Shown here: positions 1-64,000 of the stretch, one piece after another | Position numbering within the stretch: the first letter of the stretch is position 1 | Layout: each line of letters opens with the position of its first letter | Origin: Nitrospira sp. ND1 | Lineage (GTDB): Bacteria; Nitrospirota; Nitrospiria; Nitrospirales; Nitrospiraceae | Assembly: GCF_900170025.1 (NCBI RefSeq) | Contig: NZ_FWEX01000006.1 | Coordinates: forward strand, 2,223,625-2,287,624 | Direction: 5' to 3' | Length of the DNA stretch: 64,000 bases | Position numbers and translations under genes: made by a program | Notes under the pieces: generated by a model | What the model saw: only the letters and a program-made list of their open reading frames with translations | Told to the model about the DNA's origin: nothing | Database searches by the model: none

Positions 1-191
1 ATGGGGGGGGCGGGGCAGGGCATGGGTGGCCAGCCAGCCTACCCTTCTGGCGCAAACTGCAGGACTCCAATTGGAATGTGTCCGAGGGGAGAGTGGCGCC
101 CTGTTGGGGAGCCATGCTATTGCCAGAGAATTTCTGATGGTGGATTTGACCCTGGACAGATTGTCAGGTGATTTGTGGAGGCGGGTGACCA

Positions 192-310
192 TTAGTAGGT
201 GGCCCGTCCGACCCCCACGGCACGACAGGCCCGCTGAACCGGGAGACCATGGACCGTCACCAGATGCGTGACGACCTCCCGCCGTTCAGCAGGCCTTAGA
301 GCTTTTTTGC
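192..310 (-). pseudogene. Truncated IS3-family OrfB
   Basis: The -1 frame after the A6G slippery site reads KKALRPAERREVVTHLV and then RACRAVGVGRATY before a stop. This is the usual N-terminus of IS3-family OrfB, upstream of the DDE catalytic domain. The frame stops after about 38 residues, so the whole rve integrase domain is absent. It is a broken gene. Confidence 0.65.
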
Positions 311-562
311 GATGACATCCTTCAGGGCCAGATTCTCCAACGACAGGTCGGCATACATCCGTTTGACGCGGCTGTTCTCGTGTTCCAGTTCCTTCAACCG
401 CTTTACGTCGGAGGCTTCCAAGCCGCCGTACTTGGCCTTCCACTTGTAGTACGTGGCGGAATTGATGCCGTGGTGCCGCCAGATCTCATTGACGGGACGA
501 CCGGCATCGGCCTCTTTCAGGGTCGACACAATCTCCGTTTCGGTGAACTTCGACTGACGCAT
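296..562 (-). CDS. IS3-family transposase OrfA (HTH protein)
   Basis: An 88-residue protein with the typical IS3 OrfA plan: an N-terminal helix-turn-helix (residues about 5-50, including FTETEIVSTLKEADAG and SATYYKWKAKYGG), followed by a leucine-zipper-like helix. It ends with VIAKKL. The codons just before the stop form an A6G heptamer (302-308), the usual site of programmed -1 frameshifting that makes the OrfAB transposase in this family. Because the downstream OrfB frame is truncated, only OrfA alone could be functional, perhaps as a DNA-binding protein. Confidence 0.8.
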   Translation of the reverse strand: MRQSKFTETEIVSTLKEADAGRPVNEIWRHHGINSATYYKWKAKYGGLEASDVKRLKELEHENSRVKRMYADLSLENLALKDVIAKKL

Positions 563-639
563 GGGAACCTCCTGGCTAGGGTGGCTATTGTGCCAGAAAG
601 TTCTCCTAATGACTGTCTCGATCTACGGGCAGCTTACAG

Positions 640-909
640 TTCCATCAAATTGCTGTTGGGGAGTTTAGGCAAAATGAGACTGGGAGAACTGCAGCGGAGG
701 AGATCATAAAAAGGTCACACGAAACGATTGAGGCATTGAAAATCATAGAAGCCGCGCATAGGGAAGCAGTAGACAAGTACTATCGTTGGTTCTCATATAC
801 CGTTCTGGCGTTGATCTTCTCTGTGTTTATGTATTTTGGATTTCGGATCACTATAAAAAATACCTTTGTAAGTTTAATAGAGGGCTTGGCCGTTCAAGAT
901 AAGGCTTAA
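640..909 (+). pseudogene. 5'-truncated small membrane protein gene
   Basis: An open frame ending in TAA at 907-909 reads through to the presumed IS end without an ATG, GTG or TTG start. The readable part has a charged amphipathic helix (RTAAEEIIKRSHETIEALK) followed by one hydrophobic segment (WFSYTVLALIFSVFMYFGF) and a short polar tail. The composition looks like a real single-pass protein, and the IS most likely removed its beginning. No family was recognised. Coding status is inferred from the coherent helix plus transmembrane pattern only. Confidence 0.35.
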
Positions 910-1085
910 TTGGGAAATAAATCGTTTTCCCCCGCTCAGAGAAGTGCGACCCTGCTCTGGCAACTCGACTGCCGGCTCCATTCCCGAAATGGTCTTGATC
1001 GCAATCTAGACGCCCATGATGGATTTCATGAAGAGGAGCGATTATTTATTTGATCGTCTGCCCACTTAGTTTCCTTAGAAGTTAT

Positions 1086-2237
1086 TCATGATGTGCCCTG
1101 CGTGCTCGCTATACGCCATAAGTCTAAATTTGACTTAATGCCTGCCACAGACCAAAGATCTGCTCGTACCCCATCATCCATTAGACAATCGTCAGGATGG
1201 GCAAAGATCCGATTTGCGCGCTGTGTGATCGCATCTCGTGTTGCTGTATCCCGGCCTTCCCACCACGACGGTGAAAAGAATACGTTTTCCCCGTATTCAA
1301 AAATAAATCGCAAAACAGCGTGAGTCTGAAGATAAGGCTTGAGTCTTCGCAAGCTGGTCATCAGCTTGCTGCAAGCGCCATTGTTATCTTCGATCCAGGC
1401 GAAAACAATTGCTGATCCGCGATCTGTGCATATGATCGAGCACGTTACGATATCAGCATGGGTTTCCGGATACTCAAGGGATTGAATTCTATTGCCATCG
1501 AAGTCGAAGTCGGGGGTCGTGCCTACACTACAGACCAAGGGTGGCGAGTGGTCGAGTTCGATCGCGTAATACCGAACGTTACTATAGTGCTGTGCTTGCA
1601 AATAATCGTCATATTTGGACTTTATACTCTTCAGATCGCGAAGGCCTGCCTCAAGACCAAGCTCCCTGCCATTCATGAATTCTTGCAAAATAAATTGCTC
1701 CGTAGGCTTCTTACCCCTATCGATAATCTTTTTAATCCGGCTTGCTGAGTAGGCGCATTGTTTCGTGAAAAAGACCTGGCAAATGGCACGGTAAGCCAGA
1801 AGGAAGCAATGTTCATCGGTCAGAGTCGAGATGCGATCATCTACTGCGGAAAACGTCCGGCTATCATGTGCATGACAGAAGCCGGCAAAGGTGGATGCTT
1901 TGTTTACGCCGACTTTGCCGACAGTAAGTTGTCCTCCATTTTTAGCCATGGAAGGAAAATGAGAGCTGAAATGCAATACGTGTCCATTTTCGGCGATAAC
2001 TTTCAAATTAGTACTAATGGAAATGCTATGGGCGTCAATTATGTGTGAGCACGCAATAGATGACTGAGGGGGATGGAGGCATGTCTTGAGAGAAAAGGCC
2101 TTGCGCGTTAGGGCGACTATTTCATGCGGCTGCAATGGAGTCTGGGATGCCCTACTTTTATGGCACTGGGCATATGTATCACCTGATTCGCACCAACATG
2201 GAGCCTTATCGGCGAAGTATACGCGTTCTTCCGACAT
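1086..2237 (-). CDS. SEC-C motif hypothetical protein
   Basis: A 383-residue soluble protein. Its N-terminus carries a SEC-C type zinc-binding motif (APCWCESGDTYAQCH, residues about 12-26), which in other proteins sits next to SecA, nucleic-acid-binding or defence-related domains. The remaining 350 residues contain no motif I recognise and no membrane segment. Codon usage is less GC-biased than in the core genes to the right, consistent with acquired DNA. It lies alone between the IS remnant and a tRNA-like att scar, so it is probably island cargo. Function unknown. Confidence 0.7.
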   Translation of the reverse strand: MSEERVYFADKAPCWCESGDTYAQCHKSRASQTPLQPHEIVALTRKAFSLKTCLHPPQSSIACSHIIDAHSISISTNLKVIAENGHVLHFSSHFPSMAKNGGQLTVGKVGVNKASTFAGFCHAHDSRTFSAVDDRISTLTDEHCFLLAYRAICQVFFTKQCAYSASRIKKIIDRGKKPTEQFILQEFMNGRELGLEAGLRDLKSIKSKYDDYLQAQHYSNVRYYAIELDHSPPLVCSVGTTPDFDFDGNRIQSLEYPETHADIVTCSIICTDRGSAIVFAWIEDNNGACSKLMTSLRRLKPYLQTHAVLRFIFEYGENVFFSPSWWEGRDTATRDAITQRANRIFAHPDDCLMDDGVRADLWSVAGIKSNLDLWRIASTQGTS

Positions 2238-2441
2238 AAACCTCGAATGCTCTAGCTTGAATGTTATTCCATTGATTGAAGATCCCGCCCCGTCGCGGAA
2301 CCGTTCGAGGGCATAACAGAGGTTGCGGTCGCATATCGTTGGTATAAGGGTGCATATTGCTAACCCTATGGACTTCGTTATAGTTCAGGTGGAGGCACTG
2401 AGATTTCTCCTTGGTCGGAGTGCATTTTAATCGAGGGAATT

Positions 2442-2483
2442 GGTCCCGATTTTGGTCACGGTTCGGTCCCGGTTTTGGCCACG
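2442..2483. repeat. Short tandem direct repeat, possible IS terminal repeats
   Basis: Two 19-bp copies lie at 2442-2460 and 2465-2483, both beginning GGTCCCG, with two differences between them and a 4-bp spacer. Closely spaced repeats of this GACCAAAA(T/C)CGGGACC type are reminiscent of the multiple terminal repeats of IS21-family elements. No IstA or IstB frame is present, so at most this is an end remnant. The intergenic stretch 2238-2743 otherwise holds only the tRNA fragment. Confidence 0.4.
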
Positions 2484-2620
2484 ATTACAGGTATGCCTCC
2501 ATCTCAACTAGTCGCCAGAGTCATTTAGCTAAGTATCTGTTTTGTAAAATTAAAGTGGCAATCTATCTTCCTTGATCGCTGTCAGTCTTGAGGGTGCTTT
2601 TTGCGACTTTGGAGCTGGCT

Positions 2621-2650
2621 ACCTAGGTTCGATTCCTAGTCCCCCAGCCA
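2621..2650 (+). tRNA. 3' fragment of a tRNA gene (probable tRNA-Gln), att scar
   Basis: The segment has a perfect T-arm (CTAGG, loop TTCGATT, CCTAG), then an acceptor 3' strand TCCCCCA, discriminator G and CCA. No matching TGGGGGA acceptor strand, D-arm or anticodon arm is found upstream, so it is not a working tRNA. A 5' TGGGGnA with discriminator G is typical of tRNA-Gln. Isolated tRNA 3' ends like this are usually the distal attachment site left by a tRNA-targeting integrase. Confidence 0.65.
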
Positions 2651-2743
2651 ATTTCCCTCCCAGACGATCCTCTGAGAACGTACGCGACTCAGGTCGAGAT
2701 GTGAGGCTGTCAGCGCCACAACTTTGAACGGGCGGTCGTTCCT

Positions 2744-4588
2744 TCACGAACTCTGCACGGTCTGTGCACGTTTTTCATCCAGTTCGGCCCAACGGGCATA
2801 GAGCCGCTCCACCTCAGCTTGTGCCGCCACCAATGCCTGGCTTCGTGCCTGGAGCGCTGCGGCATCCGACAGCACGGCCGGATCCTGCATCGCGGCTTGG
2901 CAGGCTGTGACCTCTTCCTCGGCTTTGAGGATACTCTCTTCGATCGTGCCCCATTCCTTCTGTTCGCGATAACTCATCTTTTTGGGTTTGCGAGCGGGAC
3001 TTGTCGAGGCAGTCTCGTCCTGGACCGCAGCACGCCCGTCACTCTTCGACTCCGGGGCGGATCCACCGGCCCGCTCCTGCGCACTTTCCCACTGGGCATA
3101 GTCGGCAAACCAGTCCACGCGTCCCGTGCCATCCAGTGCCAGCAGGATGGTCGAGACGCGATCCAGCAGCCACCGATCATGGGTCACCAGCACGAGCGCA
3201 CCGGGGAATTCCAGCAGGCTATCCTCCAGCACTTCGAGGGTTGGAATATCCAAGTCATTGGTCGGCTCGTCCAGGATAAGCAGGTCCGCAGGCTGGAGCA
3301 TGAGTCGGGCGATGAGGAGCCGTGCCTGTTCGCCGCCGGACAGTTTCGAGACCGGGAGATCCAGTTGTTCGGGACGGAAGAGAAAGCGTTTCGCCCATGA
3401 AGCCAGGTGAATCGAGCGATCCTGATAGACGACGGCATCGCCCGACGGGGCCAGTGCGCGTCGCAAGCTCGTCGATTGGTCCAGGGACTCGCGATGTTGC
3501 TCAAAGGAGACGATACGCAGCGCGTCGGCTCGCGTGATGGTGCCGGAATCGGGCTCCAGCGTCCCGGCCAGTAACCGCAGCAGGGTGGATTTACCGCTGC
3601 CGTTCGGACCAAGGAGTCCCAGCCGTTGGCCGGGCCCGAGGAGCAGGTCGAGATTGGTGATGACGGGCGTCCCGTTGAAGCTCTTGCTGACCTGCTCCGC
3701 GACCACGAGTTGTTTGGACTTTCGGCCCGAGGCGGAGAAGTCGATGCCGATGGTCGACTGTGCCGAACGGGATTCGGCCTGGTTCAATTCGTCGATGAGC
3801 TTGCCCGCTGATTGGATCCGACCTTTGGCTTTGGTCGTGCGGGCCTTGGGGCCGCGCCGCAGCCACTCCACTTCACGGCGGACGCGATTGGCTAATGAGG
3901 CCTGGTAGTCGGCTTGTGCTTGAAGGGCGGCATCGCGCTGTTCGAGGAAATCACTATAGCAGCCGCGGGATTCAAACCGGCCTTCGGGATAACAGCGGTT
4001 CAGTTCCACCATGCGAGATGTCACCGATTCGAGGAACCGGCGATCGTGGCTGATCACGAGAAAGGCTTTGGCGCGATTCTTCAGCAGTTGCTCCAGCCAG
4101 ATAATGCCTTCCAAGTCCAAATGGTTCGTCGGCTCATCCATGAGTAGCACATCTGGCTCGAGTAGCAAGGCCTGGGTGATGGCCAATCGTTTGCGCCATC
4201 CTCCGGAGAGTGTGGAAACGGCCTGTTCCGGGTCTGGAAAGGTTCCGATGCTGAGGGCCCTGGCGATCCGGCCACCCTGTTCGTGAGGATCCAGCCCGTC
4301 TTCCGTCAAGGTGTCTTGCAGCACCTGTTCAATGCTGTGATGCGGAGGAAACAGGGGTTCCTGCGGAACATAGCCGATGCGTGTGTGGCGCCGCAGGGTG
4401 CGTGTGCCTTCATCCGGGGATTCGAGCCCTACAAGGATCTTAAGCAGGGTCGATTTGCCGGATCCGTTCGGTCCGATTAATCCCACATGATCGCCGTCGG
4501 AGAGTGCCAGGGAGAGATCTGTAAACAGGGCTCTGACCCCATAGCTTTTGCTGATCGATTCGCAACTCAACAGAATGTTCGGGGCCAT
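2744..4588 (-). CDS. uup: ABC-F ATPase, Uup type
   Basis: A 614-residue soluble protein with two ABC ATPase domains and no membrane segments. NBD1 (about 5-250) has Walker A GPNGSGKS, signature LSGGW and Walker B LLMDEPTNHLD. The linker (about 250-310) precedes NBD2 (about 315-520) with GPNGSGKS, LSGGEQ and LLILDEPTNDLD. The C-terminal 80 residues form a charged coiled coil (SYREQKEWGTIEESILKAEE), the part that separates Uup from EttA and other ABC-F proteins. Known Uup proteins act on ribosomes or on branched DNA intermediates. All catalytic motifs look intact. Confidence 0.9.
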   Translation of the reverse strand: MAPNILLSCESISKSYGVRALFTDLSLALSDGDHVGLIGPNGSGKSTLLKILVGLESPDEGTRTLRRHTRIGYVPQEPLFPPHHSIEQVLQDTLTEDGLDPHEQGGRIARALSIGTFPDPEQAVSTLSGGWRKRLAITQALLLEPDVLLMDEPTNHLDLEGIIWLEQLLKNRAKAFLVISHDRRFLESVTSRMVELNRCYPEGRFESRGCYSDFLEQRDAALQAQADYQASLANRVRREVEWLRRGPKARTTKAKGRIQSAGKLIDELNQAESRSAQSTIGIDFSASGRKSKQLVVAEQVSKSFNGTPVITNLDLLLGPGQRLGLLGPNGSGKSTLLRLLAGTLEPDSGTITRADALRIVSFEQHRESLDQSTSLRRALAPSGDAVVYQDRSIHLASWAKRFLFRPEQLDLPVSKLSGGEQARLLIARLMLQPADLLILDEPTNDLDIPTLEVLEDSLLEFPGALVLVTHDRWLLDRVSTILLALDGTGRVDWFADYAQWESAQERAGGSAPESKSDGRAAVQDETASTSPARKPKKMSYREQKEWGTIEESILKAEEEVTACQAAMQDPAVLSDAAALQARSQALVAAQAEVERLYARWAELDEKRAQTVQSS

Positions 4589-4737
4589 ACCCTGGGTACC
4601 TCTTTCGTCACGTTGAAAGCATGCAGTATACGGTGTGGTGGGGGCTCGGGGCTAGCGGCTAGCGGCGTGGGAGGGAGTGGTCTACCGTGCCGCCGAGTGA
4701 AACGATGTGAGGTATCTTGCGGGTGGGAATGTAAAAA

Positions 4738-5073
4738 TCAGTGCGCCGTTCGAGCGCGTCCCGTGCGGAGACGTTGCTGAAAGCAGCTCGGGCAGAGATG
4801 GTAACCACCCTGTGTGGAGGTATGAAATGATTCCATTTTGGTGGTCCCGCAATCAAAACAGCGCACCTCGCTCACCACAGACCGTGGCAAGGGGGGCGTG
4901 GGATCAATGCGCTGCAGTTGGTCGTGCAGACGGCGTGTGGAGCGGTAGATGTGCCGGAGGAGGGGTTGTGCTTCGGTTGCTGCATAGGGGATCGCGGCTT
5001 CGAGCAGGGAGAGGCGTTCGCGAAACGAGCCCGGTTCTTCGAGAGGCTCTTCACTGCAAGGTCCCGTCACCAT
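4738..5073 (-). CDS. Small zinc-ribbon-like hypothetical protein
   Basis: A protein of about 111 residues whose C-terminal part has two CxxC knuckles (RCFDCGTTKME and HLCPSCF), likely a zinc ribbon. The upstream half is a helical acidic stretch. The start at 5073 is preferred over the longer frame from 5151 because a good ribosome-binding sequence, AAAGGAG, lies just upstream of this ATG. It sits between uup and glnS on the same strand. No specific family was recognised. Confidence 0.65.
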   Translation of the reverse strand: MVTGPCSEEPLEEPGSFRERLSLLEAAIPYAATEAQPLLRHIYRSTRRLHDQLQRIDPTPPLPRSVVSEVRCFDCGTTKMESFHTSTQGGYHLCPSCFQQRLRTGRARTAH

Positions 5074-5226
5074 CGTTGAGGCTCCTTTGTCGTGGAGTGA
5101 TGCCCGATCAGACGAGTGGCGATTCTCGTTCATCGGCGTGACAGGGTTCAAGGGTGCCGAAGGCTGGAGTCCCCGTACTTTGTGAGGGACGGTGGAATGG
5201 GAGGATTCGATGGGACTTGGTGCTGG

Positions 5227-6930
5227 TCAGCGAGGGGTTTGAGCTTTCTCGATCTTGGCCCAAGTGTCTTTGAGTGTGACGGTTCGATTAAACACCAGCT
5301 TGTCGGGTGACGAATCGGGGTCGGCGCAAAAGTATCCCACGCGTTCAAATTGCACTCTGGTTCCGGGGGCGATCGCAGCCAGGCTGGGCTCTACCTTGCA
5401 AGTCGGCAGTCGCTCCAGCGAATGGGGATTCAGGTGCTGGGTCCAGTCCTGGTCAGCGGGAATCTTGCCTGGATCCATGAGCATGAGGCTCTCGTATAGC
5501 CGAATTTCTGCATCGATGGCATGAGCGGCCGATACCCAATGGATCGTCGCCTTCACCTTCCGTTGCGCTTGCGCTCCGCCGCTCTTGGTTTCAGGGTCAT
5601 AGGTGCAGCGCAACTCCGTAACCTCACCCGTGGCTGGGTCCTTCACCACGCCGACACAGGTGATGATGTAGGCGTACCGCAGGCGCACCTCGCGTCCCGG
5701 AGAAAGGCGAAAGAACTGCTTCGGCGGATCTTCTCGGAAATCTTCCTGATCGATATAGAGGGTGCGTGAGAAGGGCACCTGACGCGTCCCGGCTGAAGGG
5801 TCTTCCGGGTTGTTGACGGCTTCGAGTTGCTCGACCTGTCCCTCCGGGTAATTCTCAATGACCAGCCGCAAGGGCCGAAGCACCGCCATCACACGGGGCG
5901 CACGTTTGTTTAAGTCTTCCCGGACGAAGTGTTCAAGCAGTTGCATCTCGACCACGGCATCCCGTTTCGCGACGCCGATAGCCTCGCAAAAGGCCCGCAG
6001 GGCCTCGGGTGTGAAACCGCGGCGGCGGAGGCCTTTCAGTGTGGGAAGGCGAGGATCATCCCAACCGTTCACCAGCTTGCGTTCCACCAGATCGAGCAAT
6101 TTTCGTTTGCTCATGACGGTGAAGGTGACGTTCAGTCGGGCGAATTCGATCTGCTGCGGACGCTGTGCAGTGCCGCAGTGCTCGACCACCCAGTCGTACA
6201 GCGGCCGGTGGTCCTCAAATTCCAGCGTGCAGATCGAATGGGTGATGCCTTCCATCGCGTCGGAGAGGGGGTGCGCAAAGTCGTAGGCCGGGTAGATACA
6301 CCAGGCTGTGCCGGTGCGGTAATGGGCCACGTGTCTGATCCGGTAGAGCACGGGATCGCGGAGATTGATGTTCGGCGAAGCCATGTCGATCTTCGCCCGC
6401 AGCACGTGGGTCCCGTCGGGAAATTCGCCGGCACGCATCCGCCGAAACAGATCCAGGTTTTCTTCGACGCTCCGGGTGCGGAATGGACTGGCTTGTCCCG
6501 GCTCGGTCAGGGTTCCGCGGTATTTGCGCATGTCGTCGGCCGTGAGGCTGTCGACGTACGCGAGACCTTTCTGAATCAGGCCCACGGCATAGTCGTAGAG
6601 CCGCTCGAAGTAATCGGATGCGAAAAACATCTTGTCCTGCCAGTCGAAGCCGAGCCAGCGGACATCGTCTTGAATGGCCTGCACATATTCAGGATCTTCC
6701 GTGGTCGGGTTGGTATCATCCATGCGGAGATGGCAGATGCCGCCGGAATTTTCGTTGGCGATGCCGAAGTTGAGACAAATCGATTTGGCATGGCCGATAT
6801 GGAGATACCCGTTCGGCTCCGGCGGAAAGCGGGTGACCACTCGGCCTTCATGTTTGCCGGCAGCACGATCGGTTGCGACGATCTCGCGGATGAAGTCTGA
6901 ACGTGTCGGTGGTTCTGGCGTGGTGGACAT
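5227..6930 (-). CDS. glnS: Glutaminyl-tRNA synthetase
   Basis: Charges tRNA-Gln with glutamine in the cytoplasm. The class-I HIGH signature is in [14 protein letters not shown] and the KMSKS-type loop is VMSKRKL. The C-terminal anticodon-binding beta-barrels run from about residue 340, including [12 protein letters not shown] and the Gln/Glu-specific [10 protein letters not shown]. The length of 567 residues matches bacterial GlnRS (about 550-560). The start at 6930 ([13 protein letters not shown]) aligns with family N-termini; a frame extending to 6984 has no better ribosome-binding site. Confidence 0.96.
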
Positions 6931-7128
6931 AATGGTTGCGAGTCCGTCGAGTTGCAGGTGATGAAACGCGCATGGTTCTATCACAGAACGGCGGGGTGGG
7001 AGAAGAGGGTCCGGTGCCTCACTCTGTGGCGAGTCGATTTTCCCTGGATCGATCGGAAGGACTATTTTAGAATCAGGCTGCTGTGGAAGGCGGATGTCTG
7101 ACGGGCGCCGAGTAATGGAGAATAAGAG

Positions 7129-8286
7129 ATGATGAATGGTCGATGGAGCGCATGCGGACAGGTGGTGCTGCTCGGCATCCTCTGGGCGGGCGGAAGCCAG
7201 GCTGTGGAGCCGGACTCACTCGAGGCGTGCCGGGCCCAACCGTTCGACGCCAAGATGCAGTGTTATCAACGGCACTTGGAAACAGTCCTTCAGGCAGAGG
7301 GCACAGAACAAACGCTCACGGTCTTGGAGCAGATCACGGTTCAGGATCCTGAGGCATTGCGTGAGGCGCATCCGCTGGTTCATCACGTCGGCCAGCGGTC
7401 GTTTGCGCGCTATGGTACGGCACCACTCGCGCTGGCCCATTGTCGAGACGTGTTTTGGTCTGGCTGCTACCACGGGGTCTTGCAGGCCTTCCTCAGCAGC
7501 CTTGCGACTGTCGAGCCACAGCATATTCTGCCCCTGTGCCCGATCAGCGAGACGGTCTCCGCCTATTCGTTTCAGCGGTACAACTGTCTCCATGGGTTGG
7601 GCCATGGCCTGACCATTCAATTTCGCTATGACCTACTCAAGAGCCTGGCCTTTTGTGATGCGTTGCCGGGCAGTTGGGATCGGGAGTCCTGCTATGGCGG
7701 CGTCTTCATGGAAAACATCGTGACGTTCCAGCAGGCACAACGGGCGCAGCCGGCGCAAACGGGCAGCGAACATCATCACCATGAGGCCACGAGTTTTCTC
7801 AACCCTCAAGACCTCCTCTATCCCTGCTCCGTCTTGAATGAGAAATACCTGCGAGCCTGTTATCTGATGCAGACCTCCGCCGTGCTGACCTTTCTGAATT
7901 ATGATTTTGCCCAGGCCTTCATGCAGTGCGCCAGAGTGGAGGGGGAGCATCAGACGACCTGTTACCGCAGTTTGGGCCGTGACATCAGCGGCTACACGTT
8001 GCGTGATGCGGTGCGGGTCAACGAACTGTGCCGGCTGGGGCAGGCCGATCAAATCCGGCAATGTTTCATCGGCGCCGTGAAAGACTTCATTCTCACCGAC
8101 GCCAATCCGGACCCAGGGCTCGCGCTGTGCCGAAGCCTGGATGGGCCGTTCAAAAAAGACTGTTATGCCACCGTGGGTGAAATGGTGATCCCTCTCTTCG
8201 ACGACAAGGAGAAGCGGGCGCAAGCCTGCCGCAAAGGCGAAGACGAGTATGTTGATGCCTGCCTTGCAGTCGCCACTGCCTTTTAG
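7129..8286 (+). CDS. Exported cysteine-repeat protein of unknown function
   Basis: A 385-residue protein with a signal peptide (hydrophobic [11 protein letters not shown], cleavage near SQA-VEP). The mature part holds about eight repeats of a paired-cysteine pattern, C-x(7-16)-C-[YFL], such as [43 protein letters not shown] and [15 protein letters not shown], spaced roughly 30-50 residues apart. A conserved-looking CLHGLGHGL and a histidine run (EHHHHEA) could bind metal. The pattern suggests a disulfide-stapled helical repeat solenoid in the periplasm. It is transcribed divergently from glnS. The start ATG follows GGAGAATAAGAG. I recognise no named family. Confidence 0.75.
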
Positions 8287-8521
8287 TTAGGGCGATTCGG
8301 GACTCCCGGTTCAGCGACGCCGCTCGGATCCTGCCCCTGATCAGAACCGTATCTCGTGAAGCGCGAAGCGCATCTCGGTGGGGATAAGCGCGTATGGCTC
8401 ATGGCGTATCGCTGGTAGCCACGTACCCCACTCTCCATTTCAGACGATAGGCTCTTTTCTTCGACGAGATAGGAACGACGCTTCACGGTCGCCGAAGGAT
8501 TCGCGGGGAATCCGTTCGAGG

Positions 8522-8935
8522 TCAGGCGCCGGGCGGTGCCGCCACCTGGACTACGTGAAAATCCTTTTGCGCGATCATGCGGCCGTTCATGCGGAGACGA
8601 AATTCATAGCGACCGGGCGCAGGGAAGAGGAGGGCGGGGATGTTGATACCGAAGTCGGAAATCTGCAGACGATCTCCAATGACGATGTCGGGGAGCGATG
8701 CGCGGCAGACCAACTGGTCTGTATTGACGAACATCAGATCGATTTCGACGCGATACGTGCCTTCGGCGTCGGTCATGCAGAAGTACAGGCCGAGCTGATG
8801 GTGCTGAAACGGGAACGTCACCGACTGGAGGTGGGAGAACAGGCCGATCAGAGATTTTTTCTTAGTCAGGCTATCTTCGATGACGCAGTCGCAGACGAGG
8901 AACGCCTGCACGCTGGGCGGCGAGACGTCAGTCAT
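8522..8935 (-). CDS. DUF6941-like conserved hypothetical protein
   Basis: A 137-residue soluble protein with the layout of the DUF6941 family: an N-terminal PPSVQAFLVCDCVIEDSLTK, then a LIGLFSHL segment, and a beta-rich domain ending in a PGRYEFRLRMNG strand pair. It has no signal peptide. The family has no assigned function that I know. It is followed on the same strand by two other uncharacterised genes in reverse order, so the three may share a transcript. The family call is from memory of the motif pattern. Confidence 0.65.
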   Translation of the reverse strand: MTDVSPPSVQAFLVCDCVIEDSLTKKKSLIGLFSHLQSVTFPFQHHQLGLYFCMTDAEGTYRVEIDLMFVNTDQLVCRASLPDIVIGDRLQISDFGINIPALLFPAPGRYEFRLRMNGRMIAQKDFHVVQVAAPPGA

Positions 8936-8950
8936 GCGATCCGGCCATTG

Positions 8951-9475
8951 TCAGCCGAGCACCGCGGTGCCGCCGCGGGCCTCGAAGACATCCCCGAACA
9001 GCGTATGGGTGGATCCGATGCGACAGAAGTGCGACGTGATCTCGATGAGCTGGCCGCGGTGCGAATAGAATTTCCCGGTCGCCACGTGGATTTTTTCACC
9101 TGGTGCGACAGCGGCTTCCAGGACCGTTTCGCCGGTTTCCTGGTCCGTGACTTTGAGCCATGGCAGATTGGGAAAGAGGGTCGGCGGGGACTCGCTGGTG
9201 TTGAGTGAAAAGCGATTGCCGTCGTTGAACGCCCAGCGATTGCGACGTAGATGGGCCACATGATTGCCGCTGCCGTCATAGAGGTCGATGGTCAGCAGGA
9301 TTCGCTCCTGATCCGGCGCAAGCTCCAGCACGAGCTGCTCTTTGCCTTGAACCCGGATGACTCCGTTGGTATTCCGGAAAATGTTAGAACCGAGCCGGAT
9401 TTCCAGGCTGTGCTTGTGCCGATCCGATTCGGCTTCGTGGGAGGAGTGTGCTGGGTCAGGTTTGCGTAGTTCCAT
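8951..9475 (-). CDS. Hypothetical beta-rich protein
   Basis: About 174 residues from the preferred ATG at 9475 (MELRKPDP); the longer frame to 9583 reads low-complexity sequence without a ribosome-binding site. The protein is mostly beta-strand (SLEIRLGSNIFRNTNGVIRV, LLTIDLYDGSGNHVAHLRRN) and resembles a phage-like or FHA-like beta sandwich only loosely. It has no signal peptide or cysteine motif. It lies 15 bp from the next gene on the same strand, so co-transcription is likely. Function unknown. Confidence 0.6.
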   Translation of the reverse strand: MELRKPDPAHSSHEAESDRHKHSLEIRLGSNIFRNTNGVIRVQGKEQLVLELAPDQERILLTIDLYDGSGNHVAHLRRNRWAFNDGNRFSLNTSESPPTLFPNLPWLKVTDQETGETVLEAAVAPGEKIHVATGKFYSHRGQLIEITSHFCRIGSTHTLFGDVFEARGGTAVLG

Positions 9476-9599
9476 GCGTAGAGATCTAGGGCGACCCGAG
9501 GACCTGTTGAGCGACGCACTCGACCATACGTTCTTGCCTGAGCAAGTCGGGAGCAAGGTAGGCCCTTGGCGGGGCGCTGTCAAGTCCGTTCTGGTCGGG

Positions 9600-10034
9600 C
9601 TAGGGAGAGGCGGGGCCTTCGCGCTCGTCGGAATCGGTGGCGGTCACACAGACGGTGACTTCCTGTTCCGATTGGTCACGCAGCGGAATCCTGACGACTT
9701 GGGACACAGCCGCTCCGCCGGTCTTTCCAGACGCGGGGACGACCTTGCCGATGACCGGGCCATCCCCGGCGTTATAGTAAATGGTGGTATAGGCAAGGTT
9801 GGTCAAGGGTTTGCCGTCGGTGCCGGCCGTGGGTTCGGTGTAGGCGACCGTGACGGTCGAATGTGGCGGCTTCACGCGGACCTTGGTGGTGGCTCCGCAT
9901 TTGGTCCAAGCGCTTGAATAAGGGGGCGCGATGGTTCCTTCCAGAAAGCTCGCCCCGCAGCCGGCCAGTGAGAGGAACGCCGGGAGTAGGCCCGCGAGAA
10001 AAAGTGTTCGGAGGCGAGTGGAGCGTAGAACCAT
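9600..10034 (-). CDS. Putative lipoprotein
   Basis: A 144-residue protein with a type-II signal peptide: basic MVLRSTRLR, a hydrophobic core and lipobox LAGC (Cys about 26). The mature part reads like a fibronectin-type or other beta-sandwich domain (TKVRVKPPHSTVTVAYTEP, then QEVTVCVTATDSDE) with cysteines at both ends that could form a disulfide. It is probably anchored in the outer membrane facing the periplasm. No specific family was recognised. Confidence 0.7.
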   Translation of the reverse strand: MVLRSTRLRTLFLAGLLPAFLSLAGCGASFLEGTIAPPYSSAWTKCGATTKVRVKPPHSTVTVAYTEPTAGTDGKPLTNLAYTTIYYNAGDGPVIGKVVPASGKTGGAAVSQVVRIPLRDQSEQEVTVCVTATDSDEREGPASP

Positions 10035-10204
10035 AGTCCTACTTTAGGCCAATTCAATAGGCTCCGCAAGCAGAGTGAGCCCAATTCGGTCTCGATCTCT
10101 GTTCAGCAAGCCTCGGCAGCGTGTAGTTTGACTTGCTGTTTGAAAAGCCAAAACCCGCTATGGTACAGTCCTGCTCTTTCAACTGCCTCGCAGATTGCCT
10201 CTCT

Positions 10205-10282
10205 GGTCCCATCGTCTAGCTTGGCCTAGGACGGAGCCCTCTCAAGGCTCAGACACGGGTTCAAATCCCGTTGGGACCACCA
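10205..10282 (+). tRNA. tRNA-Glu (CTC)
   Basis: The cloverleaf is complete. Acceptor GGTCCCA pairs with TGGGACC, the anticodon stem GAGCC/GGCTC encloses loop CTCTCAA with anticodon CTC, and the T-arm is ACGGG/CCCGT around TTCAAAT. Discriminator A is followed by encoded CCA. The 3' half from the anticodon loop onward is the attachment site of the mobile element to its right. The element regenerates an intact tRNA, so function is preserved. Confidence 0.95.
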
Positions 10283-10291
10283 ACCTTTTCA
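10239..10291 (+). repeat. attL, 53-bp core within tRNA-Glu
   Basis: This repeat is identical over all 53 bases to 14880-14932. It starts in the anticodon loop, covers the T-arm, acceptor and CCA, and extends 9 bp beyond. The integrase stop codon at 10289 lies inside it. Confidence 0.93.
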
Positions 10292-11365
10292 GGCAGTTAG
10301 CACAAGCCTGGTCGGACCCACCCCCGGCATTGTGCTAAATTTGTGATAGTCGTCCTTAAACACCTGCACCGCTTCTCGCAAATTCTCCGGCGCCAGATGC
10401 GCATAGCGTTGCGTCATCCGTCCGTCGCGGTGACCGAGTAACCGCTGCACCCGATAGAGATCCACGCCCTTCTGCACGAGCGCGGAGGCGAAGGTATGCC
10501 GCAGGTCGTGAAAACGAAAGTTCATCACGCCTACGGACTTGCAAGCGCGCCGAAAGGCCGTCGTGACCATATCCGGCGTCACCGGCTCCCTGTCCTCGGT
10601 GTGTTGCAGGAACACCGGGCCGCTTGCGAGTGGTCTCGATGGTCTCACGGCCTCCAAGGTCCTCAACGCAGGATCACACAGGGGAATTCCTAAACGATCC
10701 CCATTCTTCGTGTGATCCAGAATGATGAGCCCCCTAGTCAGATCGACTTGCTCCCACTGCAAACACACCACGTTTTCCCGGCGGAGGCCAGTATACCGTG
10801 CCAGCATCACAATCGGTTGCAGCCATGTCGGACAGGCTTGGTAAATCTTCGCCAACGTCTCGTCATCGCAGTACCGGACGCGGGCATTGTTCACCTTGCC
10901 CATCGATACGCGACAGACCGGATTGTCACGGCACCATTCCCATTCTCGAATGGCGATATTGAAGGCGGTCTTCATCAAGGCCAATTCCTTCACGATGGTG
11001 GCCGGTGCGGCTCCTGCTTGTTGCCGTTTCCACTTGTACGCGGCAATCTCCTTCGGTGTGACCTGAACCAAGGTCTTTTTGCCAAACACCGGTAGAAGAT
11101 GAGCCAGGACGCCTCGCGCCCGTCGTTCACCGTGGCGACTGGCTCCCACGACTCGCTCAGCCACGTAACGCTCGACCATTTCTTCAAAGGTCCGTTCTTG
11201 TTCTTCGAGTCGGTCGAAATAGCGACCTTCGACCAACTTGACCTTGATCTTTCCGAGCACCGCTTCTGCGAGCCGGCGGTCCGTACATTCGGTACTTCGC
11301 CGGATCTGCCGCCCCTGATAGACAAACGTCATCCACCACACTCTATTGCGCTTAAACAGCCCCAT
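10289..11365 (-). CDS. Tyrosine recombinase / phage-type integrase
   Basis: Site-specific recombinase that most likely inserts this element into tRNA-Glu. The N-terminal part is an Arm-binding plus SAM-like core-binding domain (VERYVAERVVGASRHG; TPKEIAAYKWKRQQAG). The C-terminal catalytic domain has the ARYTGLRRENV arginine, HDLRHTFAS, and LLGHRDGRMTQRYAHLA with the catalytic tyrosine. The start at 11365 (MGLFKRNRVWW) is favoured by AGGAGG six bases upstream; a frame reaching 11524 has no such site. It overlaps the 3' end of the AlpA-like gene by 14 bp, so the two are translationally linked. Confidence 0.92.
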   Translation of the reverse strand: MGLFKRNRVWWMTFVYQGRQIRRSTECTDRRLAEAVLGKIKVKLVEGRYFDRLEEQERTFEEMVERYVAERVVGASRHGERRARGVLAHLLPVFGKKTLVQVTPKEIAAYKWKRQQAGAAPATIVKELALMKTAFNIAIREWEWCRDNPVCRVSMGKVNNARVRYCDDETLAKIYQACPTWLQPIVMLARYTGLRRENVVCLQWEQVDLTRGLIILDHTKNGDRLGIPLCDPALRTLEAVRPSRPLASGPVFLQHTEDREPVTPDMVTTAFRRACKSVGVMNFRFHDLRHTFASALVQKGVDLYRVQRLLGHRDGRMTQRYAHLAPENLREAVQVFKDDYHKFSTMPGVGPTRLVLTA

Positions 11366-11666
11366 CTGCATCCTCCTTCTGGATGAGGCCTGATTTCGGT
11401 CTAGTTTCCCCGTGCCGGGGAGTATAGACCTCGGATTTGGCGGCTTCAATGAGGTGGTTAATATCTCGGGTATCGTCGTGAATCGGCAATGGGAAGGGCT
11501 GGACGGGAGTTGCCCCAAAGCCATTCAGCCACGCCTGGATGGCGTCAGGGTCGAACCGGATGAGGCCATGAATGCGATGGCAAGGAATCTTGTTCCGTGA
11601 GACCCAGAGGTAGAGTGTGGACGGCTTGATGTTGAGCCAAGCCGAAAGCTCTTTGGTGGTGAGCAT
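11352..11666 (-). CDS. AlpA-like HTH excisionase/regulator
   Basis: A 104-residue protein with an N-terminal winged-helix HTH of the MerR/AlpA excisionase group (LTTKELSAWLNIKPSTLYLW, then IPCHRIHGLIRFDPDAIQAW). The C-terminal 50 residues are polar and unrecognised. Such proteins bind att or promoter DNA and steer integrase towards excision. Its end overlaps the integrase start and it lies 43 bp after the rep gene, so rep, alpA and int form one operon. Confidence 0.85.
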   Translation of the reverse strand: MLTTKELSAWLNIKPSTLYLWVSRNKIPCHRIHGLIRFDPDAIQAWLNGFGATPVQPFPLPIHDDTRDINHLIEAAKSEVYTPRHGETRPKSGLIQKEDADGAV

Positions 11667-11709
11667 GATGCAGATATACCGGGGGAGTCTCGCGACACCC
11701 CCAGTCCCC

Positions 11710-12720
11710 CTAACATGGGCTGCCCGCGTTCCCGCCGGCAGACGACGTGTGAAACCGAGTGGGTGGTTGCTTGAGCAAGTTCCGGTGCCGGTCTTTCCAC
11801 CTGGAGATGCCCCTGACTATTTCGTGCTGTAGCCATTCTTCCCCACCAGGGGTGGCACAAATTACCGCCAACATTGGCGTCAGGGTGTCGCTCACCCATC
11901 GTTTCACGTTCTGCAGGGTCTGCACCTGCTTCTCCTGGGCTAATCGCCCTTTTTGAAATCCCTCCGTCAGGAGGGCGTACCACTCCAGCACTGGAGCCCG
12001 GTATCGTTCTTCATCCTCGGCATCCTTCGGAATCTGCCGGAAATCCACATAGGATCGAAGCAATCCAACCACCAACTCTTTCCAATCGGCTTCGTCTAGC
12101 GAGGCTAAGGCTCGGGCACATTGTTCGGCGCGATCCTTCTTCAGTTCCAATTCCCACCTGGTACCATACTCCTCCCAATTCTCCTGTTCCTTACTCTTGA
12201 GTTCGAGACGCTTGTCGTAAATGCGCAAGAGGGTCTGGCTCTGCGGACTCCCGAAATACATGGTCTCGCCCGTCGTGGCTCCGTCCCCATGTGTCAGGTT
12301 GGATACAATGTGTCGGACCTGTGCTGCACGCGTCACACATTGGCCGGCAGCGACGGCCTCTCGAACCGTCGAGACGGAAACGGTCGCGGCTCGATCATCG
12401 AGCGCACAGTCAATTCGGGTGACGTGCCCTTGCTGTGCATGGACCCACTTCAGGAGCACTCGAATCTGATCGAGTGTGAGCGCAGAGACCAAACCGCCAG
12501 AGAGATCGACATGGATTTCATTCGGACGACGAGGCGCGTTCGTGCCCAGTTTGCCAACTCCTCGCAGTCCATCTGTCTTTATCCACGAGAGGGGATACCC
12601 TCGAAAACCCCCTTTGGCTCGACTCCACTCTCCACCGAGGACCTTCATGGTTTCTTGAGGATTGCTGGCCAGGACCGTAAAGGCCAACCAATCAATGGAG
12701 AGAGTGAATGTAGAATCCAT
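11710..12720 (-). CDS. Rep_trans-family replication initiation protein
   Basis: A 336-residue protein resembling the replication initiation factor family (Rep_trans, PF02486) of rolling-circle plasmids and filamentous phages. Features are the N-terminal FTLSIDWLAFTVLAS, the central THVTRIDCALDD-type strand (HVTRIDCALDD), QTLLRIYDKRLE with YGTRWELELKKDRAEQCA, and a long helical C-terminus. The RxExE/LELK pattern is a hallmark of the family. It would nick a double-strand origin, and a candidate hairpin lies just upstream at 12760-12784. It heads an operon with the AlpA-like gene and the integrase. Confidence 0.8.
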   Translation of the reverse strand: MDSTFTLSIDWLAFTVLASNPQETMKVLGGEWSRAKGGFRGYPLSWIKTDGLRGVGKLGTNAPRRPNEIHVDLSGGLVSALTLDQIRVLLKWVHAQQGHVTRIDCALDDRAATVSVSTVREAVAAGQCVTRAAQVRHIVSNLTHGDGATTGETMYFGSPQSQTLLRIYDKRLELKSKEQENWEEYGTRWELELKKDRAEQCARALASLDEADWKELVVGLLRSYVDFRQIPKDAEDEERYRAPVLEWYALLTEGFQKGRLAQEKQVQTLQNVKRWVSDTLTPMLAVICATPGGEEWLQHEIVRGISRWKDRHRNLLKQPPTRFHTSSAGGNAGSPC

Positions 12721-12759
12721 GGAACCTATCGACCTCCTGTAAGGAGCGCTGTAGGTAGC

Positions 12760-12784
12760 GCCCCCGTGTTACCAAGACGGGGGC
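12760..12784. promoter_or_regulatory. Candidate replication-origin hairpin upstream of rep
   Basis: A perfect 8-bp stem (GCCCCCGT/ACGGGGGC) encloses a 9-base loop, GTTACCAAG. It is 40 bp upstream of the rep start codon in the 330-bp gap 12721-13050, which otherwise shows no gene. Rolling-circle initiators nick within such loops. It could instead be a terminator-like or operator structure; no T-tract follows on either strand. Confidence 0.4.
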
Positions 12785-13050
12785 CATTCCGCTCCGCCCC
12801 GCAGCCTATCGGCATGCGGCGCGGACCGGCTTTGTCTCCCGGCGACGGATGACGGTGTTGCTCTGAACAGGGCTCCATTCTGAGTATCATCGCGTCCTTG
12901 TGATCGTTTCGGTGCATGCGTAGACCTTATGCAAACGCCCCCACGCAGTAAAGAACCCTCTAGAGGACAGAAAGGGTCACGAGGGGACAAATCGAGGACA
13001 GATTATCGGGAGGACGAGGCAAGAAGAGAAGTAGGCATAAGGAGGCGTAT

Positions 13051-13257
13051 GTGCGTTTTAGTGCGCTCAGAGCGGCAATTGTGAGCATCGTTCAGAGCCG
13101 GAGCATGCAGCAACCAAAAATCGACCGGTTTTTTGACCGTGCGCGAAAAAAAAGTTTGGGGAAGGAATTAGGAGCCTTGTGGGGTACGATCGGAGATATG
13201 GTGAACCGAAACCGATGGGGGAAGCGAGTGATTTGGGACGATATTAGGCTTACTTGA
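13051..13257 (+). CDS. Small basic hypothetical protein (element cargo)
   Basis: A 68-residue basic protein from a GTG start preceded by AAGGAGG at 5-bp spacing. The sequence is rich in Arg and Lys (RFFDRARKKSLGKELGALWG) and has no membrane segment; DNA binding is possible but unproven. It is the first of three rightward genes opposite to the rep-int operon. Nothing in it identifies a family. Confidence 0.45.
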   Translation: MRFSALRAAIVSIVQSRSMQQPKIDRFFDRARKKSLGKELGALWGTIGDMVNRNRWGKRVIWDDIRLT

Positions 13258-13346
13258 ATCTCGCTGGAATGAAACAGAGCTAGAGTGGTGAGGCGCCGGC
13301 TGCTTCGACCAGGTTCACGGAAAGACGATAAAGCAAAGGGACCAAC

Positions 13347-13772
13347 TTGCGAGATTTAGCCCGACTTGGTCTGAGTTTCTTTGGTGGGACGCTGCTCGCC
13401 GGGAGCATCGTCATTAGCCTAGACATATTTCTAGTCGGCTATTTTTCGCAACATTCAAACTCTGCGTTACTAACAATCGAGTTAGCAGCTGTTCTCCTTG
13501 ATTCACTCATAGGAACAATCCTCTTCATGATCGGCCTCAGCTTTCAGAGGTCACAAGTGGCCGGGAACGGTAAGCGATCAATGATTCTGGCGTTCATCTG
13601 CGGTCTGTCATATAGCGTGTTATTGGCGCTTTACGGGCCAGGCGTTTTGATTCGTGCTGATAAACGCAGCGAGCTTGGCAGTTTGGCTCTATTTTCCCTC
13701 TGGCTTATTCCAATAGGCTTAGCATTCCTAATGCGCCTCAGGGGAAATAAAGTTGCTGGAAATCATGATTAA
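13347..13772 (+). CDS. Four-helix membrane protein (element cargo)
   Basis: A 141-residue protein with four predicted membrane helices (about 8-32, 42-66, 78-98 and 108-130) and a positively charged tail. The start is TTG with AAAGGGA about 7 bases upstream. Its AT content is higher than that of the neighbouring chromosomal genes. No family was recognised. Its position in the element suggests an accessory or immunity-like role, but that is a guess. Confidence 0.6.
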   Translation: MRDLARLGLSFFGGTLLAGSIVISLDIFLVGYFSQHSNSALLTIELAAVLLDSLIGTILFMIGLSFQRSQVAGNGKRSMILAFICGLSYSVLLALYGPGVLIRADKRSELGSLALFSLWLIPIGLAFLMRLRGNKVAGNHD

Positions 13773-13874
13773 AAGTACGACCCTCGTTGGGGTGGAAGGC
13801 TATCTCCTTAACTTTCCGACGCGCCGGTATTTGCATAGTTGCGGGATCGCGAGAAGCTTAGAGGTGAGTAACCA

Positions 13875-14705
13875 ATGATCGGAATAGGGGCCCGTCATCG
13901 AGTCAGAGCGCTAATACTGGCTACTCTTTTTTCTCTATCGTACGCAGCTATTTCCGATGGGAAAATCGTCGAAGAAGATTTAGAAACTATGGTTCACGAA
14001 TCAAAACTTATTGTGCTAGGCAAGGTCGCCAGCGCGGAATTCACTGGTGAGATACTTACTGATGAATTCAAGATCGGCAAATGGAATTTGTTCAAGGCTG
14101 TGATCAAACCTGATCTTGTGATCAAAGGACGCCTTCAACAAGATGAGCTTGACCTCTATTGCATTGGTGGAATGAGTACTGAAGCAAGATTTAATGTGAA
14201 CGATGCCAGCATATTTTTCGTCGATGAGGATGATCAAGGCCGTCTCGCTACCGTGCGCGGTTATGCAGGAAAAGTCGATATCACGCAGCAGGTTGCCATG
14301 CCGGTAGCAATTCGCAATGAAGAGAATCCTCAACCGCTTGATGCGTTTATGGAAAAAATTAGGTCTATCGTACAAGTAGGTAGAGTTTCCATGGTGAAGA
14401 AGGAAGATGCCATTAAGATTGCAAATAAAGAAGTCGAGAAGTTGGGGATCGATCTTCGGGATCTAGAGATAGAGGTCGATAAAGGCAATCGACAATGGGA
14501 CGAGTTCATGTCCATTCTCAGAGAAAGTGGAGAGGCGACTCGGGAGCAATATCAACGGTATCAATCCAGACTTAAAGGAAGAATATTTTGGACAATTTTC
14601 TATAGCCCTAAACGCATTGATGGACGTCGGCCAAAGGGTGGTGACGCGACCGTGCTCATTGATGCTCGAAGTGGAGAAGTGCTCATTGTGATCCGTGGCG
14701 AATGA
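13875..14705 (+). CDS. Exported PepSY-like protein (element cargo)
   Basis: A 276-residue protein with a signal peptide or membrane anchor (VRALILATLFSLSYAAIS). The middle domain (about 30-150) is unrecognised. The C-terminal part has the PepSY-like pattern: a helix KKEDAIKIANKEVEKLG followed by strand ATVLIDARSGEVLIV. A GAGGTGA sequence precedes the ATG. Codon use is AT-richer than the flanks, in line with the mobile element. Function unknown; PepSY domains often inhibit or bind proteases or redox partners. Confidence 0.65.
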   Translation: MIGIGARHRVRALILATLFSLSYAAISDGKIVEEDLETMVHESKLIVLGKVASAEFTGEILTDEFKIGKWNLFKAVIKPDLVIKGRLQQDELDLYCIGGMSTEARFNVNDASIFFVDEDDQGRLATVRGYAGKVDITQQVAMPVAIRNEENPQPLDAFMEKIRSIVQVGRVSMVKKEDAIKIANKEVEKLGIDLRDLEIEVDKGNRQWDEFMSILRESGEATREQYQRYQSRLKGRIFWTIFYSPKRIDGRRPKGGDATVLIDARSGEVLIVIRGE

Positions 14706-14879
14706 GTGACTGCCTAGTAGCGTTTTTCGTGTGATAGATTTGTGCTAGAAATTGTCAGAACCGCTCAATTCCTCCAGAACCTATCGACTTAATAGACAGC
14801 GCCTAAACTGAGATGCTATCAGGGAAAAACGGGGAAACCTTCGCAAAATCAAGCCGGTGTAAAAATTACTTAGTATCGA

Positions 14880-14932
14880 CTCTCAAGGCTCAGACACGGG
14901 TTCAAATCCCGTTGGGACCACCAACCTTTTCA
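14880..14932 (+). repeat. attR, 53-bp copy of tRNA-Glu 3' half
   Basis: This is an exact copy of 10239-10291 without the tRNA 5' half, so it cannot be a tRNA. It marks the right end of the element. The rest of the 14706-15250 gap shows no gene. Confidence 0.93.
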
Positions 14933-15250
14933 AGAGCGTCTCTGATAAGCCCCATCCATCCTCCCGATTCTTCCACCGAGTCGCTCCCCCTTATAATACG
15001 TCGATCTGCCTGATTCAACGGTTTCATGGAGACATGCTGACCTGCCTTCCGGCGCGAGTCCCACGCCGATCCATACTCGAGCTGAGCCACAGTGTAAGTC
15101 GCGTAGCGACGAGTGTGGCCTTCTGCTGAAAACAGCTGCTTCGGTTGACTGTGAAAAGAACACGGCTAAGGTAAGGATGGCCGCACAGAGATGCAGACAC
15201 GATGTGCCTTGCCAGCGGGCGGTGACGCGCAAGTACAGAAAGGAGATGGC

Positions 15251-15763
15251 ATGAACAAAGGATTGTTAATCGCGTTGACAGGGGTGTTGATGGGTGTTCA
15301 GGCCGGCGTGGCCCACGCTGTCAATCCGGACAACGGACCCGGATGCGGATTGGGTAAATTGGCCTGGGCGGATTACAAGACGCCGAAGAACATTGCCCCT
15401 CAAGTCATGATGGCGACAACGAACGGTACGTTCGGGAGTCAAACGTTCGGGATCAGTTTTGGTACATCCGGCTGTACCAATGACGGGAAGGTGATGGCCG
15501 GGCAGCAGACGAACGTGTTTGTCGCCGGCGCGTTCGAATCCCTCTCTGAGGATATGGCCAGAGGGGGCGGAGAACATCTGGCGACCCTGGCGACACTCAT
15601 GGGCGTGCCGTCCGAACAACAGTCCACGTTTTTTGCACTGGCTCAGCAGCAGTATGGTGCGCTTGTTGGGGCCGGTGAACTTTCTTCAGTCGCCGTCGTC
15701 AAGGCGCTGCAAGAGGCGATGAAAGAACAGCCGGTACTCGCGCAGGCATCAGGCATCCGCTGA
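15251..15763 (+). CDS. DUF3015 family exported protein
   Basis: A 170-residue secreted protein: signal peptide LLIALTGVLMGVQAGVAHA, then the DUF3015 core GCGLGKLAWAD, QVMMATTNGTFGSQTFGIS and GTSGCTNDGKV, and a helical C-terminus. The two Gly-Cys motifs probably form a disulfide. The family is common in Gram-negative periplasms and has no established function. The start at 15251 is set by AAAGGAGA just upstream; a longer frame from 15191 lacks one. Confidence 0.8.
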   Translation: MNKGLLIALTGVLMGVQAGVAHAVNPDNGPGCGLGKLAWADYKTPKNIAPQVMMATTNGTFGSQTFGISFGTSGCTNDGKVMAGQQTNVFVAGAFESLSEDMARGGGEHLATLATLMGVPSEQQSTFFALAQQQYGALVGAGELSSVAVVKALQEAMKEQPVLAQASGIR

Positions 15764-15977
15764 GCGGGTCTCCCCCTTCAGTTTCTCTTGGAGAAGGTCG
15801 CCGGGATGTGTGCGTCTGGCGGTGGATGGGCGTGCTCTGCCTCCGCTGCCAGCCGCGCCCCGGCAAGCGGCTCACGTCTTCGGGAGGCGGAGTGCGCCTT
15901 GGGGCTCCTCCTTCCCACCTCCGGCGAGACGCACCGGCTTGAAGCGCTCAGCCTGACAGGAGGATAATTGTCCTCCG

Positions 15978-17144
15978 ATGACCCAGCCATCCCACAGACT
16001 GCTGCTTCTGACGATCGTCATCCTCGGAATCGGCCTCTACAGCCTTGATCTCTACCTTCCATTAGGCATCGGCAACGGGGTTCTGTACGGAGGCCTGGTG
16101 GTGCTGTCGCTGGCATCTCCGGATCGCAAGATTCCCCTGCTCGTGGCCGGCGCCTGCTCCGTCCTGGCCATCTCGGATGTTTTTCTCGGGGTGAGGTTCC
16201 CCAATGTCCCCCTCTGGATGGGAATCAGCAACCGGCTATTTAGTCTGGCGGCGATCTGGTTTCCCGTCGTCTACGCCTTCCAGCGCAGAAAAATTGAAGA
16301 AGCGCTTCGTGACGCGCATGGAGCACTGGAGGTTCGCGTGGAGGAACGCACGCGCGAGTTGGCGCTGGTGAATCAGGCGCTGCTCGGGGAGATTGTCGAA
16401 CGAATGGAGACGGAGCGGTCACTCAGGGAGAGCGAGCGCTCGTTGAAGGTGAGTCAGCAGGAGCTGCAGCAGAGTCGCGAAGAACTGAGGGCGCTGGCCG
16501 GCCAACTGTTGACGGCTCAAGAGGGGGAACGCCGCCGGATCGCGCGGGATCTGCATGATGACGTGAACCAGCGATTGGCGATGTTGGCGATGGACCTGCG
16601 CCGGATTGAAAAGGGTGACCAGGCAGACCCTGCGGCCGTCGCGAGCATGGTCCGATCGATCACCGGCCGGCTGACGGCGGTGTCGGACGATGTCCGCCAG
16701 ATGGCCTACCGATTTCATCCTTCGATCCTGGACGACCTTGGACTGACGAAAGCCGTGCGCCGGTTGGTGGACGATTTTTCCGCCAGCACCGGGATTCAGG
16801 CGGTGTATGTCCATCATGACCCCGTGAGCCCTGTCCCTACCGACCTGGCTACTTGTGTGTACCGGATCGCACAGGAAAGCCTCAATAACGTGGCGCGTCA
16901 CGCCAGGGCCTCCGAGGTCGAGGTCGAATTGATTTGCGATGAAGGGAGGGTTACTCTTTCTATTCGCGACAACGGCGTCGGGTTTGATCCGCTGCAGGTG
17001 TCACAGATGCGGGGTCGATTGGGTGTGCTCAGCATGAAAGAGCGGGTGCGTTTGGTGGGGGGAACTTTGGATGTGACGACGGCGCCCGGGCGCGGGACGC
17101 ACATTGAGGTGGATGTGCCGCTGGCAGGGAATGCGCATGTCTAA
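15978..17144 (+). CDS. NarL-type sensor histidine kinase
   Basis: A 388-residue membrane kinase. Four to five hydrophobic segments (residues 1-100) form an unrecognised sensor similar in plan to the N-terminus of the kinase at 53682. A coiled coil (105-180) leads to the HisKA_3 domain with phosphoacceptor His193 (RRIARDLHDDVNQR). The HATPase domain follows (NNVARHARAS, DNGVGFDP, MRGRLGVLSMKERV). It overlaps the next gene, a LuxR-type regulator, so the pair is translationally coupled and surely cognate. Confidence 0.9.
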   Translation: MTQPSHRLLLLTIVILGIGLYSLDLYLPLGIGNGVLYGGLVVLSLASPDRKIPLLVAGACSVLAISDVFLGVRFPNVPLWMGISNRLFSLAAIWFPVVYAFQRRKIEEALRDAHGALEVRVEERTRELALVNQALLGEIVERMETERSLRESERSLKVSQQELQQSREELRALAGQLLTAQEGERRRIARDLHDDVNQRLAMLAMDLRRIEKGDQADPAAVASMVRSITGRLTAVSDDVRQMAYRFHPSILDDLGLTKAVRRLVDDFSASTGIQAVYVHHDPVSPVPTDLATCVYRIAQESLNNVARHARASEVEVELICDEGRVTLSIRDNGVGFDPLQVSQMRGRLGVLSMKERVRLVGGTLDVTTAPGRGTHIEVDVPLAGNAHV

Positions 17145-17781
17145 ACCGCGTGTGTTGCTGGCGGACGATCATTCGCTGGTGCTCGAAGGGTTTCGCCGCA
17201 TTCTCGACGATCAATGCGACCTGGTGGGGATGGTCGAGGACGGACGGGCGCTTCTTGAGGCGGCACAACGGGTCCAGCCCGACATTGTGATTCTCGATGT
17301 GTCGATGCCGCTCCTGAACGGCATCGATGCGGCTACACAGCTAAAAAAATCGCATCCGTCCATCAAGGTGATCTTTGTCACCATGCATGCCGATGCGGAC
17401 TATGTCCGGTCGGCGTTTGAGGCCGGGGCCTCAGGCTATCTCCTGAAACGATCGGCGGTCGATGAACTGGAGCAGGCGATTCGAGCGGTGTGGGCCGGGC
17501 ATACCTACATCACCCCGTTGATCGCGAAGGGGCTGCTCGACGTGCTGATGACGATCGGCCCGGGGCAGTCACAGCAGAAAAAAACACTGACGTTCCGTCA
17601 GCGTGAAGTATTGCAGCTGCTGGCTGAGGGCCGAACGGTAAAGGATATTGCGATTCGCCTCAAGATTTCGACCCGGACCGTTGAGTTCCACAAGGCGCAG
17701 ATCATGGAACAACTCAATCTTCGTACCACGGCAGAGTTGATCAAGTATGCGCTCACGCATGGGATCGTAGCCCCTTCCTAA
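17137..17781 (+). CDS. NarL/LuxR-family response regulator
   Basis: A receiver domain (residues 1-120, acidic pocket LADDH, phosphoacceptor Asp in PDIVILDVSMPLLNG, Lys in GYLLKRS) is joined to a C-terminal LuxR HTH (LTFRQREVLQLLAEGRTVKD, STRTVEFHKAQIMEQL). The start is ATG 17137, or possibly 17131, inside the kinase stop region. It is the output partner of the upstream kinase; target genes are not evident from the sequence. Confidence 0.93.
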   Translation: MSKPRVLLADDHSLVLEGFRRILDDQCDLVGMVEDGRALLEAAQRVQPDIVILDVSMPLLNGIDAATQLKKSHPSIKVIFVTMHADADYVRSAFEAGASGYLLKRSAVDELEQAIRAVWAGHTYITPLIAKGLLDVLMTIGPGQSQQKKTLTFRQREVLQLLAEGRTVKDIAIRLKISTRTVEFHKAQIMEQLNLRTTAELIKYALTHGIVAPS

Positions 17782-17935
17782 CGCTCCCTTCGGTATCCAC
17801 GAGAGCTCCCTCAAGGGTTCCTGCATCGGGACCTCGTAATCTTCCGCTCAAGACTGTCAGGCCTTACGAGTTCCGCAGTCTTCGGGGCTGTTCTATAAGG
17901 AATGGCGTGATGTGCCGATCCAGGCGGGAGGGTGT

Positions 17936-18181
17936 ATGCGCACCGGAGATGGAGAGGAGGTAGGCGAAGGATCGCTACAATTCTTCGGTCGCCCGGTGTT
18001 ATTCCGCTGTCGTTCCTGTGAGCGGGTCCGGCTTGCCGGACTGCTGGAGGTGTCCCGGCCTATCTGGCAGGATGAATCCGCGGTGCTGCGGGGCCAGGAG
18101 CTCAGTCGGGAAGACGTCTGGTGGTTCCATATCTGCTGCGAACGTTGTCAGCCTACCGAGCACACCTCCGACTCCGTCTAG
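17936..18181 (+). CDS. Small CxxC hypothetical protein
   Basis: An 81-residue protein with two cysteine pairs (FRCRSCERV and ICCERCQPT), likely a zinc-binding knuckle. The start at 17936 follows GGGAGGGTGT, a good ribosome-binding sequence; an upstream GTG at 17912 is possible. It sits between the regulator and the ZIP transporter, 64 bp before the latter. No family was recognised. Confidence 0.55.
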   Translation: MRTGDGEEVGEGSLQFFGRPVLFRCRSCERVRLAGLLEVSRPIWQDESAVLRGQELSREDVWWFHICCERCQPTEHTSDSV

Positions 18182-18245
18182 CCCCGCGCCGATTATCCTC
18201 ACAACGATCTTTCTTCCCCGCCGCCGGTTCTGGTAGAAGTCTGAC

Positions 18246-18998
18246 ATGATGAATGTCATTGGACTGGGCGCAATCGCCGGTCTCATTCCGGTTTATCTCG
18301 GCATCCTTGCGGCCCTGTTTTTAGGCAAGGTCTTGCCGCGGACTTGGGAGGGCGGGCTGATCGGCGTGGCGAACGGTGTCTTGGTGTACCTCTTTTTCGA
18401 TCTCATGCACGAGGCGACCGAGCAGACCGGCGTACGTGATGTGACGTCGTGGGTGGTGTTTCTCGGGAGTCTGGGGGTGAGTTTCGTCGGATTGGTGGCG
18501 TTGGAATCGAGCCAGGTCTTCGGCGGGCGCTCAGGAAATCGCATGTTGTCTCTGCCCTACATGATTGCGGTGGGGATGGGCTTACATAATCTCGGCGAGG
18601 GGCTGGCCATCGGCGCCAGCTACGCCAGCGGTGAATATACGCTGAGCGCGTTATTGGTGGCGGGTTTCGGTCTGCACAACGGCACCGAGGGTTTCGGTAT
18701 CGTGGGCGCGGCCGGCAAAACGCCGATGTCCTGGCGCGATGTCTTCTTGTTGGGGTTAATCGCCGGGCTCCCGACCTGTGTCGGGACATTTCTCAGCGGA
18801 CAAGGGGTGTCTCCCTATTTCTCCATCTGCTTTTACGCGCTGGCAGCCGGTTCGTTGCTCTATGTGGTGCTCTCGTTGACGGTCATGTCGTATACGGCGA
18901 CGCGCCGGGTGCAGGTGGCGGCCGGGATGTTTGCCGGCATCAGTCTCATGTATGTCACTGCGATGGTGCTGACTCTGGTCAGCGGCGTTCGCAGCTGA
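18246..18998 (+). CDS. ZIP-family metal transporter
   Basis: A 250-residue inner-membrane protein with about eight helices. The ZIP signature histidine-rich helices are clear: HNLGEGLAIGASYASG and HNGTEGFGIVGAAG, which form the binuclear metal site for Zn(II), Fe(II) or Mn(II). The cytoplasmic loop between helices 3 and 4 is short and not His-rich. It imports divalent metal ions into the cytoplasm. Exact substrate cannot be read from the sequence. Confidence 0.88.
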   Translation: MMNVIGLGAIAGLIPVYLGILAALFLGKVLPRTWEGGLIGVANGVLVYLFFDLMHEATEQTGVRDVTSWVVFLGSLGVSFVGLVALESSQVFGGRSGNRMLSLPYMIAVGMGLHNLGEGLAIGASYASGEYTLSALLVAGFGLHNGTEGFGIVGAAGKTPMSWRDVFLLGLIAGLPTCVGTFLSGQGVSPYFSICFYALAAGSLLYVVLSLTVMSYTATRRVQVAAGMFAGISLMYVTAMVLTLVSGVRS

Positions 18999-19203
18999 CG
19001 GCTCCTTCCATCCGCAGTCTCCTTCCGGTCCGGTTGATGCGCATAACCTCTGCTCACTGTTCGCGCGGTTCACGGCGGGCAGTCATGGCGCTGTCTGGTG
19101 GTCTGACCACGGGGCCGGCGCTTCAATTGACCCCGCGACGCTCGGTTGTGTATAAAATGACCTGCTCGATCGGAAGGCTGATTTTTTTCGGGAGGCTCTC
19201 ATC

Positions 19204-20307
19204 ATGGCGGGACGGGAATTTCACGACGGTGCCACGGATGGCTTGGAGGCGCTCGAGCCTCTCGACCCCGAGAAGATTCATTCCTTTTCGGAACTGCTGG
19301 AGGCGATGCGGAAGACGGCATTCGGCGGCCGACGGCTGGGCGAAGCGTACGAAACACTCGCCGCGATGATCGAGGATTCCGATTGCAAGGTGGTGCTGAC
19401 CCTCTCCGGCGCCATGACCATCGCGAAGATGGGCAAAATCGTCAGCACGATGATCGACCGCGGCATGGTGCAGGCCATCATCTCGACCGGCGCGCTGGTC
19501 GCGCATGGCCTGAGCGAATCGGTGGGCAAGCTCCACTACCGTCACGAGGCGTCTCATAGCGACGAGGAGTTATTCCAGAAGGGATACAACCGCGTCTATG
19601 ACACCCTCGAAATGGAGTCGAACCTCAATTACGTCGAGCACGTCGTCTCATTGACATTGAAACGTATCAACACCGAGCAACCCCTCTCCTCGCATCTCCT
19701 GACTCGGGAACTCGGCAAGACGCTGGCGGAAGAATTTGAGGGCCCCGGTATCCTCAAGAGTGCCTATCTGAAAAATGTGCCGGTGTATATTCCCGCGTTT
19801 ACCGATTCCGAGATGGGGCTGGATGTCGGTACCTGGGCGATGGGCAAGCGGATGGATCAGGCCCGCAGCCAGGTGAAGGAAGGTGGAGACATGGCGGTTT
19901 TGCGCGCGCTGCACCAGACCTGTCCGGTCTTTAACCCCTACCTCGATCTCAATCACTATGCGGAAGAAGTCCTGGGGTCGAAGCGCCTCGGCATTTTCAC
20001 CATCGGCGGCGGGGTGCCGCGCAATTGGGCGCAGCAGGTGGCGCCGTATATCGAGATCAGCAACACGCGTCTGGGCCTCAACGTCCAACCGCCACGCTTT
20101 CATTATGGTGTGCGAATCTGTCCCGAGCCGGATTACTGGGGCGGCTTGAGCGGCTGCACGTATCAAGAGGGCATCTCCTGGGGCAAGTTCGTGCCCCCGG
20201 CCGAGGGTGGACGGTTCGCTGAAGTGCTTAGCGACGCCACGCTGGTGTGGCCGCTGCTCATGGTCGGCTTGTTGGAGCGTATCCCCGCCAAGAGTGTCCC
20301 GGCATGA
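19204..20307 (+). CDS. Deoxyhypusine synthase-like protein
   Basis: A 367-residue NAD-binding protein of the deoxyhypusine synthase family. It keeps NAD-site segments (LTLSGAMTIAKMG, ISTGALVAHG), the PAFTDSEMG equivalent, and the active-site lysine motif SWGK (EGISWGKF), followed by DATLVWPLL. Bacteria usually lack eIF5A, so this enzyme more likely transfers an aminobutyl group between polyamines, for example making homospermidine. That is inference, supported by arginine decarboxylase and agmatinase genes downstream. Its stop overlaps the next start (ATGA). Confidence 0.88.
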   Translation: MAGREFHDGATDGLEALEPLDPEKIHSFSELLEAMRKTAFGGRRLGEAYETLAAMIEDSDCKVVLTLSGAMTIAKMGKIVSTMIDRGMVQAIISTGALVAHGLSESVGKLHYRHEASHSDEELFQKGYNRVYDTLEMESNLNYVEHVVSLTLKRINTEQPLSSHLLTRELGKTLAEEFEGPGILKSAYLKNVPVYIPAFTDSEMGLDVGTWAMGKRMDQARSQVKEGGDMAVLRALHQTCPVFNPYLDLNHYAEEVLGSKRLGIFTIGGGVPRNWAQQVAPYIEISNTRLGLNVQPPRFHYGVRICPEPDYWGGLSGCTYQEGISWGKFVPPAEGGRFAEVLSDATLVWPLLMVGLLERIPAKSVPA

Positions 20308-20957
20308 CCCCCGTGACTACGTGGCTGCTTCGGGCCGGGACGTCGTGTTTCCTGCTCTTGCTTGTCGCCGGAGCGGCTCTGGCTGCGAGTGCGCCGGCGG
20401 TCGATCATCGTATGCGGGGCAAGGCGGATGCGCCGGTGACGCTGATCGAGTATTCAGACTTCACGTGCGGGTACTGCCTCAAGTTTTTCAAAGAAACCTG
20501 GCCCAAGATTCAGGCGCGGTATGTCGACACCGGCAAGGTGCGGTTTCTCTACAAGGATTATCCCCGCGCAGATCAGGGGCCAGGGGTCACCGCTGCGCTC
20601 GCCGCTCGTTGCGCCGGCGATCAGGGAACCTATTGGCCGATGCATGACCGATTGTTCGCGGCAGACGGGCGGTTGGATGTGGACAGTTACTCCCAACATG
20701 CCAAGGCGATCGGACTCGACCAGTCGCAATTCCGGCAATGTTTGCGCGATGCTCCGCATATGCAGGCGATCTTTCACGACCGGGATGAAGCGAATTCCTG
20801 GGGATTTCACGGCACACCCGGCTTCGTCCTGATGCGCACGGCCCAGCAGCCGACGACCAAGAATCCGGCTATTGCGATTCCCGGCGCGTTCCCCTTTGAA
20901 GCCTTCGAGGAAGAAATTGAGAAGCTGCTCGCGCCGGCGGGGGCGAAACAGAAATAA
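20304..20957 (+). CDS. DsbA-like thioredoxin-fold exported protein
   Basis: A 217-residue protein with a signal peptide (SCFLLLLVAGAALAA) and a thioredoxin fold with active site CGYC (DFTCGYCLKFFKETWP) and cis-Pro region GTPGFVL. The helical insert is typical of DsbA or DsbG-like thiol oxidoreductases (Thioredoxin_4). It acts on periplasmic disulfides. The ATG overlaps the stop of the deoxyhypusine-synthase-like gene, so this start is preferred over 20247. Its link to polyamine genes is unexplained. Confidence 0.88.
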   Translation: MTPVTTWLLRAGTSCFLLLLVAGAALAASAPAVDHRMRGKADAPVTLIEYSDFTCGYCLKFFKETWPKIQARYVDTGKVRFLYKDYPRADQGPGVTAALAARCAGDQGTYWPMHDRLFAADGRLDVDSYSQHAKAIGLDQSQFRQCLRDAPHMQAIFHDRDEANSWGFHGTPGFVLMRTAQQPTTKNPAIAIPGAFPFEAFEEEIEKLLAPAGAKQK

Positions 20958-21029
20958 TATTTCTCATGCGGAAGAAAGCCAGGACTGTGACGAGACTCAT
21001 CGTTTAGCCAGGAAAGAGGAAACTGCACT

Positions 21030-21308
21030 ATGGCGTCGAAACAAGCCTTTTGGTCTGTGCCTGCAAAGGATGGAGAACCCGATTTATGGGTGTGCATGTC
21101 CTGTTTGAGCGAGGCGTTTTGCCGGAAGGTGCCGATGCCGGCCTGTCCGACATGCCACGGCGTGTCGACCTATGAAGCCTTTACCTTGGCGGCGGTTCAG
21201 GATTGGGGAACCGAGGAATTAATCGCCAAGGCGGTGGCGGCTCAGCGTGATGCGGAGGCGATCAGTGCCGCAACCAACGTAACGCCACCACTGGAATCCG
21301 TGCCGTAG
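21030..21308 (+). CDS. Small zinc-ribbon hypothetical protein
   Basis: A 92-residue protein with two cysteine pairs (VCMSCLSE and PACPTCHG) forming a probable zinc ribbon, followed by an alpha-helical acidic tail. It is preceded by GAGGAAAC. It lies within the run of rightward genes between the DsbA-like and aldehyde dehydrogenase genes and is probably co-transcribed. No named family was recognised. Confidence 0.6.
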   Translation: MASKQAFWSVPAKDGEPDLWVCMSCLSEAFCRKVPMPACPTCHGVSTYEAFTLAAVQDWGTEELIAKAVAAQRDAEAISAATNVTPPLESVP

Positions 21309-21336
21309 CGATTCTCCCTCTCCTGGAGTAAGTCCG

Positions 21337-22767
21337 TTGGAAGATGGACGTCCATTTCTAATCGGCGGTCGGTGGTTTCACACCAGCACGACTGCTCCCG
21401 TATACAATCCCTATACAGGCGAGACGATCGCTCATGTCTGCCAGGCCGGCCTGGCCGAAGCGGAGGCGGCAATGCAGTCGTCCGTCGAGGGCGCGGCCGC
21501 GATGCGCCGGTTGTCCGGCTATGCACGCTCGACTCTGCTTCAGAAGGCCGCTCAGGCCCTCCAGTCCAGGCAGGAAGAGTGTGCACGCATCATGATGGCT
21601 GAGGCCGGCAAGCCCCTGACCGATGCGCGTCGCGAGGTGGGCCGTGCCATTCAGACGTTCTCGATTGCTGGGGAAGAAGCCAAGCGCATCGGGGGTGAAG
21701 TGGTCCCGCTCGATTGGTCTCCCGGGATGGAATCGTACTGGGGGGTGACGCGGCGATTTCCCATCGGACCCATTCTCGGGATTACCCCGTTCAATTTCCC
21801 GCTGAATCTTGTCGTCCATAAGGTCGCTCCGGCCTTGGCGGCTGGTAACTCGATTCTCATCAAACCGGCTCCGCAGACCCCCCTGACATCGCTCCTCCTG
21901 GCGGAGCTGCTTCTCGAAGCGGGCGTTCCACCGGGTGGTCTCAACGTGTTGCCCTGCGATAACCGGGTGGCGGAGCAATTAGTCGTCGATCCCCGGTTCA
22001 AGTTGCTGAGCTTTACCGGAAGCGCGCCGGTGGGCTGGATGTTGAAGGCCAAGTGCGGCAAGAAAAAGGTGGTGCTCGAATTGGGCGGGAATGCTGCCGT
22101 GATCGTCGAGCCGGACGCGGATCTGGATTATGTGGCGCAACGTTGTGTGACCGGGGGATTCAGCTATGCGGGGCAGACGTGCATTTCGGTCCAACGGATT
22201 TTTGTGCACGAGTCGATCGTTGCAGCCTTTACCGAGAACCTCGTGGCCCGTGTGGAGCGGTTGGAAACCGGAGATCCCGGCAATGAACGCACGGTCGTCG
22301 GCCCGCTCATTGATCCGGGGGCCGCGCAGCGCATCGAAGGCTGGATCGGGGACGCCGTGGCCCAAGGTGCCCGGGTGTTGTCGGGCGGAACGCGGGTGGG
22401 GTCGGTCGTGCGGCCGACGGTCTTGTCCCAGGTGACGCCCGCCATGAAGGTGTCCTGTCAGGAAGTGTTCGGTCCGTTGGTGACGATTACGCCCTATCGC
22501 GAGTTCGATGACGTATTGAAGGCCGTCAATGAGTCGGAGTACGGCTTGCAGGCGGGCGTGTTCACCAGCAACATCGGGCGAATTTTTCAAGCATTTGAGC
22601 AGCTGGAGGTCGGCGCCGTCCTGGCGAACGAAATTCCGACGTTCCGCGCGGACCATATGCCCTACGGCGGGGTGAAAGATTCCGGGATCGGACGTGAAGG
22701 GCTTCGGTATGCGATCGAAGACATGACCGAGCCCAAGTTGCTGGTCATGAACCTCCGCAGACCCTGA
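21337..22767 (+). CDS. NAD(P)-dependent aldehyde dehydrogenase
   Basis: A 476-residue soluble enzyme with the full ALDH plan: NAD-binding GITPFNFPLNLVVHK and FTGSAPVGW, catalytic Glu in LELGGNAAVI, and catalytic Cys in YAGQTCISVQR. The C-terminal EVFGPLVTI and PYGGVKDSGIGREG are present. It resembles the lactaldehyde/succinate-semialdehyde-type group. In this operon it might oxidise an aminoaldehyde from polyamine breakdown, but the substrate is inferred from context. The start is TTG at 21337, preceded by GGAGTAAG. Confidence 0.9.
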   Translation: MEDGRPFLIGGRWFHTSTTAPVYNPYTGETIAHVCQAGLAEAEAAMQSSVEGAAAMRRLSGYARSTLLQKAAQALQSRQEECARIMMAEAGKPLTDARREVGRAIQTFSIAGEEAKRIGGEVVPLDWSPGMESYWGVTRRFPIGPILGITPFNFPLNLVVHKVAPALAAGNSILIKPAPQTPLTSLLLAELLLEAGVPPGGLNVLPCDNRVAEQLVVDPRFKLLSFTGSAPVGWMLKAKCGKKKVVLELGGNAAVIVEPDADLDYVAQRCVTGGFSYAGQTCISVQRIFVHESIVAAFTENLVARVERLETGDPGNERTVVGPLIDPGAAQRIEGWIGDAVAQGARVLSGGTRVGSVVRPTVLSQVTPAMKVSCQEVFGPLVTITPYREFDDVLKAVNESEYGLQAGVFTSNIGRIFQAFEQLEVGAVLANEIPTFRADHMPYGGVKDSGIGREGLRYAIEDMTEPKLLVMNLRRP

Positions 22768-22941
22768 AAGGCCCTGGGGCGAGGCAAAAAAACCCTGCCG
22801 CCGTATTGCGGATGCCCCACAAACTTGATACAACTTTCGCGCGTGTCGCCGCATGATCAATTGCGTGGCACAAGGCTTGTGACAATTCTTCGAACACTCA
22901 GGGTGGAGTGATTTCGACGAGGGATGAAGAGGGAGACCTAC

Positions 22942-23517
22942 ATGGTACCAACACACATGTTTTTGACGAGGGGCGTCGGGGTGCACAAGGAAAAGCTGGC
23001 TGCGTTCGAGCAGGCCTTGCGTAGCGCCGGCGTGGCCTATTGCAACCTCGTCAGTGTCTCGTCGATTCTCCCGCCCAATTGCAAAATTCTCCCTCGCAAG
23101 CGTGGCGAGAAATTGTTGAATCCCGGTGAAATCACGTTTTGCGTCATGGCCAGATCGGAGACCAACGAGCGCAACCGGCTGATTTCCGCGTCGATCGGTT
23201 TGGCGATTCCGACGGATCGGGATACGTACGGCTATCTCTCTGAGCATCATGCGTACGGTGAAACGGACGAAGAGTCCGGAGAATATACGGAAGACTTGGC
23301 GGCACAGATGCTTGCGACCACGCAGGGCATCGAGTTCGATCCCGATGTGGCCTGGAAAGAGCGTGAGCAGGTGTTCAAGATGGGTGGAAAAATCGTCCGG
23401 ACCCTGAATATCACGCAATCGGCGGTCGGTCGTCCGAATCGATGGACGTGTGTCATCGCCTTGGCGGTGTTTATCCCCACGGAAAACATCCCCAAGAGTC
23501 TTCGAGACAAGGCCTAG
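22942..23517 (+). CDS. pdaD: Pyruvoyl-dependent arginine decarboxylase
   Basis: Converts arginine to agmatine using a pyruvoyl group made by self-cleavage. The cleavage site is visible in [14 protein letters not shown] (cut before the second of the two adjacent serines). Further family features are [41 protein letters not shown] and AEDL-type C-terminal helices. The length of 191 residues matches PvlArgDC. The ATG at 22942 has GGGAG about 7 bases upstream and is preferred over 22924. It lies 11 bp before speB, which takes its product. Confidence 0.95.
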
Positions 23518-23528
23518 CGGCGGGCGGC

Positions 23529-24461
23529 ATGGCGCTCCCGTCCGGATGGCTTGGGCAAGCCGACAACTTTCTGGGGATCGACGAACCCTGGTGTCATCCC
23601 GATCAGGCCGGAGTGTACGTACTCCCGGCTCCCTACGAACATACCTCCAGTTATATCCTCGGGTCCGATCGGGGCCCTTCCGCGATCATCGAAGCCTCCC
23701 AACAGGTCGAGTTGTACGATGAGACTCTACGCTACGAGCCCTACCGCGAATGGGGCGGCGTGGCGACGGCAGCCACATTGAACCTCGATGGGCGGGTCGA
23801 TGGTCCGGCCGTCCAGGCTATTCAGGATTTTGTGCAGCCGCATGTCGGTCGGGGGAAATTTTTGGTCACCCTGACCGGTGAACATACCGGCGCCTTAGGG
23901 GCGATTCGGGCGCATGCCCGGAATTATCCGGGTATGTGTGTGGTGCAGATCGACGCCCATGGCGATCTCCGCCAGGCCTACCAGGACAATCCATACAGCC
24001 ATGCGAGTGTGATGGCCCGTGTGGTGGAGGATGGGCTGCCCCTGGTACAAATCGGTGTCCGATCGATCAGTCCGGAGGAAATCGATCTCATTCAGAAGAC
24101 CCCACGGATCCATACATTTTTTGCCGCCTCGATTCTCGATCCATCCGGTCCCTATGAGGGGCGGGCCGCTCGTTGGATTCCCGAGGTTCTGGCCGCCTGC
24201 ACCGGGCCGGTGTACCTCACCTTCGATTGCGACGGGCTCGATGCGTCGCTCGTGCCGGCATTGGGAACGCCCGAGCCGGGCGGGTTGGGTTGGTACGACA
24301 CCCTCGCGCTGGTGACTGCGTTGGCAAACGGTCCCGGCATCGTCGGCATGGACATCAGCGAGATCGCGCCCATCGAAGGGTTTGTCGCGCCCCAGTTCAG
24401 CATCGCCCGCTTGATCTATCGGATGCTGGGTCGGATTCGTGCCGGCCGCCGCGTGTATTGA
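23529..24461 (+). CDS. speB: Agmatinase
   Basis: Ureohydrolase that splits agmatine into putrescine and urea. The binuclear manganese ligands can be read in LTGEHTGALGAIR (GGDHS equivalent), IDAHGDLR, and FDCDGLDASLVPALGTPEPG, and MDISEIAP closes the active site. About 310 residues, as usual for the family. The frame extends upstream over pdaD to 23442, but the start at 23529 just after pdaD gives the usual N-terminus. A strong terminator follows the gene. Confidence 0.94.
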   Translation: MALPSGWLGQADNFLGIDEPWCHPDQAGVYVLPAPYEHTSSYILGSDRGPSAIIEASQQVELYDETLRYEPYREWGGVATAATLNLDGRVDGPAVQAIQDFVQPHVGRGKFLVTLTGEHTGALGAIRAHARNYPGMCVVQIDAHGDLRQAYQDNPYSHASVMARVVEDGLPLVQIGVRSISPEEIDLIQKTPRIHTFFAASILDPSGPYEGRAARWIPEVLAACTGPVYLTFDCDGLDASLVPALGTPEPGGLGWYDTLALVTALANGPGIVGMDISEIAPIEGFVAPQFSIARLIYRMLGRIRAGRRVY

Positions 24462-24518
24462 CTCTCACATTGTGAAGCGTCTCTCGTTGGAGAGCGGAAT
24501 GGATCGCTCATGACTTAG

Positions 24519-24553
24519 AACACAGGCAATGAGAGAGCTCTGCCTGTGTTTTT
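24519..24553 (+). terminator. Rho-independent terminator of the polyamine operon
   Basis: A perfect 10-bp stem (AACACAGGCA/TGCCTGTGTT) with a 12-base loop is followed by a run of five T residues. It lies 58 bp after the speB stop and before rluF. Confidence 0.85.
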
Positions 24554-24637
24554 CGGTCGAGGTTTTTGTCCATACGCTCTTTGCGAGATACGACAGACGC
24601 TTCATGAGGGACGGCTCACGCGAGTTCATTCCCCGCC

Positions 24638-25348
24638 ATGCGCATCAATAAATTTTTCACCGAGCAGGGCCTGTGTTCACGGCGGGAGGCCGATCGCCTC
24701 ATTGCCGAAGGGCGGGTGACCATCAATGGCCAGGTGGCCAAGCTCGGCGACCAGGTCTCGCCACAGGATTTGGTCGCGCGCGATGGCGTTGTGCTGCAGC
24801 GCGGCAATCGCTTGGTGTATCTCAAGTATCACAAACCGGTCGGAGTGACGACGACCACCGAACTGCATGTGCGGCGGAACATCATCGCCGAAATCGGCCA
24901 TACGGCCAGAATTTTCCCGATCGGACGGCTCGACAAAGATTCTTCCGGACTCATTCTGCTCACGAACGACGGCGACATCGTCAATGAGATCTTGCGGGTC
25001 GAGCACGGACATGAGCGGGAATATCGCGTGGAAGTGGATCGGGAATTCGACGAAACGTTTCTCGTGCGGATGGCCCAGGGGGTGACCATTCTAGGGGTGC
25101 CCACCAGGCCTTGCACCGTGGCGCGTCTCGGCCCCCTTCGCTTCCGCATCATCCTGACGGAAGGACGCAACCGGCAAATCAGGCGCATGTGTCACGCGCT
25201 CGGGTATCGCGTCATGTCCTTACATCGCGTGCGGATCATGCACATTACCATTGACGGTTTGCATGTCGGGCAGTGGGTGGATTTGACCCACGATGAGCGT
25301 CGCCGGCTGTTTCAGGCACTCGGCAGGCCGGCGGATTCGTCGATGTAA
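24638..25348 (+). CDS. rluF: RluF-like 23S rRNA pseudouridine synthase
   Basis: A 236-residue enzyme with an N-terminal S4 RNA-binding domain (MRINKFFTEQGLCSRREAD) and an RsuA-family catalytic domain. The catalytic Asp is in FPIGRLDKDSSGL, and TEGRNRQIRRMCHALGY is the family's conserved arginine motif. The HKPVGVTTTTE segment and the SLHRVRIMHI C-terminus fit RluF (position 2604) better than RluB or RsuA. Its target base is inferred from this similarity. Confidence 0.88.
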   Translation: MRINKFFTEQGLCSRREADRLIAEGRVTINGQVAKLGDQVSPQDLVARDGVVLQRGNRLVYLKYHKPVGVTTTTELHVRRNIIAEIGHTARIFPIGRLDKDSSGLILLTNDGDIVNEILRVEHGHEREYRVEVDREFDETFLVRMAQGVTILGVPTRPCTVARLGPLRFRIILTEGRNRQIRRMCHALGYRVMSLHRVRIMHITIDGLHVGQWVDLTHDERRRLFQALGRPADSSM

Positions 25349-25392
25349 GCAGGGATGGGGGCGTCGGGAGCAATTGCTGGGATTGCGAACGG

Positions 25393-26151
25393 TTATCCCT
25401 CGCTCGGCAGGCCCCTCGTTGATCCAGGATGGGGCGTTTCTTCAGGTCGTGAGGAGGGCAGTTCCCGTACACGCGCCGGGCGGGCGAGAAACAGGTTCAG
25501 CAGCGCAATGAAAAAACTCCCGCCTACGATCCAGTAGCCTGTCCTCACAATTGTCTTTGTGCCTTCGTCGCGCATGTCTTTCGAGACTTCCGCCACGGTT
25601 TCCAGCAGGCGATCCAGCGCGAGGCTCACCTGCATGACTTTCGGTCCGCCGTTGTCGGCCGCATGAATTTCGGCTTTGCGCCGAAGTTCCGTCGCTTCCG
25701 CCGCCGATCCTGCCCGCCACTCTTGAGACAGCAAATCGATCGTCTTGCTGGCGACGTGAAAGTATTGATCGAGGCTTTCACGAACCGCTTGTATGTCTTT
25801 TTCTTCGCTGCGTCCGCTTCGCGACACGCGCAGACCGGCTGCGGCATAACGATCGACGGCATGTTGAATGCGCGCGCGTTGCGTCGGCAGCGATTCGGTA
25901 ATCCGTTCGAAAATAGTCTGATTTTCAGCCTCCAAGGACCGAATGATCGTATTGCGATATCGGATGACGTCCGCTGAAATATGGGCGAGATCCACCGCGC
26001 CCAGGGTGTACTCCGCATACATGATGCGCAGGTCTTGGTCGATACGGCTGAGCGCCTGGCCGCTGACCCATCCCAACCCCGCGATCAGAAGACTGATGAG
26101 CAGTTGGTTAGTAGTGGGGAAAGACAATTTCAGGCGTGATGCCAATGACAC
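25393..26151 (-). CDS. Four-helix-bundle membrane sensor-like protein
   Basis: About 252 residues. One N-terminal membrane helix (LLISLLIAGLGWVSGQ) is followed by a long periplasmic helical region (IDQDLRIMYAEYTLGAVDL through SKDMRDEGTKTI). This region resembles the four-helix-bundle ligand domain of chemoreceptors. A second membrane helix (WIVGGSFFIALLNLFLA) and a short Pro/Arg-rich tail follow. There is no HAMP, kinase or MCP signalling domain. The GTG start at 26151 has AAAGGAA upstream. It is the last gene after the ABC pair on the same strand, so it may be an accessory subunit. Confidence 0.65.
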   Translation of the reverse strand: MSLASRLKLSFPTTNQLLISLLIAGLGWVSGQALSRIDQDLRIMYAEYTLGAVDLAHISADVIRYRNTIIRSLEAENQTIFERITESLPTQRARIQHAVDRYAAAGLRVSRSGRSEEKDIQAVRESLDQYFHVASKTIDLLSQEWRAGSAAEATELRRKAEIHAADNGGPKVMQVSLALDRLLETVAEVSKDMRDEGTKTIVRTGYWIVGGSFFIALLNLFLARPARVRELPSSRPEETPHPGSTRGLPSEG

Positions 26152-26251
26152 AAGCGTTCCTTTCGTCAGGCTGCAGGCCACACCTCGCGCCCAGTCTAGC
26201 AGATCGTTCGCGAAGAAAGAAATCGAGCCTGTTTTGATGCAGAACCGGCCG

Positions 26252-27928
26252 CTAGTCCAGCACGACCCGTCGTTCGACCAGCTGACTGATCTCCGGATCG
26301 TTGGAGACGAACACCACCGACCAGGGTTCTTCTTTCGAACAGAGTCGGCGCAGCAGGGTGAGTCGCAGCGCCGACTCGATGTTATGGAGGCTACCGTTGA
26401 AGATCAGCAGTTCCGGCCGGGTGACGATCATCCTGGCCAGGAGCACACGGAGCACCTGGCTTCGAGTCAAGTTGGCTCCGTTTCCATGCACCAGCGTTTC
26501 CAGTCCCTGCGGCATGGCGTCGATTTCCTCTTCAAGGTCCACAAACCGGAGCGCCCAGCTTAACTCTTCAAACTGAATCGAAGGGCGTTGCAGAGTGATA
26601 TTTTCCTCCAGGGATCCGTTGAACAGGGTGGGATGGGAGTCCAGCATCAATCCCCGGCAGCGGTTGACGTAATTCAGCGACACATCGCGTAGGTCAATGT
26701 CGTTGTAGCGGATCACCCCGGCGGTCGGATGGTAGAGTCCGGCTAACACCAGCGCGAGCGAGGTCTTGCTTCTACTGGTTCCGGAGAGGACGCTGATTTT
26801 TTCCCCCGGCATGACTTCCAGGTTGAATCGCTCGAAGAGCAGCGGTCCCTCCGGTGCGGCGAAGGACATGTCTTTGCACGTCAGGCGCACCCCCTGCAGC
26901 GAGGGATCGGGGAGCCAGGCGGCCATGGGACCGGAGACATCCTCCTTCGGCAGGCCAAACAGCTCGGAGAGCTCATGAAGCGAGGTGGCGACATAGATGG
27001 CGGCATACATGCGCCGGGCGACGGTGTCGAGATTGAGCAACAGGGTTCCGACGATCACCTCGGCCGCGACAAACTGGCCGAGGGTGATGTCGCCGACCGA
27101 CAGCAACCAGCCGCCGAGCCCGATCATGCCGCTATGCGCCACGGCCTGAAAAATGACCGTACTCTTATATTGCGCGCCGCTCAGAATATCGGAACGCGTC
27201 TTCCGCGCCATCACATAGGCCTTGACCAGCGAATCGGTTTTTTTGAGGAGCAGCGGCAGACTGTCCGTCGACTTGAAATGGAGCCGATTGATGCCGATGT
27301 CCTGGAGCCAGTGAAAGGTTCGGTAGTGCAGTCGGGACACCCGTTGCGTGATGCGGAGCCCCCCTCGACCGAAAAACGTCAGCAGAAAGGCAAACCCTGT
27401 GATCAGGAGCGTGTTATAGCCTAGGAAGTAGGGATGGTACATGATGAGGATCGCCATGCCGATAGTGCCCGACACCGACACATTGATCACATCGACCAGC
27501 ATGGCGACCAGGGCCCGGGGCAACAGCTCCGCCTCGATAAACGTGTTGGTATGTTGAGGAAGAAAGACATTTTCGCGGAATCGGGGTAGGGCTTCGGTAA
27601 AGGCGACGGCGAGCCGCGTATAGAGGCGCTGGACCAGGATTTCCACCGCCCGCGCCTGCAGGACCCGGAAGGCGCCCATAGCGAGCAGCGCGCCGAACAT
27701 CGTGGCCACCAGCGTGACGATCATGATCGGTTGAATCGCGAAGGCGAAGGTGTTGACCAGTTCTTGCACCGTGAGCGGGACGATCAATGCAAACAGACCG
27801 ATCACGACCGCATAGGATACGATGATGGCGAGGATGCGGCGCTCGAGCCCGATCATGAGATTCAGGCGGGCAAGGATGGTCCACGCGGAGGGTGTCGAAA
27901 TGGACGTTTCAGTGGCGGTGTCGTTCAC
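26252..27928 (-). CDS. ABC exporter-like protein with degenerate ATPase (copy 1)
   Basis: A 558-residue fusion of an exporter-type membrane domain (residues about 25-330, up to six helices) and an ABC domain (about 345-558). The fold-level order is kept, but all catalytic motifs are altered. Walker A reads GTSRSKTS (second Gly lost), the Q-loop reads DSHPTLF, the signature reads LTRSQ instead of LSGGQ, Walker B ends LLIFNGSL with neither Asp nor catalytic Glu, and the H-loop reads VSNDPE. ATP hydrolysis is therefore unlikely. It lies 140 bp after a close paralogue and downstream of TolC- and HlyD-like genes. Confidence 0.82.
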   Translation of the reverse strand: MNDTATETSISTPSAWTILARLNLMIGLERRILAIIVSYAVVIGLFALIVPLTVQELVNTFAFAIQPIMIVTLVATMFGALLAMGAFRVLQARAVEILVQRLYTRLAVAFTEALPRFRENVFLPQHTNTFIEAELLPRALVAMLVDVINVSVSGTIGMAILIMYHPYFLGYNTLLITGFAFLLTFFGRGGLRITQRVSRLHYRTFHWLQDIGINRLHFKSTDSLPLLLKKTDSLVKAYVMARKTRSDILSGAQYKSTVIFQAVAHSGMIGLGGWLLSVGDITLGQFVAAEVIVGTLLLNLDTVARRMYAAIYVATSLHELSELFGLPKEDVSGPMAAWLPDPSLQGVRLTCKDMSFAAPEGPLLFERFNLEVMPGEKISVLSGTSRSKTSLALVLAGLYHPTAGVIRYNDIDLRDVSLNYVNRCRGLMLDSHPTLFNGSLEENITLQRPSIQFEELSWALRFVDLEEEIDAMPQGLETLVHGNGANLTRSQVLRVLLARMIVTRPELLIFNGSLHNIESALRLTLLRRLCSKEEPWSVVFVSNDPEISQLVERRVVLD

Positions 27929-28068
27929 ACAAGGGCTCGTATCGGGCGGCTGTGGGCCGCAGTGTGGGCGATTGCCTGATGTCTGTCAAGTTGAGCAGGT
28001 CCGGCCATGCGGAGCGCAGGGCCATGAAGCGGGCGGGAACAGAAACGTAGAATTGATGCGTTGGCCGG

Positions 28069-29736
28069 CTAGTTCAGCATGATTCGACGGTCGACATGGG
28101 GGGTCAGGTTGGGATCGTTCGAGACAAAAATGACCGACCACGGCTCTTCCTTGCTGCAGAGACGCCGGAGAATCGTCTCGCGCATCGCGGGATGCATGTT
28201 GTGGAGGATTCCCTCGAAAATGAGGAGTTGCGGCCGACCCAGAATCGCCCGGGCGACCAGGATGCGCGCAATGTGCGTCGGGGCGAAAACCTTTCCGGCA
28301 GCCCGGACGTGGGTTTTGAGGCCGTGCGGCATGGCATCGACTTCCTCTTCCAGTTCGGCGAAGCGTAACGCCCATCGCACATCACTATAGGGGATGTACT
28401 CCCGTCCGAGTACGATATTTTCTTCGAGCGTGCCTTCGAACAACGACAACTTCGAATCCAGGATGAATCCTCTGAACCGGTTGACGGAGTCCAGGTTGAG
28501 GTGCCGGAGGTCGACGCCGTTGTAGCGGATCACGCCGGAGGTGGGTGATTCCAGGCCCCCCAAGATTCTGGCCAGCGTGGTTTTGGCCATCGTGCTGCCC
28601 GCATAAATGCCGACTTTCTCTCCGGGGGTGACTTCCAGATTGAAGTCCTCGAAGACGGCCGGGGTGCCCGCTGGCGCAAAGGTCAGATCTTTGCAGGTAA
28701 CTCGAATGCCGTGCACGGTCGGATCCGGAAGCGGGATGGAGAGGGTCGCCGTATCCTGATCTTTGGGAAGCGAGAACAAGAAATTCAGCTCCGTCAGTGC
28801 CGTCAGGAAGTAGTAAATGTGTCCCATCCGTTTCACGACCCCATCGAAACTCGACAGGATGCCGCTCACGACGACCTCGGCGGCGACGAATTGTCCGAGC
28901 GTCAATTGCCCGATGCCCAGGAGCCAACCGGCCGTCGCAATCAGCCCGCTGTGCGCGATCGCTTGCCATCCGAGTGATCCTAAGTACTGCCGGATCAAAA
29001 TCCCGAAGCGTGTCCTGCGCACGCCGATATAGGTATCCACCAGCTGGTCCGTCTTTTTAACCAGTAGGGCCTGGCTGTCCGTCGATTTTAAATGGAGCAG
29101 ATTGTGGGCGATCTCCTGAAACCAGTGCAGGGTGTCATATTTGGCATGGGAGAGGCTCATGTCGGCCTTGAGGCCGCCATGGCTCATGAGAAAAAAAACC
29201 ACGTTGAAGCCGACCAGCAGAATTGCGTTGTACAGCAAGAAATACGGATGATAGAAGACCAGAATAGTCATGCCCACTGCGCCGCCGACGATGACGTTGA
29301 TCAGGTCCACCAGCAGGACTGAGACCGCCCGTTGCATGAGAATGGTTTCGACGAAGAAATTTGCAAAACGGGGTTCAAAGCCCTGGTAGCGCAGGTGCGG
29401 GAGTTGCTGCGCCATGGCAATGGCGACCCGAGCGAAGATGCGACGTTCCAACACCTCAACCGCATAGTATTGTAAGGCTCGAAAGGCCCCGACGAATAAC
29501 AGGGCGGCCACCATGACGGCGGCCAGGGTGACGATGGTAATGGGTTGGATGGCAAACGCGAAGGTATTGACGAGTTCCTGTACCGTGAGAGGCACGATCA
29601 GGGCGAACAGTCCGATGGCGATCGAATAGGAAACGATGAGTCCAAGGACGCGCCGTTCCAGGCGCAAGAGGAGGCCAAGATGACCGATGACGGCCTGGAA
29701 CAGATTGCTCTGATTGCCGGAATGGTCCTGGGCCAT
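28069..29736 (-). CDS. ABC exporter-like protein with degenerate ATPase (copy 2)
   Basis: About 555 residues, paralogous to the next gene over its whole length (shared VPLTVQELVNTFAFAIQP and RRLCSKEEPWSV). The membrane domain has up to six helices. The ABC domain has Walker A AGSTMAKTT (Gly to Ala before Lys), Q-loop DSKLSLF, signature region VFAPTHIARI, Walker B LLIFEGIL and H-loop VSNDPN. Every motif deviates, though Lys-Thr of Walker A remains, so nucleotide binding could persist. The start at 29736 follows GCAGGAG. The two copies could form a heterodimeric, possibly non-hydrolysing membrane partner of the HlyD/TolC-like proteins. Confidence 0.82.
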   Translation of the reverse strand: MAQDHSGNQSNLFQAVIGHLGLLLRLERRVLGLIVSYSIAIGLFALIVPLTVQELVNTFAFAIQPITIVTLAAVMVAALLFVGAFRALQYYAVEVLERRIFARVAIAMAQQLPHLRYQGFEPRFANFFVETILMQRAVSVLLVDLINVIVGGAVGMTILVFYHPYFLLYNAILLVGFNVVFFLMSHGGLKADMSLSHAKYDTLHWFQEIAHNLLHLKSTDSQALLVKKTDQLVDTYIGVRRTRFGILIRQYLGSLGWQAIAHSGLIATAGWLLGIGQLTLGQFVAAEVVVSGILSSFDGVVKRMGHIYYFLTALTELNFLFSLPKDQDTATLSIPLPDPTVHGIRVTCKDLTFAPAGTPAVFEDFNLEVTPGEKVGIYAGSTMAKTTLARILGGLESPTSGVIRYNGVDLRHLNLDSVNRFRGFILDSKLSLFEGTLEENIVLGREYIPYSDVRWALRFAELEEEVDAMPHGLKTHVRAAGKVFAPTHIARILVARAILGRPQLLIFEGILHNMHPAMRETILRRLCSKEEPWSVIFVSNDPNLTPHVDRRIMLN

Positions 29737-29870
29737 CGCGCTACTCCTGCAAAACCTGACTGGGCCCCTTGCCGTGTCTCTTTGCGAGCAGTCTGAAGTC
29801 CTGGAGGTGACACGCCTGTGCCGGACCACCTCGTCGGCTAAAACCTATCAGAGCAGACCGTAAAATACCA

Positions 29871-31358
29871 CTATTTGGAGAAGCTCGCCCCGACGCGATA
29901 GTTCACCGGCGTCGCGGACGGCTGACTCCGTGCCCAGCTGCCGGTCGCCCATTGATACAAAGCCAACGCTTTCTGATAGTCTGCCTTCGCTCGCACCAGC
30001 TGCATTTCCGAATCGACGGAGTTTCGTTCGCGCAGGTTCACAAACAGGACGCTGGTAGCGCCCAGACTGAAACGGAACCGCTCGCCTTCCTCCAGCGTCT
30101 TGGCCATGCGGAGCGATTCGGCCGCTGCGACGACCCGCTCCTTCGCGCGTTCGATGGCCGAGAGCGCATTGTCGACGTCCACGACCACTTGCTGTTCCCG
30201 GTATTTCTGCACCATCACCAGGCGATCGGCCTGTGCCTGCGCTTCCATCACTTCACCGCGGCTTCTCCGCTGCAGGATCGGCATCCGCAACTCCACACCA
30301 AACCGGTAGCCGAGGCCGAGGACGAATTTCTCCGGCGCTCGCGCCGGCGCGGCTTCAAGATCCAGGCTGGGCAGCAGGTTGTTTTTGGCCAATTCCAGGT
30401 CGATGTTGTTGACCTTGGCTTCGATATCGACCTCGCGAATCTCCGGCCGGTCGGTTTTCGCCTGGAGCTTGTCGGCTCGCACGATTTCAGGCGTCGGCAC
30501 GGCGGTCGGCGGCGGGAAATCCGGTGCTCGCTCGAGTTGTGGCGAGGTCGGGGTCTGGTTTTCCCAAAGGAACATCGACATCTTATATTGTTCCTGCTCT
30601 ACGGCTCGTTGTGCGCCGATGGCGATCTCGCGCCGGCGCTGGACTTCCTGCCCTGCTTCAACGACGTCGAGCGGGGCGACGGCGCCCGCTTTGGCTCTGC
30701 CTTCGACCTGCCGCAACCGTTCTTCAGCAACTCCCAGGGCCCGGCGCTGCACGTCCACGTACTTTGCCGCAGAGACCCAATCCCAGAACTGGGTGGCGGC
30801 TGCGAGGAACAGGTCCTGCCTGGTTTGGGAGATTTTGACATCGGCACGTGGATCGGCCAACTCCGATCGCTGGAGTTCGGCATTCTCCGGGTTGATCATG
30901 AGTCCTTTGAGGAGGGGCAGAAAGCCACCGAGAATGACCTGTTGGCCGTTGCCGAAACCGAGGTCCGGGATCTTGGCGTCGCCAATGGACTGCCGAACGC
31001 CCGCGCTGCCACGGAACCCCCAAGGCGTGCGCGCTTCGACCAGCGTATCGTTGAAGCCGACGCTTTGCGTCTTGGTGGTCCCTTTCTCGATAAATCGTTC
31101 GATTTCCGTATCGTTCACGAGGACGGGCTCGAAGGCGCCCAGGGCTTTGAGCATTTTCCCGCGCGCTGAAGTTTTTTCGGTGCCGGCTCCCTTCAGCAGG
31201 GGATGGGATCGATCGATCCAGGCGTGGACTTCGTTCAACGAGAGAGGAATGGGCGGGAGCGTGCGTGGTTTCGCCGTCTCGTCCGCAGACAGACCGGTGT
31301 CAGGCAGCGAGCAGAGCCCACAGGCGGCGAGGGCAAGTACCCAAGCATGGATCTTCAT
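29871..31358 (-). CDS. TolC-family outer membrane efflux protein
   Basis: About 495 residues with a signal peptide (VLALAACGLCSLPDTGLSA). The mature protein has two TolC-type repeats of long amphipathic helices (ARGKMLKALGAFEPVLV; TRQDLFLAAATQFWDWVSAA; DRPEIREVDIEAKVNNIDLE; YREQQVVVDVDNALSAIERA). It would form the trimeric outer-membrane channel for the HlyD-like adaptor encoded just upstream. The start at 31358 is supported by AAAGGAG; a frame running to 31583 has no site. Confidence 0.88.
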   Translation of the reverse strand: MKIHAWVLALAACGLCSLPDTGLSADETAKPRTLPPIPLSLNEVHAWIDRSHPLLKGAGTEKTSARGKMLKALGAFEPVLVNDTEIERFIEKGTTKTQSVGFNDTLVEARTPWGFRGSAGVRQSIGDAKIPDLGFGNGQQVILGGFLPLLKGLMINPENAELQRSELADPRADVKISQTRQDLFLAAATQFWDWVSAAKYVDVQRRALGVAEERLRQVEGRAKAGAVAPLDVVEAGQEVQRRREIAIGAQRAVEQEQYKMSMFLWENQTPTSPQLERAPDFPPPTAVPTPEIVRADKLQAKTDRPEIREVDIEAKVNNIDLELAKNNLLPSLDLEAAPARAPEKFVLGLGYRFGVELRMPILQRRSRGEVMEAQAQADRLVMVQKYREQQVVVDVDNALSAIERAKERVVAAAESLRMAKTLEEGERFRFSLGATSVLFVNLRERNSVDSEMQLVRAKADYQKALALYQWATGSWARSQPSATPVNYRVGASFSK

Positions 31359-31447
31359 GAAACGCACTCCTTTCTGAGTATAAACAAGAGAGAACAAGGT
31401 CGAAGGAAATGAGCGCTGCGGCCTGGTGGCCGGTCGGAAGGGGCCTG

Positions 31448-32884
31448 TTACTTGGCCCCGCGACCGGCTTTCGGCAAGAGCGTATCGATCAAGCTCGGGG
31501 GCCGTTCCTGGTAGTCGGGCGGAAACAGATTGAAGCGGCGCCACAGCTCGTACCAGAGCGGGACACGATTGAGAATGACCCACCCCATGGCTTTGGTGCC
31601 CTGGCGGACATGTTCTTGCGGAGGCCAGGGACGTTCCTCCTGGTCGGGGACGACCCAGAAGCGGAAGTTGCCTTTTCCGTCGTCCACCTGGTCGATGACT
31701 TTGATGACGCCGTTATAGGTACCGGCCATCAGTTCCGGCCACGCCGGCAACGGGATGGCGGGAATACCGTAGAAGAGAATCTTGACCTTCCGGCCGACAT
31801 TGAGCAATGGCGCGTCGATGCCGTCGGCGACCATTTCGATGGCCTTGTCCGTGCTGCTCGGTGAAATTTTGACGAGTTTGTCCCCGGGACGCACGGTTTC
31901 GCCCGCGCCGGCCTGCGCCATTTTCACCACGGTGCCGTCGATGGGAGAAAGAATGCGGCCAGCCACGCGCCGCTGGTTGGCATTGGAGAGGCGTAATGAG
32001 ACGTCCGCGACTTGATCGGCGGCTCGTGCCGCCTCTCCGATCGACGCATCGCGGGCCGCTTCAGCGTCGAGGAGACGTTGGAGCACTTCCGCGCTTACCT
32101 GTTCCCGTCCGAAACTTAATGCTTTCATGCTCTGTTCGGCCGCACTCAAATTGGCCTGTGCGCCTTGCAGGTCGGCTTTACTGGCCAGGGCAGATTGAAT
32201 CGTGAGTTCCAGTTCGCGTTGGGAGACCAGGCCTTGCTGCGCCAATTGCTGGTGCCGCTCGACGTTGAGCTCGGCAGTGGCCACGGCAATCTTGGAGGCT
32301 TCGATTTTCTGCCTCGCTTCGCGCACCTTGCTTTCCGCCTCGAGGACGCGGGCACCTGCCGAAGGGACGGCCGCCTTCACAAGGTTTTGCATTTCTTTGA
32401 TCCGCTTATCGAGCTGATCGGCTCGGCTCAACGCCGCCTTCCGGGTGTCCTCCAGCGCTTTCCTGCGTTGTTCGAGGAGGCTCAAAAGATCGGGGGCCAT
32501 GAAGTTCGGATCGTAGTCGTCGAGTTCGAGAATTACATCGCCGGTCTTGACTCGCACGCCTTCGAAGACGTGCCATTTTCTGATGCGGCCGGTGATCTGT
32601 GCTTCGACGTCCTGCGGCCGTTCGAACGGTGTGTAGGCCGACAGTTGCCCGGTCACCGTGATGGTTTGCGTCCAGGGTACGAATGCGACGATGAGTATGA
32701 AGAAACCGACCAGGAGAATGGCCAGCCGCGAGGAGAAGCGAAGCCGCTCGGGAATCTGGACCGCCTCCCACGACTGGAGCTGGGTCGATGTCGCAAGATC
32801 ATCGACCGCCATTTCATCCAGCCCCGTGCGCTGGGTGACCAGGGAGCGAATTCTGCTCTTGAGCCCTTCACGGATCCGCTGCAC
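31448..32884 (-). CDS. HlyD-family membrane fusion protein
   Basis: About 478 residues. A cytoplasmic head of about 60 residues is followed by one membrane helix (LAILLVGFFILIVAFVPW), a lipoyl-like half (VFEGVRVKTGDVILELDDYD), and a long coiled coil with about 150 residues of hairpin. The second lipoyl half (GRILSPIDGTVVKMAQAGAG) and beta-barrel close the protein. This is the adaptor of type-I secretion or ABC efflux systems. The GTG start at 32884 has AGGGA five bases upstream, whereas the ATG at 32929 has none. It is the first gene of the minus-strand operon and is divergent from purE. Confidence 0.88.
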   Translation of the reverse strand: MQRIREGLKSRIRSLVTQRTGLDEMAVDDLATSTQLQSWEAVQIPERLRFSSRLAILLVGFFILIVAFVPWTQTITVTGQLSAYTPFERPQDVEAQITGRIRKWHVFEGVRVKTGDVILELDDYDPNFMAPDLLSLLEQRRKALEDTRKAALSRADQLDKRIKEMQNLVKAAVPSAGARVLEAESKVREARQKIEASKIAVATAELNVERHQQLAQQGLVSQRELELTIQSALASKADLQGAQANLSAAEQSMKALSFGREQVSAEVLQRLLDAEAARDASIGEAARAADQVADVSLRLSNANQRRVAGRILSPIDGTVVKMAQAGAGETVRPGDKLVKISPSSTDKAIEMVADGIDAPLLNVGRKVKILFYGIPAIPLPAWPELMAGTYNGVIKVIDQVDDGKGNFRFWVVPDQEERPWPPQEHVRQGTKAMGWVILNRVPLWYELWRRFNLFPPDYQERPPSLIDTLLPKAGRGAK

Positions 32885-33060
32885 GTGTTCCCTCCAGGGC
32901 ACAACCAGTGAGATAAAACTGCACAGCATATCATAGTGGATTGCGGAGGACTTGGTCAATTCAATGAGGGGTTCCGTCTGGGTGTGGCTTGACCCTTTGA
33001 CCGGAGAACGGCTAAGGTTCGCCGCATCGTTCTTTTCTTCAGCCAAAGGCGGCCTCTCAC

Positions 33061-33615
33061 ATGTCAAAGAATAGCACCGCGGTCCGGGCTTCAGTCGGGG
33101 TCCTGGGCGGAAGCAAGTCGGACTTCCCGATCCTGGAAAAGGCCGTAGCCATGCTGAACGAACTAGGCATTCCCAACGAGCTCTTGGTGGTCTCCGCCCA
33201 TCGGACTCCCGATCGTCTCTTCGCCTACGCGGAACAGGCGATCGACCGGGGCATTCAGGTCATCATTGCGGGCGCCGGCGGGGCCGCCCATCTTCCCGGA
33301 ATGCTGGCGGCGAAGACTCCGTTGCCGGTGATCGGGGTTCCCATTCCCACAGAGAATCTCAGAGGATTGGACTCGCTGTTGTCCATCGTGCAGATGCCCA
33401 GAGGCATTCCGGTGGCGACGGTCGCCATCGGGGGCGCGGAGAATGCCGCCATTCTTGCCGCACAAATACTCGGACTCCGGTCCGCCGCCATCAGACAGCG
33501 TGTCGAACAGTTTCGCGCGAATCAAACACAGTCGGTGCTCGACTCACAGGACGACGCTCGATTGTGTCCTCCCTTGCGGATGGGGCGAGGCTCCCGGGCG
33601 AGCCGCCAGTCGTGA
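33061..33615 (+). CDS. purE: N5-carboxyaminoimidazole ribonucleotide mutase
   Basis: Class I PurE: converts N5-CAIR to CAIR in purine synthesis. Motifs include GGSKSDFPILEKA, SAHRTPDRLF, GAGGAAHLPGMLAA and the C-terminal GGAENAAILAAQIL. 184 residues; the last 25 residues run past the usual end. The stop overlaps the GTG start of purK, the partner that makes its substrate, so the two are coupled. Confidence 0.95.
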   Translation: MSKNSTAVRASVGVLGGSKSDFPILEKAVAMLNELGIPNELLVVSAHRTPDRLFAYAEQAIDRGIQVIIAGAGGAAHLPGMLAAKTPLPVIGVPIPTENLRGLDSLLSIVQMPRGIPVATVAIGGAENAAILAAQILGLRSAAIRQRVEQFRANQTQSVLDSQDDARLCPPLRMGRGSRASRQS

Positions 33616-34778
33616 ATGCGACGGTCATCGATCCTGGCGCGACGCTGGGTGTGCTGGGAGGCGGACAACTCGGCGCCATGTTTGCAACTGCAGCCCGGCG
33701 TCTCGGGTATGCGGTGGTCGTGTGGGATCCCGATCCCGAAGCGCCGGCCCACCGGCTGGCCGACTCCTCCCTTATCCGACCATTTACGGACTCTGCCGCG
33801 TGTCAGGACTTTATCGGGCGCGTGTGCGCCGTCACGTATGAATGGGAAAATGTGCCTGCCGACCTCTGCGAGCAGTTGGAACGCGACGTGCCGGTCCGGC
33901 CCTCGAGCCGGGTGCTTCGTGTGATTCAAGACCGAATCGAGCAGAAAACCTTTCTTCGAGCCCATGGCTTGCCTGTTCCGGGGTTTCACGCGATCTCGTC
34001 GCCGGAGGAACTCAGCCGGCAGAGAGCGCTGGAATATCCGCTTGTCTGCAAGACTGCAACGGCCGGGTACGATGGCAAAGGCCAATGGAAAATTGCGCGC
34101 GCAGAGGATTGCGCGGCCGTGCAGGAAGATCTGGCTCGAAGCCGACGCCCCGGTTCACGCTGGATTCTGGAAACCTGGTTGCCCTTCGAACGGGAGGTGT
34201 CGATTCTGGTGGTGCGAGGCCTGGATGGGGCGGTGCAAACCTACCCGCTCGTCGAAAATGTGCATGAAGAAGGGATCCTTCGTCAGTCCACTGTTCCGGC
34301 CGATGTGCCCGCCACAGTGGCCGATCAGGCTGCGATGAGGGCACGGAGCGCAGTGGAGGCTTTGAACGGCGTCGGGGTGTTCTGCGTGGAGTTATTTCTC
34401 ATGCCCGATGGCCGGCTACTCATCAACGAGGTCGCGCCCAGGCCGCATAACTCCGGGCACTATTCGTTGGACGCCTGTACGGTGTCGCAATTCGAACAAC
34501 AGGTCCGCGCCCTCTGTGGGCTCCCGCTTGGCGAAGTGCGCCTGCTGAGCCCGACGGTCATGCTCAATCTCATCGGTGACGAGGTTCTGCTCGCGACCGT
34601 GTCGCCCGCTGCGCAAGACCTGCTTCGTGAGCCGGGCGCGGTGGTCCATCTCTATGGGAAGCGTATGGTGCGTCCGAAACGGAAAATGGGCCACATTTCC
34701 TTCCTGGCCGCCACCCGTGAAGCAGCCCGTTCAAAAGCATCGGTCTTCCGATCCCGCCTCGCCCGGTATCACTCTTAA
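33612..34778 (+). CDS. purK: N5-carboxyaminoimidazole ribonucleotide synthase
   Basis: ATP-grasp enzyme that carboxylates AIR with bicarbonate. The N-terminal Rossmann-like segment GVLGGGQLGAMFATAARRLG, ATP-grasp core (LVCKTATAGYDGKGQ, FEREVSIL, VFCVELF) and NEVAPRPHNSGHY are all present. 388 residues from the GTG at 33612, which overlaps the purE stop. An alternative GTG at 33564 lies inside purE. Confidence 0.94.
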   Translation: MNATVIDPGATLGVLGGGQLGAMFATAARRLGYAVVVWDPDPEAPAHRLADSSLIRPFTDSAACQDFIGRVCAVTYEWENVPADLCEQLERDVPVRPSSRVLRVIQDRIEQKTFLRAHGLPVPGFHAISSPEELSRQRALEYPLVCKTATAGYDGKGQWKIARAEDCAAVQEDLARSRRPGSRWILETWLPFEREVSILVVRGLDGAVQTYPLVENVHEEGILRQSTVPADVPATVADQAAMRARSAVEALNGVGVFCVELFLMPDGRLLINEVAPRPHNSGHYSLDACTVSQFEQQVRALCGLPLGEVRLLSPTVMLNLIGDEVLLATVSPAAQDLLREPGAVVHLYGKRMVRPKRKMGHISFLAATREAARSKASVFRSRLARYHS

Positions 34779-34954
34779 GCACCCTGCGTCACGCGAGCCG
34801 TATCGGTCGCAGTCGACTCGCTGCTCATTCGCATCCGTTAGCGCAGCCCGTCTCCCCCGGGTCCGTTCGTTTTTGTGATCCGCCGAGAACGATCCGGCCC
34901 TTCCTGAGCACCGGACCGCTTGCGCCTCCTGATAATGCGACGACTTGCCGTCTG

Positions 34955-36889
34955 GTGCTGCACGGTACAGGACTTGCTGATACCTCCGGCTGGCTTCACA
35001 CTCTTCCACCGAAGGCAGGCATAGTCGTGAGCGTTCCACTTCCCTCGTCCGATCTCGATCAAACCGGACGCTATCCCTACTTCAGAGGCCTGGGGCGGCT
35101 GCTCGATCATTCCCGAACCCGCACGATTTTTCTGCAAAGCCTGGTGGCCGGTATCCTCTCGTACGAATTGCTGGTCAGTAACGAGACGATCTTCGGCCAT
35201 CGAGTGAGCCTCATGCTGGCCGCCGGCCTGATCCTGATCAGCTGCGGCATCATGCTGTTGCCGCGAAACCTCCTGGAGAGCGCCTGGTTTCCCGGCGCGC
35301 TGATCAGCATCAATACGCTGTTCGTGACGGGGACGATTTATCTCTCCGGGGCCGCCAGTTCGGAGCTGTACCTCACGTATTTTCTCCTCCTCTTGATCGC
35401 CTCATCGGCCCCGTCGCTCAGGCAACTGCTCGGTCTTTCGACGGTGATTTGCGCTGGCTACGGCGTCTTGGTCTACGAACATGCGATGCAGTCGGGCGGG
35501 CTCGAAGTGGGGCATCTCTTGGGCATTCCCGTGTTGCTGATCATGTCGGTCTTTTATGGATTAACGCTTGAAACCGTCGCCACCGAACGCCGGCGCAATC
35601 GCCTCTTGCAGGAAAACGTGCAGGGGTTAAAGCAGTCGGGGCAGGTGCTGGAGGAACGACGGACGCAACTCGAAACCCGCGTGCAGGGATTGAAGCAGGG
35701 GTTGTCACGCGCGAATCAGGAAATTCGTCAGGGCATGGTGGAGCGGACCGGCTTGGAGCGGCAGCTTCGCGAAGCCCAGAAGTTCGAGGCGGTCGGCCGC
35801 CTGGCCTCCAAATTGGCCAATGAGTTCAACCAGGTTCTGGCGGTGATCGGGAGTCAAACCGGAGTCATTGTCTCAAAGTTGAAACCGGATGACCCGTTGC
35901 AGCGGCCGGTGGAAGAGATTTTCCGAAGCGGGGAACGGGCTGCCACTCTGACGGCGCAATTGTTGGCGCTACGCGTTCATGAGACGGCGATCCGGGATAC
36001 CCTGTCGCTGAGTCCGGCAATCGAGTCGATGCGGGACACGTTTGAGGCATTGCTGCCGGGTCGCATCGATTTGCGATTGGCGAACGAGTCGATCCCAGTC
36101 CTGGTGGAGATCGGACATGATCGCTTGGAGCAGGTGTTATTGCACCTGGTCGCCAATGCGCGGGATGCGATGCCGAAGACGGGACGGGTGGAGATCGCGC
36201 TGGAAGTCGTCACCGGCGAACTCCTTCCCGCCGAGCAACTGGAAAAGAATCCCCGGAAGCGTATGGCGCGGATTGCTGTGAGCGACAACGGCGGCGGAAT
36301 GAACCTGGATGTGCAATCACAAATGTTCGAGCCGTTTTTCTCCACGAAGGACACCCACGCCGGCCTGGGACTGACATTGGTATACGGGATCGTCCGGCAA
36401 TATGGAGGGACGGTCGAGGTGCAGAGTCAGCCCGGGCAAGGGACGACGGTACGGGTCTACTTTCCCCTGGTTGAACGGAACGGGGTGGTGCGGGATACGA
36501 GGGTGCTCAGCGGGGCCCTCTCAAAAGGGGCCGAGACCGTGTTGCTGGTGGAGGAAGATGAAATTACCCGAAAACTGGCTTCATCGACGCTCCAGACCCA
36601 TCGCTACCAGGTGTTAGAGGCGGGGTCTGCTGTCGAAGCGTTGTTGGTGGCGCAGCAGCATCCCGGGCCGATTCACCTCACGGTCAGCCATCTTTCGATG
36701 CCGGAGATCAGCGGTCGGGAGTTGGCCAAGCGCCTGGTTCTCCAACACCCCAAGATGAAGGCGTTGTTTGTGTCGGGGTTCTCGGACGACACGATCGCGA
36801 GCCATCGGGTCAATAAGAAGTATTTCCTGCAGCAGCCGTATCGGCAGCACGATCTGGCAGGAAAGATTCGTGAACTGCTGGATGTGTGA
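34955..36889 (+). CDS. Hybrid histidine-kinase-like protein lacking both phosphoacceptors
   Basis: A 644-residue membrane protein with several helices (residues about 50-210), a coiled coil (210-270), a kinase core and a C-terminal receiver (about 525-644). The expected AHEFN of the H-box reads LANEFNQVL, so the phosphoacceptor His is Asn289 (codon AAT). In the receiver the Asp position before MPEISG is His579 (SHLSMPEI) and the usual Lys is Gln (FLQQPY). The ATP-binding motifs (VANARDAM, DNGGGM, FEPFFSTK, GLGLTLVYG) look intact. The translation start is uncertain; GTG 35027 is an alternative. It may signal by binding rather than phosphotransfer. Confidence 0.85.
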   Translation: MLHGTGLADTSGWLHTLPPKAGIVVSVPLPSSDLDQTGRYPYFRGLGRLLDHSRTRTIFLQSLVAGILSYELLVSNETIFGHRVSLMLAAGLILISCGIMLLPRNLLESAWFPGALISINTLFVTGTIYLSGAASSELYLTYFLLLLIASSAPSLRQLLGLSTVICAGYGVLVYEHAMQSGGLEVGHLLGIPVLLIMSVFYGLTLETVATERRRNRLLQENVQGLKQSGQVLEERRTQLETRVQGLKQGLSRANQEIRQGMVERTGLERQLREAQKFEAVGRLASKLANEFNQVLAVIGSQTGVIVSKLKPDDPLQRPVEEIFRSGERAATLTAQLLALRVHETAIRDTLSLSPAIESMRDTFEALLPGRIDLRLANESIPVLVEIGHDRLEQVLLHLVANARDAMPKTGRVEIALEVVTGELLPAEQLEKNPRKRMARIAVSDNGGGMNLDVQSQMFEPFFSTKDTHAGLGLTLVYGIVRQYGGTVEVQSQPGQGTTVRVYFPLVERNGVVRDTRVLSGALSKGAETVLLVEEDEITRKLASSTLQTHRYQVLEAGSAVEALLVAQQHPGPIHLTVSHLSMPEISGRELAKRLVLQHPKMKALFVSGFSDDTIASHRVNKKYFLQQPYRQHDLAGKIRELLDV

Positions 36890-36904
36890 GTGGCCGAGTG
36901 TGTC

Positions 36905-37609
36905 CTAGTAGCGCCAGGACCTGGTACGTCCGGGCGTGAAGAAGCGCACTTCCGGTCGTTTGAACAGGCCGATCAGAACCATCCCCGCAATGAATCCGCC
37001 GATGTGGGCAAAGAACGCGACCCCTCCTCCCTGCGAGCCGATGCTCGCGCCTCCGTTCAACAGTTGCATCACAAACCAGAATCCCAGCACGATGCCGGCC
37101 GGCACGTAGGTCGTGCCCACCACCGGGGCGAGCAGCAACACCCGGGCGTGGGGAAACAGCAGCAGATAAGCGCCCAGTATGCCGGAAATCGCGCCGCTCG
37201 CTCCCACCATCGGCACGGTGGATGTCGGGTCGGTCAGGGCGTGGCTCAATGCAGCCAGGACGCCGCACACCACATAGAAGAGGACAAATCTGGCATGGCC
37301 CATGATGTCCTCAATGTTGTTGCCGAAAACCCAGAGGTACAACATGTTGCCGATCAGGTGCATCCAACTGCCGTGTAGGAACATGCTCGTCAGCATGGTC
37401 GCGAACGCAGGTACCATCGCGACCTCGGGCGGGAGCACGGCCTGGCCGAAGACGACGGAGGGAATCGCGCCATATTGATACACAAAGGCTTCGCCGGGAG
37501 CCGGGGGCAGCGAACTCTGGTAGAGAAACACGAGGCAGCAGGCGACGATGAAGGTGATGGTGACGACCGGTGTGTGTTCGGTCGGGTTGTCGTCATTGAG
37601 GGGCAGCAT
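36905..37609 (-). CDS. Rhomboid-family intramembrane serine protease
   Basis: A 234-residue protein with about six membrane helices. The catalytic serine is in GASGAISGILGAYL, the histidine in FFAHIGGFIAGM, and the family HGSWMHLIGNMLYLWVFG loop motif is present. It cleaves transmembrane substrates in the inner membrane. It is convergent with the hybrid kinase gene (16 bp between stops). Confidence 0.9.
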   Translation of the reverse strand: MLPLNDDNPTEHTPVVTITFIVACCLVFLYQSSLPPAPGEAFVYQYGAIPSVVFGQAVLPPEVAMVPAFATMLTSMFLHGSWMHLIGNMLYLWVFGNNIEDIMGHARFVLFYVVCGVLAALSHALTDPTSTVPMVGASGAISGILGAYLLLFPHARVLLLAPVVGTTYVPAGIVLGFWFVMQLLNGGASIGSQGGGVAFFAHIGGFIAGMVLIGLFKRPEVRFFTPGRTRSWRY

Positions 37610-37633
37610 GGCGATCCCTATGGGGGCGACGCG

Positions 37634-38488
37634 TTACGGCGCCGGTCGGGGGAGACGAGGATTGAGGGGGAGTGAGCCGTCGGTTTGTAACGGAATGGAG
37701 AACCCGGCCGCATGGGTATGGCCTCCGCCACCGAACGACGCGGCGATCGAGCCCACATCGGTTCCCTCCTCGCGGGAGCGCATGCTGTAGTACCGTCGTC
37801 CGTTGCGGTCGTGCCAGATGAGGCAGAAGGGGTGCGCGGCAGAGAGTCGTTCGCCGATCTGACTGGTGAGGACTGCGCTTTGAACCGCGGGTACGGTCGC
37901 CCCTTCAAACTGCACCAGGGTCGCGTGTGAGGCCAGTTTCGTGACCAGCTCGTTTTCGTAACGGAGAATCGCTCGTCCCTCCCGCTCTAACTCCTGCTGC
38001 TCGAAGCTGCTCCAGAGTTGAAAATCGAACGGGTGCGAGGCCAGCGCGGCGCTGATCTCCCGGCTGTTCGGGAGCGCCCAATTCCAGAGATCTTTGTCCT
38101 GAATGTAGCGTAACAGCCAGGGAGCCGGCTCATCATGGGCCCATTCCCATCCGAGCACCGCGCCGGACTTCTTCTGATCGAAGTAGGCATAGGGTAGATC
38201 CGCCAGCGTTTGCTCGGCGGTGATGTGATGATCCAGGACCACCAGGCTCGCTGCATCTTTGGCGATGGCTTCGAGGGTCGGCCGGGCGTAACTGAAATCG
38301 ACGATGACGATATGATGACCGGCCAGGTTGGCCGGCGGGCCTTCGCCATGTTTCACGGGGCGATATTCTGCGTTGGGGTAACGTCGCCAAATGGCCCAGG
38401 CGGCACCGAACCCATCCGCACATTCCGCGTGATAGAGAATCAGTGTAGGAGGAGAAGCGGCACGGCTTCGCATGACGGCGGCGCTCAT
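37634..38488 (-). CDS. DHH/DHHA1-family phosphoesterase
   Basis: A 284-residue soluble protein with the DHH motifs: YHAECADGFGAAWA (first Asp), VDFSYARP, VVLDHHITAEQ (DHH), and a C-terminal DHHA1 GGGHTHAAGF nucleotide-binding segment. Such enzymes cut small phosphodiesters, for example oligoribonucleotides or cyclic dinucleotides. The exact substrate cannot be read. It is encoded 24 bp upstream of the rhomboid gene on the same strand. Confidence 0.85.
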   Translation of the reverse strand: MSAAVMRSRAASPPTLILYHAECADGFGAAWAIWRRYPNAEYRPVKHGEGPPANLAGHHIVIVDFSYARPTLEAIAKDAASLVVLDHHITAEQTLADLPYAYFDQKKSGAVLGWEWAHDEPAPWLLRYIQDKDLWNWALPNSREISAALASHPFDFQLWSSFEQQELEREGRAILRYENELVTKLASHATLVQFEGATVPAVQSAVLTSQIGERLSAAHPFCLIWHDRNGRRYYSMRSREEGTDVGSIAASFGGGGHTHAAGFSIPLQTDGSLPLNPRLPRPAP

Positions 38489-38588
38489 AGGCTGACCACC
38501 TTAGCATGTCCGTTCATGGAGACTAAAGCGCAATCTCTGGAGGGGACGCGATGCCGGTTGGTGCGGCCGGCATCGCGCGGGATTCCGG

Positions 38589-39644
38589 TTATGCCGTCGA
38601 GGGAAGCTGGTTCAGGTGGTTGATCAGTTGCCGGAGGCGTCCGGCATTCCGTCGGTTGAACGAGAAGGTCAATCGCGCGAGATCCTTCAACCCCGGTTCA
38701 TCGATTTCCTCGGGAAGCGACGGACGCTGCTCGAACGTCCCCTCCGTCAGCATATCGCTGAATTGCTGCTGCACTTCTTCAACCTGCGCCGCACTCAACG
38801 GGGTCTTCAGCCTGATGGCGAGCTGGCGGCCCACAAACCGGAGCGAGTGATAGCGCCGGTAGAACGTGCGGATTTCCGTGACGGCATCTTCGACATTGTC
38901 GACGATGGTGAAGAGCGAGAGATCTTCCGCGTTGATCAGGCGTCGCTTCAGCAATTGGTCGGTGATGAAGGAATTCCAGTGATCCCAGTAGTCGCACCCG
39001 GGCGCCTGAAGGCATACGATCGGTTTCGGGTCGCTCTTGCCGGTTTGCACGAGGGTCATGATCTCGAATCCCTCGTCATGGGTCCCGAATCCGCCCGGAA
39101 ACAATGCAATCGCGTGCGACTCTTTTTGGAACATGAGTTTGCGGGTGAAGAAGTATTTGAAGGTGACGAGCTTCGGGTCATCGGCGATGACGGCGTTGGC
39201 GCCTTGCTCGAAGGGCAGCATGATATTCACGCCGAAACTATGCTCACGGCCGGCGCCTTCCTGCGACGCTCGCATGATGCCGTCTGCGCCGCCGGTGATG
39301 GTCATGTACCCCTCTTCCACCATTCGCCGGGCGAATTGAAAGGCCAGCTGATAGTTGGGATCGTCGGCCGGCGTGCGTGCCGATCCGAACACGCTGATCT
39401 TCAGTCGGTGCCGGTAGCCCTGGAATACTCGAAAGGCATGCCGCAGTTCCTTCAGCGCCCGATTCACGATTTTGAGGTCCAGGACATCCAGCTGCGATTC
39501 CGAGAGCCGGATCACACCCGCGAGAATTTCCTTCATGAGCGCGGCCTGGATGTCGTCGTCAGGACGGTCGAGCAGGGTGGTGAGTTGCGCGAGAATCTCC
39601 TCTTTGGTCGGGGTCGGCTTGGAGCGGGCGGCGGGGCTTTTCAT
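38589..39644 (-). CDS. LOG-family protein (Rossmann-fold nucleotide hydrolase-like)
   Basis: A 351-residue protein with the LOG signature PGGFGTHDE (PGGxGTxxE) and an N-terminal Rossmann segment (KISVFGSARTPADDPNY, ITGGADGIMRASQEGAG). In proteins of known activity this fold removes ribose-5-phosphate from nucleotides. The N-terminal 90 and C-terminal 80 residues are extensions beyond the core family length of about 190, so it belongs to the longer subgroup. The exact substrate is unknown. Confidence 0.85.
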   Translation of the reverse strand: MKSPAARSKPTPTKEEILAQLTTLLDRPDDDIQAALMKEILAGVIRLSESQLDVLDLKIVNRALKELRHAFRVFQGYRHRLKISVFGSARTPADDPNYQLAFQFARRMVEEGYMTITGGADGIMRASQEGAGREHSFGVNIMLPFEQGANAVIADDPKLVTFKYFFTRKLMFQKESHAIALFPGGFGTHDEGFEIMTLVQTGKSDPKPIVCLQAPGCDYWDHWNSFITDQLLKRRLINAEDLSLFTIVDNVEDAVTEIRTFYRRYHSLRFVGRQLAIRLKTPLSAAQVEEVQQQFSDMLTEGTFEQRPSLPEEIDEPGLKDLARLTFSFNRRNAGRLRQLINHLNQLPSTA

Positions 39645-39754
39645 GGATTGTCACCTAACGCACGGTAAACTCCTGACGCGTATCGTCGGAGAGAGCACGC
39701 ATAAAAATCATAACAAGCTGATGCGAATGAAGCAAAAGATTCATGGAACGGAGC

Positions 39755-40531
39755 TTAGGAGAGGCCGGAGGCCCGCGGCAGATTTTGCAAGACCCAGGCG
39801 CGAATCTTCGACTCATCGGAGGAGGGAAGGGGCGCAAATTGGATGTCGACCCCGGGATAGGTCCCGAGCGCATCCCGGTCTTCGTGGAATTCGGGCTCGT
39901 AACTGCTGTTGAGAATGGTCCCACGCAGGGAGAAGCTCAAGTCTGTTCCTGGAAGCATAAACGAAAGGACGATACTCGTGCCGGGCAGCAGCAGCGTGCG
40001 GCTCTCGATGAACGCGCCGACGTGGCTCAGCTGTCGGATCGTGGCGAGGTGTTTCGCTCCCTCGCCTTCACCGTTGGTCACCCGGATAGTGGCAGGCAGG
40101 CAGGTTTCGCATCGCTTGGGGGCCAGGGCCAGGTCCCGCGCCGTTAGGATGCCGACTGGCTGGCCTTGTTTCGTGACGATCAATAGCGAGGCGCCGGTGG
40201 AGGCCATCACGCTGGTGGCGTCATCGAGGATCTGATCGCATTCGATGGAATGCACGGGCTTCGACATGATCGTGCGGACTTCCACGTCGTGCGGCTCCAG
40301 TCCCTGGGCGACGACCTTCATCACGATATCGGCGGAGGTCATGATGCCGAACGTGGTCTCACTATCTTTCACCAGCAGGCAGGGAATCCGCTCCCGGTCG
40401 AGGAGCAAGGCGGCTTCGCTGACAGAGACATCCCCGGGGACCTGTACCACGCCGGGTGTCATCATGTGGGCCACCATAGGGGTTGAGTAATGCGTCGGTT
40501 TGTCGCGGAGCATGGAGCCGGTTTTTGTCAT
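39755..40531 (-). CDS. CBS-pair plus PilZ-like domain protein
   Basis: A 258-residue protein with two CBS repeats (residues about 20-145; MTPGVVQVPGDVSVSEAALLL and MSKPVHSIECDQILDDATS). A C-terminal PilZ-like beta-barrel (about 150-250; ATIRQLSHVGAFIES, SFSLRGTILNSSYEPE) follows. CBS pairs bind adenosine nucleotides and PilZ binds c-di-GMP. The PilZ motif here reads QLSHVGAF where D/N-x-S-x-x-G is expected, and the RxxxR part is not clear, so c-di-GMP binding is doubtful. It is divergent from the MNIO gene. Confidence 0.75.
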   Translation of the reverse strand: MTKTGSMLRDKPTHYSTPMVAHMMTPGVVQVPGDVSVSEAALLLDRERIPCLLVKDSETTFGIMTSADIVMKVVAQGLEPHDVEVRTIMSKPVHSIECDQILDDATSVMASTGASLLIVTKQGQPVGILTARDLALAPKRCETCLPATIRVTNGEGEGAKHLATIRQLSHVGAFIESRTLLLPGTSIVLSFMLPGTDLSFSLRGTILNSSYEPEFHEDRDALGTYPGVDIQFAPLPSSDESKIRAWVLQNLPRASGLS

Positions 40532-40692
40532 CGGTTAAGCCTGTTTCTCGCCGTGAGAGGGGCTGACGTGTCGGCCCGGCGACCACCACGTCGAAAGGAA
40601 GTATACCAGATCGATTTGCCGGGTTAGGTTCCCCATCTTCCCTTGTCAACCAAGAGGTTAGGCGCTTAGACTGCACATGAACTATAGTCAGT

Positions 40693-42201
40693 ATGGTTGC
40701 TTCAAAATATGCCAAACGCGATCTGATGCAAAGCGAATTCACAGAACGTGCGATCGGCCTTGCCACGCACGGTGTAGGGCTGTCGGTGGATGTCTATTCG
40801 CCTGACCTGCTGCACCTCGTCCATTCACTGCGGGACGCAGGCCTGCAGCCCGGGTATCTGGAGGTCTTCAAGGCGACCACGTCAGCCATGCAATGGGTGC
40901 GGCGGCACCTGCCGGACATGAAGCTTCCTTACCATGGCGAGGGCCTATGGGTCACGCAGCCGGATTTTCCTCGGAGTTCCTCCGGGACGCAAGGGGTTGC
41001 GGAGGCCTGCGCGCAAATCCTCGCCCTGGGGAGTGCCTGGCTCAATCACGAATGTGCGATGAAGCAGATGGTGGGGTATTCCTTCGGGACCTACCTGCCG
41101 CCGTTGTATACGGAATTGTCCGCCAGGATGACAGCCGAGAACCTGGCCTTTCTACAGGAACAGGTGGATGAGCAGGCGCGTCGTCATGGGACAGATCCTG
41201 CGCTCGTCCTCTTGGAAATGCCGCCGCTCACGTATTTTGGTTGCGGCTCTCTCGCGATTCCCGCCTTCTTCCGGGCCGTGACCGACCGCGTGGCCTGCGG
41301 TCTGGTGTTGGACATCGGGCATCTGTGGACGGTGTATCGTTACACGGGGGCCTGGCTGCGTCAGACGTTGGAGGCCTTTGCCGCTGAATTTTTAGACGCC
41401 TTCCCGATGGAACGGGTGATCGAAATTCATGTCGCCGGCTTGGCAGAATTCACGGCGCAGGGCGGTGCCCAGTACATGGTCGATGCTGAGGCCTTGCCCT
41501 ACTGGATCGATGCCCATGGTGCTCCGATTCCGGAAGTCCTGTTCGATCTGCTGGCTCAGGTCTTGGCACATCCCCGCCTGACCTGCTTGAAAGGTGTGGC
41601 GCTGGAGGTCGATACGAAGCCGGTCGCTACCATCGTTACAGAGTTCCGCCGGTTTTGTGACCGATTTGAATCAATGGTCACCAGCGTGGTGCAGGCGGGC
41701 GCGGCTCAATCGCTCACGCGACCGGCGGTGGAACAACGCACTGGAACGCGGCAGCCTCTGACAATGGATGAGCAGGCGTCGCTACGCAATCAGTATCAGG
41801 GCTATGTCCGGTTCGTCACAACCGGCCAGGCCTTGCCGCCATCGGAACATCCGTCTCTGCTCGGTGGATCGCTCGATAACCTCGACCGGTATCGAAAGAC
41901 TTATCTGCCCCACGAACTACTGCATTGGGGCGGTGAGCTGAAGGACATGTTTCCGCGGACCTGTAGCTTACTTATAGCAGCCCATCTCCCGTTGGAGCGG
42001 TTCGTTTCGTTCTGGTTCAGCCGGCCGAGGACTGACGAGCAAGATTATGATTTTTTCCTGCTGAAGATCGATCGGTTCGTCGAATTCGTCGCGCATGACT
42101 GTCCCTCGGCGGCCGTGACCGTGATGGAAGAGGCTGAGGAAATGCGGATGGCCTATCGCACGGCAAACGAACCGACGGAATCGGCTGAGGTGCGTGCATG
42201 A
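40693..42201 (+). CDS. DUF692/MNIO oxygenase fused to a DUF2063/HvfC-like domain
   Basis: A 502-residue protein. Residues about 25-330 form a DUF692 TIM barrel, the multinuclear non-heme iron oxygenase family (MbnB, TglH) that modifies cysteines in ribosomal peptides. Probable iron ligands are PYHGEGL, LNHECAM, LLEMPP, LVLDIGHLW, IEIHVAGL and WIDAHGAP. Residues about 355-490 resemble DUF2063/HvfC partner domains (NLDRYRKTYLPHELLHWGGE, then DMFPRTCSLL, LERFVSFWF). Partners of this type are usually separate proteins that bind the leader peptide. No short Cys-rich precursor gene was seen nearby. It overlaps dus by ATGA. Confidence 0.78.
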   Translation: MVASKYAKRDLMQSEFTERAIGLATHGVGLSVDVYSPDLLHLVHSLRDAGLQPGYLEVFKATTSAMQWVRRHLPDMKLPYHGEGLWVTQPDFPRSSSGTQGVAEACAQILALGSAWLNHECAMKQMVGYSFGTYLPPLYTELSARMTAENLAFLQEQVDEQARRHGTDPALVLLEMPPLTYFGCGSLAIPAFFRAVTDRVACGLVLDIGHLWTVYRYTGAWLRQTLEAFAAEFLDAFPMERVIEIHVAGLAEFTAQGGAQYMVDAEALPYWIDAHGAPIPEVLFDLLAQVLAHPRLTCLKGVALEVDTKPVATIVTEFRRFCDRFESMVTSVVQAGAAQSLTRPAVEQRTGTRQPLTMDEQASLRNQYQGYVRFVTTGQALPPSEHPSLLGGSLDNLDRYRKTYLPHELLHWGGELKDMFPRTCSLLIAAHLPLERFVSFWFSRPRTDEQDYDFFLLKIDRFVEFVAHDCPSAAVTVMEEAEEMRMAYRTANEPTESAEVRA

Positions 42202-43382
42202 GTTTCTGGGCGACGCTGCCACAGCCTATTCTCGGATTGGCGCCGATGGATGGAGTAACCGATGCCGCCTTCCGGCGCGTGGTGGCCTCGCAGGGGCGAC
42301 CGGACATCACCTTCACTGAGTTCACCAACGTCAATGAGATTTGTCGCGGACCGGACCATCTGCTGGACTCGTTGATTTACAGCGAGGCAGAACGGCCGAT
42401 TGTTGCGCAGCTCTACGGCAAGGACCCGGATCAGTTTTATCGCGCGGCGCAGGTAGTCTGCGAACTGGGGTTCGACGGGCTCGATATCAATATGGGCTGT
42501 CCTTCGAAGAGTGTCGCGGCGTCAGGATCTGGCGCAGCGTTGATCAAGACGCCCGATCTGGCCCATGCCATCGTGCGCGCCGCCCGGCAGGGTTTGGAAG
42601 ATTGGGCCGGCGGTCAATCGATTCACAGTCAGGGATTTAAACCCTCCCGCATTGAGTTTATTCATACGCTGAACCATAGCCGTTCCGGTGTGCCGGTCGT
42701 GCCGCGTCGGCTCCTACCGCTGTCCATCAAAACGCGACTGGGGTTTGATTGTGTGGTGGTCGAACGTTGGGTCGAACATTTGCTGGCGGCCCGTCCGGCG
42801 GCCATCACCCTGCACGGCCGGACGTTGCAGCAGATGTACCGGGGGGCGGCTGACTGGTCCGCCATTGCCGAAGCCGCCAAGCTGGCCCATGGTACCGGCA
42901 CGCTGATGCTGGGAAACGGCGATCTCAATACCTTGGTCGATGCGATTCGACGCGCGGCTGAAAGCAAGGTGCAGGGCGTGTTGGTCGGGCGCGGTACGTT
43001 GGGCTCGCCCTGGTTCTTCCGCGAGAAAGAGCAGGCGCGGCGGGCGTTCAGCGAGCGGGATGACTTGTCCACATTGCCCGCCACGGCTTGGGAGCCGCCG
43101 GTCTCAGTGAGCCATCGCATGCAGGTCATGCTCGACCACGCCAGGCAGTATGAAGCGATTGCGGGGCTGGAACGGTTCCGGTCCGTCCGAAAGCATCTGG
43201 GCTGGTACTGCAAAGGATTTCCCCATGCTGCGGCGATGCGGGGCAAGATGTTCGGAGCGTCCAACGTGCAGGATGTCGAACGCATCGTGGCCGAGTTTTG
43301 CCAGGAGCTCATGCAGGCAGAGCGAGACGCGTCTGCTCCCACTCCGCTTGCGGCACAGCCCTCTTCCGTCTCCGCCGCGTAA
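42198..43382 (+). CDS. tRNA-dihydrouridine synthase
   Basis: FMN enzyme that reduces uridines in the tRNA D-loop. Motifs: LGLAPMDGVTDAAFR at the N-terminus, INMGCPSKSVAASGSGAAL with the catalytic Cys, LPLSIKTRLGFD, LHGRTLQQMYRGAADW and LVGRGTLGSPWFF. 394 residues, with an extra stretch of about 30 residues after the catalytic region. The start overlaps the stop of the MNIO gene, so they share a transcript, which may be incidental. The Dus subgroup (A, B or C) is not clear. Confidence 0.92.
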   Translation: MSFWATLPQPILGLAPMDGVTDAAFRRVVASQGRPDITFTEFTNVNEICRGPDHLLDSLIYSEAERPIVAQLYGKDPDQFYRAAQVVCELGFDGLDINMGCPSKSVAASGSGAALIKTPDLAHAIVRAARQGLEDWAGGQSIHSQGFKPSRIEFIHTLNHSRSGVPVVPRRLLPLSIKTRLGFDCVVVERWVEHLLAARPAAITLHGRTLQQMYRGAADWSAIAEAAKLAHGTGTLMLGNGDLNTLVDAIRRAAESKVQGVLVGRGTLGSPWFFREKEQARRAFSERDDLSTLPATAWEPPVSVSHRMQVMLDHARQYEAIAGLERFRSVRKHLGWYCKGFPHAAAMRGKMFGASNVQDVERIVAEFCQELMQAERDASAPTPLAAQPSSVSAA

Positions 43383-43385
43383 CCC

Positions 43386-44018
43386 ATGCGTTTGATTCTC
43401 GCCTCCACCTCGCCAAGACGGAAGGAATTGCTGACCCTCCTGGGGGTGCGCTTCGACATTGTGGCCCCGCCGTTTGTCGAACAGGTGGCGCCGAATAGGT
43501 CCGCCGAGCAGCAGGCGGTAGAATTCGCGGTAGGCAAGGCCAAATCCTGCATCGAGCTGTTCCCCGATGCGCTCATCCTCGGCAGCGACACCCTGATCAG
43601 CCTTGGCTCGGAGGTGCTGGGAAAGCCGGCCGATTTGGCCGATGCTGAATCCATGCTCAGGCGTATGGCCGGACAGATGCACAAGATTTTCACTGCGGTT
43701 GCACTGGCGGGATCCGGCACTGAGTCCTGCGAGGTTCAGGTCGCCGAGGTATCGGTCACGATGAAACCCTTGAATGAAGAGGCCTTGGCCGCCTACCTGC
43801 GGACGGGGGACAGTCTGGGCAAGGCCGGCGCCTATTCCATTCAGGGTGGAGGTGCCGCACTGATCGAGCGGATCGAGGGCGATTACACGGCGGCCGTGGG
43901 ATTGCCCCTTCGCATGGTCGCCGAGATGTTGCGCAAGCGTGGCATGTCCTGTCCGGTCGATGTCGATCAACTCTATGTTCACAAGCCCTATCCCAACTGG
44001 AATCGGTTCAATTCCTAG
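43386..44018 (+). CDS. maf: Maf-like nucleotide pyrophosphatase
   Basis: A 210-residue house-cleaning hydrolase of noncanonical nucleoside triphosphates. The N-terminus LILASTSPRRKELLTLLG has the SxSPRR motif, followed by ILGSDTLISL, EVLGKPADLADAESML and GDYTAAVGLPL. It lies 3 bp after dus. Its TAG stop lies inside the left arm of an inverted-repeat element. Confidence 0.9.
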   Translation: MRLILASTSPRRKELLTLLGVRFDIVAPPFVEQVAPNRSAEQQAVEFAVGKAKSCIELFPDALILGSDTLISLGSEVLGKPADLADAESMLRRMAGQMHKIFTAVALAGSGTESCEVQVAEVSVTMKPLNEEALAAYLRTGDSLGKAGAYSIQGGGAALIERIEGDYTAAVGLPLRMVAEMLRKRGMSCPVDVDQLYVHKPYPNWNRFNS

Positions 44019-44194
44019 CCCGGACTATTCATGAATCCCTGCTCAGGCGTCCGATCCTCTCGCCCGGCGAGGCTGTTCTCGTTCAGCCTCCTCGACGGAC
44101 TGCGAGTACGCCTGCGTCGACTTCACTGCGAGCAGCCTCGGCGGGCTTCCGTCTCGAACGCCTCGCGACGGCATTCGTGAATAATCCGGGCTAG
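44015..44194. repeat. 180-bp inverted-repeat element (MITE/REP-like)
   Basis: Imperfect 22-bp terminal inverted repeats (left 44015-44036, right 44173-44194, core CTAGCCCGGA and TATTCA differing at two positions) flank GC-rich DNA with no coding potential. The left arm supplies the maf stop codon. No transposase is nearby. It is probably a non-autonomous repeat dispersed in the genome. The rest of the 44019-44287 gap shows no gene. Confidence 0.65.
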
Positions 44195-44287
44195 CAGGCT
44201 TCCTGCCTGTTCAGCTGTGAGATTGAAAAGGCCTTCGCAATCCTTTTACAATGCGCCCTTGTTCAGTGACGCGTCAGGGAGGTACTC

Positions 44288-44959
44288 ATGCGCGCGAATC
44301 ATAGCAGGGCAGGTCGGCATCGTCGGTCCCATGGAGTCATCGGGCTTGTCGTCGGAGCAATGGTGGCGGTCGGCGGTCCCGCGTGGGCGATCGACGTCAA
44401 GTTGTCCCCCGAAGAGGCGAAGAAAGCCCTGGAAGCCGGGCGGGCACCGATGGAAAAGGCTAATTCCCCGGAGGACGTGAAGAAGGTGTTGCAGCAGGCC
44501 TCGATGGTGACGCGGGTGGGAGCGGATCCCGAGAAGGATCAATGCGGCGCGAGCGCCATCCTGCGCACCAAGCGGTATCGGCTGGAAGCGTTCGGTCGAC
44601 AGGAAGCGGCGGAGTCGAAGAAGCAGAAAAAAGACGTGCGCATGCCCGAGGAGTTCATCCAGAAAGTCGTGGACATGCCGAACATGGAAGTGGAAGTGCA
44701 GCTCTGCGGCGACGATGAGTACTTTGCAGAGAAGGCCGACATCGTGTTCCAACAAAAGGGAAAGAATATCCGTCCGGTGGACATCAGCCCGGCCGATCGG
44801 GGCAGAAAAAACGAGGGCGCAGGCCCGGCTTATCGGTCGCGCTTCACGGCCCGGTTCGGATACGAGTCGTTTGATCCCAACGCCAAGACGACGGTGATCG
44901 TGACGTTGCAGGACGGGCAGACCATGCAATTCGATGCCGATTTTGCCAAAGTGAAATAG
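44288..44959 (+). CDS. Exported hypothetical protein
   Basis: A 223-residue protein with a signal peptide (VIGLVVGAMVAVGGPAWA, cleavage near AWA-IDV). The mature part begins with a charged helix (LSPEEAKKALEAGRAPMEKA) and then forms a mixed domain with two cysteines (DQCGASAIL and VQLCGDDEYF) likely joined by a disulfide. No family was recognised. It is separate from maf by the repeat element and is followed by a strong hairpin. It is likely periplasmic. Confidence 0.7.
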   Translation: MRANHSRAGRHRRSHGVIGLVVGAMVAVGGPAWAIDVKLSPEEAKKALEAGRAPMEKANSPEDVKKVLQQASMVTRVGADPEKDQCGASAILRTKRYRLEAFGRQEAAESKKQKKDVRMPEEFIQKVVDMPNMEVEVQLCGDDEYFAEKADIVFQQKGKNIRPVDISPADRGRKNEGAGPAYRSRFTARFGYESFDPNAKTTVIVTLQDGQTMQFDADFAKVK

Positions 44960-44968
44960 ATGGCTCGC

Positions 44969-44997
44969 TCCGGTGCGGGCATCGCGCCCGCACCGGA
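44969..44997 (+). terminator. Strong hairpin after the exported protein gene
   Basis: A perfect 12-bp GC-rich stem (TCCGGTGCGGGC/GCCCGCACCGGA) with a 5-base loop lies 9 bp after the stop at 44959. No T-tract follows, so it is a weak case for intrinsic termination. It may stabilise the 3' end of the mRNA. Confidence 0.5.
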
Positions 44998-45105
44998 ATA
45001 GGCTGTGCTCTCACCAGTGTTTCTCTGCCGCTCGTTCACTCCATATTCTGCTCAGTGCCCGTTCCGGAACATCCAGGTTGAGTCGCCTTGTCGTGGGCAT
45101 GCATA

Positions 45106-46083
45106 ATGACCGACATGGACAGGGACGATCTGCTTTCCCTCTATCGTCAGATGTTGCTGATTCGCCGGTTTGAAGAAAAATCGGCGGAGATGTATGCGCT
45201 CGCCAAGATCGCCGGGTTTCTCCATCTCTACATCGGCGAAGAGGCGATTGCCGTCGGGGCCATCGCCGCGCTGAGGCCGGACGATTATGCGATCAGTGCC
45301 TATCGCGACCATGGACATTGTCTGGCCCGCGGCTCTGATCCCGGTAAGGTGATGGCCGAACTCTTCGGCAAAGCAACCGGGTTGTGCCAGGGCAAGGGCG
45401 GCTCTATGCATCTGGTGGACCTCGCGCACCGGTTCATGGGCGGTTACGCCATCGTCGGCGGGCACATTCCGTTGGCCACAGGGTTGGCTTTCGCGACCAA
45501 GTATCAGAAGCAGGATCTGGTGACCGTCTGTTTCTTCGGCGAAGGCGCCGTGCCGAGCGGCCAGGCGCATGAAGCCTTCAATCTGGCGGCCTTGTGGAAG
45601 CTCCCCGTGATCTTCATCTGTGAAAATAATCGATACGGGATGGGCACGCCGGTGCATCGGGCCGTGGCATTGTACGAAAACGTGGCGGAGGCGGCGCGTT
45701 CCTACGGCATCATGGCCGAGCGTGTGGATGGCATGGATGTGCTCGCGGTGCGGGCACTGATGCGGACGGTCGTGGATCAGGTTCGCGCCGGGCATGGCCC
45801 GTTTTTCATCGAGGCGATGACCTATCGGTTCATGGGCCATTCGATGGCCGATCCTTCGCATGGCCATTACCGGAGCAAGGACGAGGTGGAGGAACATCGC
45901 AAGCGGGATCCGTTGGTGTTACTCAAGCACCAGATCCTGAGCCTGGCGTTCTGCAGTGAAGCCGACTTTAAGCCGATTGAGCAGGAGGTCGGCGATATCG
46001 TGGCCTCGGCGGTGAGGTTCGCCGATGAAAGCCCATTCCCCGACCCTGCGAGCTTGCATACCGACGTCATGGCGGAGGACTAG
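45106..46083 (+). CDS. pdhA: Pyruvate dehydrogenase E1 alpha subunit
   Basis: A 325-residue thiamine-diphosphate E1 alpha chain. It has the AYRDHGHCLARG and GGSMHL motifs, and the TPP-binding motif GEGAVPSGQAHEAFNLAALW followed by ICENN. It forms an alpha2beta2 E1 with the next gene product and decarboxylates pyruvate to supply acetyl groups. The start at 45106 (MTDMDRDDLLSLYRQML) matches family N-termini; no strong ribosome-binding site is seen. It begins the pdhA-pdhB-pdhC-lipA operon. Confidence 0.93.
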   Translation: MTDMDRDDLLSLYRQMLLIRRFEEKSAEMYALAKIAGFLHLYIGEEAIAVGAIAALRPDDYAISAYRDHGHCLARGSDPGKVMAELFGKATGLCQGKGGSMHLVDLAHRFMGGYAIVGGHIPLATGLAFATKYQKQDLVTVCFFGEGAVPSGQAHEAFNLAALWKLPVIFICENNRYGMGTPVHRAVALYENVAEAARSYGIMAERVDGMDVLAVRALMRTVVDQVRAGHGPFFIEAMTYRFMGHSMADPSHGHYRSKDEVEEHRKRDPLVLLKHQILSLAFCSEADFKPIEQEVGDIVASAVRFADESPFPDPASLHTDVMAED

Positions 46084-46091
46084 AATCACCC

Positions 46092-47069
46092 ATGCTGTTG
46101 TCCTACCGAGAGGCACTGAATCAGGCCATGCGCGAAGAAATGCGCCGCGATCCGCGCATCTTTTTGATCGGCGAAGAAGTGGGCTACTACCAGGGGGCCT
46201 TCAAGGTGACCAAGGGATTTGTCGAAGAGTTCGGACCGCAGCGGGTGGTGGATACGCCGATTACGGAGGCGGGTTTTACCGGCTTGGCCATCGGCGCGGC
46301 CATGGCAGGATTGCAGCCGATCGTCGAGCTGATGACCATGAATTTCGGAATCGTGGCGCTGGATCAGATCGTCAACAACGCCGCCAAGATCCGCTACATG
46401 TCGGGTGGCCAACTATCTGTTCCCATCGTGATTCGTGGCCCCGGCAGTGCAGCGCATCAACTGGGGGCGCAACATTCGCAAAGCCTCGAAGCCTGGTTTT
46501 GCCATGTGCCGGGGTTGAAGGTCGTCGCGCCGTCGACGCCACAGGATGCGAAGGGGCTGTTGAAGAGCGCGATCCGCGACCAGAATCCCGTGATCTTTAT
46601 CGAAGCGCAACTGCTCTACGGCACGAAGGGCGAAGTGACGGAAGGGGAGTACACGATTCCCTTAGGTCAGGCCGAGGTGAAGCGCGCGGGGGCGGATGTG
46701 ACCGTCGTGGCCTATTCCAAGATGTTGCTGGTAGCGATGGAGGCAGCGGATCAGCTGAGTCGTGACGGGCTCGATGTCGAGGTGATCGACCCGCGCACGC
46801 TCAAGCCCTTGGACCTCGACACGATAGTCACCTCGGTCAAAAAGACCGGGCGCCTGGTGATCGTCGAGGAAGGTTGGCGCTTTTGCGGACTGGGCGCGCA
46901 GATTGCCGACAGCATCTACACGGCGGCGTTCGATTACCTGGACGGCCCCATCGTTCGCGTGACCGGCGAGGAGGTGCCGATGCCGTATAGCCGTCCGCTG
47001 GAAGATGCCGCCATTCCGGATGTGCCGCGTGTGGTCGCTGCCGTCAAATCAGTCTGTGGTGCAGCATGA
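46092..47069 (+). CDS. pdhB: Pyruvate dehydrogenase E1 beta subunit
   Basis: A 325-residue transketolase-like E1 beta chain: LSYREALNQAMREEM, GEEVGYYQGAFKVTKG, DTPITEAGFTGLAIGAAMAG and PSTPQDAKGLLKSAIRD, then a C-terminal domain with DPRTLKPLDLDTI and VEEGWRFCG. It pairs with PdhA, whose stop is 8 bp upstream. No unusual residue was seen. Confidence 0.94.
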   Translation: MLLSYREALNQAMREEMRRDPRIFLIGEEVGYYQGAFKVTKGFVEEFGPQRVVDTPITEAGFTGLAIGAAMAGLQPIVELMTMNFGIVALDQIVNNAAKIRYMSGGQLSVPIVIRGPGSAAHQLGAQHSQSLEAWFCHVPGLKVVAPSTPQDAKGLLKSAIRDQNPVIFIEAQLLYGTKGEVTEGEYTIPLGQAEVKRAGADVTVVAYSKMLLVAMEAADQLSRDGLDVEVIDPRTLKPLDLDTIVTSVKKTGRLVIVEEGWRFCGLGAQIADSIYTAAFDYLDGPIVRVTGEEVPMPYSRPLEDAAIPDVPRVVAAVKSVCGAA

Positions 47070-47132
47070 GAAGCGGTCGCCGTCTGATTCGAGCCGGTGT
47101 ACGAAGATGGTCCGCATCCTGGAGGAGGATCC

Positions 47133-48335
47133 ATGGCTAGTCGCGTCGTCATGCCCAAACTGACGGATACGATGGAAGAGGGAGTGCTGCTGGCCTGGAA
47201 GAAGCGCGAAGGTGATCAGGTGCATGCAGGCGAAGTGATCGCGGAGATCGAAACCGACAAAGCCGTCATGGATCTGGAAGCCTTTGCTCCCGGCATCCTG
47301 CGCAAGATTCTCGTGCGAGATGGGGAAACGGTGCAATCCGGCACGTTGATCGCGGTCATCGCCGAGTCTGATGAAGACATTGCCTCGGCCTTGTCAGACG
47401 GTGTGACGGCGGCGCCGTCGATCGGCAATGGTGCCAAAACCGGCGCCGCGCCGGGAGTGGCCCCTGCCCCAACTGCAGCGGCGCGTCCGGAGGGTGCGCG
47501 TCCATTCGCCTCTCCGCGAGCGAAAGCCCTGGCTTCTGAACGGGGCATCGATCTTTCCGCCCTTACGGGCAGCGGTCCTGGCGGGCGAATTGTCGAAGAG
47601 GATGTGATGCAGGCGACCGCTCAGCCTGCGCAGGCATTGCCTGCCGGAACGGATCAGCCGTTGAGCCAGATGCGAAAAGCCATCGCCAGGGCGACGGTGC
47701 AGAGCAAGGCGCCGGTCCCCCATTTTTATCTGACCGTCGAAATCGACATGGAGCAGGCGGAGCGGGTCCGCGATCAATTCAAGCAGAGTCGTCAGACCCA
47801 TCCGTCCATCACCGATTTGCTCATCAAAGCATCGGCGCTGGCGTTGTGTCGGCACCCGGAGATCAACGTCTCCTTTGCCGGCGACGCGATCAGACGGTTC
47901 GAGCAGATTGATATCGGGGTAGCCGTCGGCATGGAGGATGGTTTGATTACGCCGGTGGTTCGAGACTGCGGGGCGAAAACGCTGGCCGAGATTTCGGTAG
48001 AAGCCAAGTCGCTGATCGAACGGGCCAGGCAGAAGCGCCTGCAGCCGAACGAATATACGGGAGCGACCTTTGCCATCTCGAATCTGGGCATGTTCGACGT
48101 AGACAACTTCATTGCCCTGCTCATGCCGCCGCAGGCTGCTTCGATCGCCGTGGGTGCGATTCGGGATGCACCGGTCGTGACCAAGGGGATTGTGACGGCC
48201 GGGCGGCGGATGAAGGTCACGCTGTCGTGCGATCATCGGGCGTTGGATGGATTGATGGGTGCGCAGTTTCTAAAAGAGTTCAAACGTGTGTTGGAACATC
48301 CGCAGGAACTGGTGGCTCCGGTGGTAAAACCATGA
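47133..48335 (+). CDS. pdhC: Dihydrolipoamide acetyltransferase (E2)
   Basis: A 400-residue E2 with one lipoyl domain (residues 1-80, lipoyl Lys in ETDKAVMDLE), an Ala/Pro linker and a peripheral-subunit-binding domain (about 125-160, ASPRAKALASERGIDLSALT, GPGGRI). The catalytic core ends in CDHRALDGLMGAQFL, with the DHRxxDG active site. The start at 47133 has GGAGGAGG just upstream. The lipoyl domain is the substrate of LipA, encoded directly downstream. Confidence 0.93.
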   Translation: MASRVVMPKLTDTMEEGVLLAWKKREGDQVHAGEVIAEIETDKAVMDLEAFAPGILRKILVRDGETVQSGTLIAVIAESDEDIASALSDGVTAAPSIGNGAKTGAAPGVAPAPTAAARPEGARPFASPRAKALASERGIDLSALTGSGPGGRIVEEDVMQATAQPAQALPAGTDQPLSQMRKAIARATVQSKAPVPHFYLTVEIDMEQAERVRDQFKQSRQTHPSITDLLIKASALALCRHPEINVSFAGDAIRRFEQIDIGVAVGMEDGLITPVVRDCGAKTLAEISVEAKSLIERARQKRLQPNEYTGATFAISNLGMFDVDNFIALLMPPQAASIAVGAIRDAPVVTKGIVTAGRRMKVTLSCDHRALDGLMGAQFLKEFKRVLEHPQELVAPVVKP

Positions 48336-49261
48336 GCTTCATTCACATCGACCCTCGGCCGACTGCTGAAGAAAATCAGCCATCAGCCGTTAGCCCTCAG
48401 CCTTCGGCTGCTCAGCCACGCCGGCTGCCGCCCTGGTTCAAGGTCAAGCTTCAGACCGGTCCGGATTATCACGACATTCGCAAGACCATGGACCGGCTCA
48501 ACCTCCACACGATCTGCGAGGAGGCGCGTTGTCCGAACATGTGGGAATGTTGGAACGCCCGCACGGCGACCTTTCTGATCCTCGGCGACATCTGCACGAG
48601 GCGTTGTCACTACTGCTCGGTCGCTACCGGTCGGCCGCATGAAGTGGATCGCGAGGAACCGTTGCGCGTGGCGGAGGCGGTCCAGGCCCTCAACTTGAGA
48701 CATGCCGTGATTACGTCGGTGAATCGCGATGAACTGGACGATGGCGGCGCCTCCGTGTTTGCCGAAACCATCCGCCACATCCGGCGATTGATTCCCAGTT
48801 GCACGATCGAAGTGCTCATTCCGGACTTTGAGGGGAACGAAGCGGCGCTGGCCCTTGTCGCAGTTGAGAAGCCGGACATTCTGAATCACAATATCGAAAC
48901 GGTGCGGCGATTGTTTCCGTCGATCCGGCCGCAGGGGAAATATCAGCGGTCGATTGAATTGCTGGACCGGGCCAAGCAGATGGGCATGACAACCAAGTCG
49001 GGATTAATCGTCGGCATGGGCGAAACGACGGATGAGGCGCGCGAAGTCATGCGTGATCTGCGTTCGGTTGAATGCGACATCATGACCATCGGCCAGTACC
49101 TGCAACCGACGAAGGAACATCTCTCCGTGGCGCGTTTCTACCACCCCGACGAATTCGCCGTGCTGAAAGAGGAAGGCCTCGCCCTCGGTTTTCGTCACGT
49201 CGAATCGGGACCGCTGGTTCGTAGTTCCTACCATGCGGAACAACAAGTGGCAGGATGTTGA
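48332..49261 (+). CDS. lipA: Lipoyl synthase
   Basis: Radical-SAM enzyme that inserts two sulfurs into octanoyl-E2. The auxiliary cluster CEEARCPNMWEC and the radical-SAM motif CTRRCHYC are both intact, as are GMGETTDEAREVM and the C-terminal GPLVRSSYHAEQQ. The ATGA overlap with pdhC indicates coupling. The N-terminal 30 residues (QPSAVSPQPSAAQPRR) come from a CAGCC-rich repetitive stretch. The last four codons and stop lie inside the left arm of an inverted-repeat element. Confidence 0.94.
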   Translation: MSFIHIDPRPTAEENQPSAVSPQPSAAQPRRLPPWFKVKLQTGPDYHDIRKTMDRLNLHTICEEARCPNMWECWNARTATFLILGDICTRRCHYCSVATGRPHEVDREEPLRVAEAVQALNLRHAVITSVNRDELDDGGASVFAETIRHIRRLIPSCTIEVLIPDFEGNEAALALVAVEKPDILNHNIETVRRLFPSIRPQGKYQRSIELLDRAKQMGMTTKSGLIVGMGETTDEAREVMRDLRSVECDIMTIGQYLQPTKEHLSVARFYHPDEFAVLKEEGLALGFRHVESGPLVRSSYHAEQQVAGC

Positions 49262-49376
49262 AAATGGCCTCCGCCGTCGTCCTCGCATAGCTCAAGGCCT
49301 CAACGTACGACTTACTTGTACGCCTGGCCTTTCGTTCGTTGCAGCCTAGCCGGGCGACCGTTTTGAACATCCTGCC
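49249..49376. repeat. 128-bp inverted-repeat element overlapping lipA stop
   Basis: Imperfect 21-bp inverted repeats (left 49249-49269, right 49356-49376; GGCAGGATGTT then AAAA, three mismatches) flank a non-coding GC-rich core. It lies between the convergent lipA and permease genes and could act as a bidirectional terminator. The lipA codons for VAGC and its TGA fall in the left arm. It is of a different sequence family from the 44015 element. Confidence 0.65.
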
Positions 49377-49441
49377 CAGTGCCAAGCATCCACTCATACG
49401 CCATTCGCTAGAAGCCATAGGCTCTTAGCAAAGCCGCTTGC

Positions 49442-50674
49442 CTACTCATAATGCAGCGCGTCGATGGGATTCATCCGCGAGGCTTTGTTGGCCGGATAGA
49501 GGCCGAAGAAGATGCCCACGGCGAGAGAGAAGAGGAAGGCCACGGCCACTGCTTGCGACGAGATGATCGTGGGCCAGCCGATGAGGCGAGTGAGGAGCCG
49601 CGCGCCGGCGATCCCGAATATTACCCCGGCCACCCCGCCGATCGCCGTAAGGATGATCGCCTCAACCAGAAACTGCAGCAGAATGTGGGCGCGTTTGGCG
49701 CCGACGGCCATGCGGATGCCGATCTCCCTGGTGCGTTCCGTCACTGAGACCAGCAAAATATTCATGATTCCAATGCCGCCGACCACAAGCGAAATGGAAG
49801 CGATGCTGAGCAGCATCACCATCATGGTCCGGCTGGCTCCGGCCACAGTTTTGGCGACATCCTCCATGGTGCGGATCGTGAAGTCGTTCTCTTCGGCCGG
49901 GTGAATCCGGTGTCGTGCGCGCAGGAGTTCTTTAATCTCCTCCACGGCAGCCGGGATGCTGTAGCGGTGCTGGGTGGCGACCATGATGATGCCGACCGTT
50001 CCGAGGAACTTTGTTCCGAGGACTTTTCGCTCTGCGGTCGTGAACGGCAGGACGACGATGTCGTCCTGGTCCTGTCCGGAGAGGGATTGGCCCTTGGAGG
50101 AAAGAATGCCGATCACACGCAGCGGCACATTCTTGACCCGGATCTGCGCCCCGATCACCTCTTCCCCGCGTTCGAATAGGTTGTCCGCGACGGTTTTTCC
50201 GAGCACCACGACTTTGGCGGCGGCGTCCTCATCTGCCTGGGTGAAGAAATTGCCGTCGGCTACCGGCCAGTTGCGAAGATCCGGGAAGGCGGTGGTGGTG
50301 CCGAGCGCGATGGTGTTCCAATTTTTATGTTCGTGGACCACTTGGAGGACCGATCGAGAGGCATAGGTGACGAGGCTGATATCGCCGATGCGTTTTTCGA
50401 TGTCGCGCGCATCGTCCACGGTGAGGGTCGAGACCGAGCCGAGTCCGCCGCGGACGCCGCCCGTCGTGGTGGCGCCGGGGATGATAATGAGCACATTGGT
50501 ACCGAGGCTGGCGATTTCACGCTGGACCGAGGCGGTCGCGCCCTGCCCGAGACTCACCATGCCGACGACGGCGCCGACGCCGATGACAATGCCGAGCATG
50601 GTCAATCCTGCGCGTAGCGGATTACGCCGCAGCACACGCAGGGCGGATTGAATGGTCAGCCAGAGAAAACTCAT
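49442..50674 (-). CDS. MacB-like ABC permease (no ATPase domain)
   Basis: A 410-residue FtsX/MacB-type membrane protein: one N-terminal helix (AGLTMLGIVIGVGAVVGMVS), a periplasmic core domain (about 50-270), and three C-terminal helices with the family segment ERTREIGIRMAVGAKRAHI. The usual N-terminal ABC domain of MacB is absent, and no separate ATPase gene is next to it, so an ATPase must come from elsewhere. It is encoded 10 bp after the MacA-like gene on the same strand. The start is ATG 50674. Confidence 0.88.
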   Translation of the reverse strand: MSFLWLTIQSALRVLRRNPLRAGLTMLGIVIGVGAVVGMVSLGQGATASVQREIASLGTNVLIIIPGATTTGGVRGGLGSVSTLTVDDARDIEKRIGDISLVTYASRSVLQVVHEHKNWNTIALGTTTAFPDLRNWPVADGNFFTQADEDAAAKVVVLGKTVADNLFERGEEVIGAQIRVKNVPLRVIGILSSKGQSLSGQDQDDIVVLPFTTAERKVLGTKFLGTVGIIMVATQHRYSIPAAVEEIKELLRARHRIHPAEENDFTIRTMEDVAKTVAGASRTMMVMLLSIASISLVVGGIGIMNILLVSVTERTREIGIRMAVGAKRAHILLQFLVEAIILTAIGGVAGVIFGIAGARLLTRLIGWPTIISSQAVAVAFLFSLAVGIFFGLYPANKASRMNPIDALHYE

Positions 50675-50684
50675 GAAATGCTCG

Positions 50685-52004
50685 TCACCGCATTTTCGGC
50701 CCGAACTCAAAGCCAGGCGGGAGTTTTTCTTGGGCGCTGTCTTCCGCCGACGCAATCCCCACGATGGCGGCATCGCCCTCGCGCGCCTCGCCGGTCGTAA
50801 TTTCTGTGAACAGCGAGTCGGCAATACCTGTGCTGATCGGTGCCGCCCGCACACGACCTGTTGGCTCCAGCACCCAAAGCTGCGCCGTTTTGCGATCCAC
50901 CGGCACGCCGGGCATACGAAATCGTAAGGCCGCGTTGGGGGCGCGGAGCGCATCTTCGTTGCGCGCCGTCACGATGGTGATGTTGGCCGTCATGCCGGGT
51001 TTGAGTTTGAGCTCGGGGTTTTCGACGGAGATGATCACGTCGTAGGTGACCACATTCTGGATGCTGACCGGAGCGTTCCGGACCTGCGTCACGACCCCGT
51101 GAAAAAACTCACGCGGGTACGCATCCACTCGAAAGTCGGCTGAGGTGCCCTCGCTGACGCCGCCGATATCCGATTCGCTGACATTGGCGATGACCTGCAT
51201 GCGGGTGAGGTCCTGGGCGATCACGAAGAGGGTCGGGGTTTGAAAGCTGGCGACGACAGTCTGCCCTTCCTCCACGTTACGGGAGACGACGGTGCCGTTG
51301 ACTGGCGAAATAATGGTGGTGTAACCCAGGTCCAATTCCGCAGACGACAGGGTGGCCTTGGCTTGGTCAACCTGTGCCTGAGACAGATCCACCTGTGCTT
51401 CGGCATCGCGATAGTTGGTTCTCGACAGATCCAGATCCGACTGGGCGACGAATTGTTGCTCCCGCAACGCAGCCATGCGATCGAGTTCGAGTGTTCTCTG
51501 TGCGAGCATGTTCCGGGCTTTGGCTAATGTGGCTTTGGCGCTATTGAGTGCGGCTTTGGCCTGGCTGACCTTGGCTTGATAGGGTTTCTGGTCGATGGAG
51601 GCGAGGACCTGGCCTTCCCGCACGATGGAGTTAAAGTCGGCGTAAAGTTTCGCGATCTTTCCGGAGACCTGACTGCCGACCTGCACGGAGATGACGGGGC
51701 TCACGGCTCCCGTGGCTGTGACCAGTGAGGTGATCGGGCCACGATCGACGGGGAGGGTCTTATAGTGACCGGCAACCGGGTCATTGGACCACCAATGCCA
51801 CAATCCGAGAGCCAGGATCGCCAGAAGCCCCACCGCCGCGAGTAGAAGCGGTATCCGTCGCTTTCTGCCAGGAAGGGGGCCGGCGCCGACTCTGACAGGC
51901 ACCTGAGCATGGCCCTGACCTTGCACTACCGGAACGGGAGCCAGCACGACCGGTGCCGGACGGGTGGTCGGCCGCGGATCCTGTTTCGAGTGATCTGACT
52001 CCAT
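50685..52004 (-). CDS. MacA-like periplasmic adaptor protein
   Basis: A 439-residue RND/MacA-type membrane fusion protein. A basic Pro-rich head is followed by a membrane anchor (PLLLAAVGLLAILALGLW). The lipoyl halves (IVREGQVLASIDQKPYQAKV and IISPVNGTVVSRNVEEGQTV) flank a coiled-coil hairpin, and a beta-barrel and membrane-proximal domain follow. The start at 52004 has GGGAGG upstream. A sigma-54-type promoter is readable about 30-44 bp upstream at 52034-52048. It probably assembles with the adjacent permease. Confidence 0.88.
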   Translation of the reverse strand: MESDHSKQDPRPTTRPAPVVLAPVPVVQGQGHAQVPVRVGAGPLPGRKRRIPLLLAAVGLLAILALGLWHWWSNDPVAGHYKTLPVDRGPITSLVTATGAVSPVISVQVGSQVSGKIAKLYADFNSIVREGQVLASIDQKPYQAKVSQAKAALNSAKATLAKARNMLAQRTLELDRMAALREQQFVAQSDLDLSRTNYRDAEAQVDLSQAQVDQAKATLSSAELDLGYTTIISPVNGTVVSRNVEEGQTVVASFQTPTLFVIAQDLTRMQVIANVSESDIGGVSEGTSADFRVDAYPREFFHGVVTQVRNAPVSIQNVVTYDVIISVENPELKLKPGMTANITIVTARNEDALRAPNAALRFRMPGVPVDRKTAQLWVLEPTGRVRAAPISTGIADSLFTEITTGEAREGDAAIVGIASAEDSAQEKLPPGFEFGPKMR

Positions 52005-52033
52005 AGACGACCTCCCGTCTCGCCAGGGAAGAC

Positions 52034-52048
52034 GCAAGAGAAGTGCCG
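52034..52048 (-). promoter_or_regulatory. Sigma-54 -24/-12 promoter of the MacA-like operon
   Basis: On the minus strand the sequence CGGCACTTCTCTTGC matches the sigma-54 consensus TGGCAC-N5-TTGC except at the first base. It keeps GG at -24 and GC at -12 with 10 bp between. The predicted start near 52022 gives a short leader carrying the GGGAGG site. The divergent neighbour is an NtrC-type activator gene. Confidence 0.6.
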
Positions 52049-52265
52049 TTGCGGGATGAGTGTACAACCCGATGAAGTGGCGTGCTCACCTCATAGGCTT
52101 GGCGGCTCGAAGAATGGTCCGCGAGTGACGTTGGGGCATTTCGCGACAGCAGGCGGCAATGACCTGCGGCAGGACGCCCCTTGACCGCCCGGGAGTAAGC
52201 CGATTAGGCTGTGCGCGCACTCGCTAGAGAACTGGTCCGATGAGAGGAGCACGTGAGGGAGCTGT

Positions 52266-53645
52266 ATGACTGAGGAATGGGGCGCGGTCCTGGTGGTCGA
52301 CGATGATGCCGACATGCGCAGCCTGCTGTGCGATGTCTTGCAGGGTCGCGGGCATCAATGCACGGGTGTCGGCAGTGGTGACGACGCGCTTCAGCGGCTG
52401 AGTGAGGAAGACTATGCCGTGGTCCTGACCGACCTTCGCATGAAAGGCATGTTGGGCACGGAGCTGTTGGCGGAGGTGAAACACCGGTATCCCGATATCG
52501 GCGTGATCCTGATGACGGCCTTCGGATCTGTGGAGACGGCGGTCGAGGCGATCCGGCATGGCGCCAGCGACTATCTGACCAAACCGGTCAAAACCGAGGA
52601 ACTGGTGCGGGTGGTCGAGCGCGCGATTCGGGAGGCGGCGCTCCGGCGCGAAGTCAGCCGGCTACGGAAAGAGGTGCACAAGGAGTACAGCTTTCATCAG
52701 ATTCTCGGCAAGAGCAAACCGATGCAGGCGGTCTTCGATCTGATTCGACGCGTGGCCGACAGTCCCACCAACGTGTTGATCACGGGAGAGAGCGGAACGG
52801 GAAAAGAACTGGTCGCCAAGGCCATTCATTACAACAGCGACCGGCGGGATGCGCCGTTTGTTCCGGTGAACTGCGCCGCGATCCCGGAACAATTGCTGGA
52901 AAGTGAACTCTTCGGGCACATGCGCGGCTCGTTTACAGACGCCAAAATGGACAAGCGCGGACTCTTTGAAGAGGCACAAAAAGGCACGTTGTTTCTGGAT
53001 GAAATCAGCGAACTTCCGCTCATGCTCCAGGCCAAACTCCTGCGCGCAATTCAGGAACGGGAAATCCGTCGCGTGGGGGCGACCAAATCTATTCCCGTGG
53101 ACGTGCGTATCATCGCCGCCACAAACTTGAACCTTTCCGAAGAAGTGAAGAATAAGCGATTCCGCGAAGATTTTTACTATCGCCTCAATGTGATCGAGTT
53201 GCGTCTTCCCCCGCTACGGGAACGTCGGGAGGATATTCCGATTCTGGTGGATGCCTTTCTAAAGAAGTGCGCCGACAGCAGGGGCAAGCAGGTCAAGGGC
53301 CTCAGCGAATCCGCCCTTGCCATGCTGGCCGACTATGCCTGGCCGGGGAATGTGCGGGAGTTGGAGAACGTCATTGAGCGGGCTGTCACGCTGAGCCATG
53401 GGGACATGATCGGCGCGGACGATTTGCCGGTGCAGGTGCAAGGCTCCAGAGGCGATCGCCGGATTCTCGATGAAGCCGCAGAACGCACCCTGCCACTGCA
53501 CGAAGTGGAAAAAGAGTACATCGTGAAAATTTTGGAAAAGACGGGTGGCAACAAGTATCAGGCCGCGCACGTCCTGGGTATCGATCGGAAGACCCTGTAT
53601 CGGAAGCTTGCCGAAATCGAAGGCAAACCACACTCAGACGCGTAG
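52266..53645 (+). CDS. NtrC-type sigma-54 activator response regulator
   Basis: A 459-residue regulator: receiver (1-120, VVDDDADM, phosphoacceptor in VVLTDLRMKGM, Lys in YLTKPVK), AAA+ domain (about 140-370, Walker A GESGTGKE, Walker B GTLFLDEI, arginine-finger region FREDFYYRLN), and a Fis-type HTH (GNKYQAAHVLGIDRKTLYRKL). The sigma-54-contacting loop reads GSFTDA rather than GAFTGA, keeping the key Phe-Thr. It is divergent from the MacA-like operon, whose sigma-54 promoter is the obvious target. The next gene is probably its kinase. Confidence 0.93.
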   Translation: MTEEWGAVLVVDDDADMRSLLCDVLQGRGHQCTGVGSGDDALQRLSEEDYAVVLTDLRMKGMLGTELLAEVKHRYPDIGVILMTAFGSVETAVEAIRHGASDYLTKPVKTEELVRVVERAIREAALRREVSRLRKEVHKEYSFHQILGKSKPMQAVFDLIRRVADSPTNVLITGESGTGKELVAKAIHYNSDRRDAPFVPVNCAAIPEQLLESELFGHMRGSFTDAKMDKRGLFEEAQKGTLFLDEISELPLMLQAKLLRAIQEREIRRVGATKSIPVDVRIIAATNLNLSEEVKNKRFREDFYYRLNVIELRLPPLRERREDIPILVDAFLKKCADSRGKQVKGLSESALAMLADYAWPGNVRELENVIERAVTLSHGDMIGADDLPVQVQGSRGDRRILDEAAERTLPLHEVEKEYIVKILEKTGGNKYQAAHVLGIDRKTLYRKLAEIEGKPHSDA

Positions 53646-53681
53646 ATTCACCGTTTCACCCTCGCGCTGGGAGCCATCGGC

Positions 53682-56372
53682 GTGCAGCCCCTTCATCAGA
53701 AATCCCCGCTGTTCGAATCCGGCCTTCCATTGTTGTTGACGGTCGGGATCTTTGTCCTGGATCTGTCGGCGCCTGCCGGGATCGACCTGTGGCTGCTCTA
53801 TGCGGTTCCGTTCACTCTGATCGCGGTGTCCTCACTCGGGCAGATTCCCCGCTATTTTCTAGGGCTGGTGGCGTTGCTGGTGCTCATCGGCCCTGTTGTA
53901 TCCTCCGCCGGACCCCTGCCGCGCTCCATCGGCCTCAATCGTCTACTGGGCCTCGGGATCCTGGGGGCCGTGGCTGCGCTGGTTGCCCGCCGTCGGTCTT
54001 CTTCTGCGAGTCCGGATGCGAGCACAAGCTTGTCGTCCCGGGCGTTCACGACGGCGCGGGTTGAGCGGCATCAACCAGAGGCAGGCGAGGTTTCGGATGC
54101 GGAAGCGCGGGCCCGGGCTGAATCGGCGGTGGTCGGTGCGGTGACCGGACAACGTCGCGCCGAAGCAGAACTGCATCAGGACAAGCTCCGTTTCGAAGGC
54201 ATCGTGCACTCGGCGATGGACGCGATCATTACCGTCGACGAAGCGCACAAAATCGTGCTGTTCAATCAGGCGGCCGAAAAGATGTTTCAGTGGGGCGCCG
54301 AGGAAGTGCTGGGGCGGCCTCTGGATCGACTGCTTCCCGAGCGTTTCCGTAGCACCCACCATGAGCATATCCGGGAGTTCGGCCGTTCCGGCATCACGAC
54401 GCGCCAAATGGGTGCGCTGGGCATGGTGATGGGGGTGCGGGCCAACGGAGAGGAATTCCCGATCGAGGCCGCGATCTCGCAGATCGGTGTGGAAGGGAGG
54501 CGGTATTACACCGTCATCCTCCGCGACATTACGGAACGCCGGCGGCTCGAGCAGGAATTAGCGGAACGCGAGGCCCTGTTGCGGGCGATTATTGAGACCG
54601 AACCCGAATGTGTAAAGGTGCTTGATCTGGACGGCAGCGTTCGAACCATCAACGCCGCAGGGCTGGCCATGATCGAAGCAACGAGTAGTGCGGACATCGT
54701 CGGGCGGGATGTGTGCCACCTGGCCACGGCCGAGTTTCGGTCGGTCTACCGTGACCTGATCGGCAAGGCCGGGCGGGGGGAAGCGGGGCGACTGGAGTTT
54801 CAGATGGTCGGTCTCCTGGGGACTCCCCGATGGCTGGATACGCATGTGGTGCCGCTGCGATCAGCCGATGGCACCATTACGGCGGTCTTGGGTGTGACGC
54901 GCGATGTGACCGAGTGGAAAAAAACCGAGGCGCTGCTGCGCCAAAGCGAAGACCGGTATCGCCGGCTCCTGGCCGTCTTGCCCGATGCCATCCTGGTCAA
55001 TCGCGAGAACCGGATCTTTTTCGCCAATGAACAAGGGGTGCGTTTGTTCGGGGCCCGATCGGCCGAGGAGATTCTCGGCAAGTCGCTGTATGACCTGGCG
55101 CATCCCGACTATCACGAGATGATCGATGCGCGGATCCGGCATCTTCTGGGGCCCGGGAACACGGTGCCCGAGGTCGAGGAAAAGATCGTGCGCTTGGACG
55201 GGATGAGTGTGGACGTGGCTGTCAGGGCTGCGCGGTTTCAGGATGAGGAGGGGTTCGGCATCCTGGTCGTCCTGCGGGACATTTCGCTTCGAAAAGCCGC
55301 CGAGCAGAAGTTGCGGGAGAGCGAAGAGCGGCTTCAAAGTTTATTGGGAGCGATGGAGGATGTCATCTGGTCGTCGTCGCTGGATCTATCCACGATGTTT
55401 TATGTCAGTCCGTCCGTGATGGAGATCTATGGCCGGCCGCCCGACGCGTTTTTAGCCAGGCCTTCGTTATGGCTGGAGGCCGTTCATCCCGACGATTGCG
55501 TGATTGCGGAACAGGCGCGACAGGCCCTCTCGACAATGGGGGAGTTCGATGTGGAGTATCGCATCGTCAGGCTCGACGGCGATCTGCGTTGGCTACACGA
55601 CCGCGGGCGGGTCATCAAGGATGCCAAAGGCCGTCCGTTGCGCATCGACGGCATTGCCAGCGACATCACGGAGCGGAAGCGGTTGCAGGCGCAACTTCGC
55701 CGGACGGAGCGCGTGGCCGAACTGGGAACGGTGGCGTCCGGCATGGCGCATGAGATCGGCACACCCATGAACGTCATTCTGGGCCGGGCCGAATATCTGA
55801 TGGAGCGCACGAAGGAGGAGCCGGTCAGGAAGGGGCTCCAAACCATCGTCAGTCAGGTCGAACGAATTACGCGGGTGATGAATCAGTTGCTGGCGTTTGC
55901 CCGGCGACGTCCGGTCGAACACCGTGCCTTGGACTTGCGCCAGACCATCGAGGACAACCTGGAAATTTTCCAGGAACGCCTGTCGCAAAGTAACATCAGC
56001 GTGGAAACCTCCTTTGCCGACGCCTGCCCCTTGGTGCATGCCGATTCCGATCAGATGAGTCAGGTCTTGATCAACCTGGTGATGAATGCGATCCATGCGA
56101 TGCCCGGGGGAGGGGTTTTGAAGCTGTCACTGGCGCCGGACCGTGGCATGGTCCGGTTGACGGTGGCGGATACCGGCCACGGGATGCCCCGGGACGTGAT
56201 CGCCAAGGTGTTCGACCCGTTTTTCACCACCAAGGAGTTCGGGAAGGGAACCGGGTTAGGTTTGACTGTGGTGAAGGGCATCATTGAGGAACACAGCGGA
56301 ACGATTGAGGTGGAGAGTGAGCCTGAGCGGGGGACGACCTTCACCATTTGCCTGCCGATAGACAAGAGCTGA
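53682..56372 (+). CDS. Multi-PAS membrane sensor histidine kinase
   Basis: An 896-residue kinase. Three to four membrane helices (residues about 10-108) are followed by a coiled coil. Four PAS domains occupy about 165-660 (examples: FEGIVHSAMDAIITVDEAHK; LLAVLPDAILVNRENRIFF; SLLGAMEDVIWSSSLDLST). The HisKA domain has His690 (GTVASGMAHEIGTPMNVILG) and the HATPase domain has NLVMNAIHAMPGG, DTGHGMP and GTGLGLTVVKGI. Start GTG 53682 with GGGAG upstream. It lies 36 bp after the NtrC-type gene, so it is the likely cognate kinase. Confidence 0.92.
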   Translation: MQPLHQKSPLFESGLPLLLTVGIFVLDLSAPAGIDLWLLYAVPFTLIAVSSLGQIPRYFLGLVALLVLIGPVVSSAGPLPRSIGLNRLLGLGILGAVAALVARRRSSSASPDASTSLSSRAFTTARVERHQPEAGEVSDAEARARAESAVVGAVTGQRRAEAELHQDKLRFEGIVHSAMDAIITVDEAHKIVLFNQAAEKMFQWGAEEVLGRPLDRLLPERFRSTHHEHIREFGRSGITTRQMGALGMVMGVRANGEEFPIEAAISQIGVEGRRYYTVILRDITERRRLEQELAEREALLRAIIETEPECVKVLDLDGSVRTINAAGLAMIEATSSADIVGRDVCHLATAEFRSVYRDLIGKAGRGEAGRLEFQMVGLLGTPRWLDTHVVPLRSADGTITAVLGVTRDVTEWKKTEALLRQSEDRYRRLLAVLPDAILVNRENRIFFANEQGVRLFGARSAEEILGKSLYDLAHPDYHEMIDARIRHLLGPGNTVPEVEEKIVRLDGMSVDVAVRAARFQDEEGFGILVVLRDISLRKAAEQKLRESEERLQSLLGAMEDVIWSSSLDLSTMFYVSPSVMEIYGRPPDAFLARPSLWLEAVHPDDCVIAEQARQALSTMGEFDVEYRIVRLDGDLRWLHDRGRVIKDAKGRPLRIDGIASDITERKRLQAQLRRTERVAELGTVASGMAHEIGTPMNVILGRAEYLMERTKEEPVRKGLQTIVSQVERITRVMNQLLAFARRRPVEHRALDLRQTIEDNLEIFQERLSQSNISVETSFADACPLVHADSDQMSQVLINLVMNAIHAMPGGGVLKLSLAPDRGMVRLTVADTGHGMPRDVIAKVFDPFFTTKEFGKGTGLGLTVVKGIIEEHSGTIEVESEPERGTTFTICLPIDKS

Positions 56373-56633
56373 TAGCGTATTGCATGTAGCTTATGGCAGG
56401 GATTGAACAGTCTTTGGGAATGGTCGGCCTCTTTTCTTCGCTCGTGCCATACGCCATCGGCAATTCGCCATAAGCTCTACTCGTCCCGTTGTGGCGCTTC
56501 GGGACAGGGCTTTTTCAGAGGGTGGGGTCTTTCTCGCCAGAGGCCGGTTCATGCACCTACTGTTTGGAGAAACCTTCGGGGCTAGTTATCCATTGAATAC
56601 AATCAGTTGCTCGCTTTCACGCGCCGACGTGAG

Positions 56634-56648
56634 TGGCACATGGTTTGC
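56634..56648 (+). promoter_or_regulatory. Sigma-54 -24/-12 promoter of the receiver gene
   Basis: The sequence TGGCACATGGTTTGC is a full match to TGGCAC-N5-TTGC. The predicted start is near 56660, which argues that translation begins at GTG 56690 rather than ATG 56663. Confidence 0.7.
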
Positions 56649-56689
56649 GTTGTGTTGTCCCCATGGTGACCTATTCCGAGGGCTCGAAC

Positions 56690-57094
56690 GTGGAAAGTCG
56701 AACACCAGCGGTATTACTGGTGGTGGAAGACGACAAGGATATGCGGAGCTTGCTCTGCGACGAGTTGTGGGGAGAGGGATACCAATTGCGCGAGGCCAGC
56801 AACGGGGAAGAGGGGCTGGCGGCGGTCATGCGAGCGGCTCCCGATCTGATCGTGACCGACTTGAAAATGCCGGCCGGCGGTTTCGACTATGTCCATCGAT
56901 TGAGGAGCTGTGTGCCCGGTTGTCCGATTATCGTCATGACCGCCTTTGGCGATGCCCAGACCAAGGACGAGGCGATGAAAAACGGCGCGACGGCCTACTT
57001 CGACAAGCCGGTCAGGCTGTCGGAACTGAAGGCGACGGTCAAGCAACTCCTGCAACATCCAGGAAGCCGGTCCGAGGATGGACTGCTGCACTGA
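56690..57094 (+). CDS. Stand-alone response-regulator receiver
   Basis: A 134-residue single receiver domain with acidic pocket VVEDDKDM, phosphoacceptor Asp in LIVTDLKMPAGG, Thr in IVMTAFGDA and Lys in YFDKPVR. There is no output domain. It resembles the receiver of the NtrC-type gene at 52266 (shared KDMRSLLCDEL). The GTG start at 56690 has GAGGG upstream and fits the sigma-54 promoter just before it. It may act as a phosphate sink or protein-binding switch for the surrounding activators. Confidence 0.85.
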   Translation: MESRTPAVLLVVEDDKDMRSLLCDELWGEGYQLREASNGEEGLAAVMRAAPDLIVTDLKMPAGGFDYVHRLRSCVPGCPIIVMTAFGDAQTKDEAMKNGATAYFDKPVRLSELKATVKQLLQHPGSRSEDGLLH

Positions 57095-57126
57095 ACATTG
57101 GCAGTGGATACGTGTTTTCGCGAGGT

Positions 57127-57143
57127 CTCCCCCAAGGGGGGAG
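57127..57143 (+). terminator. Hairpin after the receiver gene
   Basis: A 7-bp stem (CTCCCCC/GGGGGAG) with a 3-base loop is followed by a T-rich stretch of mixed bases. A second hairpin (57178-57204, GGGCCTT/AAGGCCC) lies before the next gene. Either could limit read-through. Confidence 0.4.
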
Positions 57144-57237
57144 GGTTGTCTTCGTGATCGTGGCTGTAGTACTAATAGGGCCTTCATAAAAATCAGAAAG
57201 GCCCCGCTTGGTTCGTATAGAAACGAGGAGTGATGAG

Positions 57238-58641
57238 ATGGCCGGATCTCACTCACAGGGAACACCCTTTTCCCCCTTTACCGATCCGATTCTGGCCGCT
57301 CGGTTGGAAGCTCTGAAGCTCTTGGCCGACGGGCTGACCGACCGCGTGGCGGTGATGGATCGGGATCTCAATGTGGTCTATGCCAATGACGCCGCTTGGG
57401 CGAAGTCGGGGAATCCCTCTGCGGTCGCCAAGCCGGCCAAGTGTTATCAGGCTTTCGTTCACATGACAGACCCTTGCGGGACCTGTCCTGCTGAGTCGGT
57501 CTTTAAGACGGGGGAAGTGCTCACGGTCTCCTGCAACGCGTCGGGCGATGGGACTGCCTGCGGTATGCACCAGGCGTTTCCGCTCGTCTCGTCGGCAGGA
57601 GAGGTGGCCTCGATCCTCGTGCTCTTTCACAAGCGGCCGGAGCCGCTCAGCATTCCAGCGTCGCTGCCGCAGCAAAGGCTCGGTCGATCGCGCCCGGAAC
57701 GGACCGAATCGAGATTGGGCGATCTGGTCGGCGCGAGTCCGGCCATGAATCAGCTGTTTGAAATGATCCGGTTGGTGGCCGACAGTTCAGCCACGGTGTT
57801 GATCCAGGGTGAAAGCGGCACGGGAAAGGAACTCGTGGCCCGGACCATTCACCAGACGAGCTATCGTCGCGACAAGCCTTTTGTGGTGGTCGATTGCGGG
57901 GCGCTCCCGGAAACGTTGCTGGAGAGTGAACTGTTCGGCCATGTCAAAGGAGCGTTTACCGGAGCAGCCGGGGCCAAGTCCGGGCTGTTTGAAGAGGCCG
58001 ACGGGGGCACGATCTTTCTGGATGAGATAGCCGATACGTCTCCAACCTTCCAGGCTAAGCTTCTTCGAGTCTTGCAAGAAGGCGAGATCAAGCGAGTCGG
58101 CGGGACGCAGCCGGTCAAGATCAATGTCCGTGTCATCTCCGCCACCAATAAGGATCTGACTGACCTGGTCAAGGCCAAGGCATTTCGTCAGGACCTCTAC
58201 TATCGGTTAGCCGTGTTGCCCGTTCATTTGCCGCCGCTCCGTGACCGGAGGGTGGACATTCCCTTGTTGGTCGTAAAATTTATTGCCGACTCCTGCCAGC
58301 GGCATCGGCAGGATTTGCGTCAGGTGAATGAAGAGGCCATGCGTGCCTTGACGGCTGCGCCTTGGCCCGGGAATGTCCGTGAGCTCCAGCATTATATCGA
58401 GCGAGCCGTGGTGACCACGACCCATTCGGAACTGACCTGTGCGGATCTGGTCGAACTGGGGAGTCACCCTCAGGATACCGACCTCAGGACGGTCGGCCGG
58501 GGCGCGGCGCGACAGGCCGAGCGGGTGCGTATCCTTCAGGCATTGCAGCAGACCTCCGGGAATAGGGTGCAAGCGGCTCGTGTCCTTAAAATCAGCCGGG
58601 CCAGTCTCTACAACAAGCTGCACGAATTCGGCATTCAGTAG
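57238..58641 (+). CDS. PAS-domain sigma-54-dependent activator
   Basis: A 467-residue NtrC-class activator with an N-terminal PAS sensor (about 20-135) instead of a receiver. The sensor is cysteine-rich: [20 protein letters not shown] and later [14 protein letters not shown], suggesting metal or redox sensing. The AAA+ domain (about 160-390) has GESGTGKE, an intact GAFTGA loop ([13 protein letters not shown]) and GTIFLDEI; the Fis HTH is [21 protein letters not shown]. Start ATG 57238 with GAGGAG upstream. It is immediately upstream of the sigma-54 promoter of the multicopper oxidase and is its likely activator. Confidence 0.92.
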
Positions 58642-58783
58642 CTCAGCCCAGAGAGCCTGTTTTCAGGCCCTCCCCGCTTCTTGTCTCTATCCTAATCCTC
58701 TTCAGAATCAGTCCAATGGCTCTTCCTTTCGTAACCGCTAAGCGAGGAAGCTGTCCCGTATCGCCCCATAATTCACGATCTAA

Positions 58784-58801
58784 TGTCCAGCGGCTTGGAC
58801 A
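58784..58801. promoter_or_regulatory. Upstream activator dyad 1 for the multicopper oxidase promoter
   Basis: A perfect 6-6-6 dyad, TGTCCA-N6-TGGACA, is centred about 180 bp upstream of the -12/-24 element, a usual distance for NtrC-type enhancer sites. Confidence 0.55.
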
Positions 58802-58848
58802 GTCTAAGTAATTGTATTTTATATGTTCTTATCCTTGCCGAGGTGTGC

Positions 58849-58866
58849 TGTCTAATCGTCTGGAAA
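58849..58866. promoter_or_regulatory. Upstream activator dyad 2
   Basis: TGTCTA-N6-TGGAAA matches dyad 1 at five of six bases in each half-site. The centres are 65 bp apart, close to six helical turns, so two activator dimers could sit on the same face. Confidence 0.45.
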
Positions 58867-58962
58867 ACTGTGGCATTTTACGCCGGTTCAAAATTTCCCG
58901 CCTAAATCTTCAACTCCTTGAAAAATATATAACATTTCAGTCCGGCTAGGACTACCCCTAGT

Positions 58963-58977
58963 GGGCACATCAATTGC
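58963..58977 (+). promoter_or_regulatory. Sigma-54 -24/-12 promoter of the multicopper oxidase gene
   Basis: GGGCACATCAATTGC matches TGGCAC-N5-TTGC at all but the first base, with GG-N10-GC intact. The predicted transcript starts near 58989, giving a leader of about 227 nt before the ATG at 59216. Confidence 0.65.
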
Positions 58978-58990
58978 GTTGTTAGGCAGT

Positions 58991-59192
58991 GCTGGTGAAG
59001 GTGCGGGTGATTAGGACCGGCCTCCGAATGACCTGCTCCCTCGATCTTTGAGGACATCCTTCACCAGCCCTTTTTCCTTTTGGGAGCGTTTCGTGGAGGG
59101 AAAAAGGAGAGGCCGGAGGAGCCGGGGTCCTGCCTGACGGAGGCCGGTCACACGACCACGTTTTTTAACCACTCCCGCGGAAGGGCGCGGGA
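58991..59192 (+). promoter_or_regulatory. Structured mRNA leader, possible attenuator
   Basis: Stem A pairs 58991-59001 (GCTGGTGAAGG) with 59058-59068 and is followed by a T-rich run (CCCTTTTTCCTTTT), as in an intrinsic terminator. Stem B pairs 59015-59026 with 59138-59149 over 12 bases and has one arm inside the loop of A, so A and B compete or form a pseudoknot. A third stem (TCCCGCG 59173-59179 / CGCGGGA 59186-59192) lies just before the ribosome-binding site AAAGGAGG. No leader peptide was identified. Confidence 0.5.
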
Positions 59193-59215
59193 TTATAAAG
59201 GAGGGAGGCCGACAT

Positions 59216-62200
59216 ATGAGGTCTTCAGTGCAGTCAAAGCGCAGGCGCATCAGTCGTAAGGCGATGCTGAGCCTGCAGGCGGCGCTGCTCTCGGGCAGTT
59301 TGCTCGCGGCGCCGTGGGTGTTTGCGGCTGGTCCGGGCGATCAGTCGCATGAGGGACATGCGACGCCGGTCGCCATGCCGGGCTGGACACAGACCCTGAA
59401 GGGTCAGACCGTGGTGGAAAACGCCATGGAAGGTCGCGCCGGCAATGCAGAGAAGATGGAGATGCAGCACCACCGCCTGATGGAGAAGTTGGAACAGCAG
59501 GCGCAGACGGACGCGAAGGCGCAGCAGACCTCCGGTGCATTCAACGAAATGTCGATGATGCACCAGTATATGGGGCAGGACGGGAGCAGCTTCCTGTTGG
59601 CGTCCGATTCGTCGAAGGGCGAACCGGTGATGACGTCAGGGGGGAAATGTCCCGCCAATGCGCCGGTGAAGAAGTACGACGTTTCGATGATCAACATCGA
59701 AATCAGTTTGAACCGGTGGCTCGACTTCTATCCCGGGTATATGTACGTCCATACCGGGGAGATCGACAAGGTTCGCGCCGAGGAAACCAAGAACAAAGAA
59801 GCGCGGGAAAAAGACGGATTCGATCCTGGTGCGGTGACGACCGGAAACCAGGGCGATGCGATTCAGCCGCTGGTGCTCCGTGCCAACCAGGGCGATTGCG
59901 TCAAGATGACGTTGCGGAATCAGATGGAGGGTGAGGATGGCAGCTTGGTCATCCAGGCCTCCAGCATGATCGTGAGCGCCACGGGCAAGCCTGCGACGAC
60001 GACGAACCCGGACACGGTGGTTTCGCCGGGCAAGACGCAGGAGTTCGAATGGTACATTCATCCGAACATGCAGGAAGGTGTGCGGCAGTTCCACTCATGG
60101 AGCCATGATCGCGAGTTGACGGTGTTGGGCCTCTTCGGCGCCTTCATCGTCGAACCGAAGGGTTCCAAGTACCTCGATCCGCTCGGAACGGGCGCCGCGC
60201 CCGATACGAACAGCGGATGGCAGGTCATGATCGACAACGGGTCCGGACCGGACTTCCGCGAGTTCGTGTTGTTCTATCACGAGATCGGCGACGAAGCCTT
60301 CCGGCCGCTGAACAAGAAGGGTGACTTCTTGCCGCAGCGCGATCCGCTGACCGACGCCTATCGTCCGGGTGGCCGCGCGATCAACTATCGCAGCGAGCCG
60401 TTCGGCATCGATCAGATGCACTTACAGCACGAATATTTCGGCTTCGAAGATGAGTCGCTGGCCTACAGCGCCTACACCTTCGGTGACCCGCCCACCACGG
60501 TGGCCCGCGGCTACCTCGGTGATCCGGTCAAGTGGCGTTTGGTGCATGGTGGATCGGAAGTGTTCCACTCCCACCATCCGCACAGCGGAACCATCCGTTG
60601 GCAGCGCAGCCCGCGTGCCGATCAGGAAGAGCATTGGTTTAAGGGACAGGACGGACCGGTGAAGTATCCCGTGGTCCGGACGAAGTCCGATCGGGTGGAC
60701 GTCGAAGTGGTTGGTCCGTCCGAAGCGCTCGACCTGGAGCCGGAATGCGGCGGCGGTGGCTGTCAGCACCTGGCCGGCGAGTTCCTCTATCACTGCCACG
60801 TTGCGCACCACTATGTGGCGGGCATGTGGGGGTACGGCCGGTTCTACAATACGTTGCAGGTCGGCAATGCGCACACCGACACGATGCCGGATATGCGCGA
60901 GTTGCCGGATCGCCTGGGCCGTATGAAGCAGGGTGTCTCGTCGGATAAGTTGATCGGCACGACCGTCGACTGGTTCGGCAAGACCTTCAAGATCGTCGAC
61001 AAGAGCCAGAAGACGAACTGGAAGTCCGATCCTGTGATCGTGAACATCAAGGATTGGGTCGAGATGTTTGTTCCGGCCCAGGGTCAACCGGGCCACACGA
61101 GCGATGAGAAGGGCCAGATCATGGCCTACGATTCGACGGTGTGGGACTGGAAGTGGGACGGCAACATCGCCCGCGGCGAGCGGGAGAGCACCGCTCCGAA
61201 TCCGAAGTATGCGTGGGCTGCGAAGTGGGATGACAGCACCAGACCGGCGATCCTGTTCGATCCGACGACAGGGAAAATGGCCTGGCCGTTGTTCAAGCCG
61301 CACTTCGGCAAGCGCGTGCCGTTCTCGGCGAACCACAGCGGTGCGCCATGGTTGGAGCCGATTCACCAGGATGCCAACGGTGAGCGGACCTCCGAGCCGG
61401 CGATGCCGGGCGAACAGGGCCGTTGGAGCCTGTGCCCTGACAACGCCAATCGGAAGCATTACAACATTCACTTTGTCCGCATGCCGATCACCCTTGCTAA
61501 GAAGCAGGGGAAAGAGCCGGCCATGGTGGACAAGGATGGTCTGATCTACGTCCTTCACGAAGAAGAGCGTTTGACCAGAGCCAATGACGATCTCAAGCTG
61601 CCCGCCGTCATCCGCGCCAACGTGTATGACTGCGTGGACTTGTTGTTGACCAGCGAATGGGACGACGACGATTACACGAATTTCCAGTCGTCCAAAATCA
61701 ACATCCATCCACACTTCTTCCAGTTCGACACCGGGAATTCGGACGGTGTGATCTCCGGGATGGAGTACGAAATGTCGGTCCGGCCGTTCACCATGTGGGG
61801 GAAGAAGACCAAGCATGGTTTGCCGGCACCGATGGTTGCGAAGCTCACGGGCGAGGCGAAAGCCGGCGCCACCTCCATCAAGATCCAGATGGCGCCCGGC
61901 GCCACCGCGTTCCACGTCAACACCGAGTTGATGGTGGGCATGGATTGTTTGGAGAAGGGCAACGATCCGGCGGCCTCACTGCCGCGGGATAAGAGCTGTC
62001 AGGAAGTCGCCCGGGTCAAGGAGATCAAGGGCGATGTCGTCACGTTCTTCAAGCCGCTGAAGCACCATCACCCGGCGGGCGATCTCGTGTCGCCGGAGTT
62101 CGTGCGCTATCGGTGGTGGGTGGACGTGGATATGGGAACCGTGTTCTGGCATGACCACGCGTTCGGCGCGACGACCTGGCCCCATGGCGGGTTCGGCGTG

Positions 62201-64000
62201 ACGATCGTAGAGCCATTCGGATCCACCTACCATGATCCGAAGAACGGCAAGTTGGTATATAGCGGTCCGATCGCGGACATTCACAGCAACGAGCCGATCG
62301 GTGCCGGTGTCAGCGGCAGCTTCCGTGAGTTGATGGTCTCCATCCACGACACGGTTCCGCACACCGTCAACGTCATCGAAGCCGGCAATCCTCCCGGACA
62401 GCCGATCGAAGTGGCGTTGGAAGCAGGAAAGACGGTGTCCTTCCAGATGCCGGACAAGATCCTGAATGCGCCGAACAAGTACATCAACGGCGGCACGCAC
62501 ACGACCGGCAGCGGTTTCAACTTCCGCGCGGCTCCGTTTGCACAACGCCTGTCTAACAATCCTGACACGTCCAAGCTGTTCAGCAGCGCGATCCACGGTG
62601 ATCCGGGCACGCCGCTTCTCCGGGCGTACACGGGCGACACCATGGTGTTCCGTCTGTTGCACCAGCTGATGAACGAATCCCACGTCTGGACGATCGCCGG
62701 ACATACCTTCCTTACGGAGCGGTACGCGCCGGAAGCCAACCGGAAGAACTCGATTCACGTCGGGATCGCCGAGCGGTACGACCTCGTCACCAAGGCGGGT
62801 GGATTCCAGGGTATGCCGGGTGACTACATCCACTTCAACGGCAGAACGTCACACTTCGCCGAAGGTGGATGGGGCATCATTCGCGTGCTCGACAAGGAAG
62901 TGGCGGACTTGAAGCCGCTGCCCAAGGGGACCAATCCTCTCGGGATTCCAGCGACTCCTAATTCCGTGTGTCCGTCGGATGCCCCGGTGAAGAGCTTCAA
63001 CGTCGTGGCGTTGGATCGCCCGATGAAGCTCAATCCGAAGGCCCCGGATGCGATCGAGGTGGACTTCGAGCGGAAGATCGAAATGACCATGCCGGAAGGC
63101 AAGATCTTCGCGCTGGAGGAAGAAGCCGCGACCGTCGCGGGCAACGTGATGCCGAATCCGCTCACGCTGCGCGCCAATCTGGGCGATTGCATCAAGGTGA
63201 ATCTGAAGAACAAGATGAAGGCGAGCCGGGCGTCGTTCTTTGCGCCGGGTCTGGCCTTCGATCCGAAGGACAGCCAGGGCTTGAACGTCGGCAACAATGC
63301 CGGCGATCAGACCGTGGCTCCGGGCGAAAGCCGCACCTATACCTACTACGCGCATCCTGCAAACAAGGAAACGACGTCGTTGGTGTGGGACGGTGGTAAC
63401 ATCGTCGTCAATCCGCGCAACGGATTGTACGGCGCGATCGTCATCGGGCCGAAGGGATCGCAGTATCGTGATCCAGTCACCGGTGCCGATGTGTCACAGA
63501 AGAACACATGGCGGGCCGACGTCATCGTCGACACCACCTTGTCTGAAAATGCCGGAAAGCGGAACTATCGTGACGTGGCCCTCTTCTTCCAAGATGAGGA
63601 CAACATCATCGGAACCGCCTTCATGCCCTATGTGCAGAACGTGGCCGGTTTGACGTCGGTGAACTACCGCGCTGAACCGTACAAGTTCCGTGAAGAACAA
63701 GGGTGCTCCTTGGGCAAAATCTTCCAGCCTTGCGCGGTCGATAAGCCCGAAGATCCCGTGACGCCTTTGATCGAGGCGCACGCGGGTGATGCGCTCCGTA
63801 TCCATGTGATCGGAGCGAACAGCGAGCAGAACGGCATGTTCAGCGTCGAGGGCCACGAGTGGCCGATCGAGCCGTACATGGCGGGTGCCGACATGATCAG
63901 CGTGGTGGAGTATGCCGGATCTGAGATCCTCGATGTCTTCATCCGTGGCGGTGCGGGCGGACCGTATCGTCAGGTGGGTGACTTCGTGTGGTCGAATGCA
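59216..64000 (+). CDS. Giant multicopper oxidase, MofA/MnxG-like (3' end outside window)
   Basis: The frame stays open for 1595 codons to the window end. A basic N-terminus and hydrophobic core (MLSLQAALLSGSLLAAPWVFA) indicate export. The protein is a chain of cupredoxin-type domains. Copper-site motifs are QFHSWSH (about 291), VFHSHHPH (about 450), LYHCHVAHHYVAGMW (about 525), VFWHDHAFG (about 977) and HVWTIAGHTF (about 1160). The size and motif spread resemble the large MofA/MnxG manganese oxidases; similar giant oxidases are common in Nitrospira, where their substrate is unsettled. Expression appears sigma-54-dependent with a structured leader. AAAGGAGG precedes the ATG. Confidence 0.85.
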   Translation, partial: MRSSVQSKRRRISRKAMLSLQAALLSGSLLAAPWVFAAGPGDQSHEGHATPVAMPGWTQTLKGQTVVENAMEGRAGNAEKMEMQHHRLMEKLEQQAQTDAKAQQTSGAFNEMSMMHQYMGQDGSSFLLASDSSKGEPVMTSGGKCPANAPVKKYDVSMINIEISLNRWLDFYPGYMYVHTGEIDKVRAEETKNKEAREKDGFDPGAVTTGNQGDAIQPLVLRANQGDCVKMTLRNQMEGEDGSLVIQASSMIVSATGKPATTTNPDTVVSPGKTQEFEWYIHPNMQEGVRQFHSWSHDRELTVLGLFGAFIVEPKGSKYLDPLGTGAAPDTNSGWQVMIDNGSGPDFREFVLFYHEIGDEAFRPLNKKGDFLPQRDPLTDAYRPGGRAINYRSEPFGIDQMHLQHEYFGFEDESLAYSAYTFGDPPTTVARGYLGDPVKWRLVHGGSEVFHSHHPHSGTIRWQRSPRADQEEHWFKGQDGPVKYPVVRTKSDRVDVEVVGPSEALDLEPECGGGGCQHLAGEFLYHCHVAHHYVAGMWGYGRFYNTLQVGNAHTDTMPDMRELPDRLGRMKQGVSSDKLIGTTVDWFGKTFKIVDKSQKTNWKSDPVIVNIKDWVEMFVPAQGQPGHTSDEKGQIMAYDSTVWDWKWDGNIARGERESTAPNPKYAWAAKWDDSTRPAILFDPTTGKMAWPLFKPHFGKRVPFSANHSGAPWLEPIHQDANGERTSEPAMPGEQGRWSLCPDNANRKHYNIHFVRMPITLAKKQGKEPAMVDKDGLIYVLHEEERLTRANDDLKLPAVIRANVYDCVDLLLTSEWDDDDYTNFQSSKINIHPHFFQFDTGNSDGVISGMEYEMSVRPFTMWGKKTKHGLPAPMVAKLTGEAKAGATSIKIQMAPGATAFHVNTELMVGMDCLEKGNDPAASLPRDKSCQEVARVKEIKGDVVTFFKPLKHHHPAGDLVSPEFVRYRWWVDVDMGTVFWHDHAFGATTWPHGGFGVTIVEPFGSTYHDPKNGKLVYSGPIADIHSNEPIGAGVSGSFRELMVSIHDTVPHTVNVIEAGNPPGQPIEVALEAGKTVSFQMPDKILNAPNKYINGGTHTTGSGFNFRAAPFAQRLSNNPDTSKLFSSAIHGDPGTPLLRAYTGDTMVFRLLHQLMNESHVWTIAGHTFLTERYAPEANRKNSIHVGIAERYDLVTKAGGFQGMPGDYIHFNGRTSHFAEGGWGIIRVLDKEVADLKPLPKGTNPLGIPATPNSVCPSDAPVKSFNVVALDRPMKLNPKAPDAIEVDFERKIEMTMPEGKIFALEEEAATVAGNVMPNPLTLRANLGDCIKVNLKNKMKASRASFFAPGLAFDPKDSQGLNVGNNAGDQTVAPGESRTYTYYAHPANKETTSLVWDGGNIVVNPRNGLYGAIVIGPKGSQYRDPVTGADVSQKNTWRADVIVDTTLSENAGKRNYRDVALFFQDEDNIIGTAFMPYVQNVAGLTSVNYRAEPYKFREEQGCSLGKIFQPCAVDKPEDPVTPLIEAHAGDALRIHVIGANSEQNGMFSVEGHEWPIEPYMAGADMISVVEYAGSEILDVFIRGGAGGPYRQVGDFVWSNA

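Follow-up and report, generated by a model that had tools for sequence, protein, structure and literature searches.

A structured leader RNA behind a putatively enhancer-controlled sigma-54 promoter of Nitrospira and its possible pairing with the mRNA of a paralogous copper oxidase

Activator-driven sigma-54 promoters give rise to separate regulatory small RNAs, as in the case of Qrr, GlmY/GlmZ, CrcZ and NrsZ. The RNA described here differs from these in that it heads a protein-coding mRNA. For fifteen groups of EBPs, the spacers of the enhancer sites measure 10-12 bp, a range that includes TGT-N12-ACA (PMC6615313), and the NifA site at nifH is TGT-N10-ACA (PMC10590331). By this measure, the enhancer part of the Nitrospira locus is an ordinary EBP site. 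Like the sites of the NifA/FhlA type (TGT-N10-12-ACA), it has a TGT-N12-ACA inverted repeat, an activator with a Fis-type HTH and a location 98-180 bp upstream of -24/-12. It differs from them in its longer half-site (TGTCYA), in the spacing of the pair (64-69 bp apart) and in that this genome holds one exact site.

For the RNA, two described leaders come closest. In Listeria, the riboswitch leaders SreA and SreB have been proposed to act as RNAs both in cis and in trans, in the latter case on the start region of another mRNA (PMC8079631). In Rhodobacteraceae, a Rho-independent terminator in the 5' UTR gives rise to the 5' UTR-derived sRNA UpsM, which stems from a long leader, is conserved within a single family in the published account and has a proposed role in trans (PMC5089854). 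The Nitrospira RNA shares the proposed double action of SreA/SreB, whereas it has no known ligand or conserved terminator, its putative target is a paralogue of the leader's own gene, and the predicted pairing covers the Shine-Dalgarno sequence itself. From UpsM it differs in the operon to which it belongs and in the terminator that UpsM is described as having. Since it has no known ligand, no conserved terminator and no match in Rfam, it was not filed as a member of either, and no description of the RNA or its pairing was found in the literature searched.

Enhancer dyads and the sigma-54 promoter

The window is the whole stretch of 64,000 nucleotides of Nitrospira sp. ND1 DNA that was analysed (C6:2223625-2287624). 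The earlier note had pointed to the dyad TGTCCA-N6-TGGACA and a near copy of it, 65 bp apart and about 100-180 bp upstream of a -24 element, and had read them as enhancer sites of the NtrC type. On direct reading, the dyads are present as claimed:

58784..58801, no strand: distal enhancer dyad TGTCCAgcggctTGGACA (TGTCCA-GCGGCT-TGGACA), read from the sequence and its conservation
58849..58866, no strand: proximal enhancer dyad TGTCTAatcgtcTGGAAA (TGTCTA-ATCGTC-TGGAAA), read likewise
58964..58977, + strand: sigma-54 promoter -24/-12 (GG-N10-GC), with GG at 58964-58965 and GC at 58976-58977

The distal dyad (58784-58801) is a perfect inverted repeat of the TGT-N12-ACA type. From start to start the two dyads are 65 bp apart; the -24 GG (58964) lies 180 bp downstream of the start of the distal dyad and 98 bp downstream of the end of the proximal one, in agreement with the distances first given. 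Transcription would start near 58989.

Within the window, the pattern TGTCYA-N6-TGGAMA occurs without mismatch at these two places only. With up to two mismatches it is not enriched there (12 matches against 10.06 +/- 3.61 expected, a number that 37 of 100 shuffles reach), so that motif counting alone is weak proof and was kept out of the evidence. The genome-wide counts at two mismatches (221 forward, 93 for the reversed pattern) were left out as well, because reversing the pattern controls poorly for base and codon composition. A genome scan for the motif upstream of other sigma-54 promoters had also been proposed; the strict form TGTCYA-N6-TRGACA was found without mismatch at one place in the whole genome (none for the reversed-pattern control), and few or no further targets are expected at other promoters.

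The decisive evidence that the dyads exceed chance is their conservation, which sequence comparison confirms. A search by DNA similarity yielded 30 related loci, of which 26 belong to the same genus and 4 to other genera. Both dyads are present in 29 of these with at most two mismatches, 65-66 bp apart; the exception, L033, retains one dyad. The comparison was widened to 45 sites of the RNA described below (40 regions of 34 genomes of the order, chosen for variety). At 39 of them a -24/-12 element (GG-N10-GC with GGY and TGC at a fixed place) lies 13-15 nt before the RNA, as in 0.9% of shuffles; the sites were sorted into a sigma-54 type and a second type after inspection, so that the per-type promoter counts (39/39 and 0/6) are circular. 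All 39 sigma-54-type sites have at least one dyad with at most two mismatches (3.8% of shuffles), and 36 have one with at most one mismatch (0.36% of shuffles). A pair 63-69 bp apart is present in 27 of the 39 at one mismatch or fewer and in 31 at two or fewer, and in none of the shuffled upstream DNA. The spacing in the 31 paired sites is 66 bp in fifteen, 65 and 67 bp in seven each, and 64 and 69 bp in one each. The eight sites lacking a pair at this spacing comprise seven with a single dyad near -210 (L106a, L112a, L113a, L115a, L120a, L134a, L135a) and L123a, where two dyads stand 79 bp apart. Compensatory change between the half-sites was considered and rejected: the halves TGTCYA and TRGACA vary independently, which indicates a degenerate half-site.

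The conserved pair and its spacing, together with the promoter, an adjacent sigma-54 activator and the presence of rpoN in the genome, support the reading of the dyads as EBP enhancer sites of the TGT-N12-ACA type, at which binding is predicted.

The structured leader of MCO1

The region between the promoter and the next gene holds the following features:

58991..59068, + strand: structured leader RNA, a three-way junction with a closing stem formed by 58991-59001 and 59058-59068
59014..59025, + strand: apical hairpin GGACCGGCCUCC (GGA-CCGGCC-UCC), complementary to the ribosome-binding site of MCO2 over 12 nt and to that of MCO1 over 8 nt
59138..59149, + strand: leader element CGGAGGCCGGUC, a perfect 12-nt complement of the hairpin region 59015-59026, present in the genus and in some other genera
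59204..59211, + strand: MCO1 ribosome-binding site GGAGGCCG, a full complement of part of the hairpin (8 nt)
59216..64000, + strand: MCO1, a multicopper oxidase of 1,645 aa, weakly MnxG-like, which extends past the window end to C6:2287774

The earlier note had overlooked that the promoter would head a conserved structured RNA. DNA similarity in most other genera shrinks to about 43 bases starting at 58990-58991. The RNA of about 80 nt folds with -40.5 kcal/mol (58991-59068; z -4.5), and a similar fold is predicted for a divergent member of family f3 (z -3.9). With a covariance model built from 29 sequences, a threshold of E <= 0.01 and strict filters, 182 out of 235 genomes from the order were found to carry the RNA, and these represent 27 of 37 genera and three families (f2 through a single genome); genomes called RNA-less below are those in which none was detected. 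In an alignment of 51 sequences, which was fitted to the RNA model and thus leans towards it, two-sided changes are found in 22 of 27 pairs (190 cells against 48.0 +/- 8.1 when shuffled), and 92.8% of the cells are paired, compared with 78.9% after shuffling and 40.5-53.8% with the partner slid. All 11 pairs of the closing stem show such two-sided changes; the weak part is helix 3, with 72% of cells paired. Covariation above the controls marks this as a conserved structured RNA. Its apical hairpin GGACCGGCCUCC is exact in 42 of the 45 sites, and the tip includes CGGCCUCC.

A known RNA family was rejected as an explanation. A permissive Rfam scan across 58600-59300 produced a single match at chance level (16.3 bits, gathering score 81, E 4.5), and three divergent loci gave none at gathering score. 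An intrinsic terminator ending a stand-alone small RNA was considered too. The sequence next to the closing stem is mostly CCCUUUUU within this genus and CUCUUA, CACUUA or CACCAA in other genera; no entry for the U-rich tract that follows the RNA appeared in the terminator scan. Because this tract is not kept outside the genus, a conserved terminator was rejected and a terminated small RNA is not supported in general by the sequences compared. According to the predicted fold, the tract and an A-rich strand further downstream form a second, long hairpin (59069-59107).

Outside the order, an exact-pattern scan of genome contigs gave at least 118 loci. The RNA model was then run on 69 of them, the other 49 listed loci all bearing Nitrospira-type labels. 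Among the 25 loci not labelled as Nitrospira or relatives, RNA matches were found in two, L238 and L239. The former (JAJFLV010000092.1), in a MAG labelled Opitutales, carries the RNA on what is probably a misbinned contig of a Nitrospira relative; the latter, labelled Nitrosospira (isolate CMX), is probably comammox.

In all 45 sites the same multicopper oxidase match begins 163-401 nt downstream of the RNA. The frames behind it measure about 1,600 aa, except for L106a with 931 aa and L106b, which is truncated where the stretch ends. MCO1 itself scores 110 bits with the MnxG model NCBIfam NF041487 over the 1,594 residues inside the window, below the cut-off of 3100. The protein family was noted earlier in Nitrospina and Ca. 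N. defluvii as similar to the manganese oxidase of Bacillus SG-1, with a proposed role towards manganese or reactive oxygen (PMC3578206); regulation, a leader RNA and the pairing of paralogues are not mentioned in that account's treatment of the oxidase. Two side observations concern the oxidase loci. At L345:1445-3438, genes for two FGE-sulfatase (formylglycine-generating-like) proteins lie behind those of MCO1 and its CarboxypepD_reg partner, and at G020:C12:138416-143338 the oxidase match has six in-frame TGA codons, owing to decay or assembly errors.

Six of the 45 RNA sites (L106b, L108a, L112b, L113b, L115b, L127a) have neither the -24/-12 element nor the dyad pair, L115b showing one dyad match with two mismatches. 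The RNA therefore belongs to oxidase mRNAs and not to this promoter alone. The RNA of these six is of a second type, mostly UCUGG...GGACCGGCCUCCUGA, upstream of further oxidase paralogues; for four of them, a sigma-54-type copy is found 7-10 kb upstream.

The hairpin can also face the start of its own gene. GGAGGCCG precedes the start codon in 33 of the 39 sigma-54-type sites and in 2 of the 6 others; variants occur at L113a, L115a and L132a, and no such site was found at L106a, L112a and L134a. The bases beyond GGAGGCCG vary freely at the MCO1 start, while in several family-f3 sites the loop pairing in cis reaches 9 nt. The hairpin-MCO1 duplex has an energy of -21.1 kcal/mol, the best of 86 open-frame starts in the window reaching -23.5, and the cis match is unremarkable by this measure. 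The leader element at 59138-59149, whose end lies 66 nt upstream of the MCO1 start, is a possible competitor of the ribosome-binding sites.

Complementarity to the start of a second oxidase

MCO2 is a paralogue of MCO1 with 68% identity, located at C6:2933569-2938386. At its start stands AAGGAGGCCGGUCC-AUG, which complements GGACCGGCCUCC perfectly over 12 nt. The exact 12-mer is found in the genome at three places: in the RNA (opposite strand), at the MCO2 site and inside a DegP-like frame, the last of which is taken as chance. With 47 matches to GGAGGCCG-N2-7-ATG in the same genome and 26 to the reversed pattern, specificity is confined to the 12-mer and does not extend to the 8-mer.

In RNA-bearing genomes, 39 MCO2 starts were compared, namely that of the own genome, 36 picked from the second-oxidase places listed (about 67-70% identity) and two from family f3. 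The exact 12-mer stands before 35 of them and the other four have it with one mismatch, while the flanking columns are conserved to 31-69% upstream and 33-77% downstream. The pattern used in aligning the starts tolerates three positions; by the looser lists all 39 fit and L307 does not. L307 is the other oxidase fetched from the RNA-bearing genome G218 (65% identity), in which the motif is absent. In G074, G081, G088 and G218 the comparison covers part of the oxidases present. When RNA and MCO2 start were compared directly within 19 genomes, 12 of 12 bases were paired in 16 and 11 in three, and the three one-mismatch pairs checked for compensatory change were all uncompensated. Both pairs checked from family f3 match over 14 nt, two further bases that reach into the start codon being included.

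The loop region and the MCO2 start form a predicted duplex of -30.2 kcal/mol, compared with -23.5 for the best of the 86 open-frame starts in the window, and none of 1000 shuffles reaches it. Complementarity to the start region of a target, conserved among genomes as for an antisense RNA acting in trans, is thus what the comparison found. The 12-bp duplex alone amounts to -27.3 kcal/mol, and opening the two hairpins costs 6.0 and 6.7 kcal/mol. In minimum-energy co-folding of the RNA with the MCO2 start region, the duplex did not form (-59.9 kcal/mol, the sum of the parts), because both hairpins must open.

MCO2 has a promoter of the sigma-70 type (TTGACA/-10) in 38 of the 39 cases, and a -24/-12-like match in one (L330). 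Proteins with CarboxypepD_reg/fn3 follow both MCO1 and MCO2. With the same followers and different promoters, the two look like paralogous operons. A second copy of AAGGAGGCCGGUCC lies upstream of the copy at the MCO2 start in two cases, by 300 nt in L330 (L330:1167), where it precedes a reading frame of 11 codons, and by 70 nt in L287 (L287:1671); it could be a decoy or mark a leader peptide.

The predicted pairing is not bound to fixed orthologues. A quick-method tree of the oxidases (73 rows, long branches flagged, seven unrelated frames on very long branches ignored) resolves MCO1 and MCO2 as separate groups within family f1. Most of the RNA-linked oxidases of family f3 (L117, L118, L119a, L120, L121, L133-L136) fall on the MCO2 side, and only L119b joins MCO1; the RNA is therefore not tied to one orthologous oxidase. 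In G081, G088 and G224 the 12-mer precedes a further paralogue. What appears constant among the sequences compared is that one oxidase mRNA carries the RNA and another has the complement of it at its start, with no fixed pair of orthologues.

Genomes in which no RNA was detected offer a natural control that is suggestive only. The exact 12-mer is found at MCO2 in 9 of 18 such genomes, against 35 of 39 with the RNA (Fisher p = 0.0018, ignoring relatedness). The set of 18 omits L290, L309, L310, L311, L315, L316, L317, L318 and L319, which were judged not to be of the MCO2 type or to have an unreadable start, and the start regions of G077 and G208 were taken from start-region reading and not from score-picked places. 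Six of the nine RNA-less genomes that keep the 12-mer are less than 90% complete and three are at least 90% complete; one of these three, G012, contains a fragment of 353 aa with 93% identity to MCO1, so that the RNA may be missing from the assembly. The nine without the exact 12-mer include G181 (91% complete) and G208 (99%), each with one oxidase match, in which the MCO2-type start reads GGAGGCUGGUCC and GGAGGCUGGCUC, respectively.

On these grounds, we lean, if only slightly, towards the reading that the enhancer-controlled leader RNA acts in trans as a repressor of MCO2 and in cis as a modulator of its own gene. Its main weaknesses are that both hairpins must open, that co-folding gives no duplex and that there is no conserved terminator to release a small RNA.

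A different reading makes the leader purely cis-acting: a riboswitch-like or protein-sensing three-way junction whose loop masks the ribosome-binding site of its own gene, the MCO2 site being a relic of the same ancestral leader. The constant position just upstream of an oxidase homologue suits it, as do the frequency of GGAGGCCG before the start codon, the longer loop pairing in several family-f3 sites, the copies of the RNA that have no sigma-54 promoter, and the oxidases on the MCO2 side of the tree that the RNA precedes in family f3. Such a relic would nevertheless have to explain why complementarity spans 12 nt at MCO2 and 8 at MCO1, why the extra GGUCC is kept at MCO2 while the flanks vary freely, and why the exact 12-mer is rarer where no RNA was detected. 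We hold a purely cis-acting leader to be rather unlikely.

It seems quite improbable that an RNA-binding protein recognises GGA-N6-UCC hairpins at both operons with no pairing between the RNAs. The RNA tip GGA-CCGGCC-UCC and the MCO2 site GGA-GGCCGG-UCC both form hairpins of 3 bp with 6-nt loops, and the hairpin is visible in the MCO2 fold; the two loops, however, differ and are yet exact complements, which a common protein does not require.

A stem at the 5' end can protect an mRNA. One could accordingly suppose that only enhancer and promoter are functional, the RNA being a 5' stabiliser of a long mRNA and the complementarity a coincidence of an extended Shine-Dalgarno sequence, as GGAGG is matched by any CCUCC loop. 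This is hard to reconcile with the seven further target bases conserved at MCO2 and with a tip that is nearly invariant while the closing stem covaries throughout, and we give it little credence.

The activator and the proposed exchange of oxidases

The trans reading with tuning in cis further involves the activator gene upstream of the dyads:

57238..58641, + strand: sigma-54 activator and presumed dyad binder, with AAA+ domain, Fis-type HTH and a probable PAS-type N-terminus
56633..57094, + strand: stand-alone response regulator adjoining the activator, with a receiver-domain match only

The activator matches PF00158 (Sigma54_activat, E 7.9e-73) and PF02954 (Fis-type HTH, E 7.4e-11), and GAFTGA is seen in its translation. 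With 360 bits it stays below the NifA cut-off of NCBIfam TIGR01817 (528.85). The N-terminus of the window protein has no Pfam match and no sequence match in PDB; among 23 orthologues, PAS_4 was matched in four and PAS_8 in one. A structure model of this part (pLDDT 71.6, pTM 0.65) has PAS domains as its best PDB fold matches (E 8.3e-05, TM 0.48 by query length), so that the domain is probably of the PAS fold. C80, C83 and C108 (CxxC...C) are invariant in the 23 aligned orthologues with a readable N-terminus, and our guess would be a redox or metal signal at these cysteines. Preceding the activator are an NtrC-type response regulator (52266-53645), a multi-PAS histidine kinase (53682-56372) and the stand-alone receiver (56633-57094); the receiver-domain match stands beside the activator in relatives too.

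Upstream of the sigma-54-type site, 27 of 38 loci encode an orthologue of the activator (partial in L133, in two pieces in L134). Four loci (L106, L112, L113, L115) have other activators, which match over the AAA+ part only, and seven have no such activator next door within the stretch fetched. That fewer dyads are found at L106, L112, L113 and L115 fits weakly with the pair belonging to the 57238 activator; the argument is weak because L120a, L134a and L135a have the orthologue and only one dyad. These three, and the seven loci with dyads and no neighbouring activator, are what speaks for another regulator at the dyads, for instance the NtrC-type one at 52266 or a repressor, an alternative that is very unlikely given that the dyads are of a known EBP type at an enhancer position, that the 56633 regulator matches a receiver domain only, with no recognised DNA-binding part, and that the orthologue is so often upstream.

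The mechanism proposed for the trans reading is as follows. The 57238-58641 activator would bind both TGT-N12-ACA dyads and open the sigma-54 promoter at 58964-58977. The transcript, starting from about 58989, would open with a rigid three-way-junction RNA displaying the fixed hairpin GGA-CCGGCC-UCC. Once the promoter is on, this RNA, either as the leader part of the MCO1 mRNA or as a released fragment, would pair in trans with the MCO2 ribosome-binding site and block translation of the MCO2 operon driven by its sigma-70-type promoter, while the same hairpin would pair more weakly with the MCO1 site and tune MCO1 in cis. The net effect would be the exchange of one periplasmic copper oxidase for its paralogue on the activator's signal. 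Tentatively, and with somewhat less assurance, it may be generalised that in this order of nitrifiers an RNA from an enhancer-controlled sigma-54 promoter silences a sigma-70-driven paralogous oxidase in trans, so that a leader swaps isoenzymes in at least two families.

In one transcriptome of N. moscoviensis, small RNAs were removed before sequencing, so that such an RNA could have been missed there (PMC6606698). The sequences at hand are exact and open to test. They comprise an enhancer motif, the predicted start site, an antisense tip of 12 nt and a single named target. By themselves, the dyads are an ordinary enhancer prediction. Together with the RNA, they become the likely input of a widely conserved RNA element in Nitrospira, which are major nitrite oxidisers, and would connect a signal-sensing activator with the selection of one of two large copper oxidases whose function is uncertain.
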